The translations under genes were made by a program, and so were the position numbers. Source: Calidithermus chliarophilus DSM 9957 (GTDB taxonomy: Bacteria; Deinococcota; Deinococci; Deinococcales; Thermaceae). From it: a stretch of 64,000 nt of DNA. The stretch is from contig NZ_KE387023.1 of assembly GCF_000430045.1 (NCBI RefSeq), forward strand, positions 2,588,929 through 2,652,928, written 5' to 3'. Of the stretch, positions 1 to 64,000 are shown in pieces (within the stretch, counting starts at the first letter, position 1; each line of letters starts with the position of its first letter). Below the pieces are notes generated by a model. That model saw only the letters and a program-made list of their open reading frames with translations. It did no database searches and was not told where the DNA came from.

Positions 1-137
1 GGGACCGGCGGGGCCGGGTGGGGCTCTTAGCCCACGAGCTGGCCGACGCGCTGCCCGAGGCTCGAGCGGCGCTCGAGCGCGGGGAGGTCAGGGCTTTCTG
101 GGCGTGGGGGTCGCCCCCAGGCTCGGCCCGCGGGTAG
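1..137 (+). CDS. 3' end of an unidentified gene (5' end outside window)
   Basis: Frame 3 is open from the left edge to a TAG at 135-137 and gives 44 residues. They look like a genuine protein tail: an amphipathic Ala/Leu/Glu-rich helix followed by RAFWAWG and a short Gly/Pro/Ser end. Third codon positions are nearly all G or C, as in real genes here. The last 50 bases overlap the 3' end of the convergent membrane-protein gene. I do not recognise the family from this fragment. Confidence 0.55.
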   Translation, partial: DRRGRVGLLAHELADALPEARAALERGEVRAFWAWGSPPGSARG

Positions 138-837
138 GGATCGCCACCCGGGAGCCGGTCCACACCAGCAGGCTGATCCCGCCGAGCCAGAAGAGGTCGT
201 AGAGCACCGTGACCCACCGGGCGTCGCCCCCCAGCACCGCGACCACCCGCGCCAGGCTCACCAGCACCAGCGCCAGGCTCAGGGCGCTCAGGCTGCGGGC
301 GATGCGGCCACCCGCCAGCACGGCGGTCTGCTGGAGGTAGAGCACGGTCAGGAAGAACACCACCCCCTGGAAGAGCATGCTGAGGGCGCTCGAGTCGCGG
401 AAGGCCTGCACGAACACCACCAGCAGCGCCGCGGTCAGCCCGGCGATCAGCGTGAAGCGCAGGGCGTTGCCCTGCGGGTAGAGGCCGTTGCGCTCCATGG
501 CCCACGGCAGCAGCGCCCCCATGGCCAGCACCAGCAGGGCGCTCAGCAGGTAGAGCCCCTCCCGCAGGCCGTCGGCGCTCGTGAAGCCGGGGTTCAGGCG
601 CGTCAGGGAGAGCAGGAAGTCCCCGGCGCCCAGCACCGCCAGCCCCAGCGCCAGGCCGAGCAGGGGCAGGCGCACCACCGAGGGCGAGCGGTAGGCCAGG
701 CCCACCAGCATCGCCGCGCCCAGGAAGTCGGCCAGGGTTACGGAAAGGCTACGCACGAAGTCGCTGGATAGGGCACCGACGGCCCAGGCCAGCCACAGCC
801 CGGCCATCAGGTACATCGGAATTGTCAGGCTCCCCAT
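88..837 (-). CDS. polytopic inner-membrane protein of unknown function
   Basis: 249 residues with seven or eight hydrophobic segments spread over the whole length, separated by short loops, and a short Pro/Arg/Thr-rich cytoplasmic-type tail. No catalytic motif or known domain is recognised. The first ATG (837) is preceded by TACAAT exactly 6 nt upstream with no Shine-Dalgarno site, so the mRNA is probably leaderless and this start is preferred over the internal Met codons at residues 8 and 11. It is monocistronic; its 3' end overlaps the convergent gene entering from the left edge. Confidence 0.75.
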   Translation of the reverse strand: MGSLTIPMYLMAGLWLAWAVGALSSDFVRSLSVTLADFLGAAMLVGLAYRSPSVVRLPLLGLALGLAVLGAGDFLLSLTRLNPGFTSADGLREGLYLLSALLVLAMGALLPWAMERNGLYPQGNALRFTLIAGLTAALLVVFVQAFRDSSALSMLFQGVVFFLTVLYLQQTAVLAGGRIARSLSALSLALVLVSLARVVAVLGGDARWVTVLYDLFWLGGISLLVWTGSRVAIPTRGPSLGATPTPRKP

Positions 838-843
838 GAGGCG

Positions 844-849
844 ATTGTA
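844..849 (-). promoter_or_regulatory. -10 box of a leaderless promoter (membrane-protein gene)
   Basis: TACAAT on the minus strand, followed by 6 nt and then the ATG at 837. Transcription should start at or next to the start codon. Confidence 0.55.
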
Positions 850-903
850 ACAGCACGCACACCTCTACCCCGGTCTCGCCGAACCGGGCGCGCCGCGACC
901 CCT

Positions 904-1749
904 TCAGCGCGGCCGCTGGATGAGCTGTTCGAAGAGCTTGGCCGCGCCGGGCTCGAGGGTCTGGGTAAGCCACCGCGCCAGCCCCTGGCGCAGCAGCTCC
1001 GGGTTTTCCTCGGGGAGCGACTTGCGCAGGCGCTCGAGCGCCCCCGCCGCCCCCCGGCCCATGTACTCGCGCAGCACCTGCTCCACCGACTCCCACATGC
1101 GGTCGCTCTGCTGGCGGCGGCGCTCCTCCTCCTCGCGCTGCAGCACCTCGAAGAGGTCCTGGGGGGCCTTGCCGGGCGACTGCAGCAGGTGGACCCGCCC
1201 CTCGCGTAGGTCGCGCGGGAGGTCGGGGGAGAACACCGGCTGCCCGCGGTAGAAGTACCAGGCCCGCCCCGCGCTGCCGTCCTCGACCACCAGGGCCCCG
1301 CTGAAGTGCTCCTGCCGCAGCGAGTCGAGCAGGGTCTCCAGTTGCAGCGAGCGCGGCGCCACGGCCAAAAAGCGCGGCGAGCCCTGGGTGAGGGCCAGCA
1401 GGCAGGGGATGCCCTCCAGGCGCAGCTTATAGAGCGAGAGCCCGCCCAGGGCGAGCTCGGCCATGAGGTTGCGGTAGGCGGTGGTGCCCGCCTCGTAGCC
1501 CTGGGGTTCCTGGCGCCAGGCCTCGAGCAGCCGCCCCTTGTAGAACACCAGCAGGCCGTGGCCCTTGGGCAGCTTGGCGAGGGCGAAGCCGGTGAATTGC
1601 GACTCGCGCAGGCGCTGGACGAACTCCGGGGTCAACAGTTCGCCGGGGACCCACTCGGTGAGGGGGTCGTTCTGGGGGAGGAAACCGAAGAGGTAGGCCA
1701 ACAGGGCAGGACTGACGGTGTCGAGAAGACCACGCGAAGCTGTATCCAT
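904..1749 (-). CDS. DUF4388-like protein with two PATAN-type modules
   Basis: 281 residues. Two regions share the DUF4388 pattern 'F-x-G-x-hydrophobic...G-x-G...hydrophobic-F/Y-x-x-G-x'. The first is around residues 50-80 (FTGFALAK, then LVFYKGRLLEAW) and the second around 145-175 (FSGALVVED, then WYFYRGQPVF). A charged stretch with coiled-coil character follows at about 205-220, then a helical tail. Such domains usually adapt signalling proteins in Deinococcus-Thermus and myxobacteria. A second DUF4388-like protein lies beyond thrB at 2736, so two paralogous modules flank thrB. The start is placed at ATG 1749 behind GGGGG nine bases upstream; a TTG lies just before it. No partner is evident in the window. 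Confidence 0.65.
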   Translation of the reverse strand: MDTASRGLLDTVSPALLAYLFGFLPQNDPLTEWVPGELLTPEFVQRLRESQFTGFALAKLPKGHGLLVFYKGRLLEAWRQEPQGYEAGTTAYRNLMAELALGGLSLYKLRLEGIPCLLALTQGSPRFLAVAPRSLQLETLLDSLRQEHFSGALVVEDGSAGRAWYFYRGQPVFSPDLPRDLREGRVHLLQSPGKAPQDLFEVLQREEEERRRQQSDRMWESVEQVLREYMGRGAAGALERLRKSLPEENPELLRQGLARWLTQTLEPGAAKLFEQLIQRPR

Positions 1750-1865
1750 CAACGTTTACCCCCGGTTTTTGCGCCACGCGGTGTTCGTCCCGTCATCCGC
1801 CGAGGCGGGCGTGCGAGCCGGAAAGCTAGGCCCCAGTGTAGCATGGCCCCCCGCGCTGCTTTCGG

Positions 1866-1871
1866 TATGAT
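1866..1871 (+). promoter_or_regulatory. -10 box of leaderless thrB promoter
   Basis: TATGAT followed by 7 nt and GTG 1879. It sits inside the longer reading frame, which argues against the upstream ATG at 1867 as the start. Confidence 0.5.
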
Positions 1872-1878
1872 TACGGGC

Positions 1879-2751
1879 GTGCTAGAGGTACTGGTTCCGG
1901 CAACCCTCGCCAACCTGGGCTCCGGCTTCGACGCGTTAGGGGTGGCCGTGGACGTCTACCTCACGGTCCGGGCCGAGCCCGCCCCGTGCGACCGCTTCGT
2001 GTACGCCGGGGAGGGCGCCGTTCCCCCCACCCCGGACAACCTCGTCCACCAGGGCTACCGCGCCGCCTGGGCCGAGCTGGGCCAGGCCGCCCCGCCCGTC
2101 GCGCTGTGGGCCGACAACCCCATCCCGCTGGCGCGGGGCATGGGCAGCAGCTCGGCGGCCCTGGTCGCGGGGGCCGCCGTCGCCGACCGCATGAGCGGGG
2201 GCAAGCTGGGCAAGGACGGGGTCTTCGCCGTCACCGCCCGCATCGAGGGCCACCCCGACAACGTTGCCCCGGCCGTTTACGGGGGCTTCGTGGCGGCCCT
2301 GGCCGATCCCCCCCTCGCCATCCCGCTGCCCGTCCCCGACGTGCGCTTCGTGCTGGCGATCCCGGCCTACGAGGTGCCCACCCCGCTGGCCCGGGCCGCG
2401 CTGCCGAAGCTTTACCCGCTGCAAGACGCGGTGTTCAACCTCGCCCGCAGCGCGCTGTGGCCGGCCGCGCTGGCGAGCGGGCGCCTCGAGGTGCTGCGCG
2501 AGGCCGCCCGCGACCGCCTGCACCAGCCCCACCGCGCCCACCTGATGCCGGGGCTGGAGGGGGCGCTCGAGGCCGCCTACGCCGCCGGGGCCCTCGCGGC
2601 CTTCGTAGGGGGCGCAGGCCCGACCCTGGCGGCCGTCGTCCGGCCGGGCCTGGAGGCGCCCGTCCGGGAGGCGCTCGGCGGGTATGCCGGTTCGGGCGGC
2701 CGAACCCTTATTCTAGGACCGGGAGCAGGGTACACGTGGAAGGAGACCTGA
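1879..2751 (+). CDS. thrB: homoserine kinase
   Basis: 290 residues. GHMP-family kinase that phosphorylates L-homoserine with ATP in the threonine pathway, cytosolic. The N terminus has the family signature VPATLANLGSGFDALG, the ATP loop is PLARGMGSSSAAL (about residues 83-95), and the C-terminal GGAGPTLAA loop closes the active site. Length is normal for ThrB. GTG 1879 is chosen because TATGAT lies 7 nt upstream (leaderless); ATG 1867 would add four residues but overlaps that box. The last 16 bases overlap the start of the following DUF4388 gene, so the two are probably co-transcribed. No other threonine gene is nearby. Confidence 0.93.
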   Translation: MLEVLVPATLANLGSGFDALGVAVDVYLTVRAEPAPCDRFVYAGEGAVPPTPDNLVHQGYRAAWAELGQAAPPVALWADNPIPLARGMGSSSAALVAGAAVADRMSGGKLGKDGVFAVTARIEGHPDNVAPAVYGGFVAALADPPLAIPLPVPDVRFVLAIPAYEVPTPLARAALPKLYPLQDAVFNLARSALWPAALASGRLEVLREAARDRLHQPHRAHLMPGLEGALEAAYAAGALAAFVGGAGPTLAAVVRPGLEAPVREALGGYAGSGGRTLILGPGAGYTWKET

Positions 2752-3500
2752 GCACCATTCCGATCGCCGACGTCATGGAGTTGCTGCATGGCGGGCGTCG
2801 CACGGGGCGTCTGGAGCTGAAAGTCGGCGACTTGCCCCTGACCTTGCACTTCGTAGGCGGCGAGGTGGTGGACGGGGGGATCTGGGACTGGACGGGCCTC
2901 GAGGCCATCAGCACCTTCCCCCTCTACGCCCACGAGGGCCGCTTCGAGTTCATCAACGAGCCGCACAGCGGCACGCCCCTCATGGGCTTCAAGACCTTCA
3001 TGGGCGAGTGGGCCCGCCTCAACGACGAGTGGAGCCGCTTTCACCGCCTGCTCGACTCGCCCAGCCGCGTGGTGGAGAGCCCCCGCCCCATCGAGCCCTT
3101 CACCGTGCTGGTGGGCGGCAAGAGCGTCAGGGCCGCGGCCAAGGCCTGGGGCGTCCCCCTGATCGTGGCCGCGGAGCGGGCCTGGCGCGGCCTGCACGAG
3201 GGGGACCTGGTGCCCCTGCGCAAGTACGCCTGGTTCGCCCTGCGCATCCGCCACCCCTCCGCCCGCCGCACCCAGGCCGGGGCCCTCACCCGCCTCGAGG
3301 ACCGCATCACCGTCGCCCTCGACGGCACCCGCAACATCGGCGAGATCGTCCAAACGGGGGGCCTCGAGCTCAGCGCCGTGCGCCGCTACCTCATCGGCGC
3401 CCTGCTCTCGGGCGAGATCCAGCCCCCCGGCCGCGGCTGGCTGCTGCGCGACCTGCTGTGGGAGCTCGAGGCCGAGACACGGACCACGTCGCCGGCTTGA
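2736..3500 (+). CDS. DUF4388-like protein
   Basis: 254 residues. The N-terminal ~100 residues match the DUF4388/PATAN pattern: a start of the type DLSTIPIADVMELL, then a Gly-rich 'GRRTGRLEL' turn and 'LHFVGGEVVDGG'. The rest is a mixed alpha/beta region ending in a winged-helix-like stretch (LDGTRNIGEI ... LSAVRRYLIGALLSGEI), which suggests a two-domain adaptor. The GTG start overlaps thrB by 16 bp with GGGAGCAGGG upstream, so translation is probably coupled. Function is inferred only from the fold: protein-protein adaptor in signalling or surface-motility control. Confidence 0.65.
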   Translation: MEGDLSTIPIADVMELLHGGRRTGRLELKVGDLPLTLHFVGGEVVDGGIWDWTGLEAISTFPLYAHEGRFEFINEPHSGTPLMGFKTFMGEWARLNDEWSRFHRLLDSPSRVVESPRPIEPFTVLVGGKSVRAAAKAWGVPLIVAAERAWRGLHEGDLVPLRKYAWFALRIRHPSARRTQAGALTRLEDRITVALDGTRNIGEIVQTGGLELSAVRRYLIGALLSGEIQPPGRGWLLRDLLWELEAETRTTSPA

Positions 3501-3714
3501 GGGTGCGTGTTGGGCACTCGGTGCCCAACGCCGATGGCCGAACGCCGATAGCCCATAGCCGATAGCCGATAGCCTCGTTGAAATCAATCATCCACTGGGG
3601 TTGTGCCCGGCCCAACAGCTAACTACAGCCCCACCTCCCAGGAGACGGGCGCTCGTGCCGTGCTGCCCGCCCCGGCCGGGGTGTGCGGCTCGCGAGGGAG
3701 GGGGTGACGGGGGT

Positions 3715-3770
3715 GTCGGGGGAGCTGAGGGGGAGGTGATGGGGAATCGCCTCTCCCTAGCTCCCCCGAC
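3715..3770. repeat. long imperfect hairpin
   Basis: An outer perfect 11-bp arm (TCGGGGGAGCT at 3716, AGCTCCCCCGA at 3759) continues through one bulged G and G-T pairs to about 23 bp of stem, closed by a GGGG loop. No T-tract follows on either strand, so it is not a standard terminator. Confidence 0.6.
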
Positions 3771-3835
3771 GGCGGAACCGTGGTCGCCAAACCAAAGCAC
3801 CGCAAACCAACCCCATCCCCCACAAGCACTAGAAG

Positions 3836-3864
3836 AAAAACCCTCGAGCGCTGGGCTCGAGGGG
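3836..3864 (-). terminator. intrinsic terminator of rpsT-bTHX
   Basis: On the minus strand a CCTCGAGCCC / GGGCTCGAGG-type stem (arms at 3842-3849 and 3856-3863) is followed directly by TTTTTCTTCT. It lies about 20 bases after the bTHX stop. Confidence 0.75.
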
Positions 3865-3884
3865 AACGGGTCAGGCCTTGACGG

Positions 3885-3971
3885 TTACTTCTTGTTGGAG
3901 CGGGGGCGGTACTTGCCGAAAGTGCCGCGCCAGATCTTGCCCCGCCGGGTGCGACGATCGCCCTTGCCCAT
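3885..3971 (-). CDS. 30S ribosomal protein bTHX (Thx)
   Basis: A 28-residue, strongly basic peptide beginning [16 protein letters not shown] and ending RSNKK. It is nearly identical in pattern to Thermus Thx, the small peptide lodged in the head of the 30S subunit. The gene starts 11 bp after rpsT on the same strand with its own GGAG site, and an intrinsic terminator follows, so rpsT-bTHX is a compact ribosomal operon. Its presence supports assignment of the window to Thermaceae. Confidence 0.93.
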
Positions 3972-3982
3972 GTTCAGCTCCT

Positions 3983-4276
3983 TCAGGCGTTAGCCGGGTT
4001 CAGCAGCTTGTGGATGCTCGCCATCAGCCGCGACTTGCGGCGGGCGGCGGCCCGCTTGTGCAGGGTGGAGCCCTTGGAGGCCTTGTCGATCAGGCTCTCC
4101 GCGTAGCGCATGACCTTGGTAGCCTCCTCGGCGTTGCCGGATTGGGCCAGGGTCAGGGCCTTCTTGGTCACGGTCTTGATGGTCGCCTTCTTCGAGCGGT
4201 TGAGGGCCCGCCGCTTGAGGGACTGGCGGTGCCGCTTCATCGCGGAAGGGTTACGGGTGCTTTTCTTCTGTGCCAT
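3983..4276 (-). CDS. rpsT: 30S ribosomal protein bS20
   Basis: 97 residues, highly basic and predicted as a three-helix bundle, which binds the bottom of 16S rRNA in the 30S subunit. The N terminus [19 protein letters not shown] and the Ala/Lys-rich centre are typical of S20, and the length is slightly above the usual 85-90. The start is fixed by AGGAG five bases before the ATG. It is followed 11 bp later by bTHX. A candidate promoter with TTGGTA and TAGACT spaced 18 bp lies upstream, at about 4337-4366 on the minus strand. Confidence 0.96.
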
Positions 4277-4336
4277 GTTTCTCCTGAATCAAGACTGCCG
4301 GGCCACACCTTTGGGGCTCCGGGCAAACCGCTCACA

Positions 4337-4366
4337 AGTCTAGCACATGCATGAGCGATTTACCAA
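4337..4366 (-). promoter_or_regulatory. candidate promoter of rpsT-bTHX
   Basis: Minus-strand TTGGTA, an 18-nt spacer, then TAGACT, about 60 nt before the rpsT start. The -35 match is only partial. Confidence 0.4.
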
Positions 4367-4412
4367 GCCGCCACCGGCCACGCAACCCCCAAGCGCGGCG
4401 GGGCGGCCCGCG

Positions 4413-6133
<1,721 letters not shown>

Positions 6134-6136
6134 GGG

Positions 6137-6335
6137 ACGTCGATAGTCGATAGCGGATAGCCGATAGCTGAACGCCAAACGCCCGACGACGGGCACGGGT
6201 CGTACGCCAAACGCCAAACGCAAGACGCAAGACGCTTTGGCCCTTAACCCTTGACCCTAGGTCCTCGACAAGCCAGAAACCACAGGCCACCAGCCATGAG
6301 CTGACGGCTGACGGCTGATGGCTAAAAGCTGACCG
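6137..6335 (+). repeat. composite heptamer-repeat block
   Basis: About 200 bp between convergent tyrS and the Rieske gene. In order: GATAGCC-type units, AACGCC-type units, a short GGGTCGTACG module, CAAGACG units, a CCCTTGACC-type module, CCAC-type units and CTGACGG units, all with 7-nt period. The same modules in the same order recur elsewhere in the window (for example at 24055, 43797 and 62234). No gene is seen in it. Confidence 0.8.
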
Positions 6336-6337
6336 CT

Positions 6338-6910
6338 TCAGCCCTGCTCGATCGGGCGGAGCGGGGTCTCGTGGCCGGTGGCGTAGATCGTCCCGTTTTG
6401 GGCCTCGAGCCGTAGTCTCGGCAACGGGAAGCGCGGCGGGCCGTACACGGCGCGGCCGCCTTGCAGGGGCTCGAAGGCGCCGAAGTGGCAGGGGCAGCCT
6501 AGGAAGGGGTGGTCGGTGCGGTAGTTGTAGGCGATGGCGCCGAGCTCGGGGTTGTCCACGTAGTTCACGGTGCAGCCCTGGTGGGTACAGACGCGGGAGA
6601 GGGCCAGGAAGTGGGCGCCGTCGAGCTCGAGGCTCCCCGAGACCGGCCGGGGCAGGCGGAAGGCCACGGCCTGCAGCTTGCGTTCGGCCGTGCCGATGCG
6701 GACGGGGTATTCGAAGTACTTGAACGACCAGGGTTGCTCGAGCTCGCCCGCGTCGGCGACCCGGACCCTCGGCCCGTCCTTCCACACCGGCTCGGCCACG
6801 CCGGTCTTGAGGAACTGGATGTAGACGGTGCGGTAGCCCAGCCAGCCGAAAAACCCCGCGGCGATGGCGCTGGGGATGATCCAGATGATGTCGCGCCGTC
6901 CGAGTTTCAT
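6338..6910 (-). CDS. Rieske [2Fe-2S] protein
   Basis: 190 residues. A membrane-anchored electron-transfer protein facing the periplasmic side. Residues 9-25 form the N-terminal anchor. The cluster ligands are in the two Rieske boxes CTHQGC (108-113) and GCPCHFGAF (138-146), giving two Cys and two His plus the disulfide pair. Length and layout match the bc1-type Rieske protein of Thermus. It is the last gene of the minus-strand cytochrome c maturation cluster and overlaps the cytochrome-fusion gene by 4 bp (ATGA), so the two are probably translationally coupled. No cytochrome b gene is in the window. Confidence 0.92.
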   Translation of the reverse strand: MKLGRRDIIWIIPSAIAAGFFGWLGYRTVYIQFLKTGVAEPVWKDGPRVRVADAGELEQPWSFKYFEYPVRIGTAERKLQAVAFRLPRPVSGSLELDGAHFLALSRVCTHQGCTVNYVDNPELGAIAYNYRTDHPFLGCPCHFGAFEPLQGGRAVYGPPRFPLPRLRLEAQNGTIYATGHETPLRPIEQG

Positions 6911-7893
6911 AGGCTTTTGAGGTAGGCGATGAGCTCCTCGAGCTCCTGTGCGCCCATCGGCACGGCGGGCATGCTGCCGCGCCCCCTGGTGACGATCTCG
7001 CGCACGGCCTCGGGGACCTTGCTCGCAGGGTTACCCTTGAGCGCCGGGCCGCTGCCCCCTTGGGCCTGGGCGCCGTGGCAGGCGGCGCACTTCTGCAGGT
7101 AGACCCGCTGGCCTGGTGAGGCGGTCTGTAGCTGCTGGCGGGCGGTCTGGATCAGGTTGTCCACCTGCGCCGACTCGCCCCCGGCGGCCTTGTAGCTCTC
7201 CCAGGCCCGCACGGCGTCCTCGGCGCGGCCCATCTGGAAGTAGATGTTGCCCAGGAAGAGCCAGCCCTCCGGCTCGGAGGGGTCGGCGCGGGTGGCGACC
7301 TCCAGCACGGGCAGGGCCTGCTCGCTGCGCCCGGCGAAGAACAGCAGCATGCCCAGGCGGCGCAACGCCACCACGTTGCGCGGCTCGAGCTTGGCGACCT
7401 CGAGGTAGCCCTGGCTGGCGCGCTCGAAGTCCTGCACCTCCCAGGCGGCGTTGGCGTAGGCCAGCCAGTCCTGGGCCTGGTTGCTCGCGCGGGCGCGGCT
7501 CTCGAGGTCGCGCAGCCGGGCGGCCTCGGCCCGGCTGGTGATGATGGTCTCGCCCGGCAACCGGGGCACGGTGAAGCGCCACAGCCCGGCCCCCACCACC
7601 AGCAGGCTCACCGTGACCACGGCCAGGGCGGCGGGGGAGAGCTTGCGGGGCGCGGGGGCGGGGTGGCCCAGGTCGGCGAGTTCGCGTTCCAGGCGCACCG
7701 CCTGGGCCAGCAGCCGCCTGCGCTCCTCGCCCTCGGCCTCGCGGGCCTGGCTCTTGAGCAGCTCGAGCTCGGAGCGCAGCTCCTGGGGGCGGGGGCTTTC
7801 GGGGAAGGGCTGGGAGGGGCTGAACAGCGGGCGCAGCACGTAGGCCAGGGCCAGCACGAGCAGCAGGGCGAAGGCAAGGTAGGCGATGATCAT
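6907..7893 (-). CDS. CcmI/CycH-like TPR protein fused to a C-terminal cytochrome c domain
   Basis: 328 residues. It starts with a transmembrane segment (1-20), then a charged coiled-coil segment (about 40-80), a second transmembrane helix (about 88-108), TPR repeats (about 140-250), and ends in a ~65-residue class I cytochrome c domain with heme site CAACH (269-273) and a distal Met near GSMPAVPM. CcmI/CycH holds apocytochrome c for the heme ligation complex. A covalently attached heme domain is not part of the classical protein, so this fusion may itself be a substrate or electron carrier. It overlaps ccmH upstream and the Rieske gene downstream by 4 bp each. Confidence 0.85.
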   Translation of the reverse strand: MIIAYLAFALLLVLALAYVLRPLFSPSQPFPESPRPQELRSELELLKSQAREAEGEERRRLLAQAVRLERELADLGHPAPAPRKLSPAALAVVTVSLLVVGAGLWRFTVPRLPGETIITSRAEAARLRDLESRARASNQAQDWLAYANAAWEVQDFERASQGYLEVAKLEPRNVVALRRLGMLLFFAGRSEQALPVLEVATRADPSEPEGWLFLGNIYFQMGRAEDAVRAWESYKAAGGESAQVDNLIQTARQQLQTASPGQRVYLQKCAACHGAQAQGGSGPALKGNPASKVPEAVREIVTRGRGSMPAVPMGAQELEELIAYLKSL

Positions 7894-8357
7894 GGGGTTC
7901 GGCGGTGGGGGTCGGGGGGCTGGTGCAGCTCGGCCTCGAGGCGGGCGATCTCCTCCTCGGAGACGTCGGCGGGCACGGCCCGGGCGCGGGTGGCGGCCAG
8001 GTAGCGCCACAGGCCATAGGCCAGCAGGGCCAGCCCGATGAGGGGCGAGAGCCAGACCCACAGGGTGAGGCCCTGCTTGGGCGGCTCGTAGAGGATCCAG
8101 GGGCCGTAGCGCTCGACGAAGAACTGGCGGATCTCGGCCTCGCTCTTGCCCTGGGCCAGTTGCTCGGCGATCAGGCGGCGCATCTCCTGCGCCACGCCCG
8201 AGTTCGACTCGCTCGCCGACTCGCCCTGGCACACCGGGCAGCGCAGGCCCTTGGCGATGCGGAAAACCTCGGGGGAGAGGTCGGGGGGCGGGGTGGTCTG
8301 GGGCGGCTGGGCCAGCGCCAGGCCCAGCAGCGTCAGCAGCAGCAGGGCGAGCCTCAC
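7890..8357 (-). CDS. ccmH: cytochrome c maturation protein CcmH
   Basis: 155 residues. Thiol-disulfide protein that keeps the CXXCH of apocytochrome c reduced for heme attachment outside the membrane. It has an N-terminal signal or anchor (LALLLLTLLGLALAQ), the family motif LRCPVCQ (Cys 40 and 43), a helical domain, then a C-terminal transmembrane helix (about 100-122). GTG 8357 overlaps the ccmG stop (GTGA). It is placed between ccmG and the ccmI-cytochrome fusion. Confidence 0.92.
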   Translation of the reverse strand: MRLALLLLTLLGLALAQPPQTTPPPDLSPEVFRIAKGLRCPVCQGESASESNSGVAQEMRRLIAEQLAQGKSEAEIRQFFVERYGPWILYEPPKQGLTLWVWLSPLIGLALLAYGLWRYLAATRARAVPADVSEEEIARLEAELHQPPDPHRRTP

Positions 8358-8886
8358 AGCCCCTCCAGCCCGGCCTTGCGGAGCATGTCCCGCAGCACCG
8401 CCTCGTTGACGGGGCCCGCGTGGCGCTGCAGCACCTTGCCCTCGGCGTCGATGACGAAGGTCTCGGGGACCCCGTAGGTGCCGTAGTCCACGCCGAGCGT
8501 GCCCTTGGGGTCGAAGACGCTGGGGAAGCTCAGGCCGTACTCGCGGATGAACTCCAGCGCCTTGGCTTCGGTGTCCTGCACGTTGACGCCCAGGATCAGC
8601 AGCCGGTCGCGGTAACGCCGCCAGTAGGCCTCCAGCAGCGGGGCCTCGTCGCGGCAGGGCAGGCACCAACTGGCCCAGAAGTTGATCAGGATAGGCCTGG
8701 AGCCCACCTGCTCGCCCAGCTCGAGCCGGTCGCCCCACTCGGCGCGGTAAGGCTGCAGCAGCGGCCGCTCGAAGGTGGGCGCGGGCTTGCCCACCAGCAC
8801 CGAGGGGAGGGCGTTGGGGTCGGGGCGCTGCAGGCCCCACCAGAACAGCCCCCCCAGCGCCAGCACCAGCAAAGGCCAGAAGCGCC

Positions 8887-8890
<4 letters not shown>
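8354..8890 (-). CDS. ccmG: thiol:disulfide interchange protein CcmG (DsbE/TlpA)
   Basis: 178 residues. Membrane-tethered thioredoxin fold with N-terminal anchor (5-20) and active site WCLPC (75-79). It passes reducing power from CcdA to CcmH and apocytochrome. The cis-Pro loop (GVPETFVID) is present. It starts at ATG 8890, overlapping ccmF by 4 bp. Confidence 0.93.
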
Positions 8891-10908
<2,018 letters not shown>

Positions 10909-11014
10909 GTGAGCCCCCTTCGAGGGCGCTCGACGCCCGACGCCGTGCGCCGGAAGCCGGACGCCGCGGGTTCAGCGTCCGGAACCCGCAGGTTCGGGCG
11001 TTCGACGCCGGCCC
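10909..11014. repeat. degenerate repeats in the ccmE-ccmF gap
   Basis: 106 bp of GACGCC/GAACGCC-like units, including a CGCCGGAAGCCGGACGCC run, between two genes of the operon. Less regular than the other heptamer blocks. Confidence 0.5.
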
Positions 11015-11455
11015 TCACTCCGCCTCCTCGATCAGCTTGCGGATCTGCTCGGGGGTGTAGCCCTCCTTGGGGGCCTGGTAGCCCTCGGAGTGCTTGACCA
11101 GCAGGTTGGTGCTGACGAAGGTGCCCCCCTGGAACTTCCCCTCGATCACCACGCCCCGGTTCTCGCCGAACAGCGCCGGGGGCGTGCCCTTGGCCTGCAC
11201 CGGGAACTCGGTCACGCCGTCGGTGACGACGAAGCGCAGGTCGAGGGTGTCCTTGTTGTAGTCCACGGTCCCGGCCTTGACCAGCCCGCCCAGCCGCACC
11301 TGGCGGTTCTGGCAGTTGGCCTGGTTCTGCAGGCACTCGCTGGGGGTGTAGAAGTAGACCAGGTTTTGCCCCAGCCCCCCGAAGATCAGGTAGGCCAGCG
11401 CCCCCACCACCACCACGATGCCGATGATGTGCTTGGGTTTCAATTGCACCTCCAC
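11015..11455 (-). CDS. ccmE: heme chaperone CcmE
   Basis: 146 residues. Membrane-anchored OB-fold that binds heme covalently and hands it to CcmF. It has one N-terminal transmembrane segment (about 9-26). The heme-binding His 122 and Tyr 126 lie in KHSEGYQAP, the equivalent of the classical HDENY motif; the acidic DEN is replaced by SEG. Cys 41 and Cys 48 in a loop near the membrane are an extra feature. It is preceded by a short repeat-filled gap after ccmD. Confidence 0.92.
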   Translation of the reverse strand: MEVQLKPKHIIGIVVVVGALAYLIFGGLGQNLVYFYTPSECLQNQANCQNRQVRLGGLVKAGTVDYNKDTLDLRFVVTDGVTEFPVQAKGTPPALFGENRGVVIEGKFQGGTFVSTNLLVKHSEGYQAPKEGYTPEQIRKLIEEAE

Positions 11456-11459
11456 GAAA

Positions 11460-11522
11460 AGATGCCGATAGCCGGTAGCCGCTCGCGCTGGGCGTTCGGC
11501 GTCGGGCGCTCGGCGTTTGGCT
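11460..11522. repeat. heptamer repeats in the ccmD-ccmE gap
   Basis: GATAGCC-like and GGCGTTC-type (reverse of GAACGCC) units fill the short gap between ccmD and ccmE. Confidence 0.55.
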
Positions 11523-11645
11523 TCACTTCTCCCGCCGGTAGCGCCACAGCAAGTAGCCCAGGTAGCCCAGCAGGCCGCCGTAGCCGAGTATGTAGGTCCA
11601 GACCACGAAGGGGTTGTAGGGGTTTTGCAGGATGCTGCCGTCCAT
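11523..11645 (-). CDS. ccmD: cytochrome c maturation protein CcmD
   Basis: 40 residues, beginning MDGSILQNPYNPFVVW. One transmembrane helix is followed by a basic tail, YRREK. This is the usual size and shape of CcmD, the small subunit that helps release heme-loaded CcmE from CcmC. GAGGTGAG lies just upstream of the ATG. It sits 13 bp after ccmC and before ccmE, the standard position. Confidence 0.85.
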   Translation of the reverse strand: MDGSILQNPYNPFVVWTYILGYGGLLGYLGYLLWRYRREK

Positions 11646-11658
11646 AAAGCTCACCTCG

Positions 11659-12351
11659 TTAGCCGGCCTGGGGGCTCATCTCCTGGCGCACGGCCTCGCG
11701 CTCGGCCAGCAGGCTGCGGACGCGCACGAAGGCCACGAAGAGGATGCTGAAGGCAAGGATGTTGACCAGGAGGGCGGGCAGCATGGCGGGGTCGAAGTTG
11801 CTGCGCCCGGTGGTGGGGTCGAAGGTCTGGGTCTGGTGGATGCTGCGCCACCACTTGACCGACATGTAGGTGATGGGCACGTTCACGGCCCCCAGGATGC
11901 TGATGGCCGCCGAGGCCTTGGCCCGCAGCTCGGGGTCCTCGATGGCGCTGCGCACCACGAAGTAGCCGATGTAGACCACCAGCAGGATGGCGAAGGTGGT
12001 CAGGCGCGGCTCCCAGGTCCAGTAGACCCCCCAGGTGGGCCGCCCCCACAGCATCCCGGACAAGAGCGTGAGGCTCAGGAACAGCAGGGCCACCTCGATC
12101 ACGGCGGTCGCCACGCGGTCGTAGTGGGGCTTGCTTGTAGCGAGGTAGAGGACGGAGTACGCCACCGCGATGAACAGGGCCACCAGCCCCACCCAGGCCG
12201 AAGGCACGTGCAGGAAGATGATGCGGTAGACGTGGCCCTGGTTGGCGTCGGGCGGGGCGGTGAAGGCCAGGAAGGCCCCCACCCCCAGCGCCAACAGGCC
12301 CAGGATCAGCGAACCCAGGGTCAGCGCATTCATCGGTTTAGTCTGGCTCAT
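11659..12351 (-). CDS. ccmC: heme-presenting membrane protein CcmC
   Basis: 230 residues, six membrane helices. It loads heme onto CcmE. It carries the tryptophan-rich motif WGVYWTWEPR (107-116; many homologues have WD at the end) and the flanking His residues FLHVPS (49) and RSIHQ. ATG 12351 is chosen over an upstream Met because AAGGAG lies 6 bases before it. Confidence 0.94.
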   Translation of the reverse strand: MSQTKPMNALTLGSLILGLLALGVGAFLAFTAPPDANQGHVYRIIFLHVPSAWVGLVALFIAVAYSVLYLATSKPHYDRVATAVIEVALLFLSLTLLSGMLWGRPTWGVYWTWEPRLTTFAILLVVYIGYFVVRSAIEDPELRAKASAAISILGAVNVPITYMSVKWWRSIHQTQTFDPTTGRSNFDPAMLPALLVNILAFSILFVAFVRVRSLLAEREAVRQEMSPQAG

Positions 12352-12452
12352 AGCAGTCTCCTTGATCTTTCTTACGCCATTCTCGGACAAGACGGATGTG
12401 AGGGCTACCCCTAAGCTCAGGCTGGCTCGAGGCTGGTCACGGCGCGGTCACG

Positions 12453-13127
12453 CTACCCTTCCAAAACATAGGGGAAGAGCAGGCCGCACAGCGTCACGTA
12501 GATGACATCGAAGACCAGGAGCAACTGCCACCAATTGAACACTTCCCCCAGCGGCAGGCCCTCCACCAGCGAGGCCGTCGCCTTCACCGAGGCCAGGACC
12601 ACCGGCACCACCACCGGGAAGAGCACCAGCGGCAGGAGGGCTTCACGCCCGCGCAACCGGGCCAGCATCCCGGCATAAAAGGTGGACACGGAGGCATAGC
12701 CGATGCTTCCCAGCACCAGTGTGACCAGGATGCCGGGCAGCGCCGAGAGGGGCAAGTAAAAAAGTCCCGCCGTCAGGAACAGCAGCGCCCCGCCCACGAT
12801 CAGCAGCAGCAGGAGCTGAAACAGCAGCTTGCCGTAGTAGAGCCACTCGCGGCTCCCCGGGACGAGCAGGAGGTCGTCGAGGGTGTTGTCCTCGACCTCG
12901 AGCCCGAACGCCCGCCCCGCCAGCAGGCTCCCGGCGAAGGCCAGCGCCACCCACAGCACGCCCGGCGCGGCCTTGCGCAGGTCGTCTTGGTTGGGGCCTA
13001 AGGCCAGCCCCAGGATCAGCAGCATGGTGAAGAGGAAGAACACCGCCGCCAGCAGGCCGGTGCGCCCGCGCAGCTCGAGGGTGAGGTCGCGCAGGGCGAG
13101 CCAGAAGATGCGGGTGAGGAGGGTCAT
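12453..13127 (-). CDS. ccmB: heme exporter permease CcmB
   Basis: 224 residues, six predicted membrane helices. Partner of the CcmA ATPase in the ABC complex that releases CcmE from CcmC. The start is set at ATG 13127; the open frame continues upstream only through a repeat block. It follows ccmA after a 142-bp gap full of heptamer repeats and is followed by ccmC after 101 bp without other features. Confidence 0.92.
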   Translation of the reverse strand: MTLLTRIFWLALRDLTLELRGRTGLLAAVFFLFTMLLILGLALGPNQDDLRKAAPGVLWVALAFAGSLLAGRAFGLEVEDNTLDDLLLVPGSREWLYYGKLLFQLLLLLIVGGALLFLTAGLFYLPLSALPGILVTLVLGSIGYASVSTFYAGMLARLRGREALLPLVLFPVVVPVVLASVKATASLVEGLPLGEVFNWWQLLLVFDVIYVTLCGLLFPYVLEG

Positions 13128-13136
13128 GGTGTGCAC

Positions 13137-13230
13137 GTCGAAGGCCGAATGCCCAACGCCCGGCGCCGAACGCCGAACGCCGAACGCAAAACGCAAAACG
13201 CAAAACGCCGAGTGCCGAGGGTTGAGAGCT
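13137..13230 (+). repeat. heptamer-repeat block between ccmA and ccmB
   Basis: Runs of CCGAACG units followed by CAAAACG units, both with 7-nt period, within the ccm operon. Confidence 0.8.
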
Positions 13231-13269
13231 GATCGTGGGTTGAGCAGGCAGGAAGCGGCGGCATGGCGT

Positions 13270-13857
13270 TCAGACGGCGGGGGAGAGCTCGAGGGTGCGG
13301 GTGGCGAGGCGCTGGACCCAGCCCCGGTCGTGGGTGGCGAGCACGACGCCCCCGGCACTTTTGGCCTCCAGGATCAGGGCCTCGAGCAACTCGCGCCCCT
13401 GGGCGTCGAGGGCGGCCTCGGGCTCGTCGAGGAGCCAGATGTCGGGCCGCTGGAGGCGCAGGCGGGCCATCGCCAGGCGCTTTTTCATGCCGCTGGAGTA
13501 GCCCAGCACCGCCTTGCCGGGCGGGAGCCCCACCGCCTGCAGGGCGGCGGCGATGGCGCCGGGCTGGGGGGAGCGCCCCTCGAGCCGCAGCGCGTAGCTC
13601 AGGTTTTCTTCTCCGGTGAAGTGCCGGTGAAAGGCCGGGGGGTTGGCGAGCAGCCCCACCCTGCCCTGCCGCGCGACCCTCCCCCCGCTGGCCCGCATCA
13701 GCCCGGCCAGCAGCCGCAGCAGCGTGGTCTTGCCCACGCCGTTGGGGCCCAGCAGGGCGACCACCTCGCCGGGCTCGAGGCGGAAGTCCAGGCCACGGAT
13801 CACCCAGTCGCGCCCGTAGCGCTTGGAGAGGGACTGGGCCTCGAGCAGGGGACTCAT
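13270..13857 (-). CDS. ccmA: heme exporter ATPase CcmA
   Basis: 195 residues, the compact ABC ATPase of the CcmABC complex. Walker A GPNGVGKT (37-44), signature YSSGMKKRL and Walker B IWLLDEP are all present, with the switch His in ATHDRG. Only a small helical insert is present, as usual for CcmA. It is the second gene of the cluster, 53 bp after ccdA. Confidence 0.95.
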   Translation of the reverse strand: MSPLLEAQSLSKRYGRDWVIRGLDFRLEPGEVVALLGPNGVGKTTLLRLLAGLMRASGGRVARQGRVGLLANPPAFHRHFTGEENLSYALRLEGRSPQPGAIAAALQAVGLPPGKAVLGYSSGMKKRLAMARLRLQRPDIWLLDEPEAALDAQGRELLEALILEAKSAGGVVLATHDRGWVQRLATRTLELSPAV

Positions 13858-13910
13858 CGGGGGCTTAGCCTAAACGAGCCGGAATGATTCGCACAAGGAG
13901 CCGGCGCGCG

Positions 13911-14600
13911 TCACCTGCCCAGGAAGCCGTTCTCGAGGTCCAAGAGCCACTGGGGCGTGATCTTGAGCAGGTAGCTGTTGAGGATGGTGAACTGGTCGGT
14001 GACGAGCAGCACGCCGATGAGCACCAGCACCACCCCCGCCGTCACCTCGAAGGCGTGGGAGAGCCGGGCCGCCCGGCGCAGGAAGCCCCGAACCCGGTCG
14101 GCGAAGAGCGCGACCAGCAGGAAGGGGATCGCCAGGCCCAGGACGTAGGCCAGCAGGGGGGAGACCCCGCCGCCCGCGGCGGTCAGGGTGTAGATGGCCC
14201 CCAGCACCGGGCCGATGCAGGGGGTCCAGCCCAGGCCCAGCACCACGCCCAGCACGAAGGCCCCCCAGGGGGTCTGGGTGTCGCCCTGGTAGCGCAGGCT
14301 GACGGCTCGAGTCAGGAAGGCGGGCTTGAGGCCCAGCATGTACAGGCCGAACAGGACCAGCACCACCCCCCCGATCTTGCTCAGCAGGTCGCGGCTGCCC
14401 AGGAGCAGGCTGCCCAGCAGGGTGAAGGGCAGGCCCAGCACGACGAAGATCGCGCTGAAGCCCAGCACGAAGAACAGGGCGTTGCGGATCGGGCGGCCCT
14501 TGTCGCCCCCCAAGTAGAGCAGGTAGGTGGGCACCAGCGGCAGCACGCAGGGGGAGAGGAAGGACAGCATCCCGGCCAGGAAAGCGATGGGCAGGCTCAT
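13911..14600 (-). CDS. ccdA: cytochrome c biogenesis thiol transporter CcdA
   Basis: 229 residues, six membrane helices. It moves electrons from cytoplasmic thioredoxin across the membrane to CcmG. The two redox cysteines lie in the pseudo-symmetric motifs SPCVLP (Cys 18) and WTPCIGP (Cys 128). It is the first gene of the ccdA-ccmABCDEFGHI-Rieske cluster. No strong Shine-Dalgarno site or -10 box was found in the 34 bases before the ATG, so the cluster's main promoter remains unclear. Confidence 0.94.
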   Translation of the reverse strand: MSLPIAFLAGMLSFLSPCVLPLVPTYLLYLGGDKGRPIRNALFFVLGFSAIFVVLGLPFTLLGSLLLGSRDLLSKIGGVVLVLFGLYMLGLKPAFLTRAVSLRYQGDTQTPWGAFVLGVVLGLGWTPCIGPVLGAIYTLTAAGGGVSPLLAYVLGLAIPFLLVALFADRVRGFLRRAARLSHAFEVTAGVVLVLIGVLLVTDQFTILNSYLLKITPQWLLDLENGFLGR

Positions 14601-14707
14601 ACAACTGGATCTACGCTAGGCCATCCCGAGCGGGACGTGTGTACCCTGACTGACCTTGGGCGGGGCAACTGTGCGGCGTGACGGTGGTGGGGCCGTGCGG
14701 CTGGGGG

Positions 14708-14713
14708 TAGATT
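14708..14713 (+). promoter_or_regulatory. -10 box of leaderless promoter (cobalamin adenosyltransferase)
   Basis: TAGATT followed by 6 nt and ATG 14720. Confidence 0.55.
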
Positions 14714-14719
14714 GGGGCT

Positions 14720-15283
14720 ATGAAGATCTACACCAAGACCGGCGACCGGGGCGAGACCGGGCTCTACGGGGCCGACCGGGTGCCCAAGGACCACCCGCGG
14801 GTCGAGGCCTACGGCACGGTGGACGAGGCCAACAGCGCTATCGGCGTGGCGCGGGCCGCGCTGGGCGAGGCCCACCCCGACCTCCAGGCCGACCTCGAGT
14901 ACCTCCAGAACGCCCTCTTCGACCTCGGCGCCGACCTCGCCACCCGCTTCGGCGGCCCCTACGAGAAGAACCTCGCCCGCATCGACGCCCAGGACGTGGC
15001 GAGGCTCGAGGCCCTCATCGACCGTTACCAGGAGGAGGCCCCCAAGTTCACCGGCTTCATCCACCCCGGCGGCCACGCCGCCGCCGCCGCCTTGCACCTC
15101 GCCCGCACCGTGGTGCGCCGGGCCGAGCGCCGGGTGGTCGAGCTGATGCACGCCGAGGAGGTCAACGCCGAGGCCGTGCGCTACCTCAACCGCCTCTCCG
15201 ACCTGCTGTTCACGCTGGCCCGGGTGGTCAACCAGCGCGAGGGCTTCCACGAGGAGAGGTGGCTCGTCAAGAAACGCCGATAG
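14720..15283 (+). CDS. cob(I)alamin adenosyltransferase, PduO/MMAB type
   Basis: 187 residues. It transfers the adenosyl group of ATP to cob(I)alamin to make coenzyme B12. The N-terminal ATP motif KIYTKTGDRGETGL, the GTVDEANSAIG segment and the C-terminal R-x-x-D-x-LF pattern (RLSDLLFTLARVVN) are all present, with the expected five-helix bundle. The start is leaderless. A cobalamin-binding BtuF-like gene follows 51 bp later, so both serve B12 use or salvage. Confidence 0.94.
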   Translation: MKIYTKTGDRGETGLYGADRVPKDHPRVEAYGTVDEANSAIGVARAALGEAHPDLQADLEYLQNALFDLGADLATRFGGPYEKNLARIDAQDVARLEALIDRYQEEAPKFTGFIHPGGHAAAAALHLARTVVRRAERRVVELMHAEEVNAEAVRYLNRLSDLLFTLARVVNQREGFHEERWLVKKRR

Positions 15284-15334
15284 CTGATGGCCTATAGCTA
15301 AAAAGCTCCAGCTATCCGCTATCCGCGAGGGCTT

Positions 15335-16117
15335 ATGCGACTCATCAGCCTGACCGCATCCAACACCGAGATCGTCTGGGCGCTGGGCTGCCTGGACCGG
15401 CTGGTGGGCGTGGACGACCACTCCGACTTCCCGGCCCAGGTGCGGCAACTGCCGCGCGTGGGCCCCGACCTCCGGGTGGACCTCGACGCCGTGGAGCGCT
15501 TGCGGCCCGACCTGGTGCTCGCCAGCCTGAGCGTGCCGGGCATGGAGCGCGTGGTGCAGGGGCTGGCCGAGCGGGGGATCCCCCACGAGGTGCTCGACCC
15601 CGAGAGCCTGCAGGACGTGTACGCCGACATCGAGCGGGTGGCGGGGTGGCTCGAGGTGCCCCGCCAGGGGGAGCACGTGGTGCGGGCCATGCGCCGGATG
15701 ATCGCCCAGGCGCGGGGGAGCCTGCCGCGCTGGGTGCGGCCCCCACGGGTGATGGTGGAGTGGTGGCCGCGCCCGATGATCGCGGCGGGGCGCCGGAGCT
15801 GGGTGACGGGGCTGCTCGAGGCGCTGGGGGCCGAGAACGCCTTCGCCCACCTGGACGTGCGCTCCAAGCCCCTGACCCCCCAGGAGGTGGAGGCCGCCGC
15901 GCCCGACCTGATCACGGTCTCCTGGTGCGGCGTCCGCAAGCTGCGCCCGGAGGTGGCGCTGAAGCGGGAGCTCGACGTCCCCGCGCTCCGCTACCGGCAG
16001 GTGTTCCCCCTCGAGGAAGCCTACCTGGGCCGCCCCGGTCCCCGGCTGGCCGAGGGGGCCAGGCGCCTGGCCGAACTCCTGGCCCGCTCCCCCTACGCCT
16101 GGGGGGTGAGCCGGTGA
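15335..16117 (+). CDS. BtuF-like cobalamin-binding protein lacking a signal peptide
   Basis: 260 residues with the class III periplasmic-binding fold. LISLTASNTEIVWALG is the typical first strand, followed by GVDDHSDFPAQV and LRPDLVLA. Homologues in B12 import have a signal peptide, whereas here the protein begins directly with the mature fold, so a cytoplasmic role is likely unless the annotated start is too short; no longer in-frame start with a signal sequence is seen. It lies downstream of the adenosyltransferase; BtuC/BtuD are not in the window. It overlaps the next gene by 4 bp. Confidence 0.8.
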   Translation: MRLISLTASNTEIVWALGCLDRLVGVDDHSDFPAQVRQLPRVGPDLRVDLDAVERLRPDLVLASLSVPGMERVVQGLAERGIPHEVLDPESLQDVYADIERVAGWLEVPRQGEHVVRAMRRMIAQARGSLPRWVRPPRVMVEWWPRPMIAAGRRSWVTGLLEALGAENAFAHLDVRSKPLTPQEVEAAAPDLITVSWCGVRKLRPEVALKRELDVPALRYRQVFPLEEAYLGRPGPRLAEGARRLAELLARSPYAWGVSR

Positions 16118-16416
16118 ACGCGCTCAAGGTGGTCACGCTGTGGGTGCGCCCGCCCGAGGAGCACGCCCTGCCCGAGGCCAGGGAGACGCTCGAGGCCCTG
16201 CTGGCCAAGTTCTACGCCAGCTACCCTGAGTACGAGGGGAGCGTGGTGTTCTCCCAGTCCCCGCGCTGGCCGCGCTACGCCTTCGTCTACACCCACCCCG
16301 GCTGCACCGGCCTGCTGCCCGAGGCGGGCCGGTACCTGCAGCGGCTGCTCGAGCACGCCTTCCGGGGCAGCGAGGTGCGGGCGTACGGGCGGCCGTGGCC
16401 GCTGGAGCAGGAATAG
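16114..16416 (+). CDS. conserved-looking small protein, unknown function
   Basis: 100 residues. GTG 16114 overlaps the BtuF-like stop (GTGA), so it belongs to the adenosyltransferase/BtuF operon. The sequence suggests a small alpha/beta ferredoxin-like protein (VVTLWVRPP, EGSVVFSQSP, a central YAFVYTHPGC). No signal peptide or membrane segment. Function unknown; the context hints at B12 metabolism. Confidence 0.65.
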   Translation: MNALKVVTLWVRPPEEHALPEARETLEALLAKFYASYPEYEGSVVFSQSPRWPRYAFVYTHPGCTGLLPEAGRYLQRLLEHAFRGSEVRAYGRPWPLEQE

Positions 16417-16678
16417 AAGGGCCGTACGTCGTACGCGATACGCAAGACGCGAGACGCCAAACGCTGAACGTCGAACGTCTATAGGGCCGGGCCTCAAACC
16501 CGGCCTCTAACACCAGACCACGGTCCACGGGCCCCCGGCATACCGGCTATCCGGCCATCAGCGACTTCGGCAAGAAGGTCTATCGGCGTAATCCGTCCGG
16601 TCTTCGGTCGGATCAGCCCTTGCGGCGGGCAGGCAGGGGCGGGCACCATTGACCCATTAGGACCCCTGGAGACTGCCT
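16417..16678. other. 262-bp intergenic region with repeats and small hairpins
   Basis: Begins with a GTACGTCGTACG module and CAAGACG/GAACGTC heptamers (to about 16485), then GGCCGGGCCT / ACCCGGCC and ATCCGTCCG / CGGTCGGAT hairpins. No T-tract and no supported gene. Confidence 0.6.
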
Positions 16679-17662
16679 ATGACCCCCCAACCCTTCCCTC
16701 CCGAACCTTCTCGCCGCGTCCTTTTCCTCCTGCTCCCCGAGGTCAACCTGCTCGACCTGGCCGGCCCGGCCCAGGTCTTCGCGGCCGCGGCCTCGCTGGG
16801 GGCGAACTACTCGCTCGCCTTCTGCGCCCACCAGCCCGAGATGGTGAGCGCCCAGGGGCTGGCGTTCGCCCGCCTCGAGCCCCTTCCCCCCGTCGGCCCG
16901 CGCGACCGGGTGCTGATCCCGGGGATGGAGCTGGCCCGCTATGCCACGGGGGAACTGCGCCTCGAGCCCGCCGTCCGGGAGTGGTTGCGCGGGGCTTACG
17001 CCGCCGGGGCCCACCTGGTCTCGGTCTGCACCGGGGCTTTCGTGCTGGGGGAGGCCGGGCTGCTCGACCACCGGCGCTGCACCACGCACTGGTCGGCCAT
17101 CGAGGCCCTGCGGGCGCGCTACCCGCTGGCCCGCGTCCAGGACGCCGTCCTCTTCACCCACGACGGCCCCGTCACCACCAGCGCCGGGATCGCCGCGGGC
17201 ATCGACATGGCCCTGTCCGTCGTCGAGCAGGAGCGCGGCCCGCTCTTCGCCGCGCAGGTGGCCCGCCAACTGGTGGTCTACCTGCGCCGCAACGGCACCC
17301 ACGCCCAGACCAGCGTGTTCCTGCAGTACCGCACCCACCTCCACCCGGGCGTCCACCGCGCGCAGGACTTCCTGTTGGAGAAGCTCGCCGAGCCCGTCTC
17401 GCTCGAGCAGGTCGCCGCGGCGGCCCGCATGAGCGTGCGGAGCCTGTCGCGGGCGTTCCGCGAGGCCACCGGGCTGACCCTGACCGCCTACCGGCAGCGG
17501 CTGCGCCTCGAGCTCGCTCGCACCCTGCTGCACAACCCCGAGCTCAGCATCGAGGACGTGGCGCTCAAGACCGGCTTCGCCGACGTGCGCCACTTCCGCC
17601 GGCTGTGGAGCCGGGAGTTCGGCTTTGCGCCCTCGGCGGCGCGCCAGAGGGGGCAGGCATGA
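16679..17662 (+). CDS. GlxA-type transcriptional regulator (DJ-1/PfpI-like sensor + AraC HTH)
   Basis: 327 residues. Residues 10-205 form a DJ-1/PfpI (class I amidotransferase-like) domain that keeps the nucleophile-elbow cysteine, VCTGAF (Cys 117), and the CTTHW strand. Residues about 230-325 form an AraC/XylS DNA-binding domain with two helix-turn-helix motifs (LEQVAAAARMSVRSLSRAF; IEDVALKTGF). The ATG overlaps the next gene by 4 bp at the 3' end. The downstream gene encodes a membrane-tethered protein with the same sensor fold, so the pair may be a sensor-regulator couple. Confidence 0.9.
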   Translation: MTPQPFPPEPSRRVLFLLLPEVNLLDLAGPAQVFAAAASLGANYSLAFCAHQPEMVSAQGLAFARLEPLPPVGPRDRVLIPGMELARYATGELRLEPAVREWLRGAYAAGAHLVSVCTGAFVLGEAGLLDHRRCTTHWSAIEALRARYPLARVQDAVLFTHDGPVTTSAGIAAGIDMALSVVEQERGPLFAAQVARQLVVYLRRNGTHAQTSVFLQYRTHLHPGVHRAQDFLLEKLAEPVSLEQVAAAARMSVRSLSRAFREATGLTLTAYRQRLRLELARTLLHNPELSIEDVALKTGFADVRHFRRLWSREFGFAPSAARQRGQA

Positions 17663-19017
17663 GACGGGTCCTGGCCGCGCTGCTGTACTCCCTGGCCTTT
17701 TTGCTCCCGGTCTTGATCGCGGGGGGCCTGGGCTCGTGGGCGTCCATGCGCGCCGCCATGTCCCCCGCGCCCCGCGAGCTCGTGAGCCGGGCCGAGCCCG
17801 CCGCCCGCCCGCCCTACGACCCCCGCAAGCCTACGGTGGCCGTCGTGCTGGGCGAGGGCGTGAGCGAGGTCACCGACGTCCTGGGGCCCTACGCGCTGTT
17901 CGCGCAGTCGGGTGCTTACAACGTGTACGCGGTGGCCTCGAGCCGGGCCCTGCGCACCCTGACGGGCCACCTCGACGTGCTGCCTCACTTCGCCTTCGCC
18001 GAGCTCGAGGCGCTGCTGGGCCGTGCCCCCGACGTGGTGGTGGTGCCGGCCATGCTCGAGGTCGGGTCGCCCGCCAACCGGCCGGTGCTGGAGTGGCTGC
18101 GGAAACAGGCCCGCGCCACGCTGCTGTTCTCCTGGTGCACCGGCGCCGAGGTGCTGGCGGCCGCGGGCGTGCTCGACGGGAAAGACGCCACGACCCACTG
18201 GGCCGACCTGGGCCGGCTGGCGGCCCGCTACCCGAGGGTGCGCTGGCGGGCCGGGGTGCGTTACGTCGACGCGGGCGCGGTGCTCACCTCCGCCGGGCTG
18301 CTGTCGGGCATCGACGCCACCCTCTACCTGCTCGCCAAGCGCCACGGCCCGGCGATGGCCGAGGCCGTGGCCGCGCAGGTCCGCTACCCTGCCCCCGAAT
18401 TCCTGCGCGACCCCAGGATGGAGCCCTTCGCCTTCCGGCCCCCCGACGGCATCTACCTGCTCAACACCGCCTTCCGGTGGCGCAAGCGCGAGGCCGGGGT
18501 GTGGCTGTACGCGGGGGTCGGGGAGCTCGAGCTCGCCGCGATCTTCGACGTGCACGCGGGCTCCTTCACCCACAACCTTCACACCTTCGGCCAGGGCACG
18601 GTGCGCTCGAGGCACGGCCTCTACCTCGTGCCGCGCTACACGCCCGCCGGCCTGCCCCCCGTGGGGCGCGTGCTCGTCCCCGGCGCGGCCAGCGACCTCG
18701 ACCCGGAAGCCAGGGGCCAGTTGGCCGCCCGACAGCCCGGCGCGGGGATCACCTACCTCCACGCCGCCCCCGCCTTCGCCTTCGACCCCGCCTTGCAGGA
18801 CCTCGCCCGGCAGGAGAACTTGCCCACGGCCCTGTTCGCGGCCAAGCGGCTGGAGTACCGGCGGCGGCTCGAGCTCTCCGGCCCGGGCTGGCCGCTCGGC
18901 CTGCTGGCGCTTCCCCTGCTGCTAGGCGTGACCGGAGCGGGGTGCGCCCTTGTTTTGCGCCGGAGGCTGGGCCGGCGCGTCGGGAAGCGCCCCCTGCCGG
19001 GCGCTACCTCGCCCTGA
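17659..19017 (+). CDS. membrane-tethered DJ-1/PfpI-family protein
   Basis: 452 residues. An N-terminal transmembrane helix (5-25) is followed by a DJ-1/PfpI domain (about 58-235) with a conserved elbow cysteine (FSWCTGAEV, Cys 160) and the same ATTHW strand as the upstream regulator. A further ~170-residue domain of unknown type follows, then a C-terminal transmembrane helix (about 415-440) and basic tail. The topology puts the sensor domain outside the cytoplasm. It overlaps the regulator gene by 4 bp (ATGA), so the two are coupled. The 3' end overlaps the convergent WD40 gene by 14 bp. Confidence 0.8.
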   Translation: MRRVLAALLYSLAFLLPVLIAGGLGSWASMRAAMSPAPRELVSRAEPAARPPYDPRKPTVAVVLGEGVSEVTDVLGPYALFAQSGAYNVYAVASSRALRTLTGHLDVLPHFAFAELEALLGRAPDVVVVPAMLEVGSPANRPVLEWLRKQARATLLFSWCTGAEVLAAAGVLDGKDATTHWADLGRLAARYPRVRWRAGVRYVDAGAVLTSAGLLSGIDATLYLLAKRHGPAMAEAVAAQVRYPAPEFLRDPRMEPFAFRPPDGIYLLNTAFRWRKREAGVWLYAGVGELELAAIFDVHAGSFTHNLHTFGQGTVRSRHGLYLVPRYTPAGLPPVGRVLVPGAASDLDPEARGQLAARQPGAGITYLHAAPAFAFDPALQDLARQENLPTALFAAKRLEYRRRLELSGPGWPLGLLALPLLLGVTGAGCALVLRRRLGRRVGKRPLPGATSP

Positions 19018-20770
19018 ACACGCTCAGCGTCCCCCCGCGCTCCAGCGTCCCGCTGCCCACCACCAGCCCCGAGGAGGGCCAGGCCAGGCCGTAGACCGGG
19101 CGCACGAAGCCGGCGAGGGTCTGCTCGAGGGTGCCGCTCGCGGCCTTCCAGACCCTCACGGTTTTGTCCCAGCCGCTGCTGGCGAGCTCGCCGCCGGGGC
19201 TCCAGGCCAGGGCCTGCACCGCGCTGGTGTGGCCCTCGAGGGTGCGCAGGGGCTTCCCGCTCCGGGCGTCCCACAGCCGCACCGTGCCGTCGAAGCCGCC
19301 CGTGGCGAGGACGGTGCCTTTGGGGTCGAGCGCCAGGCTGTAGAGCGCGCCCTGTTCGGTGAGCACCCGCCGCAGAGGCCGCCCCTGCACGTCCCACCAG
19401 ACCAGGGTCTGGTCGGCGCTGGCGCTGACGAAGCCCTCCCCCGCCCAGGCCAGCCCGGTGACGTCGTACTCGTGGCCGCGCCAGTCGTGCAAAAGCTTAC
19501 CGCTGCGCCACTCCCACAGCTTGATCACCTCGTCGCGCCCGCCGCTCGCCAGCCCTTTGCCCGCCGGGTGCCAGGCCAGGGCAGAAACCCCGTCCCCGTG
19601 GCGCCCGAGGGTCTGGAGCAGCCTGCCGCCGGCGACTTCCCAGACGCGGACGGTGCCGTCGGCGCTGCCGCTGGCGAGGTGGCGGCTGTCGGGGGAGAAG
19701 GCCAGCACGCTGACCTCGAGCTCGTGCCCCCGCAGCTTGTGGAGCACGCGGCCCTGGCGGTCCCACAGCCACACCTCCTTGTCCCGGCCGCCGCTCGCCA
19801 CGAAGCGCCCGTCCGGGCTGTGGGCCAGCGCGCCCACCGAGGCGGCGACGGGCTCGAGGGCCCGCACCAGCTTCCCCTCCGGGCTCCACAGCCGCACCCG
19901 GCCGTCGTCGTGGCCGCTGACCACCCCGCCCGCGCGGTCCCAGGCCAGGCACAGCACCGAGGCGCTCGTCCAGCCCCGCACGGGGCGGCCCCTCTCGTCC
20001 CACACGGCGATCTTCCCGTCCTGGCCGCCGCTGAGGAGCCGGTCGCCCGCGGGGTTCCAGGCGAGTGCGGTGACCACCTGGCCGTGGGCCGGGATCTGGC
20101 CCAGGGGCTGCCCCTGGGGGCTCCACAGCCGGATCACGCCCTCGCGGTCGCCGGTCGCCAGCAGCCCTTTGCGGCCCCAGTCGAGCGCGTGCACCCCCTG
20201 CGGCCCCAGCAGGGGCAGCGGGCGCCCGGTCTGCCGGTGCCACAGCTCGACGCCCTCGAGCCCCCCGCTGGCGAAGTACTCGTCCCCCGGCGCGAAGGCC
20301 AGGCCGTAGACCCAGCCCCGGGCCCCCGGGTAGGTGCGCAGGGTCTGGCCCTCGAGGCCCCACAGCCGCACCTCCCCGTCGGAGGCGGCGCTCAGCACGC
20401 TGCGCCCGTCGCGGCTGAAGCGCAACCCCCAGACCTCGCCCGAGTGGCCCCGGTAGGTGCGCAGTGCCGGGCCGGGCTGCGGGCCCCACAGCCGCACGGT
20501 GTTGTCGGCGGCCCCGCTGGCCAGGAGGGTCCCGTCGGGGCTGTAGCTCAGCGCCCGCACGGTGTCGAGGTGGCCGCTCAGCAGGCCCCGGGGCTGCCCC
20601 TCGAGGCTGAAAAGCTGCACGTAGGCGTCGGCGGCGACGGCCAGGGTTCGGCCGTCCGGGCTCAGCGCGAGCGCTCCGGGGGGGCTACGGTGGCCCTGCC
20701 AGGTCCCCGCCGGCAGGAGCGGGGCCGCCCAGGCCAGCCCCAACAGGGGGAGCCAGAACAGTCGGTGCAC
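19004..20770 (-). CDS. secreted WD40-repeat protein, two seven-bladed propellers
   Basis: 588 residues. A signal peptide (about 1-16, MHRLFWLPLLGLAWA) is followed by 14 WD40 repeats that can be counted along the chain. Most have the 'hydrophobic-x-x-LA-x-SPDG...LASGG-x-D-x-x-VRLW' pattern. Fourteen repeats fit exactly two seven-bladed propellers, with nothing else fused, so this is probably an extracytoplasmic scaffold. The GTG start has TAAGCT 6 nt upstream (leaderless). Divergent from birA. Confidence 0.85.
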   Translation of the reverse strand: MHRLFWLPLLGLAWAAPLLPAGTWQGHRSPPGALALSPDGRTLAVAADAYVQLFSLEGQPRGLLSGHLDTVRALSYSPDGTLLASGAADNTVRLWGPQPGPALRTYRGHSGEVWGLRFSRDGRSVLSAASDGEVRLWGLEGQTLRTYPGARGWVYGLAFAPGDEYFASGGLEGVELWHRQTGRPLPLLGPQGVHALDWGRKGLLATGDREGVIRLWSPQGQPLGQIPAHGQVVTALAWNPAGDRLLSGGQDGKIAVWDERGRPVRGWTSASVLCLAWDRAGGVVSGHDDGRVRLWSPEGKLVRALEPVAASVGALAHSPDGRFVASGGRDKEVWLWDRQGRVLHKLRGHELEVSVLAFSPDSRHLASGSADGTVRVWEVAGGRLLQTLGRHGDGVSALAWHPAGKGLASGGRDEVIKLWEWRSGKLLHDWRGHEYDVTGLAWAGEGFVSASADQTLVWWDVQGRPLRRVLTEQGALYSLALDPKGTVLATGGFDGTVRLWDARSGKPLRTLEGHTSAVQALAWSPGGELASSGWDKTVRVWKAASGTLEQTLAGFVRPVYGLAWPSSGLVVGSGTLERGGTLSVFRAR

Positions 20771-20776
20771 CGCTCC

Positions 20777-20782
20777 AGCTTA
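20777..20782 (-). promoter_or_regulatory. -10 box of leaderless promoter (WD40 gene)
   Basis: TAAGCT on the minus strand, 6 nt before GTG 20770. Confidence 0.5.
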
Positions 20783-20873
20783 GCGCCCGGGGGGGAGGGG
20801 GCGGGGGTCCACTAACGGGTGAGGATTGAGGTCAGCTAAAGGGTGGAGCGCGCGTCTGCCGACCCTGGAACGG

Positions 20874-20879
20874 TAGCAT
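20874..20879 (+). promoter_or_regulatory. -10 box of leaderless birA promoter
   Basis: TAGCAT followed by 6 nt and GTG 20886. Confidence 0.5.
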
Positions 20880-20885
20880 AGGGGC

Positions 20886-21794
20886 GTGCATCACCGGTTG
20901 TTGAACCTGCTCAGCGAACAGTTCCAGCCCAGCCGGATTCTAGGCGAACAACTCGGCGTCGACCGCGACCAGGCCCGCTACCTGGTGCAGCGCCTGGTCC
21001 ACGAGGGCTACCCGGTCGAGGTTTCCAAGGCGCTGGGGGTGCGGGTAGCGCCGGGGACCCCGCTGCCCCACCTCCTGGCCCCCCGCCTGCGCGGCAGCTT
21101 CGGTCAGCCCTACCGCTACCTGGGCCACACCACCAGCACCCAGGACGAGCTGCGGCGGTGGGCCGAGGAGGGGGCCCCCGAGGGCGCGGTGGTCCTGGCC
21201 GAGCGCCAGACCGCGGGCCGGGGACGGATGGGCCGCCCCTGGGTGAGCACGCCCGGGGCCTCCCTGACCTTCTCGCTGCTGCTGCGCCCCCGGGTCCCCG
21301 TCGCCCTGCTGCCGCTGGCGGTGGGGGTGGCCTTGCGCGAGGCGGTGGGCCTGGGCGGGCTCAAGTGGCCTAACGACCTGCTGGCCCCCGACGGGCGCAA
21401 GCTGGCCGGGATCCTGGTCGAGGCCAAGGCGGGGAACCCCGTGCCCGGCGTGGTGATCCTGGGGATCGGGCTCAACGTCCTGCCGCCCGTGCCCCCCGCA
21501 GGGGCGGCGCTGAGCGAGTTCGCGCCGGTCAACCGGGCCGAGTTGCTGGCGAGCATCCTCGAGGAGCTGGAAAACCAATATGAAAACCTCTCCAAGCCCG
21601 AGCGCGTCCTGGAGGACTGGAAAAAGTACAGCGTCACCCTGGGGAAGGAGGTGAGCATCCGCACCCCGCGCGGGGAGATGCAGGGCCGGGCGCTGGACCT
21701 AGCCGAGGACGGGGCCTTGGTGGTAGAGTCTCAGGGCGGAACTGAACGGATCGCCGCTGGCGACGTATCCCTCATCGGTAGATTAGGAGGCTGA
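20886..21794 (+). CDS. birA: bifunctional biotin--protein ligase/biotin repressor
   Basis: 302 residues. It activates biotin as biotinyl-AMP and attaches it to carboxylases. The N-terminal ~60 residues form a winged helix-turn-helix (LSEQFQPSRILGEQLG), so it can also repress. The catalytic domain has GRGRMGRPW (111-119) and KWPNDLL (160-166), and the small C-terminal SH3-like domain is complete. GTG start with a leaderless -10 box. Followed 3 bp later by bioY, which BirA may regulate. Confidence 0.95.
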   Translation: MHHRLLNLLSEQFQPSRILGEQLGVDRDQARYLVQRLVHEGYPVEVSKALGVRVAPGTPLPHLLAPRLRGSFGQPYRYLGHTTSTQDELRRWAEEGAPEGAVVLAERQTAGRGRMGRPWVSTPGASLTFSLLLRPRVPVALLPLAVGVALREAVGLGGLKWPNDLLAPDGRKLAGILVEAKAGNPVPGVVILGIGLNVLPPVPPAGAALSEFAPVNRAELLASILEELENQYENLSKPERVLEDWKKYSVTLGKEVSIRTPRGEMQGRALDLAEDGALVVESQGGTERIAAGDVSLIGRLGG

Positions 21795-21797
21795 GCG

Positions 21798-22400
21798 ATG
21801 AATCCAATGAACCCGACCCAGACCCTGCCCTATACCCCCCTGGTCAAGACCCTGCTCCCCACCCGCAGCGCCCTGCGCGACCTGCTGCTGGTGCTAGGCG
21901 GCAGCTTCTTCGTGGCGCTGTGCGCCCAGGCCTCGATCCCCACCCAGCCCGTGCCCATCACCCTCCAGACCCTGGGCGTGCTGCTGGTGGGCGCCGCCCT
22001 GGGCAGCCGCCTGGGCTTCTTAGCCCTGGTGGCGTACCTGCTCGAGGGCCTGGCGCTCCCGGTGTTCGCGGGCGGCAAGACCTGGGCCGCCACGTCCTTC
22101 ACCGCCGGCTACTTAGTCGCCTTCCCGTTGGCCGCCTTCCTGGTGGGCTACCTGGTCGAGCGCTTCGGCACCGACCGCAGCCCCTGGAAGACCCTCGTCG
22201 CCATGCTGCTGGCGAACCTGGTGATCTACGCGCTGGGCGTGCCCTGGCTGGGCTACATGCTGGCCGGGATCGGCAAGTACGCCGGCGTCGAGGCCGTGCT
22301 CCAGGCCGGGATGATCCCCTTCCTGGCCGGCGACCTGGTCAAGGCGGTCATCGCCGCGGCGCTGCTCCCGACGGCCTGGAGGCTCATTGGCCGCAGGTAA
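21798..22400 (+). CDS. bioY: biotin transporter substrate-binding subunit BioY
   Basis: 200 residues, six hydrophobic helices. S component of the ECF-type biotin importer. The family segment IPTQPVPITLQTLGVLL...GA and a C-terminal FLAGDLVKAVIAA are clear. AGGAGG lies before the ATG. In an operon with birA, closed by an intrinsic terminator at 22479. Confidence 0.95.
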   Translation: MNPMNPTQTLPYTPLVKTLLPTRSALRDLLLVLGGSFFVALCAQASIPTQPVPITLQTLGVLLVGAALGSRLGFLALVAYLLEGLALPVFAGGKTWAATSFTAGYLVAFPLAAFLVGYLVERFGTDRSPWKTLVAMLLANLVIYALGVPWLGYMLAGIGKYAGVEAVLQAGMIPFLAGDLVKAVIAAALLPTAWRLIGRR

Positions 22401-22402
22401 CT

Positions 22403-22465
22403 GGGCCGAACGTCGAACGCCCAACGCCGGGCGCGAAAACGTGTCAATGGCCGAGGGTCAACGGT
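22403..22465 (+). repeat. heptamer repeats after bioY
   Basis: GAACGTC/GAACGCC/CAACGCC units and a GAGGGTCAACGG tail just after the bioY stop. Confidence 0.6.
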
Positions 22466-22478
22466 CCCCTCACCCCAG

Positions 22479-22505
22479 CCCCTCTCCCAGCAGGAGAGGG
22501 GTTTT
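22479..22505 (+). terminator. intrinsic terminator of birA-bioY
   Basis: Perfect 9-bp stem CCCCTCTCC / GGAGAGGGG with a 5-nt loop, followed by TTTT. Confidence 0.75.
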
Positions 22506-22565
22506 CTCTTCGCTGGAAGGCTTTCTGGCTCGCGAAGATACCGCGCGCGGTGCCAAACCAGGGCC

Positions 22566-22811
22566 TCAGTCTCGAGGCCCCTGGCCTTCCTCCGGCTCGT
22601 CCTCGAGCGGCTCGGCGCCGCGGCCCTGGGCCAGCCGCCGCAGGAACAGGGGCATCAGCACTTTGTACAGCAACGCGGCCAGCAGGCCGAAGGGCAGGCT
22701 CAGCGCCAGGGCCACCCATAGCCCCAGGGCCTTGGCCTGGAACCCGGCGACCAGCAACGCCACGGTTGCGCCCAGCATCAGCGCTTCGCGCCACGAAACC
22801 TTGAAGTCCAT
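22566..22811 (-). CDS. small membrane protein, unknown function
   Basis: 81 residues with two adjacent hydrophobic helices (about 10-50) and an acidic/proline-rich tail. ATG 22811 has GGGAG upstream and follows the shared promoter box at 22828; the longer frame from 22850 would start beyond that box and overlap the divergent hydrolase gene. Function unknown. Confidence 0.65.
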   Translation of the reverse strand: MDFKVSWREALMLGATVALLVAGFQAKALGLWVALALSLPFGLLAALLYKVLMPLFLRRLAQGRGAEPLEDEPEEGQGPRD

Positions 22812-22826
22812 GTCACGCTCCCAATC

Positions 22827-22833
22827 TAGAATA
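22827..22833. promoter_or_regulatory. overlapping divergent -10 boxes
   Basis: The plus strand reads TAGAAT (22827-22832) and the minus strand reads TATTCT (22833-22828) from the same bases. It serves the cysteine hydrolase gene to the right and the small membrane-protein gene to the left, so only one polymerase can occupy it at a time. Confidence 0.5.
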
Positions 22834-22848
22834 GGGGTGGAGAGAGCC

Positions 22849-23439
22849 ATGGTTGAAATTCCGGAAATCCCCCGTCACCCCCAGGTCAGCCTACCGGCCC
22901 GGCAAACCGCCCTCATCATCGTGGACATGCAGAACGACTTCGTGGAGCCCGAGGGCACGCTCTTCGTCCCCGACGCGCCCAAGACCCTACCGGCTATCGC
23001 CGGGCTGCTCGAGCGCGCCCGCGAGGCCGGGGTGCGGGTGGTCTACACCCAGGACTGGCACCCCGAGGACGACCCCGAGTTCAACATCTGGCCCCGCCAC
23101 GTGGTGCACAACACCTGGGGCGCCGAGATCGTGGACGCGCTCAAGCCCCGCCCCGACGAGACCGTCATCCGCAAGGCCCGCTACGACGGCTTCTACGGCA
23201 CCCAGCTCGAGCACCTGCTGCACCTGTGGGGCATCCGGCACGTGGTGATCGTGGGCACGGTGGCCAACATCTGCGTGCTGCACACGGCGGGCAGCGCGGC
23301 GCTGCGCTGGTACGACGTGGTGCTGCCCGAGGACGGCACCAGCGCCCTCACCCCCTTCGACCTCGAGTCGGCCCTGCGCCAGGTGACGTTTTTGTACCAG
23401 GGCAAGGTAACCACCTGCGCCGGGGTGCAGTTTGTCTAG
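22849..23439 (+). CDS. isochorismatase/nicotinamidase-family cysteine hydrolase
   Basis: 196 residues. The catalytic triad of the family is present: Asp 26 (VDMQNDF), Lys 109 (VIRKARY) and Cys 142 (ANICVLHT). A metal-site-like D-W-H (69-71) as in nicotinamidases is also seen, so conversion of nicotinamide to nicotinate is the best guess, but family members also hydrolyse other amides. ATG 22849 has GGAGAGAGCC upstream; longer frames run back through the promoter. It overlaps the next gene by 8 bp. Confidence 0.85.
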   Translation: MVEIPEIPRHPQVSLPARQTALIIVDMQNDFVEPEGTLFVPDAPKTLPAIAGLLERAREAGVRVVYTQDWHPEDDPEFNIWPRHVVHNTWGAEIVDALKPRPDETVIRKARYDGFYGTQLEHLLHLWGIRHVVIVGTVANICVLHTAGSAALRWYDVVLPEDGTSALTPFDLESALRQVTFLYQGKVTTCAGVQFV

Positions 23440-24055
23440 GCCCCAGCGGCAGAAGGCGGCGGCCGCGAACGGCGCGGTCGAGTTCGCCGACCCGCTGATG
23501 GCCGAGCTCCAGCGGCGCTTCGGCCCCGCCCCCTTCCGTCCCCACGCCGCCGAGGTGCGGCCCGCCTACCCCACGCTGGTGAGCTCCATCGTGGGGCAGC
23601 AGCTCTCCGGCAAGGCGGCCGAGACCATCTGGAAGCGGCTCGAGCAGCGCTTCGCCGTCGAGCCCGCCGTGTTGGCCGCCGCCGACCCCGACGACCTGCG
23701 CGCCCTGGGGCTCTCCCGGGCCAAGGTGAGCTTCGTCCACGACCTCTCGCGCTTCGCCTTGGGGGGCGGCCTCGACGACCTCGAGCACCAGTCCGACGAG
23801 GAGATCATCGCCCACCTCACCCAGGTCAAGGGCATCGGGGTCTGGACGGTGCAGATGTTCTTGATGTTCGGCCTGCGCCGCCCCGACGTGTGGCCCGTCC
23901 TCGACCTCGGGGTGCGCAGGGGCCTCGAGCGGGTCTACGGGGTGAGTACCAAGGCCGAGCTCGAGGCCCTCGGCGAGCGTTTCCGCCCCTTCCGTTCCCA
24001 CGCTGCTTGGTACATGTGGCGGGTGGTGGAGAATGCTGGGGCGGGTGGTTTGTAG
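23432..24055 (+). CDS. DNA-3-methyladenine glycosylase II-like protein (HhH-GPD)
   Basis: 207 residues. Base-excision enzyme that removes alkylated purines. The helix-hairpin-helix VKGIGVWTV (132-140) and catalytic Asp 158 in WPVLDLGVRRG are present. The N-terminal TBP-like domain of E. coli AlkA is absent, as in the compact AlkA-like enzymes of thermophiles. The start is TTG 23432, overlapping the upstream stop; a later ATG in residues 20-25 is possible. Confidence 0.88.
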   Translation: MSRPQRQKAAAANGAVEFADPLMAELQRRFGPAPFRPHAAEVRPAYPTLVSSIVGQQLSGKAAETIWKRLEQRFAVEPAVLAAADPDDLRALGLSRAKVSFVHDLSRFALGGGLDDLEHQSDEEIIAHLTQVKGIGVWTVQMFLMFGLRRPDVWPVLDLGVRRGLERVYGVSTKAELEALGERFRPFRSHAAWYMWRVVENAGAGGL

Positions 24056-24260
24056 CTGATAGCTGAACGCCTAACGCCGATAGCCCATAGCCGATGGCTA
24101 AACGCAAAACGCCAAACGCAAGACGCAAGACGCAAAACGCAAGACGCCTTGTCACCCCCCTTAGCAAGGGGGGCTGGGGAGGGGTGCCTTTCCACCACGA
24201 GCCACACGCCACCAGCCTTTCGCTCTTCGCCGACGGCTGACGGCTGACCGCTTCCGGCTC
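24055..24260 (+). repeat. composite heptamer-repeat block with hairpin I
   Basis: Between convergent genes. In order: GATAGCT/GAACGCC units, CAAAACG/CAAGACG units, the hairpin CCCCCCTT-AGC-AAGGGGGG at 24155-24173, CCAC-type units, then CTGACGG units. The second hairpin of the cassette is missing here. Confidence 0.8.
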
Positions 24261-24264
24261 CCAA

Positions 24265-25401
24265 CTACCGCGTACCGAACACGACCAGCATGCCGTTGCG
24301 GTCGTCGGTGACGTAGAGCCTGCCGTCGGGGCCGGCCTTGACGTCTACCGGGGCTCCCAGTTTGCCGCCGGGCAGTACCCAGGACTTGATCAGGTCGGCG
24401 GGGTTGCCGTTGGGGACGCCTTTGGCGTCTACGGGGAAGGCCACCAGGCGGTGGCCGTACTTGCGGTAGCCGTGGTAGCCCACCACCAGCCAGCCCCGAT
24501 AGGGCTGGGGGCCGCCGGTCCAGTAGGTCATGCCCAGCGGGGCGGCGTGGGCGGGGAGCAGCACGGCGGGCTTGCGGGTGTTGGCGCAGGGGTAGTCGGG
24601 GAACTCGGGGGCGTTGCGGGCGTTCTCGTAGCAGTAGGGCCAGCCGTAGTTGGCGCCGGCCTCGAGCACGTTTAGCTCGTCCTTGGGGTGTTCCTCGTCG
24701 TCGAGCTTGGGGTCGGCGGCGCTGATGGCGTCGCGGGAGTTCTCCCCCTGGAGCACGGTGCCCGAGGGGTGTACGGCCAGGGCCATGGAGTTGCGCAGGC
24801 CACTCGCCAGCACGCCCCAGCCGCTGACCTTCCCGCTGTCCCAGTCGAAGGTGTAGCGCCGCACCAGCCCGTTGGTCTGGGCTTCGCGGCAGGCGGCCTT
24901 GCCCTGGTCCTGCTGGCAGTTGTCGCTGGCGCTGCCGACGTTGACCAAAAGGCGCCGGTTGGCGTCGAAGACCATTTGGGTGAGGGGGTGGCGGCCGTTG
25001 CCGGGGAGGTTGGTGATGACGTACTCCTTGGCGGGCTTGCCCAGGCTGAAGCGGAAGATCCGGCCGGCCTCGCCCACGTAGACCTTGCCGTCGGGGCCTA
25101 AGGTGATGCCGTTGGGGCGGTCGAGCTGGGTGAACAGGCGCTGGGGGGCGTAGCCTTTGGCCCTGGCGAGCAGGGTCACGGCGCCGCGGTTGGGGCCCCA
25201 GCCGCCCATCTCGACCACCAGGACGTCGCCGTTGGCCAGGGGAAGCACGCCCCTGGGGAAGTTGAGGCCGCTGCGAACGACCCCGGCGCAGAAGCCGGCG
25301 GGGGTGGCGACCTCGAGCTCGCGGAAACCCAGGCAGTTTTGGGCCAGGGCGGGGGCTAAGGTCAGGGCCAACAGCGCGAGAATTCGCTTCACGCCTCCCA
25401 C
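24265..25401 (-). CDS. exported PQQ-dependent sugar dehydrogenase-like protein (sorbosone/glucose dehydrogenase fold)
   Basis: 378 residues with a signal peptide (about 5-21, LALLALTLAPALAQ). Six-bladed propeller of the soluble glucose/L-sorbosone dehydrogenase family: FPRGVLPLANGDVLV near the start, DRPNGITLGPDGKVYVG, GLRNSMALAVHPSG, GANYGWPYCYE, and a closing GAPVDVKAGPDGRLYVTDD. Substrate is unknown. GTG 25401 or GTG 25392 can start it; the latter has TAGGGT 7 nt upstream. Minus strand, 24 bp after the nucleotidyltransferase gene. Confidence 0.85.
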   Translation of the reverse strand: MGGVKRILALLALTLAPALAQNCLGFRELEVATPAGFCAGVVRSGLNFPRGVLPLANGDVLVVEMGGWGPNRGAVTLLARAKGYAPQRLFTQLDRPNGITLGPDGKVYVGEAGRIFRFSLGKPAKEYVITNLPGNGRHPLTQMVFDANRRLLVNVGSASDNCQQDQGKAACREAQTNGLVRRYTFDWDSGKVSGWGVLASGLRNSMALAVHPSGTVLQGENSRDAISAADPKLDDEEHPKDELNVLEAGANYGWPYCYENARNAPEFPDYPCANTRKPAVLLPAHAAPLGMTYWTGGPQPYRGWLVVGYHGYRKYGHRLVAFPVDAKGVPNGNPADLIKSWVLPGGKLGAPVDVKAGPDGRLYVTDDRNGMLVVFGTR

Positions 25402-25425
25402 CCTAAGCCACGAGACCCGCCAGGC

Positions 25426-26262
25426 TCAACCCTGGGCCAGGCGGCGGCCGGCCTCGAGCACCCGCACCCCGTGCCGGACGGCCTGCCGCGCCGCGTCGGA
25501 GTCGGCGTAGCCCGAGCGGTAGAAGTCCCAGGCGCACAGGTAGAAGCCCGCGTAGTCGGCGGCCAACCCGGCCTGCCCCGCGGCCTCGAGCCGCCCGATC
25601 AGGTGGGTGCGGTTGTGGCCCCAGGCTTCCTCGAAGCTGTAGCCCAGCAGCGAGAGCGCCCGCGAGGCGGTGGGCCCGACCCGCCAGGTGAGCTGGCGCA
25701 GGCAGTGGAAGAGGTACTTGCCGGGCATGTCCATGAAGTTGAGGGGGAAGGCCCGGAGGTCTTCGGGTTTGGCGCGCTCGAGCAGGCCCCAGCGGTCGGC
25801 CTCCCGCACGGCCTCGCGGTCGGTGAGCGGGTGAACCTCGGCGTAGGGCTTGCCCAGGAGGGTCTGCACGACGGGGGCGGGGGAGGGGGAGAAGGTGGGG
25901 CTCTCCAGGAAGCGGTTGATGACCTGGATCTGGGGGCGGGGCAGGTGCAGGGGCTGGGGGGCGCGACGGAAGAAGCGGCGCTCGAGGTCGGCCTGCACCG
26001 CCAGGGCCCGCTCGAGGTCGTCGAGCAGGTCGGGGTCGTGCAGGAGGAGCTGCACGTCGAGGTCGGAGAGCTCGGGCACGTAGTCGAGGGGGCTGTCCCA
26101 GGGCTTGAGGGCCGAGCCCTTGGCGTAGATGCCCACGAAGGCCCCCTCCCCGAGCTGGCCCAGCAGGGCTTCCACCACCGACTCCAGCATCATGCTGACC
26201 TCGAGCCGGAGCCGGGTCTTGGAGGGGTAGGCCTGGTCCCAGAGGGGCGGTCTCAGGGGCAT
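25426..26262 (-). CDS. nucleotidyltransferase-fold protein, function unknown
   Basis: 278 residues. The N-terminal part has the polymerase-beta-type nucleotidyltransferase signature: KGS (48-50) followed by the paired aspartates D67-L-D69, with an extra loop between. The C-terminal half is helical and resembles the substrate-binding half of aminoglycoside or kanamycin nucleotidyltransferases, but no drug can be named. A TAGGAT box lies 9 nt before the ATG. It is probably co-transcribed with the PQQ-type gene. Confidence 0.65.
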   Translation of the reverse strand: MPLRPPLWDQAYPSKTRLRLEVSMMLESVVEALLGQLGEGAFVGIYAKGSALKPWDSPLDYVPELSDLDVQLLLHDPDLLDDLERALAVQADLERRFFRRAPQPLHLPRPQIQVINRFLESPTFSPSPAPVVQTLLGKPYAEVHPLTDREAVREADRWGLLERAKPEDLRAFPLNFMDMPGKYLFHCLRQLTWRVGPTASRALSLLGYSFEEAWGHNRTHLIGRLEAAGQAGLAADYAGFYLCAWDFYRSGYADSDAARQAVRHGVRVLEAGRRLAQG

Positions 26263-26286
26263 AGACCGCCCATCCTAGCAGGGTTT

Positions 26287-26751
26287 CTACTCGGGCTCAA
26301 CGGGGATCAGGGGCCGGTTCTCGAACTGGGTGGAGAGCACCACAGTCGAGGTGGTGCGCGAGACGCCGGGCACCCGCTTGATGCGGTAGAGCAGCCGCTC
26401 GAGGTCCTCGGGGGTGGCGGTGCGGGCCTTGAGCAGCACGTCGATGTCGCCGGCGGCGCTGTGGCACTCCTCGACCTCGGGGAAGTCGCCGAAGGTGGGG
26501 GCCACGTCGGCGCAGGTGGCGTCGTTCTGCAGCCGCACCGCGATGTAGGCGGTCACCTGCAGCCCGATGGCCTTGGGGTTGACCTGAATCCGGTACGCCT
26601 CGATGACCCCTTTGCGCTCGAGCTTCTTCACCCGCTCGTGCACGGCAGCGGCCGAAAGCCCCACCCGTGCGCCGATTTCCGCGTAGGAGAGGCGGCTCTC
26701 CTTCTGCAGCTCGAGCACGATGGCCCGGTCGATCGCGTCTAGCTGAACCAT
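26287..26751 (-). CDS. Lrp/AsnC-family transcriptional regulator
   Basis: 154 residues. An N-terminal helix-turn-helix (LSYAEIGARVGLSAAAVHERVKKLERKGVI) is followed by an AsnC/RAM effector-binding domain with CHSAAGDIDVLL and YRIKRVPGVSRTTS. Such proteins sense amino acids. ATG 26751 is chosen over upstream Met codons because TAGAAT lies 7 nt before it. Divergent from the cupin-exporter genes; an AT-rich inverted motif in the gap could be its operator. Confidence 0.92.
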   Translation of the reverse strand: MVQLDAIDRAIVLELQKESRLSYAEIGARVGLSAAAVHERVKKLERKGVIEAYRIQVNPKAIGLQVTAYIAVRLQNDATCADVAPTFGDFPEVEECHSAAGDIDVLLKARTATPEDLERLLYRIKRVPGVSRTTSTVVLSTQFENRPLIPVEPE

Positions 26752-26758
26752 GTTCGGC

Positions 26759-26764
26759 ATTCTA
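26759..26764 (-). promoter_or_regulatory. -10 box of leaderless promoter (Lrp-type gene)
   Basis: TAGAAT on the minus strand, 7 nt before ATG 26751. Confidence 0.55.
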
Positions 26765-26775
26765 CCACGCACCCG

Positions 26776-26815
26776 AATGAGATATAGACGAAATGGTATT
26801 CGGTTTTATATCATT
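26776..26815. promoter_or_regulatory. candidate Lrp operator
   Basis: AATGAGATATA (26776-26786) and the near-inverse TATATCATT (26807-26815) lie 20 bp apart in an unusually AT-rich stretch between the divergent Lrp-type and cupin genes. Confidence 0.4.
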
Positions 26816-26846
26816 GGGTTATTCGTGGTGTTGCCCGGAGGTGATT

Positions 26847-27200
26847 ATGGCCCTACCGCTCAATGACCGAACCGCATTCGATATCACAACCCTTCTGGCC
26901 CGGCGGGAGCGAGCGGGGAAGCCCTACCTCGAGTTCCTCCGGGTCCCCGCGCTGAGCGGCGGGCTGTACGTGCTGGGGGCCGGCAGCGCCGGCCCCCAGC
27001 AGCCCCACGCCGAGGACGAGGTGTACGTGGTGATGGCCGGGAAGGGCAAGATCCGGGTGGGGGAGGACGTGTACCCGGTGCAGGCCGGGAGCGTGGTGTT
27101 CGTGGAGGCCCTGGTGGAGCACAAATTCTTCGACGTCGAGGAGCGGTTGGAGATCCTGGTGTTTTTCGCCCCGGCCGAGCACAGCCGGAAGGGAGCTTGA
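26847..27200 (+). CDS. cupin-domain protein
   Basis: 117 residues, single cupin barrel. The motif PHAEDEVYVVMAGKGKIRVG supplies the metal-binding His/Glu set of motif 1, and EHKFFDVEE is at motif 2. Substrate unknown. GGAGGTGATT lies directly before the ATG. First gene of a plus-strand run with two exporters, divergent from an Lrp-type regulator. Confidence 0.82.
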   Translation: MALPLNDRTAFDITTLLARRERAGKPYLEFLRVPALSGGLYVLGAGSAGPQQPHAEDEVYVVMAGKGKIRVGEDVYPVQAGSVVFVEALVEHKFFDVEERLEILVFFAPAEHSRKGA

Positions 27201-27202
27201 GC

Positions 27203-28093
27203 ATGCAGATGCAAAAGGTTCTGCCCCGTGCCGCCGGCGACGGCTGGATGGTCCTCGTCGCCCTGCTGGCGCTGTACCTGATCTGGGGCTCGACCTACCT
27301 CGCCATCGTCTACATGGTCGAGACCATGCCTGCGCTGCTGGCGACGGGGGTCCGCTTCCTGGTGGCCGGCGGGGGGATGTTCCTCGTGCTGCGGTTGCGC
27401 GGCGCCCCCGCCCCAACCCGCGCCGAGTGGTGGGGCGCGGCCCGCGTGGGCACGCTGCTGATGGGCGGGGGCATGGGGATGGTAGCGCTGGGCGAGTCGC
27501 TGGGGGTGGCCTCGGGGCTGGCGGCCACCATCATCGCCACCATGCCGCTGTGGCTGGCCCTGTTCGGCCGGCTGTGGGGCGAGAAGACCCGCCGCCTCGA
27601 GTGGCTGGGCATGGCGCTGGGCTTCGCCGGGGTGGCGCTGCTGATGCTCGAAGGCAACCTGCGCTCCAACCTCGTCGGCACCCTCCTGATCTTCCTGGCC
27701 CCGGTCTGCTGGGCCTTCGGCTCGGCCTGGAGCCGCCACATGACCCTGCCCAAGGGCATGATGGGCAGCGCCGCCGAGATGCTGGTGGGGGGCGGGGTGC
27801 TGGTGGTCATGGGCACGCTCCTGGGCGAGCGCTTCACCCAGGTGCCCAGCCCCGGGTCCCTCGCTGCCTGGGCCTACCTGGTGGTCTTCGGCTCGGTGGT
27901 GGGCTACAGCGCCTACATGTTCCTGCTCTCGAGGGTGCGCCCCGCGCTGGCGGGGAGCTACGCCTACGTCAACCCGGTGGTGGCGGTGCTGCTGGGGGTG
28001 GCCCTGGTGGCCGAGCCCATCACCGTGGTCACCCTGCTGGCCCTGCCGGTGATCCTGCTGGGGGTGGGGCTGGTAGCCCTGGCCCGGCGTTAG
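27203..28093 (+). CDS. EamA/DMT-family exporter
   Basis: 296 residues, ten membrane helices in two EamA repeats. The first repeat has the YedA/RhtA-like start LYLIWGSTYLAI; the second carries VFGSVVGYSAYMFLL and YVNPVVAVLLG. Likely exports amino acids or related metabolites, consistent with the divergent Lrp-type regulator. ATG 27203 has GGGAG upstream, 2 bp after the cupin stop. Confidence 0.88.
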   Translation: MQMQKVLPRAAGDGWMVLVALLALYLIWGSTYLAIVYMVETMPALLATGVRFLVAGGGMFLVLRLRGAPAPTRAEWWGAARVGTLLMGGGMGMVALGESLGVASGLAATIIATMPLWLALFGRLWGEKTRRLEWLGMALGFAGVALLMLEGNLRSNLVGTLLIFLAPVCWAFGSAWSRHMTLPKGMMGSAAEMLVGGGVLVVMGTLLGERFTQVPSPGSLAAWAYLVVFGSVVGYSAYMFLLSRVRPALAGSYAYVNPVVAVLLGVALVAEPITVVTLLALPVILLGVGLVALARR

Positions 28094-28123
28094 GCTATAC
28101 CCTTAGCCATTCGCGGAGGACTC

Positions 28124-29353
28124 GTGAGCGACAGGCGCATCTTCTACGGCTGGGTCGTGGTGGCGGTGGCGGTGCTGGCGACGCTGGTCGCCGCCGGGAT
28201 TCGCTCGGTGCCGGGGGCCTTGCTGGTCCCGGTGGAGCAGGACCTGGGCTGGAGCAAGACCACCATCTCGGTGGCGGTGTCCATCGGCTTAGTGCTCTTC
28301 GGGCTGGGTGGCCCCTTCAGCGGCTACCTCATGGACCGCTACGGCCCGCGCCGCATCACCCTCTTCGGCCTGCTGCTGATGAGCCTGAGCATGGCGGGCA
28401 GCGCCCTCATGACCCAGGTCTGGCAGCTCAACCTGATCTGGGGCGTGGTGAGCGGGGTGGGCACCGGCATCGTGGGGAGCGTGCTGGGCGCGACGGTCGC
28501 CAACCGCTGGTTCATCCGGCAGCGGGGATTGGTCATGGGGATTTTCGGCGGGGCCACCTCGGCGGGGCAGCTCATCTTCATCCCCGCGCTGGTGGCCTGG
28601 GCCACGGGGCTGGGCTGGCGCGAGGCCAGTTGGGTCATGGTGGGGGTGGCGCTGGCGGTGATGGTGCCCATCTTCCTGCTGATGAGGGACAGCCCTGCCG
28701 AGATCGGGGAGCGGCCCTTGGGGGCCGCAGCGGGAAGTGCCCCCGCTAAGATCACCGCCGACGCCGGGGTGATGGGCCGGGCGGTGCGCTCGAGCACCTT
28801 CTGGCTGCTGGCGGGCACCTTCTTCATCTGCGGCGCGACCTCCAACGGCCTCATCGGCGTCCACTTCATCCCCTACGCCGTGGACTGCGGCATCTCGCAG
28901 GGCGTGGCCTCGGGGATGCTGGCCCTGCTGGGCGCGATGAACTTCGTGGGCACCATCGCCTCGGGCTGGCTCACCGACCGCTACGACCCCCGCAAGCTGC
29001 TGTGCGTGTACTACGTGTTCCGCGGCTTCTCGCTGCTGCTGCTGCCCTACGCGGTGACCCCTGAGACCATGGTCCCCTTCGCCATCCTCTTCGGCCTCGA
29101 CTACATCGCCACCGTCCCCCCCACCGTGGCCCTGGTGGCCGACAACTTCGGGCGCCAGAACGTCGGCACGGTTTACGGCTGGGTCTTCGCCGCCCACCAG
29201 CTCGGCGCGGCCTTCGCCTCCTGGGCCGGGGGCAGCGTGCGCGACGCGCTGGGCGAGTACAACCTGGCCTTCTTTGCCGCAGGAGCCGTAGCGATCATGG
29301 GCGGAATGCTGTCGCTGGGCATCCGGCGGGCGTTGCGGCCGGTGGTGGCTTGA
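28124..29353 (+). CDS. major facilitator superfamily transporter
   Basis: 409 residues, 12 membrane helices. It resembles the oxalate/formate or monocarboxylate antiporter branch: RRIFYGWVVVA at the N terminus, SGYLMDRYGPRR as loop 2-3 motif and GWLTDRYDPRKL in the second half. Substrate unknown. GTG start with CGGAGGACTC upstream; third gene of the cupin-exporter run. Confidence 0.88.
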   Translation: MSDRRIFYGWVVVAVAVLATLVAAGIRSVPGALLVPVEQDLGWSKTTISVAVSIGLVLFGLGGPFSGYLMDRYGPRRITLFGLLLMSLSMAGSALMTQVWQLNLIWGVVSGVGTGIVGSVLGATVANRWFIRQRGLVMGIFGGATSAGQLIFIPALVAWATGLGWREASWVMVGVALAVMVPIFLLMRDSPAEIGERPLGAAAGSAPAKITADAGVMGRAVRSSTFWLLAGTFFICGATSNGLIGVHFIPYAVDCGISQGVASGMLALLGAMNFVGTIASGWLTDRYDPRKLLCVYYVFRGFSLLLLPYAVTPETMVPFAILFGLDYIATVPPTVALVADNFGRQNVGTVYGWVFAAHQLGAAFASWAGGSVRDALGEYNLAFFAAGAVAIMGGMLSLGIRRALRPVVA

Positions 29354-29640
29354 GGGGGTGTCGGTAGCCGAACGCCGATAGCTGATAGCCGAACGCCAGA
29401 CGCCGAACGCCAGACGCCGAACGCCAGACGCCTTTTCTTTACCCCCCTTAGCAAGGGGGGCTGGGGGGATACCCCCTCCCCGCACGCGGGGAGGGAAGGG
29501 GTGGGGTGAACCACGAGCCACGGGCCACGAGCCACGGGCCACGAGCTGACGGCTGACCGCTGACGGCTGAAGGCTTACCGCCGTCTACCACAAGCCACAC
29601 GCCACGCTACGAGCCACAAGCCTCCCGTCTCCTGCCTCTA
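29354..29640 (+). repeat. composite heptamer-repeat block with two-hairpin cassette
   Basis: 305-bp gene-free gap. In order: GATAGCC/GAACGCC/CAGACGC units; hairpin I CCCCCCTT-AGC-AAGGGGGG (29442-29460); a CTGGGGGGATA linker; hairpin II with arms CCCTCCCCGC / GCGGGGAGGG (29474-29495); then CCACGAG/CCACGGG units running in phase into CTGACGG units, and more CCAC-type units. The promoter of the next gene lies at its right end. Confidence 0.85.
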
Positions 29641-29645
29641 CGGCC

Positions 29646-29651
29646 TATAAT
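29646..29651 (+). promoter_or_regulatory. perfect -10 box of a leaderless promoter
   Basis: TATAAT, then 7 nt, then ATG 29659. Confidence 0.65.
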
Positions 29652-29658
29652 CGGGCCG

Positions 29659-30231
29659 ATGATTTTCCCCCTGAACAAAGCCCCTGCCGCTGGTGAAGTG
29701 GCCGATCTCCAGAAGCTCCAGGCCGCTGGGCTGCCGGTGGTGGCTACTGTGGTGTTGCAGGGCCTCGAGACCGAGTTCTACCAGCTCGCCAACCTGGCCG
29801 AGCAGATCCGCAACGCCTTCGCCGGGGTCTTCGGGGCGCGGCTCGACGAGGAGCGGCTCGAGGCCGCCTGTGCCCAGGCCGAGCGGCTGGTGCGGGAGAG
29901 CTACCTGCTGCCCGAGCGGGCCGAGGAGGTGCGGCGGGTGCTGCCGGAGGGCCGCTTGCTGGTGCGCTACGCGGGCGAGGCGCCCTTCGCCCTCGAGCCC
30001 TCCTCCCAGGAGGCGCTATGGGCGCTCAAGCGGCTGTGGGCCTCGAGGTGGCAGGTGGACAGCGTGCTCGAGCGCGCCCCCACCCTGGCCCCGCCCGAGG
30101 TGGCGAGCCTGGTCCAGGCCGCTGGGGGCGACCTGCTGCCCGACGAAGCCCTGGCCCAGCGCGCTTCGGCGGTGCTGGGCCGCGGCGTGCAGGTCTGGGC
30201 CTCGAGCGGCCAGGTCGCGCGGCTCGCCTGA
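29659..30231 (+). CDS. protein of unknown function
   Basis: 190 residues, soluble, mixed alpha/beta, rich in Ala, Leu, Glu and Val. The first 60 residues (ADLQKLQAAGLPVVATVVL) faintly recall the first part of the PEP synthase/PPDK ATP-grasp domain, but no ATP-binding motif is visible, so this is not claimed as a function. The start is fixed by a perfect TATAAT box 7 nt upstream. Probably in one transcript with the PHP phosphatase 12 bp downstream. Confidence 0.65.
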   Translation: MIFPLNKAPAAGEVADLQKLQAAGLPVVATVVLQGLETEFYQLANLAEQIRNAFAGVFGARLDEERLEAACAQAERLVRESYLLPERAEEVRRVLPEGRLLVRYAGEAPFALEPSSQEALWALKRLWASRWQVDSVLERAPTLAPPEVASLVQAAGGDLLPDEALAQRASAVLGRGVQVWASSGQVARLA

Positions 30232-30243
30232 GAAGGGGGAACC

Positions 30244-31041
30244 GTGTTCGACTCGCACATGCACACCCCCCTCTGCCGCCACGCGGTGGGGCACCCCCTC
30301 GAGTACGTCGAGGCCGCGCGGAAGGCGGGCCTGCAGGGCGTGGTCTTCACCGACCATAGCCCCATGCCCCCCTGGTTCGACCCCGAGGTGCGCATGAGCC
30401 TCGAGCAATTGCCCCTCTACCACGCCACGCTCGAGCGCGCCCGGGAGCAGGCCGGGGACTTCTACGTGGGGATCGGGCTCGAGGCCGACTACCACCCCGG
30501 CACCGAGGGCTTCGTGCGGCGGATGGTGGCGGGCTACGCCTACGACTACGTGATCGGCTCGGTGCACTACCTCGGGGCCTGGCCCTTCGACAACCCGGCC
30601 TTCGCCGCCGACTTCGACGAGCGCGACCTGCGCGAGCTGTACCGCGAGTACTTCGGGCTGGTGGTGCGGGCGGCCCGCTCGGGGCTCTACCACGCCATCG
30701 GCCACCTCGACCTGCCCAAGAAGTTCGGCCACGTCCCGCCGGAGGGCTACCTCGACCTGGCGGAGGAGGCCCTGCGGGCCATCGCCGGGGAAGGGCTGGC
30801 CCTGGACGTCAACACGGCGGGCTGGCGCAAGCCGGTGGGGGAGGTGTACCCCGCGCCCGCGCTGCTGGAGCGGGCCCGTGAACTGGGCATCCCTGTGGTG
30901 CTGGGCTCCGACGCCCACGCGCCCGGGGAAGTGGGCCACCGCTTCGCCGACGCGGCCGCGGCGCTGCGCTCGGCGGGCTACCGCGAGGCGCTGGTCTACC
31001 GGGAAGGACGAGGACGGCCCTACGCGCTCGAGGTACGATGA
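30244..31041 (+). CDS. hisK: PHP-family histidinol-phosphatase
   Basis: 265 residues. Metal-dependent phosphatase that makes histidinol in histidine synthesis. The PHP motifs are complete: HMHTPLCRH (5-13), FTDHSPMP, GLEADY, GSVHYL, IGHLDLPKKF and the closing GSDAHAPG. Length and motif spacing fit the monofunctional HisJ/HisK type known from Thermus. GTG start with a purine-rich GAAGGGGGAA upstream. Confidence 0.88.
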   Translation: MFDSHMHTPLCRHAVGHPLEYVEAARKAGLQGVVFTDHSPMPPWFDPEVRMSLEQLPLYHATLERAREQAGDFYVGIGLEADYHPGTEGFVRRMVAGYAYDYVIGSVHYLGAWPFDNPAFAADFDERDLRELYREYFGLVVRAARSGLYHAIGHLDLPKKFGHVPPEGYLDLAEEALRAIAGEGLALDVNTAGWRKPVGEVYPAPALLERARELGIPVVLGSDAHAPGEVGHRFADAAAALRSAGYREALVYREGRGRPYALEVR

Positions 31042-31048
31042 CGCCCTC

Positions 31049-31834
31049 GTGACCGCCCCCTCCGCACTCCTCCCCCGCCTCACCGAGGCCTTCGCCGAAA
31101 TCCCCGAGGTCGAGGCCCTGCTGCTCGCCGGCTCCCAGGCCGCCGCTACGGGCGACGCCCTCTCCGACTACGACTTCTACGTCTACGGGGAGTGTCCGGT
31201 GCCCCTCGAGGCCCGCCGGGCCCTCTTCCGCCGCTTCGACGCGCGCATGGAGCTCGACAACCGCTACTGGGAGACCGAGGACGACGGCGTGGTGGAGGGG
31301 GTCGCCCTCGAGGTGATCTACCGCCCCTGGGCCTTCATCGAGGAGCAGCTCGAGCGCACCCTCGCCCGCTGCGAGGGCTGGGTCGGCTACAGCACCTGTT
31401 TCTGGCACAACTACCTCACCTCGCGGGTCTTGTTCGACCGCACCGGACGGGCCGCCCGCCTGCAGGAGCGCTGCCGGGTGCCCTACCCCCCTGCCCTCAA
31501 GGCCAGCATCCTCGAGAAGAACCTCCCCCTGCTGGGCGGCTCCGTCACCGACTACCCCGGCCAGGTCGCCAAGGCCATCGAGCGCCGGGACTGGGTGAGC
31601 CTCAACCACCGCGTAGCAGCCTTCCTGGCGAGCTACTTCGACGTGCTCTTCGCCCTCAACGAGCTGCCCCACCCCGGGGAGAAGAAGCTGGTGCGCCTGG
31701 CCCAGGAACGCTGCCCGAAGCTCCCGCCCCACTTCGCCCAGGACGTCGAGGCCCTCACCGCGCCCGGCTACCGCGCCGAGGAGATCCCACAGCGCCTGGA
31801 GCGCATGGCGCGCGAACTCCGGGCCCTGGCCTAG
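31049..31834 (+). CDS. nucleotidyltransferase-fold protein, function unknown
   Basis: 261 residues. Minimal nucleotidyltransferase signature AGSQ (27-30) followed by SDYDFYVYG (Asp 40 and Asp 42). The remaining helical part has FWHNYLTSRVLFDRTG, similar to proteins annotated as DUF4037. Paralogous in fold to 25426 but not closely related. GTG 31049 is preceded by TACGAT 9 nt upstream. Placed between the PHP phosphatase and PolX. Confidence 0.65.
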   Translation: MTAPSALLPRLTEAFAEIPEVEALLLAGSQAAATGDALSDYDFYVYGECPVPLEARRALFRRFDARMELDNRYWETEDDGVVEGVALEVIYRPWAFIEEQLERTLARCEGWVGYSTCFWHNYLTSRVLFDRTGRAARLQERCRVPYPPALKASILEKNLPLLGGSVTDYPGQVAKAIERRDWVSLNHRVAAFLASYFDVLFALNELPHPGEKKLVRLAQERCPKLPPHFAQDVEALTAPGYRAEEIPQRLERMARELRALA

Positions 31835-31863
31835 CGCTTTTGGCTCCCCGGCGCGGCTCCCGT

Positions 31864-31869
31864 TAGGCT
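31864..31869 (+). promoter_or_regulatory. -10 box of leaderless polX-like promoter
   Basis: TAGGCT followed by 6 nt and ATG 31876. Confidence 0.5.
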
Positions 31870-31875
31870 AAGGCC

Positions 31876-33462
31876 ATGAACCGCAAAGAGCTGGCCGGGA
31901 TGCTCGAGTACGCCGCCGACCTGATGGAGGTGCTGGGGGAGGGGGAGTTCCGGGCCCAGGTGTACCGCCGGGCCGCCCGCAACATCGAGAAGCTCGAGGC
32001 CGACCTCCAGACCCTGGCCGCGCAGGGCTTCCGAGGGGTCCCGGGCGTGGGCCCCTCGCTCGCGCCCATGCTCGCCGAGATCGTGCACAGCGGCGAGTTC
32101 GCCTACATGGCCGAGCTCGAGGCGCAGGTGCCCCCCGGCGTGCTGGAGTTCTTCCGGGTGCAGGGGCTGGGCCCCAAGCGCATCCGGGCGCTGTGGGAGC
32201 ACGGCGTGGACTCGCTCGAGGAGCTCATCCGCCACGGCGAGGCCGGGCGGCTGCGGGGCATCCCCGGCTTCGGGGCCAAGACCGAGGCCAACCTGGTCCA
32301 GGCGGCGCGCTTCGCGCTCGAGGGCCTGCGCCGCGTGCTCTACGGCGAGGGGGTCGAAGCCGTCGAGCTGCTGCTGGCCGACTTCGCGAACGCCGGCCTC
32401 CGGGCCGAGGTGGCCGGGAGCTTCCGGCGGGGCCTCGAGACGCTGGGCAACCTCGACTTCGTGGCCCTGGCCGAGCCCGAGGCCGTGCAGCACGCCCTGG
32501 GGCGCTACCTCGAGCGCCTCGAGGGCACCGTCTGGCACGGGCACCTGGGGGGCCTGCCCCTCAAGGTGTTCTGCGCGACCCCCCAGAACTACGGCACCGT
32601 GCTGGTGCGGGCCACGGGCTCACTGGCCTTCCTCGAGTCGCTGGGCGCCCTGCCGGAGGCCCCCACCGAGGCCGAGGTCTTCGAGCGCCTGGGACGCCGG
32701 CCGGTCTCGCCCTACTGGCGCGAGCCCGAACACCTGGGCCTGGAGGAGCCCGTCCAGCCCCTGCGCCGGGAGGACCTGCTGGGCCTCATCCACTGCCACT
32801 CCACCTACTCCGACGGCACCGCCAGCCTGCGGGCCATGGCCGAGGCCGCCATCGCCGAGGGCTACGGCTACATGGTCATCTCCGACCACTCCCAGTCGGC
32901 GCCCTACGCGGGGGGCTTGGGGCCGGAGCGGGTGCTCGAGCAGTGGGCCGAGGTCGAGCGCCTCAACGCCGAGCTCGCCCCCTTCCGCATCCTCAAGGGC
33001 ATCGAGTCCGACATCCTCCCCGACGGCTCCCTCGACTACCCCGACGAGATCCTTGCCGGCTTCGACGTGGTGATCGGCAGCCTGCACTCCGGGCTCAAGC
33101 TGCCCCGCGAGGCCCAGACCGAGCGCCTGCTGAAGGCGCTGGACAACCCCTACCTCACGGTCCTGGGCCACCCCACCGGGCGCCTGCTGCTGCGCCGCCA
33201 GGGCGCCGACGCCGACTGGGAGCGGGTGCTCGAGCGCGCCGCCGAGCGGGGCGTGACCGTCGAGATCAACTGCAACTACTACCGCTGCGACCTCGACTGG
33301 CGCCTCGCCCTGAAGTGGCGCGACCGGCTGCGCTTCTCCCTGGGGACCGACGCGCACAGCGTGGAAGGGATTCAGACCATCTCCTACGGCCTGGTCCTGG
33401 GGCGTAAAGCCGGCCTGGGCACCGCGCACGTGATTAATTGCCGGCCCGAGGGCCAGCGTTAA
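31876..33462 (+). CDS. polX: PolX-family protein with degenerate polymerase site and intact PHP domain
   Basis: 528 residues, about 45 fewer than T. thermophilus PolX. N-terminal 8-kDa-type domain with helix-hairpin-helix motifs (GVPGVGPSLA; RGIPGFGAKT), then a PolX palm beginning GSFRR (181-185). The first catalytic Asp of the usual GDID motif is Asn in GNLD (191-194), and the third Asp position is Lys 230 (LPLKVF). After ATGS (246-249) the thumb region with the HN...R motif is shortened. The C-terminal PHP domain is complete: HCHSTYSDG (306-314), ISDHSQ, GHPTGR, GTDAHS. The polymerase is therefore probably dead and the phosphoesterase/exonuclease active. Alignment is from memory of the family. 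Confidence 0.85.
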   Translation: MNRKELAGMLEYAADLMEVLGEGEFRAQVYRRAARNIEKLEADLQTLAAQGFRGVPGVGPSLAPMLAEIVHSGEFAYMAELEAQVPPGVLEFFRVQGLGPKRIRALWEHGVDSLEELIRHGEAGRLRGIPGFGAKTEANLVQAARFALEGLRRVLYGEGVEAVELLLADFANAGLRAEVAGSFRRGLETLGNLDFVALAEPEAVQHALGRYLERLEGTVWHGHLGGLPLKVFCATPQNYGTVLVRATGSLAFLESLGALPEAPTEAEVFERLGRRPVSPYWREPEHLGLEEPVQPLRREDLLGLIHCHSTYSDGTASLRAMAEAAIAEGYGYMVISDHSQSAPYAGGLGPERVLEQWAEVERLNAELAPFRILKGIESDILPDGSLDYPDEILAGFDVVIGSLHSGLKLPREAQTERLLKALDNPYLTVLGHPTGRLLLRRQGADADWERVLERAAERGVTVEINCNYYRCDLDWRLALKWRDRLRFSLGTDAHSVEGIQTISYGLVLGRKAGLGTAHVINCRPEGQR

Positions 33463-33524
33463 GCGAACTTAACCCAAAATTTCGACCCCCTGGTAAGGGG
33501 TAGGCTGTTACGCCTCCACGTAAC

Positions 33525-33530
33525 TAGGCT
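33525..33530 (+). promoter_or_regulatory. -10 box of the pilin operon promoter
   Basis: TAGGCT, 6 nt, then GTG 33537; leaderless pattern at the head of the operon. Confidence 0.5.
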
Positions 33531-33536
33531 TGGGGC

Positions 33537-33971
33537 GTGATAAGACCTCGAGGGTTGACCCTTATCGAGCTGCTGCTCGTCATCGCCCTGATCGGGATCG
33601 TGCTCGGGGTCATGGCGGTCTCGAGCCGCAGGATGCTCGGCAACCAGGAAGCTAAGGCGGGCCTCAACTCCGTACGGCAGATCGTGTGGCAGGGGGCTAC
33701 CGCCGCCGCCAGCCGGGGCCAGCGCCTCGACCTCGTCCGTGTCGGACGGCGCCTCCAGGTGCAGACCCAGGAGAGCACTCCCCGGGTGATCCGCTCCGTG
33801 GACCTGACCGCCGCTCTGAGCGCGCAGCTCCCCAACGGCACCTGGTTCAGCTTCACGCCCCCCGGGAAGGTCATCTTCCCTACGGGGTTCGCCCAACCGG
33901 TCAACGTCACGGTCAACGGGCGTTCGTACTCCCTCAGCTTCTCGCTGATCGGGGAAGTCAAGGTGCAGTGA
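33537..33971 (+). CDS. type IV pilin-like protein (GspH/FimT type, PilA1-like)
   Basis: 144 residues. Short basic leader MIRPRG, then the prepilin peptidase site G|LTLIELLLV with Glu at +5 and a ~20-residue hydrophobic helix, followed by a small beta-rich globular part. Minor pilin of the pilus/DNA-uptake machine. First gene of a four-gene operon that matches the Thermus pilA1-pilA2-pilA3-comZ order. GTG start, leaderless. Confidence 0.88.
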   Translation: MIRPRGLTLIELLLVIALIGIVLGVMAVSSRRMLGNQEAKAGLNSVRQIVWQGATAAASRGQRLDLVRVGRRLQVQTQESTPRVIRSVDLTAALSAQLPNGTWFSFTPPGKVIFPTGFAQPVNVTVNGRSYSLSFSLIGEVKVQ

Positions 33972-33985
33972 ACGAGGGCACGGCT

Positions 33986-34471
33986 ATGAATAGACGAGGG
34001 TTGACGCTCATTGAAGTGATAGTGGCACTGGCCGTGCTGGGCATAGCCCTGTCGGCTTTCATGCTCCTGATCCTCGGGAATATGCGCCAGAACGTCGAAT
34101 CGGGGGGGCGCACCGAGGCATCCCAACTGCTGAACTACTTCGGGCGCCGGCTGGTAGGGGCCGACGACGAGGTGATGCCGGACAGCGCCTCCACCTACCG
34201 GGAGTGGAACTACGGGACGCTCAGCACCAACTTCCCCGACCTGACCAGTGAGGGGAACTTCGCCAACCCCAACCTCTACCGCGCGAGGATCACCAACGAA
34301 GGCACGCCCACCTGGGCGGTGAGCGGCGGCCTCAACCTCAGCAGCCTGCGGGCATACCGCATCCAAGTGTGCTGGCGTGGCGCACAGGGGGAGTCGTGCG
34401 TGGAGGCCCGAACCGTCGGGGCCGCCCCCGTGGCGGGTGGGGCGGCAGCACCCCTGCCCGGCATCAACTAG
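33986..34471 (+). CDS. type IV pilin-like protein (PilV/PilA2-like)
   Basis: 161 residues. Leader MNRRG and cleavage site G|LTLIEVIVALAVLG with Glu at +5. The mature part includes two cysteines (about 128 and 136) that could form a disulfide. Starts 14 bp after the previous pilin; weak GAGGG site upstream. Membrane-embedded before assembly. Confidence 0.88.
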   Translation: MNRRGLTLIEVIVALAVLGIALSAFMLLILGNMRQNVESGGRTEASQLLNYFGRRLVGADDEVMPDSASTYREWNYGTLSTNFPDLTSEGNFANPNLYRARITNEGTPTWAVSGGLNLSSLRAYRIQVCWRGAQGESCVEARTVGAAPVAGGAAAPLPGIN

Positions 34472-34480
34472 GAGAAGGGC

Positions 34481-35329
34481 ATGCGCAGAGCTAGAGGCTT
34501 CACCCTTATCGAAATCCTGGTCGCCCTGGCCGTGCTGATCACGGTGACGGCGATCGCGTATAACGGCATGATCCAGTCGCTCCAGACGCAAAGCGACCAG
34601 GAGGCCGCGACCAACTCTCAGGCGAAGCTGCGAAGGGTGATGGAGGTGATCACGCAAGACCTGCGCAGCGCGATCTTCGGCGGGATCATCAACCAGCCCT
34701 ACACCCCCACCGCGCGGGCGGTTTCCTTCGGCCTCATCGACGGCGGGGCCGGGTATCCGGTCGTCAACAAGCAGGACCAGTACGCCGACATCCTCTCCGC
34801 GGCGGCGACGGCGTCCGCTTTGGGGATCGGCGTCAACGACCAGCTCCTGATGGTCAATGGCGCGCAGTCCATCGTGTTGCCCGTTTCCGGCGTGGCCCAG
34901 AACGGTCAGCCCAGCCAGTGGAGGCTCTCCCACTCCTCCTGCCGCAACCCGCTCGCCTACGCCCCCACGGGCACCCTGGTTTTCCGCATCCGGGCCATGG
35001 GGATCCGTTACGACCCCGACCAGGACACCCTGTACACCCGCGAGGGCGGCACGGAGCAGGCCATGGCCTTCGATATCACGAACTTCCGCATCGACTACGT
35101 CTACACGAGCTCGAGCGGCACCCTGCGGACCTGGGATTTCTCCGGCGGTGCTTTCCCGGGTATGACCTTTACCGACGCGGGCACGACCTACACCCTCCAG
35201 CGCTTGCAGGTGGTGATGGAAGCGCGGGAAATCTCCCGGGGCCGTGCCATCACCAGGACGTACACCGGCCAGGTGGAGCTCCTCAACAACGGCACCTACG
35301 CCATAGGGACGGTGGTCTCATGCTCATGA
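34481..35329 (+). CDS. type IV pilin-like protein (PilW/PilA3-like)
   Basis: 282 residues. Leader MRRARG, cleavage G|FTLIEILVALAVL with Glu at +5, then a long extracellular part, as in PilW-type minor pilins. AGGAG precedes the ATG. Its 3' end overlaps the comZ-like gene by 10 bp. Confidence 0.88.
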   Translation: MRRARGFTLIEILVALAVLITVTAIAYNGMIQSLQTQSDQEAATNSQAKLRRVMEVITQDLRSAIFGGIINQPYTPTARAVSFGLIDGGAGYPVVNKQDQYADILSAAATASALGIGVNDQLLMVNGAQSIVLPVSGVAQNGQPSQWRLSHSSCRNPLAYAPTGTLVFRIRAMGIRYDPDQDTLYTREGGTEQAMAFDITNFRIDYVYTSSSGTLRTWDFSGGAFPGMTFTDAGTTYTLQRLQVVMEAREISRGRAITRTYTGQVELLNNGTYAIGTVVSCS

Positions 35330-37242
35330 GAAAGTCGCACGGCATCGCTCTGGTCATCACCCTCGTTTCGATCCTGGTCGTCGGCGGCGTCTCGGCCCTG
35401 ATGTTCAGCCGGATGCTCGACGAGATGCGCCACAGCCGGGACAACACCGCGGTCGTTCAGACCCTCATGCTGGCGCGTGGCGGGGCCAACGTGGCCGGGG
35501 CGTTGCTCACGGGGCCCGTGAGGGACCGGTTGCAGCAGGTGGTGAACGCGACCTCGAGCACCACCAACCGCTGGAGCTACGGGGGGAACAGCAGCGGGAC
35601 CCGCCCGGACCCCGCCACCGTCGCGAGCGACCTGGCGACCGTCGCGAGCCAGCTCCAGACCGAGGTCAATAGCCTGGTGTGCGACCTCAACCCGGCGCCT
35701 GCGAGCTCCGGGGCTACCGTGCGGGTACGGGTGTACTTCACCAACACGGCCTGTGCGGGGTCCGCCACTTACCCCAGCGGCGTGGGGCTGCCCACGGGGG
35801 TCAAGCTGCCGTCCGGGCGTTTCGTGGACGGTGCTCCCCGGGGTGGCACCGGGCAGAACAACCTCCAGCAGTACTCCCTGCCTTTCGTGATGGTCGCCGA
35901 GGCCGCCCAGGGCATCTACCAGCGTAACGTCGTGCTGCAAGGGGAATTCCGCTTCCCGATCGGGCGCAGCAGCTTCGCCCGCTACGCGTTGTTCACCAAC
36001 GTCCACACCGCCCGCGGGGGCGGGGACGTGTGGTTTACGGACCGGACCCTTTTCGACGGCCCCGTACACACCAACCAGTACTTCCGCTTCTACCGCAGTC
36101 CCTGGTTCGGGGGCGAGGTGACCAGTGCCGGGTGCGCGTCTCCGGGAGCGTCGAGCTGCAGCGGGAGCGTCACCCCTGGGGCGCGGTTCATGTCTTCCGA
36201 CGGCAGCCGCCAGACCTTTATCGCTGAAAGTGCAATGTCCCCCAGCGCTTCCGCCCCGACCTACCGGGGGACCCAACCCACGTTCACCGACGGCGTGAGC
36301 TGGAACTCGAGCTTCGTCAAGCTGCCGGACAACGACAGCCGCCAACGCGACGCCGCCGACGACCGGGGACTGCGCTTCACGAGCAACCTCTACTCCCTCG
36401 AGCTCTACGCGACCGACAGCAACGGCAACCTCCTGACCCGCAACTCCTCGGGGGAGTGGCAGCCCACGGCCACCTACCAGTACATCAAGGCCTGCACCAG
36501 CTCGAGCAGTTGTACGGAGTACCGCTACGCGGACGGCCCCAGCAAGGTGCTGTATCGCAAGAGCGGCAGCAGTTGGGTGGCGGTGCAGAGCAACTTCAAC
36601 GGGGTCATCTACGTCGACGGGAGCATTAACCGGTTGCGCGGGCCCAGCCGGGTGCCCGCCAACAGCACCAACCCCGACGACGCTCCTCCCGCCCTCGCGC
36701 ACTTCGCGGAGATCACCATAGCGGCCCGGGACGACATCCGCATCACGCGCGACCTCAAGTACGAGAACCCGCCGTGTGACTCCAGCCCCACCCGCAATAC
36801 CGACGGCAGCGTGACCCGGGCCACCTGTGACGACCTGGAGGTCAACAACATCCTCGGGATCTACGCTCAAGGAACCTCCTCCGACCCGGCCGACGTCCTC
36901 ATCGGCGGGGGCGACGCGTCCAGCGGGCTGCGTGCTCCTCAGAACATCGCGGTCCAGGGGGTGCTCATGAGCTCGACGGGCATCGTCGGGGTCGAGAATT
37001 ACAACGACCTCTCGCCTTCCGGCGACGTGCACCTGCTGGGCGGGGTCATCGAGTACTACTACGGGGCTTTCGGCACGTTCAACCCGTCGACCGGGGCTCC
37101 TACCGCCGGTTACGGGCGCAAGTTCACCTACGACCAGCGCATGCTCAACGGCAAGGCGCCGCCTTACTTCCCCACCACCGAACTCGACGAGGTGGGTACG
37201 CCTCGAGTCATCAGCTTCGGGCAGCGCGAGCAGGTCTACTGA
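35320..37242 (+). CDS. comZ: ComZ/PilX-like pilus-associated surface protein
   Basis: 640 residues. The N terminus MLMRKSHG|IALVITLVSILVVGG looks like a class III pilin helix but lacks Glu at +5, as in PilX-type proteins. A large extracellular region rich in Ser, Thr and Asn follows, including a DUF4900-like centre (HTARGGGDVWFTD, DGPVHTNQYFRF). The position after three minor pilins matches ComZ of T. thermophilus, a DNA-uptake pilus protein; it is somewhat longer. A second ATG at 35326 is also possible. The TGA stop is also the left target duplication of a MITE-like element, and no major pilin gene (pilA4) follows. Confidence 0.75.
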   Translation: MLMRKSHGIALVITLVSILVVGGVSALMFSRMLDEMRHSRDNTAVVQTLMLARGGANVAGALLTGPVRDRLQQVVNATSSTTNRWSYGGNSSGTRPDPATVASDLATVASQLQTEVNSLVCDLNPAPASSGATVRVRVYFTNTACAGSATYPSGVGLPTGVKLPSGRFVDGAPRGGTGQNNLQQYSLPFVMVAEAAQGIYQRNVVLQGEFRFPIGRSSFARYALFTNVHTARGGGDVWFTDRTLFDGPVHTNQYFRFYRSPWFGGEVTSAGCASPGASSCSGSVTPGARFMSSDGSRQTFIAESAMSPSASAPTYRGTQPTFTDGVSWNSSFVKLPDNDSRQRDAADDRGLRFTSNLYSLELYATDSNGNLLTRNSSGEWQPTATYQYIKACTSSSSCTEYRYADGPSKVLYRKSGSSWVAVQSNFNGVIYVDGSINRLRGPSRVPANSTNPDDAPPALAHFAEITIAARDDIRITRDLKYENPPCDSSPTRNTDGSVTRATCDDLEVNNILGIYAQGTSSDPADVLIGGGDASSGLRAPQNIAVQGVLMSSTGIVGVENYNDLSPSGDVHLLGGVIEYYYGAFGTFNPSTGAPTAGYGRKFTYDQRMLNGKAPPYFPTTELDEVGTPRVISFGQREQVY

Positions 37243-37438
37243 TACCGGATTCGAAAAGATAACCTCATTTGACAGAAAAAGTCAGAGGCTATCTTTTCGG
37301 ATCCCAGAGCACACCCCTCCCTGACGGGAGGCGAAGAAAGCGTATCCCTTCCAAGGGGCGCTACCGCCCTCCGCTACGCGGATAACTTCGGCCCTGTCAG
37401 TCCGGCGCCGTCCGGCGCCGGACTGGCCGAATCGGGTA
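37243..37438 (+). mobile_element. MITE-like element, copy 1
   Basis: 196 bp bounded by TACCGGATTCG at the left and the inverse CGAATCGGGTA at the right, flanked on both sides by TGA (37240-37242 and 37439-37441). It has a left hairpin (GAAAAGATA / TATCTTTTC), a core at 37282-37350 that matches copy 2 (53941-54009 inverted) with 4 mismatches in 69, and a GC-rich right part. No transposase gene is present. It sits directly on the comZ stop codon. Confidence 0.75.
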
Positions 37439-37459
37439 TGACCCGCCCACACGAAGAAC

Positions 37460-37485
37460 GCCCCGGCCCCCGAGGGGGCCGGGGC
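37460..37485 (-). terminator. terminator-like hairpin after lpdA
   Basis: Strong stem GCCCCGGCCCC / GGGGCCGGGGC, followed on the minus strand by GTTCTTCG; 14 bp after the lpdA stop. The T-tract is weak. Confidence 0.6.
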
Positions 37486-37498
37486 ACCGGCTTTCGGC

Positions 37499-38893
37499 TC
37501 AGCGGTTGGCGATGTGGATGGCCTGCTTGTGCAGGTGCTCGGCCGCCTCCATGATCCCCTCCGAGAGGGTGGGGTGCGCGTGGACCGTGAGGGCCACGTC
37601 GGTGACAGTAGCACCCATCTCCAGCGCCAGCGCCGCCTCGCCGATCATGTCGGAGGCGTTGGGGCCGAGGATGTGCACGCCCAGGAGCAGGTCGGTCTCG
37701 GCGTCGCCGACGAGCTTGATCAGGCCGTCGGTGGCCTCTAGGGTCATGGCGCGGCCCGAGGCGGAGAGGGGGAACTTGCCCACCTTGACCTTGTAGCCGG
37801 CCTTGGCGGCTTCCTCCTCGGTCATGCCCACGGCGGCCCACTCGGGGGAGGTGTAGACGACGTTGGGGATCTGGTAGTCCATCACGGCGTTGCCCCCGGC
37901 GGCGTTCTCGGCGGCGACGAGGCCCTCCTTCATGGCCTTGTGGGCCAGCAGGGGCGGGCGGGTCACGTCGCCGATGGCGTAGATGCCGGGCACGCCCGTC
38001 TCCATCTTCTCGTTGGTGGGGACGTAGCCGCGCTCGTCCACCTTGACGCCGATGGCCTCGAGCCCCAGCCCCTTGCCGCGCGGGCGGCGCCCGGTGGCCA
38101 CGAGGATCTTGTCCACCACCAACGTGCTCTGCTCCCCGGACTTTACGTCCTCTAAGGCCACGTGCAGGCCGTCCTTCTTGCGCTCGACCTTCACGCCCTT
38201 GGTGTTGGTCTTGATAGCGATGCCCTGCTTGGTGAGCACCTTGGCGAGGAGGTTGGCGGTCTCGGGGTCGGCGGCGGGCAGGATCTGGCCCATGAACTCG
38301 ATCACCGTGACCTCGGCGCCCATGCGCTTGTAGACCTGGGCGAACTCGAGGCCGATCGCCCCGCCCCCGATGCACAGCAGGCGCTTGGGGAACTTGTCCT
38401 CCACCCGCAGCGCGCCCGTAGAGTCGATGATGTCCTTCTGATCCACCTCGAAGCCGGGCAGGGTGTTGGGCTCGGAGCCGGTGGCGATGATGAAGGTCTT
38501 GCCCTCGATGCGCTCCCCGCCGACCTCGATGGTCTTGGGACCTACGAACTTGGCGAAGCCGGTCTTGAGCTCGACCTTATTGCCCTTGAACAGCTGCGAG
38601 ACCCCGCCGGTGAGCCGCTTGACGATGCCGTCGCGCCAGCCCCCCAGCTTCTTGAGGTCGATCTTGGCGTCTTTGACCTCGAGCCCGAAGCTCGCGCCGT
38701 GCTTGACGCCCTCGAGTTCCTCGGCGGCGTGCAGAAGGGCCTTGGTGGGGATGCACCCCACGTTCAGGCAGACCCCGCCCACGTACTCCGCCTCCACCGC
38801 CAGCACCTTCTTGCCGAGCTGGGCCGCCCGGATCGCCGCGTGGTAGCCGCCGGGGCCGGTGCCGATGACGATCACATCGTAGACAGTTGACAT
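37499..38893 (-). CDS. lpdA: dihydrolipoamide dehydrogenase (E3)
   Basis: 464 residues. Flavoprotein that reoxidises the lipoyl group of the 2-oxoacid dehydrogenase complex with NAD+. It has the FAD motif [10 protein letters not shown], redox disulfide CLNVGC (Cys 42 and 47), the NAD domain [10 protein letters not shown] and the C-terminal catalytic [12 protein letters not shown] 38893 is chosen because AGGAGCGCT lies before it. Last gene of the E1a-E1b-E2-E3 operon, separated from E2 by an inserted small gene. Confidence 0.96.
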
Positions 38894-38907
38894 AGCGCTC
38901 CTATTAT

Positions 38908-38942
38908 GAGCTAAACGCAAGACGCAAAACGCAAAACGCGGG
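38908..38942 (+). repeat. heptamer repeats left of the inserted gene (forward)
   Basis: CTAAACG-CAAGACG-CAAAACG-CAAAACG units. It is the inverse of the tract at 39319-39357, so the gene between them is framed by inverted repeats. Confidence 0.75.
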
Positions 38943-38943
38943 A

Positions 38944-39318
38944 CTAATCCTGCTTGAGCGTACTGATCAGGGCGTTGATCTTGGCGTTTAGCCGGCCCGC
39001 TTGATCAGTTAGGGTGTCATAGGCCGATGCATCCAAGAGGCCGAGCCTGACAGCAACCTGCAATCCTGCCAGGGTTTCGAGAAGAGACCCTCGAGCGTTG
39101 TGAAGAAACCGGCAGAAGTCCTTGTCCGTCCCGCGTCCGCGGCCTTCCGCAATGTTGAGCGCGATCGAGGTGGCTGCCCGGCAAACCTGATCCGTTAGCC
39201 TGTACTGCTCGGCTTTGGGGAAAGCGGCTGTGACCTTGTAAATTTCGGCTGTCATGTCCAGAGCGAGTTGGTAGACCTCGAGGTTCTCGAAGCCGAAGCG
39301 GTTGTTGAAGTTGCCCAT
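38944..39318 (-). CDS. four-helix-bundle protein (23S rRNA intervening-sequence protein family)
   Basis: 124 residues, all-helical. The N-terminal [21 protein letters not shown], the '[26 protein letters not shown]' centre and the '[13 protein letters not shown]' helix are typical of the small family first found in 23S rRNA intervening sequences (TIGR02436-type). Function is unknown. Codon third positions are clearly less GC-rich than in neighbouring genes, and the gene lies between inverted heptamer tracts inside the E2-E3 gap of a dehydrogenase operon. Both point to insertion of a foreign cassette. Confidence 0.85.
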
Positions 39319-39357
39319 GCGTCGCGTTTTGCGTCTAGCGTTTTGCGTTTTGCTTTA
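39319..39357 (-). repeat. heptamer repeats right of the inserted gene (reverse)
   Basis: CGTTTTG/CGTCTAG units, the inverse of the CAAAACG tract at 38908-38942. Confidence 0.75.
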
Positions 39358-40791
39358 GATGGCCTCGAGCAACAGCAGGTCGGGCTTCTGCAGCAGCCGG
39401 ATGACCTCCTTGCAGAACATCGCGGCCTCGGCCCCGTCCACCAGGCGGTGGTCGAAGGAGAGCGAGAGGTACATCATGTGCCGCACCTTGATCTCGTCGT
39501 TCTCCATCACCATCGGGCGCTTCTGGATGGAGTGCACGCCCAGGATGGCGGCGTCGGGCACGTTGATGATGGGGAAGCTGAAGAGCGCGCCGATGGAGCC
39601 GATGTTGGTGACGGAGAAGGTCGAGCCGCTCATGTCCTCGGGGGCGAGCTTGCCGCCCCTGGCCTTCTCGGCCAGCTCGTTCACCTCGGCGGCGAGCTCG
39701 AGCACGCTCTTGCGGTCGACGTCCTTGAGCACCGGCACCACCAGCCCGGCGTCGGTGGCGACGGCCATGCCGATGTTGTAGTACTTCTTGAGGACGATCT
39801 CCTGGCGGGCCTCGTCCATCGAGGAGTTGAGGCTGGGGAACTTCTTGAGCGCGCGGGCGATGGCCTTGAAGATGAAGGGCAGGTAGGAGAGCTTGACGCC
39901 CTGGCGCTCGGCCTCGGCCTTCAGGCGCGCGCGCAGCTCGACGAGCTCGGTCAGGTCGGCCTCGTCGACGCTGAGGGTGCGCACGGTGTAGAGGTGCGAG
40001 GCCACCATCTGGTTGGCGATGGCCCGGCGCAGGCCGCGCAGGGGGACGCGCTCCTCGAGCCCCTCGTAGCCCTTGGGCGACTTGTACTGCACGGGGGCGG
40101 GGAACCCCGCAGGGGCAGGGGCCTGCACAGGCGCCGGGGCCGGGGCGGCGGGCTGAGGCGCGGCAGGCGCGGGGCTCTCGGCCCTCGACCCTTGCCCCTC
40201 GGCATAGCTCTTCACGTCCTCCACCCGCACGCGGCCGTTGGGGCCGGAGCCGGGGATCTGGGTGATGTCCAGGCCCAGGTCGCGGGCCATCTTGCGCGCG
40301 GCCGGGACCGCGATGACCCGCCCGTGCTTGTTGACCCCGGCCTTGGGGGCCTCGGCCACGGCAGCTTTGGCCTGGACGCCGGCGGCGAAGGGGTTCCTGA
40401 CCTGCTCCTGCTTGGTGTCGGGCTTGAACAGCGAGAGGTTGGCCCCGTCGTCCTCCTGGACGTTGCCGGGCTCCACGATGGAGCGCTCCTCGGCGGCCTG
40501 GAGGCTGGGCGCGGGGGCGGGGGCCTTGTCGCTGATGGTCTGGGCGACCTCGCCGGGCTCGGCGATGGTGGCGATGGGGGCGTGCACCGGCACCACGTCG
40601 CCCTCCTTGACCAGCTTTTTGATCAGCACGCCTTCATAGGGGCTGGGTAGCTCGACCGTCACCTTGTCGGTCATGACCTCCACGAAGGGCTGGTCTTTCT
40701 TCAAGAGGTCGCCTTCGTTCACCAGCCACTTGAGGATTTCCCCCTCGACAACGGACTCTGCCAGCTCGGGCAGAACGATCTCTTTAGGCAT
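39355..40791 (-). CDS. bkdB: 2-oxoacid dehydrogenase E2 (dihydrolipoamide acyltransferase)
   Basis: 478 residues. Residues 1-80 form the lipoyl domain with the modified lysine in MTDKVTVEL (Lys 43). A long Ala/Pro linker leads to the peripheral-subunit-binding domain (about 155-190, VPAARKMARDLG...GRVRVEDV), a second Ala/Pro linker follows, then the catalytic core with SFDHRLVDG. AAGGAG precedes the ATG, with a TAGAAT box a little upstream that could be an internal promoter. Core of the complex bound by E1 and E3. Confidence 0.95.
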   Translation of the reverse strand: MPKEIVLPELAESVVEGEILKWLVNEGDLLKKDQPFVEVMTDKVTVELPSPYEGVLIKKLVKEGDVVPVHAPIATIAEPGEVAQTISDKAPAPAPSLQAAEERSIVEPGNVQEDDGANLSLFKPDTKQEQVRNPFAAGVQAKAAVAEAPKAGVNKHGRVIAVPAARKMARDLGLDITQIPGSGPNGRVRVEDVKSYAEGQGSRAESPAPAAPQPAAPAPAPVQAPAPAGFPAPVQYKSPKGYEGLEERVPLRGLRRAIANQMVASHLYTVRTLSVDEADLTELVELRARLKAEAERQGVKLSYLPFIFKAIARALKKFPSLNSSMDEARQEIVLKKYYNIGMAVATDAGLVVPVLKDVDRKSVLELAAEVNELAEKARGGKLAPEDMSGSTFSVTNIGSIGALFSFPIINVPDAAILGVHSIQKRPMVMENDEIKVRHMMYLSLSFDHRLVDGAEAAMFCKEVIRLLQKPDLLLLEAI

Positions 40792-40874
40792 AGCGACTCC
40801 TTCTCCTTTGCATATTCTAGACGGCCCGTTGCATAAAGCCGCTCGTCATCCGGCTACGCGCGGCCCGCCGGCGG

Positions 40875-41849
40875 TCAGTAATCCAGCACCCGCTTCGCCG
40901 CGTTGAGGATGCGGGTCACGGTGGGCATGTAGAGCTTGTCCTGGGCGTAGGGGTAGGGGATGTCGAAGCCAGTGACGCGCACGGGGGGCGCCTCGAGCTC
41001 ATCGAACAGCTCCTCCGAGACGGTGGCGGTGACCTCGGAGGCCACGCTCGCCATGCGGGGGGCTTCGGAGATCATGAGCACCCGGCCGGTCTTGGCGACC
41101 GAGTTCAGCACGGTGTCCTTGTCCCACGGCAGCAGCGAGCGCAGGTCGATGACCTCGGCCTGGATGCCCGCGGCGGCCATCTCGTCGGCGGCCTTGAGCG
41201 TCTCGATCATGCTGCCGCCGTAGGAGACGAGGGTGAGGTCGCTGCCCTCGCGCCGCAGGGCGGCCTTGCCGATGGGGATGAGGTAGTCGTCCTCGGGCAC
41301 CTCCTCCTTGACGGCGCGGTAGAGGCGCTTGGGCTCCATGAAGACCACCGGGTCGTCGTCGCGGATGGCGCTCTTGAGCAGGCCCTTGGTGTCGTAGGGC
41401 CCGGAGACCACCACCACCTTGAGCCCGCCGGTGTGGGCGAAGTGGGCCTCGGGGCTCTGGGAGTGGTGGTGCCCGCCCTTCACGCCGCCGCCGGTGGGCA
41501 TGCGCACCACCATGGGCGCGGTGAACTGCCCGCCCGAGCGGTAGCGCAGCTTGGCGGCCTGCGACACGAGCTGGTCGAAGCCGGGGAACACGTAGTCGGC
41601 GAACTGGATCTCGGCCACCGGGCGCATGCCGTGGGCGGCCATGCCCACCGCCGCGCCGATGATGGCGGCCTCGGAGAGCGGGGTGTCGATCACCCGCTCG
41701 GGGCCGTACTTGTGCTGTAAGCCTTCGGTGGCGAGGAACACGCCCCCGCGCTTGCCCACGTCTTCGCCGAACACCACCACCCGGTCGTCCCGGGTCATTT
41801 CCTCGTCCAGGGCCTTGGTGATGGCCTGGATCATCGTCATCGTCGCCAT
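40875..41849 (-). CDS. bkdAB: 2-oxoacid dehydrogenase E1 beta subunit
   Basis: 324 residues. Transketolase-like beta chain of the heterotetrameric E1, which decarboxylates branched-chain 2-oxoacids with thiamine diphosphate. [47 protein letters not shown] and the RSLLPWD segment are typical. AGGAGG upstream of the ATG. Separated from E1 alpha by a 77-bp repeat-bearing gap. Confidence 0.95.
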
Positions 41850-41867
41850 TTGGGTCCTCCTGTCGTA

Positions 41868-41926
41868 GGCCTAACGCCATACGTCCTGCGCAAGGTGAGC
41901 GTAAGACGTACGACGTAGGACGCGCG

Positions 41927-41928
<2 letters not shown>
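41868..41928. repeat. repeat module in the E1alpha-E1beta gap
   Basis: TACGTCCTGCG...ACGTACGACGTAGGACG, the GTCGTACG-type module seen in other composite blocks, here inside an operon. Confidence 0.6.
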
Positions 41929-43266
<1,338 letters not shown>

Positions 43267-43287
43267 CGTCAACCTCTCGATCCTCAG

Positions 43288-43293
43288 ATTATA
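43288..43293 (-). promoter_or_regulatory. -10 box of the bkd operon
   Basis: TATAAT on the minus strand, 21 nt before the leader ATG. No clear -35 element. Confidence 0.55.
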
Positions 43294-43348
43294 GCCTCGG
43301 CCGTGTGAGAGGATACCTCGAGATGCAACATTCGGGGTATTAACCCGT

Positions 43349-43354
43349 TACATT
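43349..43354 (+). promoter_or_regulatory. -10 box of leaderless rlmH promoter
   Basis: TACATT followed by 6 nt and GTG 43361. Confidence 0.5.
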
Positions 43355-43360
43355 GAGCCC

Positions 43361-43795
43361 GTGCGCGTTCGCGTGTGCGTGGTGGGCAAACCCCGGCTCG
43401 AGTACGCCCGGCTGGGGCTCGAGGAGTACGCCGGCCGCCTGAGGAAGGGCCGGAAGTTTGAGCTGGTTCATGTTCGCGAGGGCACCCAGGCCCAGGAGGG
43501 CGAACGGCTGCTCGAGGCCAGCCAGGGCTTCGTGCGGGTGGTCCTCGACGAGCGCGGCCAGCTCGTCGACACCCTCACCCTCCACAAAAAGCTCACCGGC
43601 TGGGAGATGACGGGGGAGAAGGTGGCCTTCCTCATCGGTGGCGCCGAGGGCCACGCGGAGGAAACTCGGGCTCAGGCCCACTGGCTGCTGTCGCTGTCGA
43701 AGCTGACCCTCCAGCACGAGCTGGCGCTGGTGGTGCTGCTCGAGCAGCTTTACCGGGTGGAGACCATCAAGCGGGGGGAGCCGTATCACCGGTGA
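43361..43795 (+). CDS. rlmH: 23S rRNA pseudouridine-1915 N3-methyltransferase
   Basis: 144 residues. SPOUT-fold methyltransferase acting on helix 69 of 23S rRNA in assembled ribosomes. The knot region AFLIGGAEGH and the C-terminal LTLQHELALVVLLEQLYRVETIKRGEPYHR-type end (YHR last residues) are diagnostic. GTG start, leaderless. Monocistronic. Confidence 0.94.
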   Translation: MRVRVCVVGKPRLEYARLGLEEYAGRLRKGRKFELVHVREGTQAQEGERLLEASQGFVRVVLDERGQLVDTLTLHKKLTGWEMTGEKVAFLIGGAEGHAEETRAQAHWLLSLSKLTLQHELALVVLLEQLYRVETIKRGEPYHR

Positions 43796-43796
43796 A

Positions 43797-43955
43797 TGGC
43801 TCTGATAGCCCATAGCCGAACGCCGAACGCTCAACGCCCGGCGCGGGTCGTACGTCCTATGTCGTACGCGAGACGCAAAACGCAAAACGCAAGACGCAAA
43901 ACGCAAGACGCAAGACGCAAAACGCTTTGGCCCTTGACCCTCGGCCCTCGACCTT
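43797..43955 (+). repeat. composite heptamer-repeat block
   Basis: Between convergent rlmH and an MFS gene: GATAGCC, GAACGCC, GGGTCGTACGTCC, then nine CAAAACG/CAAGACG units, then CTTTGGCCCTTGACC. The module order is the same as at 6137. Confidence 0.85.
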
Positions 43956-45120
43956 AGCTCCCCGTCTTGAGCATTGGGGCGTACAGCACTACCGCTGACA
44001 CCAGGAGCCCGAACCAGATCGCCAGTGCCAGGGGGTAGCCGCTGGCCTGGACCACCACGCCCATGCCCAATTGCAGCAGGAAGACGCCGATGAAGCCCAT
44101 GAAGTTGACGGCCGTGGTGGCCCGCCCGGTGAGTTCGGGGGGGAAGATCAGCCGGGCTTGGGCCAGTGAGAGGATGTTGAAGCCGCCGCAGAAGCCGATC
44201 AAGGCGTAGGTGATGTAGAGGAGGCCGTCGGGCATGGTGCTCCACAGGGCCAGGGTTCCCACGGCCAGGGCGAGCACGAGGCTCGCTCCCATGTACACGC
44301 GGGACAGGCCCAGGCGGTCGGCGAGCAGGCCGCAGGAGAAGAAGCCGAAGATGGCGGCCAGGGAGAAGACGAAGAGGAAGTTGCCGACCTCGAGGCTATC
44401 GAGCCCCCGCACCCGGTAGAGGTAGGCCCCACCCCACAGGGTCTGCCAGGCCAGGAAGCCCCCGCCCAGCACGAAGTTGAGCCAGGCGATACGCCAGAAA
44501 GCCGGGCTGCGCCAGACGGTGGCCGAGCCGCCCGCGGCGCTCGAGCGCGGCAGCGCCACCCCGGGCGGGGTGTTGCGCACCAGCAGCACCACCAAAACCG
44601 CCACCGCCACGATCACCAGCGTCCCCCAACTGAACACCCCCCGCCAGCCCAGCGCCTCCTTGAGCACGGCCAGCGGGGTGGCCGCCGCGATGGCCCCTAG
44701 CCCGCCCAAGGCCACGTAGACGCTGCTGATGGTGGCGTAGCGGTGGGGCGGGAACCACAGCGAGAAGGCCTTGAGCGCCCCCATGAGCGCCCCGGCGAAC
44801 CCCACCCCCAGCAACGCCCGCCCCAGCGAGAGCACCTCGAAGCTCTGCGCGTTGGCGAAGAGGAAGGCCCCGGCCGCGCCCACCAGCATCAGCGCGGGGT
44901 GGACGAAGCGCGGCCCGTAGCGGTCGAGCAGCGAGCCCAGGGGCAGGTTGACCAGGGCGAAGGCGAGGTAGAAGAGGCTGGTCATCAGGCCGAGCTGGGC
45001 AGGGGAGAGCCCCAGGTCGCGCTGGAGGTCGGCGGAGATGACCGCGTTGGCCGAGCGGAAGAAGTAGGAGAGGAAGTAGGCCAGCAGCAGCACCACGAAG
45101 ACGCGCAAGGCAGCGGGCAT
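43954..45120 (-). CDS. major facilitator superfamily transporter
   Basis: 388 residues, 12 membrane helices. LGSLLDRYGPR is the loop 2-3 motif and GLLADRLGLSRVY its repeat in the second half; the N-terminal YFLSYFFRSANAVIS resembles anion/sugar-phosphate or nitrate-type symporters. Substrate unknown. ATG 45120 with a TAGGAT box 9 nt upstream; divergent from 45187. Confidence 0.86.
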   Translation of the reverse strand: MPAALRVFVVLLLAYFLSYFFRSANAVISADLQRDLGLSPAQLGLMTSLFYLAFALVNLPLGSLLDRYGPRFVHPALMLVGAAGAFLFANAQSFEVLSLGRALLGVGFAGALMGALKAFSLWFPPHRYATISSVYVALGGLGAIAAATPLAVLKEALGWRGVFSWGTLVIVAVAVLVVLLVRNTPPGVALPRSSAAGGSATVWRSPAFWRIAWLNFVLGGGFLAWQTLWGGAYLYRVRGLDSLEVGNFLFVFSLAAIFGFFSCGLLADRLGLSRVYMGASLVLALAVGTLALWSTMPDGLLYITYALIGFCGGFNILSLAQARLIFPPELTGRATTAVNFMGFIGVFLLQLGMGVVVQASGYPLALAIWFGLLVSAVVLYAPMLKTGS

Positions 45121-45174
45121 GACGCGATCATCCTACCGCCTGGGGCGGCGTTTCGGGGTTCGGCCTCGAGGCCG

Positions 45175-45180
45175 TAGGCT
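45175..45180 (+). promoter_or_regulatory. -10 box of leaderless promoter (small membrane protein)
   Basis: TAGGCT followed by 6 nt and ATG 45187. Confidence 0.5.
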
Positions 45181-45186
45181 AGTCCC

Positions 45187-45516
45187 ATGCGCCCGACCCT
45201 GAGCTCCACCCTCTGGCTCGAGCTGCTCGGCGGCCTCCTGATCGTCCTGGGCGCCCTGGTGGCCTGGGCCGCCCTCTTCATCGCCAACCACCCGCCCGAC
45301 CCCGCCCTCAGCCAGAACCTCCTGCGCATCCGCATCGACCTCGGCGGCTTCGTGGAAGGGGTGGCCTCGAGGCTCTCCGTCGTCGGGGCCGTGATGGCCG
45401 GGACCGGGGCCGTGCTCTTCTTCGGCGCCCACCTGCTCATCCGCACTTTCCGCGCCGTCCTCGGCCTGGCTACGGCGTTCGCCCTAGGCGTGTGGCTGTG
45501 GATCCGTCTGACGTGA
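45187..45516 (+). CDS. small membrane protein, unknown function
   Basis: 109 residues with three hydrophobic helices (about 12-33, 60-85 and 88-107). No motif recognised. Leaderless start. A reversed composite repeat block follows. Confidence 0.7.
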   Translation: MRPTLSSTLWLELLGGLLIVLGALVAWAALFIANHPPDPALSQNLLRIRIDLGGFVEGVASRLSVVGAVMAGTGAVLFFGAHLLIRTFRAVLGLATAFALGVWLWIRLT

Positions 45517-45529
45517 GGAAAGGCCCATG

Positions 45530-45711
45530 GCTAGTGGCGAAAGGAACACCCCTCCCCGGCGCCGGGAGGGGATATCCCCCCAGCCCCCCTTGCTAAGGGG
45601 GGAACAAGGCGTTTGGCGTTTGGCGTTCGGCGTACGACGCAGGAGATACGACGTACGACCCGCGTTTAGCGTTTTGCGTCTTGCGTTTGGCTATCGGCTA
45701 TCAGCTATCGG
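45530..45711 (-). repeat. composite heptamer-repeat block, reversed, with two-hairpin cassette
   Basis: Read on the minus strand it gives GATAGCC units, CAAGACG units, the GTCGTACG module, GAACGCC units, hairpin I (CCCCCCTT-GCT-AAGGGGGG at 45584-45602) and hairpin II (arms CCCCTCCCCGGC / GCCGGGAGGGG, 45549-45571). Confidence 0.8.
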
Positions 45712-46362
45712 CTACTTCTTCAGCGACACCAACTCCGTCGTAATCCCCGCCATCACCGACTTCACCATGCCGACCCCCTCGGCGTACCAGGCGGTCCCGG
45801 CGAGGCTCTGGGCGGGCATGGGCTGGTTCTGGCCGCCGACGTTCATGGCCATCTCGGTCTTGGTGGTGGTCTCGACCTTGAAGGCCTGGAAGGTGCCCGC
45901 CGGCACCTTGACGGCTTCGCGGGCCGTGATCTTGGCGTCGGTGCTGGACTTGCCGGTCATGGTCATCTTCTGGCCGCCGCTGTCGAAGCTGCCTTTGAGG
46001 TCGTAGCTGTAGGTCCAGGCCAAGCCCACGCGGAATTGGGACGGGATCGCTACCCCCTTGGCGTTGGTGGTCTCGAGCTTGAAGCCCTGGTTCTGGCCGA
46101 AGGAGCCCTGGTCGAGCGACACCAGCCCCTTGGCGTCGCAGCGCCAGCGCAGGTCGAAGGAGCTTTCCTTGGTGGTGTAGCGCAGGGTGAAGCCCTGGTC
46201 GCTGACGTTGGTGACGGTGAGGCTGTAGGTCTCGTTGACCTGGCCGCTCTGCTTGTAGGTCCAGGTCCAGCCCTTGCGCACGGGGTAATAGGGGTGGTCG
46301 CACTTGGCCCAGCCCAGGCCGAAGGCGGCAATGCTCAGCAGGAGTATGGCCCAATGCTTCAT
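45712..46362 (-). CDS. exported protein, DUF3108-like
   Basis: 216 residues with a signal peptide (1-19, ending GLGWA). The mature part is beta-rich: WTWTYKQSGQVNE near the start and KVPAGTFQAFKVETTTKTEM, TAWYAEGVGMVKS in the second half, a pattern seen in DUF3108/TapB-like lipoprotein-localising domains. Function unknown. GGAGGAACCGAC before the ATG. It lies downstream of the EamA gene on the same strand. Confidence 0.75.
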   Translation of the reverse strand: MKHWAILLLSIAAFGLGWAKCDHPYYPVRKGWTWTYKQSGQVNETYSLTVTNVSDQGFTLRYTTKESSFDLRWRCDAKGLVSLDQGSFGQNQGFKLETTNAKGVAIPSQFRVGLAWTYSYDLKGSFDSGGQKMTMTGKSSTDAKITAREAVKVPAGTFQAFKVETTTKTEMAMNVGGQNQPMPAQSLAGTAWYAEGVGMVKSVMAGITTELVSLKK

Positions 46363-46409
46363 GTCGGTTCCTCCAAGCCCTACACTACCGCGCGGCTGTT
46401 ACTCGAGCG

Positions 46410-47303
46410 TTAAGAGCGGTTGCCCAGCACCGCCAGCACCACCCCCGCCAGCATCACCACCGCCCCCGCCAGCACCTGCGGGCCGGGCAATTCGCCGAAC
46501 AGCGCGAAGGCCAGCAGGCTGGCGCCGATGGGCTCGAGCAGGATCACCAGCGTCACGATCACCGGGCTGATCCACCGCACCGCCCAGTTGAAGCTGGTGT
46601 GGCCCACCAGTTGGGGGATCAGGGCCATCAGCAGCACCCACACGTAGAACATCGGGGGGTAGCCGGTGAGGCCGGTCTGGAAGAGGGGCGGCAGCGTGAG
46701 CAGGACCACGGCGGCCGTACTGTAGGCCACCGCCGCGTAGAGCCCGATGCCGAAGCCCCGGTGCTGGGCCTCGCGCCCCAGCAGGAAGTAGCAGGAGGCC
46801 GCCAGGGCCCCGAGCAGGGCCAGCAGGTTGCCCAGGGTGGGGTTGGAGCCAGGGTTGGAGCTGTCGCCCAGAGCGATCACCACGCCCCCGGCGAAGGCCA
46901 CGGCGATCCCCGCCAGGGTGAGGCCGCTGGGGCGCTGCCGCAGCCAGAGCCAGGCGATGAGGGCGACCCAGATGGGGTTGGTGTTGACCAAGGTGGTGCT
47001 CACTGCGATGGAGGTGAAGGAGATCGAGGTGATCCAGGTGGCGAAGTGCACGGCCAGGAAGACCCCGGCCAGCACGGCATAGGCCCAGGCCCCGCGCCCC
47101 AGCCGCGCCCCCTGCAGCGCCCGCCAGGCGGGGAGCAGCAGCAGCGAGGCCGCCGTGAGCCGCAGGGCGCTGATCACCAGGCTCAATCCCGGGCTCTCGA
47201 AGCCGGCGGCGCCGGTGGCGAGCCGCACCAGCACCGAGCCGAAGGAGATCGCCAGAACGCCAGCGCCCAGGACGAGCGCGAGGGTGAGGTTGCCGGGTCG
47301 CAC
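46410..47303 (-). CDS. EamA/DMT-family transporter
   Basis: 297 residues, ten helices, two EamA repeats (AISFGSVLVRLATGAAGFE start; VSTTLVNTNPIWVALIAWLWL; second repeat ending LLEPIGASLLAFALFGE). Substrate unknown. The GTG start has TACAAT 7 nt upstream (leaderless). Distinct from the EamA protein at 27203. Confidence 0.87.
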   Translation of the reverse strand: MRPGNLTLALVLGAGVLAISFGSVLVRLATGAAGFESPGLSLVISALRLTAASLLLLPAWRALQGARLGRGAWAYAVLAGVFLAVHFATWITSISFTSIAVSTTLVNTNPIWVALIAWLWLRQRPSGLTLAGIAVAFAGGVVIALGDSSNPGSNPTLGNLLALLGALAASCYFLLGREAQHRGFGIGLYAAVAYSTAAVVLLTLPPLFQTGLTGYPPMFYVWVLLMALIPQLVGHTSFNWAVRWISPVIVTLVILLEPIGASLLAFALFGELPGPQVLAGAVVMLAGVVLAVLGNRS

Positions 47304-47310
47304 GGGCCTG

Positions 47311-47316
47311 ATTGTA
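47311..47316 (-). promoter_or_regulatory. -10 box of leaderless promoter (EamA gene)
   Basis: TACAAT on the minus strand, 7 nt before GTG 47303. Confidence 0.55.
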
Positions 47317-47363
47317 TCCCGCGTGGGGCATCTGTCCTGGGTTCAGGTGGTAGGAAGCATGGG

Positions 47364-47369
47364 TATACT
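47364..47369 (+). promoter_or_regulatory. -10 box of the pnt operon
   Basis: TATACT about 29 nt before the pntAA start. Unlike many neighbours it is followed by a leader with a GGAGGAG ribosome-binding site. Confidence 0.5.
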
Positions 47370-47398
47370 CAGGCCAGTTAGCGTCAATCGGAGGAGCT

Positions 47399-48523
47399 AT
47401 GGTGCAGATCGCGGTGCCAAAAGAAACCGCGCCCGGCGAGCGCAGGGTAGCCCTTACCCCGGAGGTGGTGGCCCGGCTGGTCAAGGAGGGCTGTGCGGTG
47501 CGGCTCGAGGCCGGTGCCGGGGCATCGGCCTTTTTCACGGACGAGGCCTACCGGGAGGCGGGGGCCGAGATCGTCCCGGCGGAGGCGGTGCTCGAGGGGG
47601 CCCAGGTCGTGCTCACGGTGGGGCCGCTCGAGGCCTCCGCGCTGCCGCACGTCTCGCACGAGGCCATCCTCATCGGCTTCCAGTACCCCCACCGCGACCC
47701 CAAGCGGGTGGAGGCCCTGGCGGATTGGGGCATCAGCACGCTGGCGATGGAGCTCATCCCCCGCATCACCCGCGCCCAGAGCATGGACGCGCTCTCCTCG
47801 CAGGCCACGGTGGCGGGCTACCGCGCCGCCCTGATCGCGGCGCAGCTCTCCAGCCGCTTCTTCCCCATGCTCACCACCGCCGCCGGGACCATCCGCCCCG
47901 CGCGGCTGATGGTGATGGGGGTGGGGGTGGCCGGGCTCCAGGCCATCGCCACCGCCAAGCGCCTGGGGGCCAACGTCTGGGCCTACGACGTGCGCAAGGC
48001 GGCGGCGGAGCAGGCGCTGAGCCTGGGGGCCAAAGTGATCGAGCTGCCCATCAGCGCCGAGGGGGAGGGCGGCTACGCCCGCGAGCTCACCCCCGAGGAG
48101 CAGGCCATCCAGCTCGAGGCCCTCGCCCGCCAGGTCGGCCAGATGGACGTGGTGATCACCACTGCCCAGATCCCCGGTCGCCGGGCCCCGGTGCTGGTCA
48201 CGGCCGAGATGGTGGGCCGCATGGCGCCGGGCTCGGTGATCGTGGACCTGGCGGCGGAGTCGGGGGGCAACTGCGAGCTGACCCGGCCCGGGGAGACCGT
48301 AGAGGTCGGGGGGGTGCGCGTCGCCGGGCCGCTCAACCTGCCCAGCGAACTGCCCGTCCACGCCAGCGAGATGTACGCCAAGAACCTCTACAACCTCTGC
48401 AAGCTCCTCGTCAAGAACGGCGAGCTGGCCCCCGACTGGTCCGACGAGATCCTGGCCGGGGCGCTGCTCACCCACCGTCACGAGATCACCCACGGCCCCA
48501 CCAAGAGCCTGGTGGGGGCCTGA
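47399..48523 (+). CDS. pntAA: NAD(P) transhydrogenase alpha-1 subunit
   Basis: 374 residues. The soluble NAD(H)-binding domain I of proton-translocating transhydrogenase. VPKETAPGERRVALTPE at the N terminus, the GVGVAGLQAIATAKRLGA Rossmann motif, and APGSVIVDLAAESGGNCELT are diagnostic. As in Thermus and Rhodospirillum, the alpha chain is split. GGAGGAGCT precedes the ATG. First gene of a three-gene operon. Confidence 0.95.
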   Translation: MVQIAVPKETAPGERRVALTPEVVARLVKEGCAVRLEAGAGASAFFTDEAYREAGAEIVPAEAVLEGAQVVLTVGPLEASALPHVSHEAILIGFQYPHRDPKRVEALADWGISTLAMELIPRITRAQSMDALSSQATVAGYRAALIAAQLSSRFFPMLTTAAGTIRPARLMVMGVGVAGLQAIATAKRLGANVWAYDVRKAAAEQALSLGAKVIELPISAEGEGGYARELTPEEQAIQLEALARQVGQMDVVITTAQIPGRRAPVLVTAEMVGRMAPGSVIVDLAAESGGNCELTRPGETVEVGGVRVAGPLNLPSELPVHASEMYAKNLYNLCKLLVKNGELAPDWSDEILAGALLTHRHEITHGPTKSLVGA

Positions 48524-48547
48524 AACGATTTCCGGGAGGTTTGAACT

Positions 48548-48841
48548 GTGGATAGCACCTGGGCAGCGCTCTACATCTTCCTGCTGGCCGCCTTCACCGG
48601 CTACGAGGTCATCAGCCGGGTCCCGGTGATCCTGCACACCCCGCTGATGTCGGGCTCCAACTTCATCCACGGCATCGTGCTGGTGGGGGCGATGGTGGTG
48701 CTGGGCCACGCCGACACGCTGCTCGAGCAGATCATCGGCTTCGTGGGCGTGGTGCTGGGCGCGGCCAACGCCGCCGGGGGGTACGCCGTCACCGAGCGGA
48801 TGCTCGAGATGTTCGAGCGGAAGCCGAAGGGGGGTCAGTAG
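48548..48841 (+). CDS. pntAB: NAD(P) transhydrogenase alpha-2 subunit
   Basis: 97 residues with three to four membrane helices, including the conserved GYEVISRVPVILHTPLMSGSN segment. Membrane part of the split alpha subunit. GTG start with GGGAGG upstream, 24 bp after pntAA. Confidence 0.93.
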   Translation: MDSTWAALYIFLLAAFTGYEVISRVPVILHTPLMSGSNFIHGIVLVGAMVVLGHADTLLEQIIGFVGVVLGAANAAGGYAVTERMLEMFERKPKGGQ

Positions 48842-48896
48842 TCCGTCGTCGGTGGTCTATCGCCCGAGCTATCGACCATCGGCTATCGGCGTCTTC
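48842..48896. repeat. heptamer-like repeats in the pntAB-pntB gap
   Basis: GGTCTATCG, GCTATCG and GGCTATCGGCG units (reverse of GATAGCC) fill the whole gap and leave no Shine-Dalgarno site for pntB. Confidence 0.6.
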
Positions 48897-48898
48897 TT

Positions 48899-50254
48899 AT
48901 GGATACCTTCGTTCAACTCGCCTATTTCCTCACCGCGCTGGTCTTTATCCTCGGCCTCAAGCGCATGGCGGCGCCCGGCACCGCCCGCAGCGGCATCGTG
49001 TGGGCGGGGCTCGCGATGGTCGCGGCCACCCTGGTCACCTTCCTCACGCCGGACATGCGGAACTTCGGGCTGATGATCGTGGCCCTGGTGCTGGGCACCG
49101 TGATCGCCTGGGTGGCGGCCAAGCGGGTCGCCATGACCGACATGCCGCAGATGGTGGCCATCTACAACGGCATGGGCGGCGGCGCGGCGGCGGCCATCGC
49201 CGCGGTCGAGCTGCTGCGCGGGGAGTTCGAGAGCACCGGCCTGATGGGGCTGGCCCTGCTGGGGGCCCTCATCGGCGCGGTCTCCTTCACCGGCAGCATC
49301 ATGGCCTTCGCCAAGCTGCAGGGCCTCACCAGCAGCCGCCCCCTGATCTTCCCCCTCCAGCGCCCCGTCAACCTGGCGGTGCTGCTGCTGGCGGTGGCGC
49401 TGGGGGTGTGGGTGCTGCGCGACGACGCGGGGCTGTTCATCCTGCTGTTCTTCGTGGCGGCGCTGGCCTTCGGCGTGCTGATGACCCTGCCCATCGGCGG
49501 CGGGGACATGCCGGTGGTGATCTCGCTGTTCAACGCCTTCACCGGGCTGGCGGTGGGCTTCGAGGGCTTCGCCATCGGCAACCCGGCCCTGATCGTGGCG
49601 GGGACGGTGGTGGGCGCGGCGGGCACGCTGCTCACCGTGCTCATGGCGCGGGCCATGAACCGCTCGATCACCAGCGTGTTGCTGGGGGGCTTCGGGGTCG
49701 AGCAGTCCGGGGGCGAGGTCAAGGGCAGCCTCAAGCCCATCGACCTCGAGGACGCCGCGGTGATGCTGGGCTACGCCTCCAAGGTGATCTTCGTGCCCGG
49801 CTACGGCATGGCGGTGGCCCAGGCCCAGCACAAGCTGCGCGAGCTCTCCGACTTGCTCGAGGCCAAGGGCATCGAGGTCAAGTACGCCATCCACCCCGTC
49901 GCAGGCCGCATGCCCGGCCACATGAACGTGCTGCTGGCCGAGGCCGGCGTGGCCTACGAGAAGCTCTTCGACCTCGAGGAGATCAACCCCGAGTTCCCCA
50001 CCGCCGACGTGGCCGTGGTGATCGGGGCCAACGACGTGGTCAACCCCGCCGCCCACCGCAAGGGCTCCCCGCTCTACGGCATGCCCATCCTCGACGTGGA
50101 CAAGGCCCACAACGCCATCGTGGTCAAGCGCGGCCAGGGCAAGGGCTTCGCCGGGGTGGAGAACGAGCTGTTCTACGCCGACAACACCCGCATGCTCTAC
50201 GGCGACGCCCAGGACGTGCTGGGCAAGTTGGTGCAGGCGTTGAAGAGGTTGTAG
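48899..50254 (+). CDS. pntB: NAD(P) transhydrogenase beta subunit
   Basis: 451 residues. About nine membrane helices of the proton channel (to about residue 265), then the NADP(H)-binding domain III with VIFVPGYGMAVAQAQHKLREL and GANDVVNPAA. Complete length. The ATG directly follows a repeat block with no recognisable ribosome-binding site, unlike the two genes upstream. Confidence 0.95.
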   Translation: MDTFVQLAYFLTALVFILGLKRMAAPGTARSGIVWAGLAMVAATLVTFLTPDMRNFGLMIVALVLGTVIAWVAAKRVAMTDMPQMVAIYNGMGGGAAAAIAAVELLRGEFESTGLMGLALLGALIGAVSFTGSIMAFAKLQGLTSSRPLIFPLQRPVNLAVLLLAVALGVWVLRDDAGLFILLFFVAALAFGVLMTLPIGGGDMPVVISLFNAFTGLAVGFEGFAIGNPALIVAGTVVGAAGTLLTVLMARAMNRSITSVLLGGFGVEQSGGEVKGSLKPIDLEDAAVMLGYASKVIFVPGYGMAVAQAQHKLRELSDLLEAKGIEVKYAIHPVAGRMPGHMNVLLAEAGVAYEKLFDLEEINPEFPTADVAVVIGANDVVNPAAHRKGSPLYGMPILDVDKAHNAIVVKRGQGKGFAGVENELFYADNTRMLYGDAQDVLGKLVQALKRL

Positions 50255-50475
50255 AGGGTCGATGGTCGATAGCTGATAGTCGATAGCTGATAGCTGATAG
50301 CTGAAGGCGAAACGCCTTATTACCCCCCTTAACAAGGGGGGCTAGGGGGGGATATTCTCTCCGCCATTGGCGGAGAGAGTTCCTTTCACCATGAGCTACA
50401 GGCCTTTCGCTGACGGCTGATGGCTGACCGCTAAAAGCTGCCTGCTAATTCCAGTGAAAAATGCAGACCCAGGGC

Positions 50476-50505
50476 TTGACACGGACGTGCGGCGGGCGGT
50501 AATGT
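50476..50505 (+). promoter_or_regulatory. promoter of the sugar ABC importer
   Basis: TTGACA (50476-50481), 18-nt spacer, TAATGT (50500-50505). The best -35 match in the window. Confidence 0.65.
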
Positions 50506-50604
50506 GCAGCCCGGAAGCAATTCCAACAGTTTTTGGCACGCGGAGCGAATACCAAAAAAGAATTTGGTCAATCGGGCGGTCGCCGTTTGCGTGCAGTAGG
50601 CTGC

Positions 50605-50618
50605 TGGAAACGCTTCCA
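50605..50618 (+). promoter_or_regulatory. LacI-family-type operator
   Basis: TGGAAACGCTTCCA, a palindrome fitting the cre-like pattern TGNAANCGNTNNCA, located between the promoter and the ribosome-binding site. Binding there would block elongation or initiation of the importer operon. No LacI-type gene is in the window. Confidence 0.6.
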
Positions 50619-50634
50619 CGGTAAGGAGGAGTCA

Positions 50635-51903
50635 ATGAAGGCAAGCAAGTGGCTGATCGTGGCCCTGTCGCTGACGGTGGGTGCCGCTGCCCTGGCTCAA
50701 GGGGTGACCATCCGCGTAGCGGGGGATTCCACTGCGGTGGGTGAGGGTGGCCGGTGGATGAAGGCCAAGGCCGAGGAGTGGGCCAAGAAGACCGGGAACA
50801 AGATCGAGTACATCGACTCGCCCGCCGACACCAACGACCGCCTGGCGCTTTACCAGCAGTACTGGGCGGCCAAGAGCGCCGACGTGGACGTGTACATGAT
50901 CGACGTGATCTGGCCGGGCATCGTGGCTCCCCACGCCGCCGACCTCAAGCAGTTCTTCACCCAGCAAGAGCTCGCGCAGTTCTTCCCGCGCATCGTGGAA
51001 AACAACACCATCAAGGGCAAGCTCACCTCGATCCCCTTCTTCACCGACGCCGGGCTGCTGTACTACCGCACCGACCTGCTGCAGAAGTACGGCTACTCCA
51101 AGCCCCCGGCCACCTGGGCCGAGCTCGAGGCCATGGCGACCAAGATCCAGGCCGGCGAGCGCGCCAACAACAAGGACTTCTGGGGCTTCGTGTTCCAGGG
51201 CAAGAGCTACGAGGGCCTGACCTGCGACGCGCTCGAGTGGATCTACTCCTTCGGCGGCGGCCTGGTGGTCGAGGCCGACGGCAAGATCTCCATCAACAAC
51301 GCCAACGCCCGCGCTGCCCTCACCACCGTGCGCGGCTGGGTCGGCAAGATCGCCCCTCCCGGCGTGACCAGCTACGCCGAAGAGGAAGCCCGTAACGCCT
51401 TCCAGAACGGCAACGCCGCCTTCATGCGCAACTGGCCCTACGCCTACGCGCTCGGCCAGGCCGACGGCAGCCCCGTCAAGGGCAAGATCGGCGTGACCGT
51501 GCTGCCCAAGGGCCCCGGCGCCAGCGGCAAGAACGCCGCGACCCTGGGCGGCTGGCAGCTCATGGTCTCGGCCTACTCCAAGAACCAGAAGGTGGCCGCC
51601 GACCTGGTGCGCTACTTCACCAGCGTGGAGGTGCAGAAGGACAACGCCATCAACCTGTCCCGCCTGCCCACCCGCCCGGCGCTCTACAACGACAAGGACG
51701 TGCTGGCGAAGAACGCCTGGTTCAAGGACCTGCTGCCGGTGTTCCAGAACGCCGTGGGCCGCCCCTCGGGCGTGGCCGGCGCCAAGTACAACCAGGTTTC
51801 CGAAGCCTTCTGGACCGGCGTCCACGAGGCCATCAGCGGCCAGAAGGCCGCCGACGTGGCCCTGAAGGAGATCGAGACCAAGCTGCAGCGCATCCTGCGC
51901 TAA
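50635..51903 (+). CDS. sugar ABC transporter substrate-binding protein
   Basis: 422 residues. Signal peptide (1-21, ending AAALA), then a family 1 (MalE-type) binding protein: [57 protein letters not shown] and [16 protein letters not shown]. It resembles the trehalose/maltose-binding proteins of Thermus, but the sugar cannot be fixed from sequence alone. GTAAGGAGGAG precedes the ATG. Followed by an intrinsic terminator and two permeases; no ATPase is encoded next to it. Confidence 0.92.
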
Positions 51904-51915
51904 GGCTCGGGCGAC

Positions 51916-51946
51916 GGGGGCTGGGTATCCCAGCCCCCCGCTTTTT
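51916..51946 (+). terminator. intrinsic terminator between binding protein and permeases
   Basis: 10-bp stem GGGGGCTGGG / CCCAGCCCCC with TAT loop, then CGCTTTTT. Partial read-through would give more binding protein than permease. Confidence 0.8.
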
Positions 51947-52008
51947 AGTTATGCTTTCGATCGAGCAACACGGGAGGCTGTGAAATTGCCGATGGAGGCA
52001 GGTGAAGA

Positions 52009-52887
52009 ATGCTGAGTGTCCGTCAAACCCGCTTGGCCTGGCTGCTGGTGCTGCCCACCTTGCTGGTGGTGGCGCTGGTGGCGGGGTATCCCCTGGCTCA
52101 GGTGTTTTATTACTCCTTTTTCAAAGCGGACATCGCCTTTGTGGAACAGCCCGAGTTCGTGGGCTTTGAGAACTACCTCTTTTTGCTGCGGGACCCCGAC
52201 TTCCGCCAGGCCTTCTGGAACACCCTGCAGTTCACGTTCTGGTCGGTGGGCCTCGAGACCATCCTGGGCCTGGCCATCGCCCTCATCGTGCACTCCAACT
52301 TCAAGGGGCGCGGGCTGGTTCGCACCGCCATCCTGATCCCCTGGGCCATCCCCACGGTGGTCTCGGCCAAGATGTGGCAGTGGATGCTCAACGACATCTA
52401 CGGCGTGGTCAACGTCATCGGGACCAAGCTGGGCATCCTGAGCACCAAGGTGGCCTTCCTGGCCAACCCCAACCTGGTGCTGCCCGCGATCATCGCGGTG
52501 GACGTGTGGAAGGCCACCCCCTTCATGGCCCTGCTGCTGCTGGCGGGCCTCCAGCTCATCCCCTCCGACATCTATGAAGCCGCCGACATCGACGGCGCGA
52601 GCAAGTGGCAGCAGTTCTGGACCCTGACCCTGCCCCTCCTCACCCCGGCGCTGGTCGTGGCCCTGATCTTCCGCACCCTCGACGCGCTGCGGGTCTTCGA
52701 CGTGATCTTCGTGATGACGGGGGTGAACACCGCCACCAAGAGCCTCGCGGTCTACAACCGCCAGACCCTCATCGACTTCCAGGATTTGGGCTACGGCTCG
52801 GCGGTGTCGGTGGCGATATTGGTGATCATCATGGTCTTCGTGGTGCTGTACATGCGCTTCGTCGGGGGGGTGGGGCGCAATGACTAA
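52009..52887 (+). CDS. sugar ABC transporter permease (MalF/UgpA type)
   Basis: 292 residues, six membrane helices with the EAA loop EAADIDGASKWQQFWTLTLPLL-like segment (starting EAADIDGA) that docks on the ATPase. ATG with GGAGGCAGGTGAAGA upstream. Overlaps the second permease by 8 bp. Confidence 0.93.
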   Translation: MLSVRQTRLAWLLVLPTLLVVALVAGYPLAQVFYYSFFKADIAFVEQPEFVGFENYLFLLRDPDFRQAFWNTLQFTFWSVGLETILGLAIALIVHSNFKGRGLVRTAILIPWAIPTVVSAKMWQWMLNDIYGVVNVIGTKLGILSTKVAFLANPNLVLPAIIAVDVWKATPFMALLLLAGLQLIPSDIYEAADIDGASKWQQFWTLTLPLLTPALVVALIFRTLDALRVFDVIFVMTGVNTATKSLAVYNRQTLIDFQDLGYGSAVSVAILVIIMVFVVLYMRFVGGVGRND

Positions 52888-53725
52888 GGGCCTGTGGCTG
52901 GTCGTCCGGCGGGTCCTGTTCTACGCGCTGGTGGTGTTCGTGGTCGTCTACAGCGTGTTCCCCTTCTACTGGGCGGTGATCTCGAGCTTCAAGCCTAGCG
53001 ACGCGCTGTTCAGCTCCAACCCCAGCTTCGTGCCCATCCCCTTCACGCTCTCGCAGTACGAGAACGTCTTCAGCGGCGCGGCCTTCGGGCGCAACCTGGT
53101 CAACTCGCTCATCGTGGCGGGCTTCGCCACCCTGATCTCGCTGGTGCTGGGCGTGCTCTCGGCCTACGCGCTGGGCCGCCTGCGCTTCCCGCCGCGCAAC
53201 GCGGTGCTCTACATCGTGCTGGCCATGACCATGTTCCCGCAGGTCTCGGTGCTCTCGGGCATGTTCGTGCTGCTGCGCCAGCTCGACCTCTTCAACACCT
53301 ACGGCGGCCTGATCTTCTCCTACCTGCTCTTCACCCTGCCCTTCACCATCTGGGTGCTGACGGGCTATTTCCGGGGGCTGCCGCGGGAGCTCGAGGAAGC
53401 CGCCTACGTGGACGGGGCCACCCCCATGCAGACCCTCATCCGGGTGATGCTGCCCCTCACCGGCCCCGGCCTGGTCACCACCGGCCTGCTGGCCTTCATC
53501 CAGGCCTGGAACGAGTACCTTTTCGCCCTGACCTTCACCATCGGCAACCAGGCCAAGACCGTGCCGGTCGCCATCGCCTCCTTCGGGGGGGCTACCCCCT
53601 TCGAGATCCCCTGGGGCTCGATCATGGCGGCCTCGGTGATCGTGACGGTGCCGCTGGTGATCATGGTGCTGGTGTTCCAGCAGCGCATCGTGGCGGGGCT
53701 GACGGCGGGGGCGGTGAAGGGGTAG
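52880..53725 (+). CDS. sugar ABC transporter permease (MalG/UgpE type)
   Basis: 281 residues, six membrane helices, EAA loop beginning EAAYVDGATPMQ. Inner-membrane partner of the previous gene. It closes the operon; no ATPase follows, so a shared MalK-like ATPase (possibly the one at 61166) is needed. Confidence 0.93.
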   Translation: MTKGLWLVVRRVLFYALVVFVVVYSVFPFYWAVISSFKPSDALFSSNPSFVPIPFTLSQYENVFSGAAFGRNLVNSLIVAGFATLISLVLGVLSAYALGRLRFPPRNAVLYIVLAMTMFPQVSVLSGMFVLLRQLDLFNTYGGLIFSYLLFTLPFTIWVLTGYFRGLPRELEEAAYVDGATPMQTLIRVMLPLTGPGLVTTGLLAFIQAWNEYLFALTFTIGNQAKTVPVAIASFGGATPFEIPWGSIMAASVIVTVPLVIMVLVFQQRIVAGLTAGAVKG

Positions 53726-54066
53726 GTTGTTGGGGGTCGATACCCGATAGCCGAACGCTGAACGCTCTCTCTCTACCCCCCCCTTGGCAAGGGGGGCTGG
53801 GGGGATACTCCCTCCCCGCGGGCGGGGAGGGCGGGGGAGGGGTTTCCTTCACCACGCGCCACGAGCCTCCCGCTGACGGCTGATGGCTGATACCAGATTC
53901 GGTCAGTTCGTTCCCGAATGGGGACGAACTGACCCGACCGAAGGGAGACGCTTTCTTCGCCGACCGTCAGGGAGGGGTGTGCTCTAGGATCCGAAAAGAT
54001 AGCCTCTGAAGGTCTTTGGTTTGGGTGATTATCTTTTTGAATCCGGTATGAAAGCTGTCAACCGCC
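53726..54066. other. 341-bp intergenic region: composite repeat block plus MITE copy 2
   Basis: No gene. 53730-53887 is a composite block: GATAGCC/GAACGCT units, hairpin I CCCCCCTT-GGC-AAGGGGGG (53778-53796), hairpin II arms CCCTCCCCGC / GCGGGGAGGG (53810-53831), CCACGCG units and CTGACGG units. The MITE-like element begins directly in the last CTGA. Confidence 0.85.
53891..54048 (-). mobile_element. MITE-like element, copy 2 (inverted relative to copy 1)
   Basis: 158 bp, TACCAGATTCGG at the left and GAATCCGGTA at the right, flanked by TGA on both sides (53888-53890 and 54049-54051). Its core at 53941-54009 is the reverse complement of 37282-37350 with 4 mismatches in 69. A right-arm hairpin CAGTTCGT / ACGAACTG lies near its left edge; the central GC-rich part of copy 1 is missing. 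Confidence 0.75.
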
Positions 54067-55944
54067 TCACGGCAGCCGCTCGGGGACGTGCTCGAGCCGC
54101 TCGCGGCTTAGAAACAGCAGGGTGCCCTGGTGTGGGGGGAGTTCAAGCGTCAGCTCCTCGAGGGGTCTCTGTCCTGGGGGGCCTTTGGCCGGGTCGAGGG
54201 CGAAAAGGGGGGGCTCGAGGCCGAGGTCGGCCAGGGGGTAGCGCCGGGGGGCGGGCTCGTCGGTGGGGTTGAAGAGGAAGACGGCTGCTCCGTGGGCCGG
54301 GTTGCCGCGCACCTGCACGAGCACCGGGTCGCCGGTGCCGAGCAGGGGGAAGCGGCAGCCGCCGGGGGCGGCCTCCAGGCACTGCCGCCACAGCTCGAGG
54401 CGGGCGGGGGAGAGCTCGTCGAGGGCGTCGCTGGTGAGCATGACCCCGCCCATCATCGCGGCGAAGCGGGTCAGGGATTCCTGCTCGAGGGGGCTCAGGT
54501 GGTGGAAGCGCTCGCGCAGCAGCACGCAGTCGGGGTCGGCCTCCCACAGCAGGTGGTTGCCGAAGTTGCGCAGCGCCAGCCCGTGCAGCCGCTCGCGGGC
54601 GTCGGACGGCCACTCGGCCCCCACGTCCCGCCCGGTGCGGATGCCGTCCACGAGCCCCACCGAGGGCCATAGGGGAGCGCCGCAGCCCACCCACAGCGCC
54701 TCCCCGATCTCCTGGCGGATCATCCGGGCCACCGTGCGCCAGATCTCGACGCGGGTGAGGCCGGGGGTGTGGTGGAGGGCGCGGTCGGGGCCGTGTTCCA
54801 TGCCGAAGAACATGAAGTCGGTCTTGAAGTAGGCGCAGCCCCACTCCCGCCGCCAGGTGCGCAAGACCCGGCGCAGGTGCTCGAGCGCCTCGGGGTGGGT
54901 GGCGTCGAGGACGTAATACTCCTCGCTGCGCTTGTGCCAGCGGAACTCGCCGTAAAAGCGCATCTGCACCAGCGGGCCGCCGGTCTGCCGGTCGCGCACC
55001 ACCCAATCCGGGTGAAGGCGGTAGAGGCGGCTGCGGTTGCCCACCACGAAGGGCGCGATCCACAGGCCCGGGACGAAGCCGGCGGCCCGGACGTCGTCGA
55101 GCAGGGGCTTCATCCCGCGGGGGAACTGCGGCCTGACCTCGAGCCAGTCGCCCATCTCGGGGGTGAAGCCGTCGTCGATCTGGAAGACCCGCATGGGCAG
55201 CCCTTCGCGCCGGGCCACTTCCCCCACGCCCCGCAGGTGCTCGAGCAGGTTCTCCTCGCTGATCGAGCCGTAGAGGTTGTACCACGAGCACCAGCCGGTG
55301 ATGGGCTCAGGGGGGCGGCGCGGGGGCGGGTCGGCGGCCTGGGCAACGGCCCGGGCCCACTCCCGCAGCGCCGCCTCGACCCCGGCGTGGGCGAAGGCCA
55401 GCAGGGTCTCCGAAGCGCAGCGCCCGCCGGGGCCAGGGGCCTTGCGGTCCCAGAGGGTCTCGACGGTCAGGCCGTCCGGGGCCAGCGTGAAGCGGTGCTG
55501 GAAGCGGTCGTGCCGCTCGAAACCCAGCACCGCGCTGCCCGGGCCTTCGCGGGGGAGCAACTGGGTCAGGGCGTAGCCGGTGCGGGGTTGGGGGATGGCC
55601 TCGAGGTCTACGTACTCCGCCCCGTCCCAACTGTGGTAGCCCTGGCGCAGGGCGGCCCGCACCCCCTCCAGCCGCGCGAAGTGCAGCCCGAAGCTGTCGA
55701 GGACGAGATCGGCGGGGGAGTCCTCGAGCCGGTAGCTCACCCGGCAGCGGTCGCCCTCTACCCGCGCCTCCAGGCCGAAGCGGCCCTCGGGGAGGGCGTA
55801 CTCGAGGCTCAGCCCGTGCGCATCCTCCCGGACGTGCGTGGGCTCGGCGCGGTGCGTCGTCCCGTTCACCACCGGGTAGCACCGGCGCAGCGCGACGCGG
55901 GACGAACGCAGGCTCAGGGCGTGGTCCTCGAGCAGCGGCCTCAT
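54067..55944 (-). CDS. alpha-galactosidase-like glycoside hydrolase, family GH36/GH-D clan
   Basis: 625 residues. An N-terminal beta-sandwich (to about 210) precedes a TIM barrel starting PEPITGWCSWYNLYGSISE. The nucleophile is Asp 376 in YFKTDFMFFG and the acid/base Asp 440 in GIRTGRDVG; FQIDDGF is strand 1. The C-terminal beta domain completes the family layout. No signal peptide, so intracellular. It overlaps the oxidoreductase gene by 4 bp (ATGA). Substrate is probably an alpha-galactoside brought in by a neighbouring importer. Confidence 0.88.
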   Translation of the reverse strand: MRPLLEDHALSLRSSRVALRRCYPVVNGTTHRAEPTHVREDAHGLSLEYALPEGRFGLEARVEGDRCRVSYRLEDSPADLVLDSFGLHFARLEGVRAALRQGYHSWDGAEYVDLEAIPQPRTGYALTQLLPREGPGSAVLGFERHDRFQHRFTLAPDGLTVETLWDRKAPGPGGRCASETLLAFAHAGVEAALREWARAVAQAADPPPRRPPEPITGWCSWYNLYGSISEENLLEHLRGVGEVARREGLPMRVFQIDDGFTPEMGDWLEVRPQFPRGMKPLLDDVRAAGFVPGLWIAPFVVGNRSRLYRLHPDWVVRDRQTGGPLVQMRFYGEFRWHKRSEEYYVLDATHPEALEHLRRVLRTWRREWGCAYFKTDFMFFGMEHGPDRALHHTPGLTRVEIWRTVARMIRQEIGEALWVGCGAPLWPSVGLVDGIRTGRDVGAEWPSDARERLHGLALRNFGNHLLWEADPDCVLLRERFHHLSPLEQESLTRFAAMMGGVMLTSDALDELSPARLELWRQCLEAAPGGCRFPLLGTGDPVLVQVRGNPAHGAAVFLFNPTDEPAPRRYPLADLGLEPPLFALDPAKGPPGQRPLEELTLELPPHQGTLLFLSRERLEHVPERLP

Positions 55945-56930
55945 CGCAGCCGCACCTCCTGCCCGGTCTCGGCGGACTGGCGGGCGGCCAGGGCGAACTC
56001 GAGCGACTTCGCGCCCTCCCGGATGGGCGTGCGGGCGGGGCGGTCGTCGCGGATGGCCCGGATGAGGTCGTGCATCTGGGCCAGGAAGAGGTCGCGGGCC
56101 GACCCGACCTCGAGGGGGGGTTGCTCGGGGCCGGTAGTGAAGTGGAAGGTGGCGCGGTTGGGGTCGGTGAAGTCGGCGGTGAGCTTCTGCGCGACCAGAC
56201 GGAAGTCCTTGATCCAGCGGCCCGGGATGGCCCCGTTGGTGGCGTAGACCACGCCCAGCGCGCCCCCCTCGAAGGCGGCGACGGTGGCGCTCACGTCCTC
56301 GGCGGTGTAGCCGGGGGTGTCGCGGTGGAAGAGGTTGGCGGCCTTGGCGTAGACCGTCACGGGGTCGCCCAGCAGGTAGCGCAGCAGGTCGAAGAGGTGG
56401 ATCACCTGCTCGACCATCTGCCCCCCCGAGCGGGCCCGGTCGCGCCACCAGGGGGCGTGCAGGGCGTTGCAGAAGTAGCGGGCGCTGACGAGCCCGACGG
56501 GGCCGGTGTCCAGGCTTTGCAGGCGCTCGAGCGCCTCCCCGAAGCGGTACATGAAGCCCACCTGGGTCTTGATGCCCGCCTGCTCGGCGGCCTCCACCAT
56601 GCGCCAGGCCAGGGGGAGCTCGAGGGCGATGGGCTTCTCGATGAGCAGGTGGACCCCGCGCCGTGCGGCCTGCTCCACCTCGTCGGAGTGGCCGTAGGGC
56701 GGCAGGGCGACGATCAGGAGGTCGAGGCCGGCGTGCTCGAGCAGGGCGTGGTGGTCGGCGAAGACGGCGGCCTTGCCGTCGGTGAACTCCGCGGCGAGGG
56801 CCTGGGCCTTGTGGAGGTTGCGGTCGCAGAAGGCGACGAGCCGGGCTTCGTCCTGCAGCTCGAGCAGCACCCGCGCGTGGGCGCGGGCGATGCCGCCGCA
56901 GCCGAGGATGCCGACACGAAGGCGCTTCAT
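55941..56930 (-). CDS. Gfo/Idh/MocA-family oxidoreductase
   Basis: 329 residues. Rossmann motif GILGCGGIARAHA at the N terminus, EKPIALELPLAW with the catalytic Lys, and a C-terminal alpha/beta domain with GGQMVEQVIHLFDLLRYLLG. NAD(P)-dependent sugar or sugar-acid dehydrogenase; substrate unknown. Overlaps both neighbours by 4 bp, so it works with the MDR dehydrogenase and the GH36 enzyme. Confidence 0.9.
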   Translation of the reverse strand: MKRLRVGILGCGGIARAHARVLLELQDEARLVAFCDRNLHKAQALAAEFTDGKAAVFADHHALLEHAGLDLLIVALPPYGHSDEVEQAARRGVHLLIEKPIALELPLAWRMVEAAEQAGIKTQVGFMYRFGEALERLQSLDTGPVGLVSARYFCNALHAPWWRDRARSGGQMVEQVIHLFDLLRYLLGDPVTVYAKAANLFHRDTPGYTAEDVSATVAAFEGGALGVVYATNGAIPGRWIKDFRLVAQKLTADFTDPNRATFHFTTGPEQPPLEVGSARDLFLAQMHDLIRAIRDDRPARTPIREGAKSLEFALAARQSAETGQEVRLR

Positions 56931-57973
56931 GGTTGTGGGAACTCCAGCACGGCCTGCACCACCTGCTCGGGGGTCTGGTCGAGGGCTTCGAAGAGCGCAG
57001 CGGCCTCCTCGAAGGGCCGGACGTGGGTGACGAGGGGGCGCAGGTCGAGCACGCCCTCGTGCTGGAGCCGGATGGCGGTCTGGGCCTGGCGCACGTCGTC
57101 CCAGCGGTACTTGAGCTCGGGGTCGGGGCCGGAGATCTGCGAGCAGACGAGGTTGATGCGGTTGTGATGGAACTCCTCGCCCAGCCGCAGGCCCTGGGCC
57201 TCGCCCTGGAAGAAGCCCATCGCCACCACCCGCGCCGAGTAGGCCGCCGCCCGGATGGCCTCGTTCAGGGCCTGGGTCGAGCCCGTGACCTCGAGGCACA
57301 CGTCGGCCCCGCGCCCGCCGGTGAGGTCCTTGACGGCCTCGGCCACCTTGACGGCGCGGGCGTCGAGGGTGACGGGGGTGCCCAGCCTCCGGGCGAGCTC
57401 GAGGCGCGCCGGGTGCAGGTCCACCCCGATCACCAAAGCCCCCGAAGCCCGGGCCATCTGCGCCACGATCTGGCCCAGCGCCCCCAGCCCGAACACCGCC
57501 ACCGTCTCGCCCAGCCGGATGCGCGCGTCGTGGACGCCGTTGAGCGCGATGGAGCCGATGCGCGAGAAGATGCCCAGCAAGGGGTCGAGGCCCTCGGGAA
57601 GCTGCCGGGGCCGCAGGTAGGCCGCGCTCAGTACGGCGTGGGTGGTGTGGTTCCACACCCCGAATACCCGCGTCCCGGGGGGCAGGTCGCCGGCGGCGGA
57701 GCCCGCCTCCACCACCTCGCCCACCTCCTCGTAGCCCCACCCGCGCAGGGGATAGGGCGTGCTGGGGGCGGCGTCGGCGAGGAAAAGCCGCCGCTTGGGG
57801 TCCCAGCGCTTGTGGACGTAGGGGTTGGTGCCGCGGTACGCAGTGAGTTCGGTCCCCGCGCTGATCCCGGAGTAGAGCGTGCGCACCCGCACCTCCTCCG
57901 GCCCCAGGGGCGGGTCGTCGTAGTCCTCGAAGCCGATCTGGCGGGGGGCGGTGAAGATCAGTCGTCGTGCCAC
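56927..57973 (-). CDS. medium-chain dehydrogenase/reductase, zinc-independent-looking
   Basis: 348 residues. MDR fold with the N-terminal barrel segment TLYSGISAGTEL, where zinc alcohol dehydrogenases have Cys and His ligands, and the nucleotide motif VFGLGALGQIVAQMA. The missing Cys suggests no catalytic zinc. Often paired with Gfo/Idh proteins in sugar oxidation. First gene of the three-gene overlapping unit MDR-Gfo/Idh-GH36; preceded by a heptamer block. Confidence 0.87.
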   Translation of the reverse strand: MARRLIFTAPRQIGFEDYDDPPLGPEEVRVRTLYSGISAGTELTAYRGTNPYVHKRWDPKRRLFLADAAPSTPYPLRGWGYEEVGEVVEAGSAAGDLPPGTRVFGVWNHTTHAVLSAAYLRPRQLPEGLDPLLGIFSRIGSIALNGVHDARIRLGETVAVFGLGALGQIVAQMARASGALVIGVDLHPARLELARRLGTPVTLDARAVKVAEAVKDLTGGRGADVCLEVTGSTQALNEAIRAAAYSARVVAMGFFQGEAQGLRLGEEFHHNRINLVCSQISGPDPELKYRWDDVRQAQTAIRLQHEGVLDLRPLVTHVRPFEEAAALFEALDQTPEQVVQAVLEFPQP

Positions 57974-57984
57974 GGGAGTCCTTT

Positions 57985-58082
57985 CAGTCGAGAAATGTCG
58001 ATAGTCGATAGCCCATAGCCCCTCGCGTTTAGCGTCTTGCGTCTTGCGTTTTGCGTTCGGCGTTCGGCGTTCGGCGTACGGC
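57985..58082. repeat. heptamer-repeat block
   Basis: GATAGTC/GATAGCC units in forward direction followed by CGTCTTG, CGTTTTG and GGCGTTC units in reverse; a mixed-orientation block. Confidence 0.75.
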
Positions 58083-59765
58083 CTACTCGTCCACCACCCA
58101 GGCCGCCTGGTAGGGCCGGAGGATGCCCGTGAACCACTTCCCGCTGACGAGGTCGCGGCCCACCCGGCTGACCACCTGCGAGCGGGACGTGACGTTGATG
58201 TAGCAGCCCACGCTCTGCTCGCCGCCGCCGCGCACGATGCGCAGCACCTCCTTGGAGGGCAGGACCTGCTGGGGGGCGTTGGGGTGGAAGGCGGGGTGGG
58301 AGGCGCGCACGCGCAGGAGGTGGGTGTAGGCCGCCAGCACCTTCGAGGCCCTCGAGCCGGGGTCGCTGAGCAGGTCGCCGAGCTCGGCCTGGGTGAACTT
58401 GTGCCGGTTGAGCCGCCGGTTGATGCCGCTGGCCTCGAGCGCTTCGTGGTCGGAGGGGGAGCCCAGGAGGCTGTGGACGTAGACGCCGGGCACCCCTTGC
58501 AGGCTGAGCAGCACGGCGTTGGCGGCCATGAAGCGGGCGATCTGCAGGCTTTCGGGCTCGGGCTCCTCGAGGTAGGGGTGGTTGAGGGCGTCGAAAAGCG
58601 TCAGGCACAGCTCGTAGGGCACCGGGCCGTCGGGGGTGTCCTTGTAGTTGACCCGGCCGCCGTGGTCGAGGGCCATCTGCATCAGGGCCGCGATCTCGAC
58701 GGGCTCGAGGATGCCGCCCGCGGGCACCACGCCCAGCCCGTCGTGCGAGGCGAGGAAGTTGAAGAAGGTGGTGTGGGGGGAAGGGGGCTCGAGGGCGGCG
58801 GCCCACTGCGCGAGCTTGGTGGCGTCGCCGGTGCGGAAGGTGTGCAGCACCAGCGGCGGCAGCGGGAACTGGTAGACCATCTGCGCCTCGTCCTGCCCGT
58901 CGCCGAAGTAGGCGACGTTGTCGCGGTGCGGCACGTTGGTCTCGGTGACGAGCAGCACCCAGGGGGCCACCGCGTCGAGCACCAGGCGCAGCAGCTTGAC
59001 GATGCGGTGCGCGCCCTCAAGGTGCATGCAGGAGGTGCCGATCTCCTTCCAGATGAAGCCCACCGCGTCGAGCCGGATGAGCTGCGCCCCGTGGCGCACG
59101 TAGTGCAGCAGGGCCGAGACGACCTCGAGCAGCACCTCGGGGTTGGCGTAGTTGAGGTCGATCTGGTCGGGGGAGAAGGTCGTCCAGACCAGCTTCTCGC
59201 CGCTGGGGGTCTGGAAGGGGGTGAGCAGGGGCAGGGCGCGGGGCCGGAACACCGCGCTGAGGTCGGTGCCGGGCGGGGCGGTGATGAAGTAGTCGCGGTA
59301 CTTGGGGTCGTCCTGCAAGAAGCCCTGGAACCAGGGGCTCGAGGCCGAGACGTGGTTGCACACCAGGTCCACCATCAGCCGGAAGTCCTTCCCGATGGCC
59401 TCCACGTCCGACCAGTCCCCCCACCCCGGCTCGACGGCCTTGAAGTCCACCACGCTAAAGCCGTCGTCGGAGGTGGAGGGGTAGAAGGGCAGGATGTGCA
59501 CCCCGGAGAACGCCCCCTGCAAGTTCTCGAGCAAGAAACCGTGCAGGGTCCGCAGGGGCGGCTCGCCCTCCGCGTGGATCTGGTCGCCGTAGGTGATGAG
59601 GACGGCGTCCTTCTCGCTCCAGCGCCCGGGGCCCGGGCCGGCCTCCGCCTTGGGGAAAGCCTCGAGCAGGTTCTGCAGCCGCTCGAGCACGCTCCAGGCC
59701 TGAGGGGGGTAGAGGAACTCGAGGTGCTCCAACATCCGGTGGGCAATCTCGGAAGGAATCGGCAT
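58083..59765 (-). CDS. GH13 subfamily 18 sucrose/glucosylglycerate phosphorylase
   Basis: 560 residues. TIM-barrel phosphorylase: LITYGDQIH near the start, HILPFYPSTSDDGFSVVD, nucleophile Asp 233 in LIRLDAVGF, acid/base Glu 275 in LLVTETNVPH and Asp 342 in ASHDGLG. GH13_18 members split sucrose or glucosylglycerate with phosphate to give glucose 1-phosphate; a glucosylglycerate phosphorylase is described from Meiothermus silvanus, and the GH63 neighbour favours that substrate here. ATG 59765 is preferred to an upstream ATG that lies before an AT-rich promoter-like stretch. Confidence 0.85.
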   Translation of the reverse strand: MPIPSEIAHRMLEHLEFLYPPQAWSVLERLQNLLEAFPKAEAGPGPGRWSEKDAVLITYGDQIHAEGEPPLRTLHGFLLENLQGAFSGVHILPFYPSTSDDGFSVVDFKAVEPGWGDWSDVEAIGKDFRLMVDLVCNHVSASSPWFQGFLQDDPKYRDYFITAPPGTDLSAVFRPRALPLLTPFQTPSGEKLVWTTFSPDQIDLNYANPEVLLEVVSALLHYVRHGAQLIRLDAVGFIWKEIGTSCMHLEGAHRIVKLLRLVLDAVAPWVLLVTETNVPHRDNVAYFGDGQDEAQMVYQFPLPPLVLHTFRTGDATKLAQWAAALEPPSPHTTFFNFLASHDGLGVVPAGGILEPVEIAALMQMALDHGGRVNYKDTPDGPVPYELCLTLFDALNHPYLEEPEPESLQIARFMAANAVLLSLQGVPGVYVHSLLGSPSDHEALEASGINRRLNRHKFTQAELGDLLSDPGSRASKVLAAYTHLLRVRASHPAFHPNAPQQVLPSKEVLRIVRGGGEQSVGCYINVTSRSQVVSRVGRDLVSGKWFTGILRPYQAAWVVDE

Positions 59766-59796
59766 TGTTAGTACAAAGATATTACCGGGAGGCATT

Positions 59797-59886
59797 AGCG
59801 ATCAGCCGTCAGCGGTCAGCCGTCAGCCGCCGGCGTCGAGGGCCAAGGGGTCTGGCGTCTTGCGTCTTGCGTTTGGCGTTTAGCCA
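59797..59886 (-). repeat. heptamer-repeat block, reversed
   Basis: CAGCCGT/CAGCGGT units (reverse of CTGACGG), then GGCCAAGG, CGTCTTG and GGCGTTT units; overlaps the last codons of the GH63 gene. Confidence 0.7.
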
Positions 59887-61163
59887 TCAGCACCCTCCGC
59901 CGCCCAGTCCAGCCACGTCGCCGCCGTCCAGGAGAAATTCCCCCCGCCCAGCCCGGCGCCGCTCACGGGGTGGTAGTACTCGCTGAAGCCCGAGACTTCG
60001 GCCAGATCGCGGGTGTCCTGGCGCAGGCGCTCGGCGAGGGCGAGGTGGCCGTACTCGCGGAAGCCGGTGGCGACGAGGCGGTTGACCACCGCCCACACCG
60101 GGCCGCGCCAGTAGCGCTGGGGCTCGAACTTGGGGTGGGTGGGGTCGGTGCTGGGCACCAGGTAGCGCACCTGGCGGCCCCAGGCCTCGAGGGTACGGGC
60201 CAGCCGCTCGGCCCGCTCTGGGCTGGCGGTCCCCGCGTACAGCGGCAGGAAGGAGGCGTTGGTGCCGACGCGGATGGGCGCGTCCTGCACGAGGTCGTAG
60301 TTGTAGTAGAGCCCGCTCTCCTCGTCCCACAGGCCCTCGATGGCGGGTCCGCTGGTCCGGAGCCAGCCCTCGATCTCGGCCTCGTCGCCAAAGCCGAAGC
60401 GCTGCGAGAGCCACAGCAGGTCGCGGTTGGCGCGGTGCAGCACGCAGTCGATGAGCAGGCTGACCACGCGGAAGGGGCACTCGCGGTGCAGGCGCAGTTG
60501 GTCGAAGCCGGCGCGCTTGTAGACCTCGAGCAGCGAGAGAAAGCGGTCGTACTCGGCCTTGTGCGGGCGCTGGCTGGGGTCTACGTGGCTGGTGTCGCGG
60601 CGGGTGTAGGGCGGGAGGTCGGGGTCCACCGGGACACGGGCTAAGGCCTCGTCCCAGGCCGGGCTGTTGTCGGCGCCGGTCTCCCAGGGGTGGAGGGTGG
60701 TCATGAGGCCGGTGTTCTGGGGGTCGCGCTCGCGCTTGAACCAGCGGTGGTAGGCCAGGATCTTGGGGTACAGCGCCCGGGCCTTTTCCTCGGCACGGGC
60801 CTGGTCCTGGGCCCGCTCGAGCATCCAGCGCACGAAGGTCGCCAACACCGGCGGCTGGGTGATGCCCGAGGTGGGCGGGGTGTGGGGGGCTCCCCAGCGG
60901 TCGGGGCCGGGGAAATAGCTGGCCTCGGGGCGGTGGAAGACGATGTGCGGCAGCATCCCGCCGGGCCACTGGCCCCCGAAGAGCAGCTCGAGCTCCTGCC
61001 AGGCCCGCGCCTCGTCGAACCTCATCCAGCCCAGCGCGGTAAAGCCCGCGTCCCACAGCCACTGGAAGGGGTAGAGCCCGGCCGTGGGCACGGTGAAGCC
61101 GCCCCGGTCGTTGGCCCTGAGGATGCGGATGGCTTCCTGATCCAGCGATTCACGAGTCTGCAT
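59880..61163 (-). CDS. GH63 mannosylglycerate/glucosylglycerate hydrolase
   Basis: 427 residues. (alpha/alpha)6-barrel with the family segments FQWLWDAGFTALGW near the N terminus, the GGMLPHIVF loop, HPWETGADNSPAWD in the middle and the closing EYYHPVSGAGLGGGNFSWTAATWL, matching the short GH63 enzymes of Thermus and Rubrobacter that cleave mannosylglycerate or glucosylglycerate. GCGAGGTAGCC precedes the ATG, 2 bp after the ABC ATPase gene. With the GH13_18 enzyme it provides hydrolysis and phosphorolysis of the same compatible solute. Confidence 0.87.
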   Translation of the reverse strand: MQTRESLDQEAIRILRANDRGGFTVPTAGLYPFQWLWDAGFTALGWMRFDEARAWQELELLFGGQWPGGMLPHIVFHRPEASYFPGPDRWGAPHTPPTSGITQPPVLATFVRWMLERAQDQARAEEKARALYPKILAYHRWFKRERDPQNTGLMTTLHPWETGADNSPAWDEALARVPVDPDLPPYTRRDTSHVDPSQRPHKAEYDRFLSLLEVYKRAGFDQLRLHRECPFRVVSLLIDCVLHRANRDLLWLSQRFGFGDEAEIEGWLRTSGPAIEGLWDEESGLYYNYDLVQDAPIRVGTNASFLPLYAGTASPERAERLARTLEAWGRQVRYLVPSTDPTHPKFEPQRYWRGPVWAVVNRLVATGFREYGHLALAERLRQDTRDLAEVSGFSEYYHPVSGAGLGGGNFSWTAATWLDWAAEGADG

Positions 61164-61165
61164 GG

Positions 61166-62230
61166 CTACCTCGCGTGGCCCAGCGCCTCCCCGCTTCCGG
61201 GGTCGTGCCAGCGCAGGCGGCCCGGCTGGGGCCTGAGCCACAGCGTCTGGCCCGGCCGGGTTTCGAAGTCGGGGGGCACCGTGACCTTGAGGTGCTGCCC
61301 CTCGTAGGCCAGGGTGAGCAGCAGGTGCGGCCCCAACGGCTCGACCACCAGCACCTCGGCGGGGAAGCTCTGCGGCTGGGGCTGAGGGTGGGCCTCGAGG
61401 TCCTCCGGGCGCACGCCCAGCAACACCTCGCGGCCCTGCGGCGCGGCGGGCAGGTCCAGCGCCAGGGTTTGGATCTTGGCCTGCGACCCTTCCACCGGGA
61501 GCCTGAGGAAGTTCATCGGCGGGCTGCCGATGAAGCCGCCCACGAACGTATCGGCGGGCTCCTGGTAGATCTTCATGGGCACGTCGTACTGCACCACGTT
61601 GCCCGTGCTCATCACCGCGATGCGGTCGGCCAGGCTCATGGCCTCCACCTGGTCGTGGGTCACGTAGAGCGTGGTGGTGCGGCTCTCGGCCAGCAGGCGC
61701 TTGAGCTCGGCCCGCATCTCCAGGCGCAGCAGCGCGTCGAGGTTGGAGAGGGGTTCGTCCATCAGCAGCACCTCGGGCTCGACGGCCAGAGCCCTTGCCA
61801 CCGCGACGCGCTGGCGCTGCCCGCCCGAGAGCTGCGCGGGGTAGCGCCCCAGCAGCCCCTCGATGTGCATGAGCGTGGCCGCCCGGTCCACCTGCGCCCT
61901 GACCCGCTCCGGCGAGGCCTTCTGCATCCTGAGCCCGAAGGCGATGTTCTCGAAGACGGTGAGGTGGGGAAAGACCGCGTAGTTCTGGAAGACCATCGCG
62001 ATCCTGCGCGAGCGCGGCGGCAGCGCCGTCACGTCACGCTCCCCGATGAACACGCGCCCCGTGTCGGCGTGCTCGAGCCCCGCGATGATCCGCAGCAGCG
62101 TGGTCTTGCCGCAGCCCGAGGGCCCCAGCAGCACCACGAACTCCTGGTCGCGCACCTCGAGCGAGACCCCGTTGAGGGCGCGCACCTTGCCGAAGAGCTT
62201 GATGATGTTTTCCACCCGGATTCCGGCCAT
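61166..62230 (-). CDS. sugar ABC transporter ATPase (MalK/UgpC type)
   Basis: 354 residues. Walker A GPSGCGKTT (36-44), signature LSGGQRQRV, Walker B VLLMDEPLSNLD, H-loop YVTHDQ, then the C-terminal OB-type regulatory domain (FIGSPPMNFL onward). AAGGAGG before the ATG. Separated from the permeases by a 142-bp repeat block and followed at once by the GH63 gene. It could also energise the ATPase-less importer at 50635. Confidence 0.93.
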   Translation of the reverse strand: MAGIRVENIIKLFGKVRALNGVSLEVRDQEFVVLLGPSGCGKTTLLRIIAGLEHADTGRVFIGERDVTALPPRSRRIAMVFQNYAVFPHLTVFENIAFGLRMQKASPERVRAQVDRAATLMHIEGLLGRYPAQLSGGQRQRVAVARALAVEPEVLLMDEPLSNLDALLRLEMRAELKRLLAESRTTTLYVTHDQVEAMSLADRIAVMSTGNVVQYDVPMKIYQEPADTFVGGFIGSPPMNFLRLPVEGSQAKIQTLALDLPAAPQGREVLLGVRPEDLEAHPQPQPQSFPAEVLVVEPLGPHLLLTLAYEGQHLKVTVPPDFETRPGQTLWLRPQPGRLRWHDPGSGEALGHAR

Positions 62231-62233
62231 AGA

Positions 62234-62372
62234 CCTCCTTAGGGTCGATAGTCGATGGTCGATGGTCGATAGCCGGACTCGGGTCGTACGTCCTACGTCG
62301 TACGCCTTGGCCCTCGACCCTCGACGCCACCAGCCACGAGCCTTCCAGCTTTCGCTGACCGCTGAAAGCTCC
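62234..62372 (+). repeat. composite heptamer-repeat block inside the ABC operon
   Basis: GATAGTC/GATGGTC units, the 24-nt GGGTCGTACGTCC-TACGTCGTACG module, a CCCTCGACC run, CCAC-type units and CTGACCG units, between permease and ATPase genes. Confidence 0.8.
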
Positions 62373-63173
62373 TCACCGGTTCGCGATCCCCCACAGCGTG
62401 AACAGGTAGCGCCGGATCACGAAGATGAACACCAGCGCGGGCACGATCAGGAAGAAGCCGCCGGCGAAGCGGAAGGGGAGGGGGGAGTCGTTGAGGGCGG
62501 TGAGGAGGAAGGCGGGGAGGGTGCGCTCGCGCAGGGTGAGCAAAGTAGCGGCGAAGACCTCGTTCCAGGAGATCACGAAGGCGAAGATGGCGGTCGCGGC
62601 CAGCCCGGGCAGAGCCAGGGGCAGCACCACCTTGAGGAAAGCCTGAACGCGGGTGCAGCCCAGCGTCCAGGCGGCCTCCTCGAGCTCCTTGGGGATGCCC
62701 AGGAAGAGGCTGCTGGTGACCAGCACCGCGAAGGGCAGGGCTAAGGCGGTGTGCACCAGGGCCACGCCCAGCGCGGTGTCGTAGAGGCCAAGGTTGATGA
62801 AGCGCACCGCCAGGGGGATCGCCAGGATCGCCAGGGGGAAGGCGCGGGTCATCAGGATCAGGACACGGTAGGCGTCGGCCCCGGCGAAGCGGTAGCGGGC
62901 CAGGGCGTACCCGGCGGGAGCGCCCAGCAGCACCGCCAGCACCAGCGTGAGGCCCGCCACCAGAAAGCTGTTGCGGATGGCCTTGCCCACCCCCTCGACC
63001 CCGAAGAAGAAGGAGATGGTCTCCAGCGAGAACTGCTGCGGCAGGATGCCCTTGGGCCAGGCGAACACCGAGGCCCGGTCGCTGAAGGCCAGGGTGGCGA
63101 TGAGGAAGATGGGCACCAGCACCCACAGCGCCAGCAGCACCGCGAGCGTGAGGTAGACGAGGCGCGCGTTCAT
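62373..63173 (-). CDS. sugar ABC transporter permease (MalG type)
   Basis: 266 residues, six membrane helices, EAA loop beginning EAAWTLGCTRVQ. ATG 63173 overlaps the stop of the preceding permease by 4 bp. Part of the importer with the ATPase at 61166. Confidence 0.92.
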   Translation of the reverse strand: MNARLVYLTLAVLLALWVLVPIFLIATLAFSDRASVFAWPKGILPQQFSLETISFFFGVEGVGKAIRNSFLVAGLTLVLAVLLGAPAGYALARYRFAGADAYRVLILMTRAFPLAILAIPLAVRFINLGLYDTALGVALVHTALALPFAVLVTSSLFLGIPKELEEAAWTLGCTRVQAFLKVVLPLALPGLAATAIFAFVISWNEVFAATLLTLRERTLPAFLLTALNDSPLPFRFAGGFFLIVPALVFIFVIRRYLFTLWGIANR

Positions 63174-64000
63174 GCGGCCGCCTCCTGCTTGGGGCGCATC
63201 AGCCGCAAATAGACGAGCGTCGCCACCACCGAGATGCCCAGGATCAGCACCGAGTAGGCCGCCGCCACCCCGGGGCTCTGGTAGGCGTTGTACCAGAAGT
63301 AGGCCTCCCCGGCCAGCACCGGCAGGTTGCGCCCGCCCAAGGCCACCACCACCGCGAAGACCTCGAGCGCCAGGATCGTCCGCAGGATCAGGGCCACCTG
63401 CAGGCTGGGCATCAGCAAGGGCAGCGTGACCCGCCAGAACCGCCGCCAGGGCGTCGCCCCGAACACCTCGGCGGCCTCGCCGTACTCCTTGGGGATGAGC
63501 TGCAACCCCGCCACCAGGATCACGAAGACGATGGCCGTTGCCCGCCACACCTCCGCGGCCACCACCGCCAGGAAGAGCATGGCCGGGGTCTCGTAGCTCA
63601 GCCACAGCCGGGGCTCCTGGATGACCCCCACCGCCTGCAGGAAGCTGTTGAGGTAGCCCCGCTCGGTGAAGATGGCGAGCCACGCGATGCCTGCCGCCAG
63701 GTCGGAGATGCCCAGGGGGATGGTCCAGACGTACAAGAACAGGTCGCGGCCCCGGTTGATCCCGCCCAGCAGCATCGCCATGCAAAGCGCCAGCACCACC
63801 TGCAGCGGCACCATCACCACCGTCAGCAGCACGGTGTACCTCACGGCGTCCTTGAAGTAGAGGTCGGAGGCCATGCGCTGGAAGTGCTCGAGCGTCCAGC
63901 GCCCGTCCCCGCCCCGCACCGACAGCAGCAAGGCCTCCACCAGCGGCCAGGCGAACAGAAACAGCAAAAACAGCACGCTGGGCAGGATCAGCACGTAGGG
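63170..64000 (-). CDS. sugar ABC transporter permease (MalF type), 5' end outside window
   Basis: At least 277 codons; the frame is still open at base 64000 (reading PYVLILPS at the edge, a typical permease start region, so few residues are missing). Six membrane helices and an EAA loop beginning EAAEVFGATPWR. The binding-protein gene is expected just beyond the window. Confidence 0.9.
   Translation of the reverse strand, partial: PYVLILPSVLFLLFLFAWPLVEALLLSVRGGDGRWTLEHFQRMASDLYFKDAVRYTVLLTVVMVPLQVVLALCMAMLLGGINRGRDLFLYVWTIPLGISDLAAGIAWLAIFTERGYLNSFLQAVGVIQEPRLWLSYETPAMLFLAVVAAEVWRATAIVFVILVAGLQLIPKEYGEAAEVFGATPWRRFWRVTLPLLMPSLQVALILRTILALEVFAVVVALGGRNLPVLAGEAYFWYNAYQSPGVAAAYSVLILGISVVATLVYLRLMRPKQEAAA

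Follow-up and report, generated by a model that had tools for sequence, protein, structure and literature searches.

The polX locus and its products

The window, a 64,000-nt stretch of the Calidithermus chliarophilus DSM 9957 genome to which all coordinates refer, contains a polX gene of 528 codons starting with ATG (31876-33462, +), which was identified from its ORF, solved relatives and an AlphaFold2 model. Upstream on the same strand lie a gene for a HisJ-type histidinol phosphatase, which is a conserved neighbour (30244-31041, +; NCBIfam PRK07328, 390.7 bits against a cut-off of 202), and a nucleotidyltransferase-like gene with an unsettled start codon and weak Polbeta and DUF4037 matches below cut-off (31040-31834, +). 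These are the PHP phosphatase and the nucleotidyltransferase that an earlier, sequence-only reading of this DNA had placed before polX. Downstream of polX (33537-37242, +), we observed a run of prepilin-like genes, with an N_methyl motif in the two scanned, and a large further ORF; a prepilin-like run also adjoins polX at locus L154, and none was detected near polX at L153 or L155.

The PolX protein comprises an N-terminal 8-kDa domain (residues 1-74, 31876-32097, +; PF14716, 1.3e-17), an HhH/thumb segment with GLGPK and GFGAK motifs (residues 75-147, 32098-32316, +; HHH_5, 8.2e-13), a palm remnant in which GSxRR is kept (residues 148-241, 32317-32598, +), a shortened fingers and linker region in which TGS is kept (residues 242-300, 32599-32775, +), and a PHP nuclease domain (residues 301-522, 32776-33441, +). 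Pfam matches above cut-offs were HHH_8 at residues 1-74, HHH_5 at 93-145 and PHP at 306-465; palm models matched below threshold only, and the NCBIfam PolX model PRK08609 scored 331.9 bits, under its cut-off of 426. The best solved relatives in a phmmer search were DrPolX of Deinococcus radiodurans (2w9m, E 1.4e-108) and the canonical TtPolX of Thermus thermophilus (3au2, E 8e-79), and Foldseek matched 2w9m over the whole length at 40% identity. The AlphaFold2 model, built from an input of 46 sequences, had a mean pLDDT of 93.9 and contained the palm strands and helices. By VIA, it superposed on TtPolX 3au6 with Z 44.8 (514 aligned, rmsd 5.7 A) and on DrPolX 2w9m with Z 43.9 (510 aligned, rmsd 15.4 A). 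Domain order and fold are like those of TtPolX (3au2, 3au6); the larger rmsd to 2w9m was taken to mean that the domain arrangement differs from that of DrPolX.

An altered polymerase site beside an intact PHP site

In the phmmer alignment, the palm motif GNLD faces GDLD of TtPolX 3au2. Asn192 (32449-32451, +) takes the place of the first catalytic Asp, D198; D194 corresponds to D200 and is kept; and Lys230 (32563-32565, +) takes the place of the third, D243. The TtPolX numbers were counted from this alignment and agree with GSARR at 187-191 and YLTGSKAHS at 258-266 in Prostova et al. (2022; PMC9226535). Both substitutions had been called from the letters alone, and the alignment bears them out. 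A shifted placement of the Asp residues, which the sequence-only reading had named as the finding to set against its own, was ruled out: the motif contexts align gap-free, and residues 194 and 230 lie inside predicted strands (193-198 and 227-234, respectively).

The change is not particular to this genome. In an alignment of 65 PolX proteins of the order, all 27 members of one clade (families f1 and f4) combined an [N/S/G]-D-[K/R] triad with the complete PHP site HHHEHHEDH, and the other 25 f1/f4 copies had DDD. The presence of the altered triad in 26 further relatives rules out chance or a sequencing slip. Position 230 is Lys in 7 and Arg in 20 of the 27, and GSxRR, TGS and D194 are kept in every one. 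Eight of 72 loci were dropped from the alignment, namely L001 and L003 (duplicates of the query), L002 (HHH-only), and L063, L064, L066, L071 and L072 (split pieces).

The protein is also shorter than canonical PolX (528 versus 575 residues). Between TGS and the first PHP ligand lie 59 residues, compared with 82 in the canonical paralogues (23 shorter), and between GSxRR and TGS 66 compared with 73 (7 shorter; 9 across the whole palm range). The deletion lengths of 9 and 23 refer to alignment ranges 148-241 and 242-300, not to the domain boundaries (<77 and <55) of PMC9226535. A shortening after ATGS had been noted previously and is present, but the figure proposed, about 45 residues, does not hold: about 23 are missing after TGS and about 9 in the palm, and 45 is roughly what separates the protein from canonical PolX in overall length. 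The shortened part had also been named the thumb; it is termed the fingers in PMC9226535. Within it, the dNTP-binding residues have changed, with TGSKAHS of TtPolX reading TGSLAFL in C. chliarophilus (GS retained).

In the PHP domain, nine of nine metal ligands are present (H306, H308, H338, E377, H404, H432, E463, D492 and H494), as had been claimed. HHHEHHEDH was also found in 80 of 80 loci of a contig search (the best 80 of 592 confirmed relatives), 45 of which were used in a second alignment set. Since the query was an altered PolX and the loci were the best 80 of 592, the share of altered triads among them is uninformative on frequency. In Bacillus subtilis PolX, R469, R474, N498, R503 and K545 of the PHP domain line the DNA path (PMC6616362); by motif-based mapping, they correspond to R436, R441, N465, R470 and K511, which are invariant in 27/27 clade members. 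L407 stands in place of B. subtilis F440, and Leu occupies this position in 21 of the 27 and in 65 of the 93 remaining rows. An Ala mutant of F440 lowered AP-endonuclease efficiency 480-fold and exonuclease 32-fold (PMC6616362), which leaves room for a nuclease that is less active or tuned in another way.

Assignment to the noncanonical PolX class

C. chliarophilus PolX is a noncanonical PolX, a class already published in 2022 with Meiothermus silvanus and relatives among its members (Prostova et al. 2022, PMC9226535). According to that study (NAR), proteins of this class occur in Deinococcus, Meiothermus and many other bacteria and have Mn2+-dependent 3'-5' exonuclease activity without polymerase activity. 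The D. radiodurans and D. gobiensis members were inactive as polymerases and active as Mn2+-dependent 3'-5' exonucleases, and the D. radiodurans exonuclease required the PHP site; palm and fingers deletions occurred in many, not all, noncanonical PolX, and GS was kept in merely 42% of altered PolX (PMC9226535). The C. chliarophilus protein shows the triad substitution, the palm and fingers deletions, the changed dNTP-binding residues and the intact PHP site, and it groups with altered PolX; the three acidic palm residues of a canonical polymerase are not present, two being N192 and K230.

With the noncanonical PolX of M. silvanus and relatives, D. radiodurans and D. gobiensis described in PMC9226535, it shares the altered triad, the shortened palm and fingers, the complete PHP site and the phylum, and a stand-alone PHP gene neighbours polX in both. 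It differs from the published set in that GS is kept, the predicted lyase Lys is missing, and neither Ku nor a LigD prim-pol domain was found in its genome; its triad is NDK, compared with AEE in D. radiodurans PolX. In the actinobacterial PolX-like proteins of PMC12926913, the PHP domain is likewise kept and polymerase function gone, but the polymerase region itself is absent, whereas in C. chliarophilus it is present and under selection.

Loss of the predicted lyase residue

Met65 (32068-32070, +) faces the Lys of the AEK motif in human Pol lambda 5cwr in a phmmer alignment. We take this Lys to be the dRP-lyase nucleophile. It is present in 25/25 canonical f1/f4 copies (G051, described below, included) and in none of 27 noncanonical f1/f4 copies, all of which have M, L, V, I or A. 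The Lys is also missing from DrPolX in the Pol lambda alignment, and none of the 15 remaining Deinococcota rows (eleven altered, three DDD and one DEE) has it. According to PMC9226535, the lyase domain of noncanonical PolX carries no specific alterations; for this order, the statement seems to fail at this residue, judging from the alignments.

Loss of the Lys was rejected as a general mark of altered PolX, since 49 of 63 altered PolX of other phyla keep it (among the matches listed) and three canonical rows of family f3 lack it. The latter, L054, L055 and L056, are DDD proteins with A, Q and Q, respectively, at the lyase site, indicating that lyase loss can occur apart from polymerase loss.

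Two old paralogues and their distribution

A tree of 138 rows was built on the columns of the 8-kDa, HhH and PHP domains, leaving the palm and fingers columns out, by a quick search with SH-aLRT support only; seven duplicate loci of the contig-search set (best 80 of 592) were removed. The altered Deinococcota PolX and one DEE row formed a group of 40 rows (support 98), within which the Thermaceae-type clade comprised 28 rows (support 99), and the canonical Deinococcota paralogues fell on a branch of their own (28 rows, support 99). The altered/canonical label requires five changes on the tree. The separate supported branches indicate two old paralogues, of which C. chliarophilus kept the nuclease-only one. 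The sequence-only reading had implied a recent loss particular to this gene; the tree points instead to an old paralogue common to the order.

The C. chliarophilus genome (4.69 Mb, 9 contigs, 99.97% complete) yielded one PolX. A search for a second intact polX, suggested along with that reading, found none: a second PF14716 match (L002, C5:124164-124388) covers query residues 5-140 and had no detectable palm or PHP domain, so it was rejected as a PolX. Its frame has the HHH_8 domain with a stretch of N in the middle. The noncanonical gene was found in 20 of 37 genomes of the family (2/2 of genus g1, 16/16 of g3 and 2/2 of g4), and named loci put g3-like sequences in Meiothermus and Thermaceae. 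Seven of the 20 also had a canonical copy with a readable triad, and one more (G033) had such a copy in pieces. Only other PolX copies were found in g2 and g5, where the triads read, in 11 of 17 genomes (10 of 16 in g5), were all DDD. A canonical-type PolX of genus g5 (L066, G018:C4:304500-306500) lies in two frames (417 and 401 codons open), through either a frameshift or a sequencing error.

One genome of family f4 (G051, 98% complete) presents a mirror case. Its noncanonical PolX has the triad GDK and an intact PHP site. A second PolX in an open frame (L062, 145-1866, +; the same place as L165; G051:C76) has DDD in the palm and KFRERREGK at the PHP site, where the other 10 canonical copies found in f4 have QHHEHHEDH (PHP loss in 1/11). 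From these sequences, the tasks of a single PolX seem to be shared out between the two PolX of G051, by reciprocal loss in paralogues.

Selection on the altered PolX

Whole-gene dN/dS values against the two nearest relatives were 0.17 and 0.21; with the open frame, these values led us to reject a pseudogene or frameshift. The HhH/thumb segment gave 0.03 against the same relatives. The palm gave the highest domain value against L005 (0.42) and a value below that of PHP against L004 (0.19), such pairwise values being noisy. Across 12 genomes with both copies, the ratio of altered to canonical divergence was 0.99 for the palm, 1.09 for PHP and 2.1 for the fingers (the canonical set for divergence and conservation comparisons had n=24, with G051 left out because of its lost PHP site). 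Relaxed selection on the palm, which was expected, was not seen in this matched set. The dead palm, diverging no faster than the active one, is hence still needed, most simply as the frame that holds DNA for the nuclease. Work by Nakane and colleagues in 2009 reportedly found that the exonuclease activity of TtPolX needs both the polymerase core and the PHP domain.

Function of C. chliarophilus PolX

The protein is very probably a nuclease-only PolX, in which a relative of the polymerases has become a PHP nuclease that binds DNA. The sequence-only reading had arrived at the same conversion, which is also the published reading of the class (PMC9226535). The support obtained from sequence and model lies in which residues were lost and which were kept, in a predicted fold that is intact, in purifying selection, and in the failure to detect another PolX or Ku in the genome. 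The HhH and 8-kDa domains would grip DNA close to a nick, gap or 3' end, and the palm, no longer binding catalytic metals, may act as a rigid scaffold on which the DNA is positioned. The multi-metal PHP site would then use Mn2+ to clear the 3' end of nucleotides or blocking groups, by analogy with DrPolX and the D. gobiensis member, after which another polymerase, probably Pol I, would fill in. Such a protein would act in base-excision repair or single-strand-break clean-up, not in NHEJ.

A pure scaffold need not keep D194, GSxRR and TGS, and their conservation in all 27 clade members would count against one. The palm might instead be a non-catalytic sensor of nucleotides or DNA ends, in which a D194-K230 salt bridge replaces the metals, and GSxRR and TGS bind a triphosphate or 5'-phosphate and gate the PHP nuclease. 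The basic residue at 230 and the palm divergence ratio, set against the 2.1-fold ratio of the fingers, agree with such a role. However, folding and DNA contacts alone can explain palm conservation, and on its dNTP-base side the pocket has been remodelled or removed (just 1/27 has Lys at position 250, and the fingers are shortened), so we regard a sensor as unlikely. Also quite unlikely is the fuller proposal, in which the clade's palm is a conserved metal-free pocket, made up of D194, the basic residue at 230, GSxRR and TGS, that reads the state of nucleotides or DNA ends and regulates the PHP nuclease, in a protein without either polymerase or predicted lyase catalysis.

Another possibility is that PolX and the upstream HisJ-type phosphatase form one end-processing unit, with the neighbour adding nuclease or phosphatase activity. 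In PMC9226535, 'a stand-alone PHP domain' is given as a common PolX neighbour in Deinococci, with extra nuclease activity as its suggested contribution. The gap between hisJ and noncanonical polX is at most 130 nt in 25 of 28 f1/f4 genomes, with overlap in three, and the two genes are also close in two f2 genomes; the exceptions are C. chliarophilus (837 nt, with the nucleotidyltransferase-like gene inserted), G029 (322 nt) and G039 (8.7 kb). Against this, the neighbour is the sole HisJ-type histidinol phosphatase detected in each such genome, including the one copy found in C. chliarophilus; it is kept in 16/16 genomes of genus g5, where noncanonical PolX was not found; and its closest solved relative is the T. 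thermophilus histidinol phosphatase 2yxo (E 1.7e-108). The HisJ identity makes histidine synthesis, which accounts for the neighbour being there, a likelier role than extra nuclease activity, and we consider an end-processing unit very improbable. A literature search, with most subscription journals outside its coverage, found no published account of the HisJ identity of this neighbour, of the lyase-Lys loss or of the G051 case. Biochemical work on this protein or on another noncanonical member from Thermaceae was not found either.

The nucleotidyltransferase-like gene, which had been implied to form a unit with polX, was rejected as a conserved partner: a strong match was found in 1 of 61 genomes, its own, and the gene was not found between hisJ and polX in relatives. 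It is probably an acquired, genome-specific insertion.

We give hardly any credence to continued polymerisation through an alternative metal site formed by D194 and other acidic residues. PMC9226535 recounts earlier reports of polymerase activity in D. radiodurans PolX, its AEE triad notwithstanding, but the 2022 work detected none, and a single Asp mutant abolishes polymerisation by B. subtilis PolX (PMC9226535). In our clade, moreover, one triad position is Lys or Arg in 27/27 and the fingers are truncated. A role in Ku/LigD end joining has next to no probability: altered PolX are statistically associated with NHEJ genes across bacteria (PMC9226535), but Ku (PF02735) was found in 0/37 family genomes, C. 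chliarophilus included, and 0/8 f4 genomes (1/61 overall), so the link cannot apply, barring a divergent Ku missed by the model, and with no LigD prim-pol domain found in the C. chliarophilus genome, we rejected an NHEJ partnership for the lineage.

The nuclease-only reading of C. chliarophilus PolX lends support to what has been published on bacterial PolX, namely that selection acts most strongly on the nuclease and not on the polymerase. As a case it is clean: the genome has a single nuclease-only PolX, and neither a canonical copy nor Ku was found in it. Two refinements of that view can be tested, the missing lyase-site Lys and a constraint on the dead palm that has not diminished.
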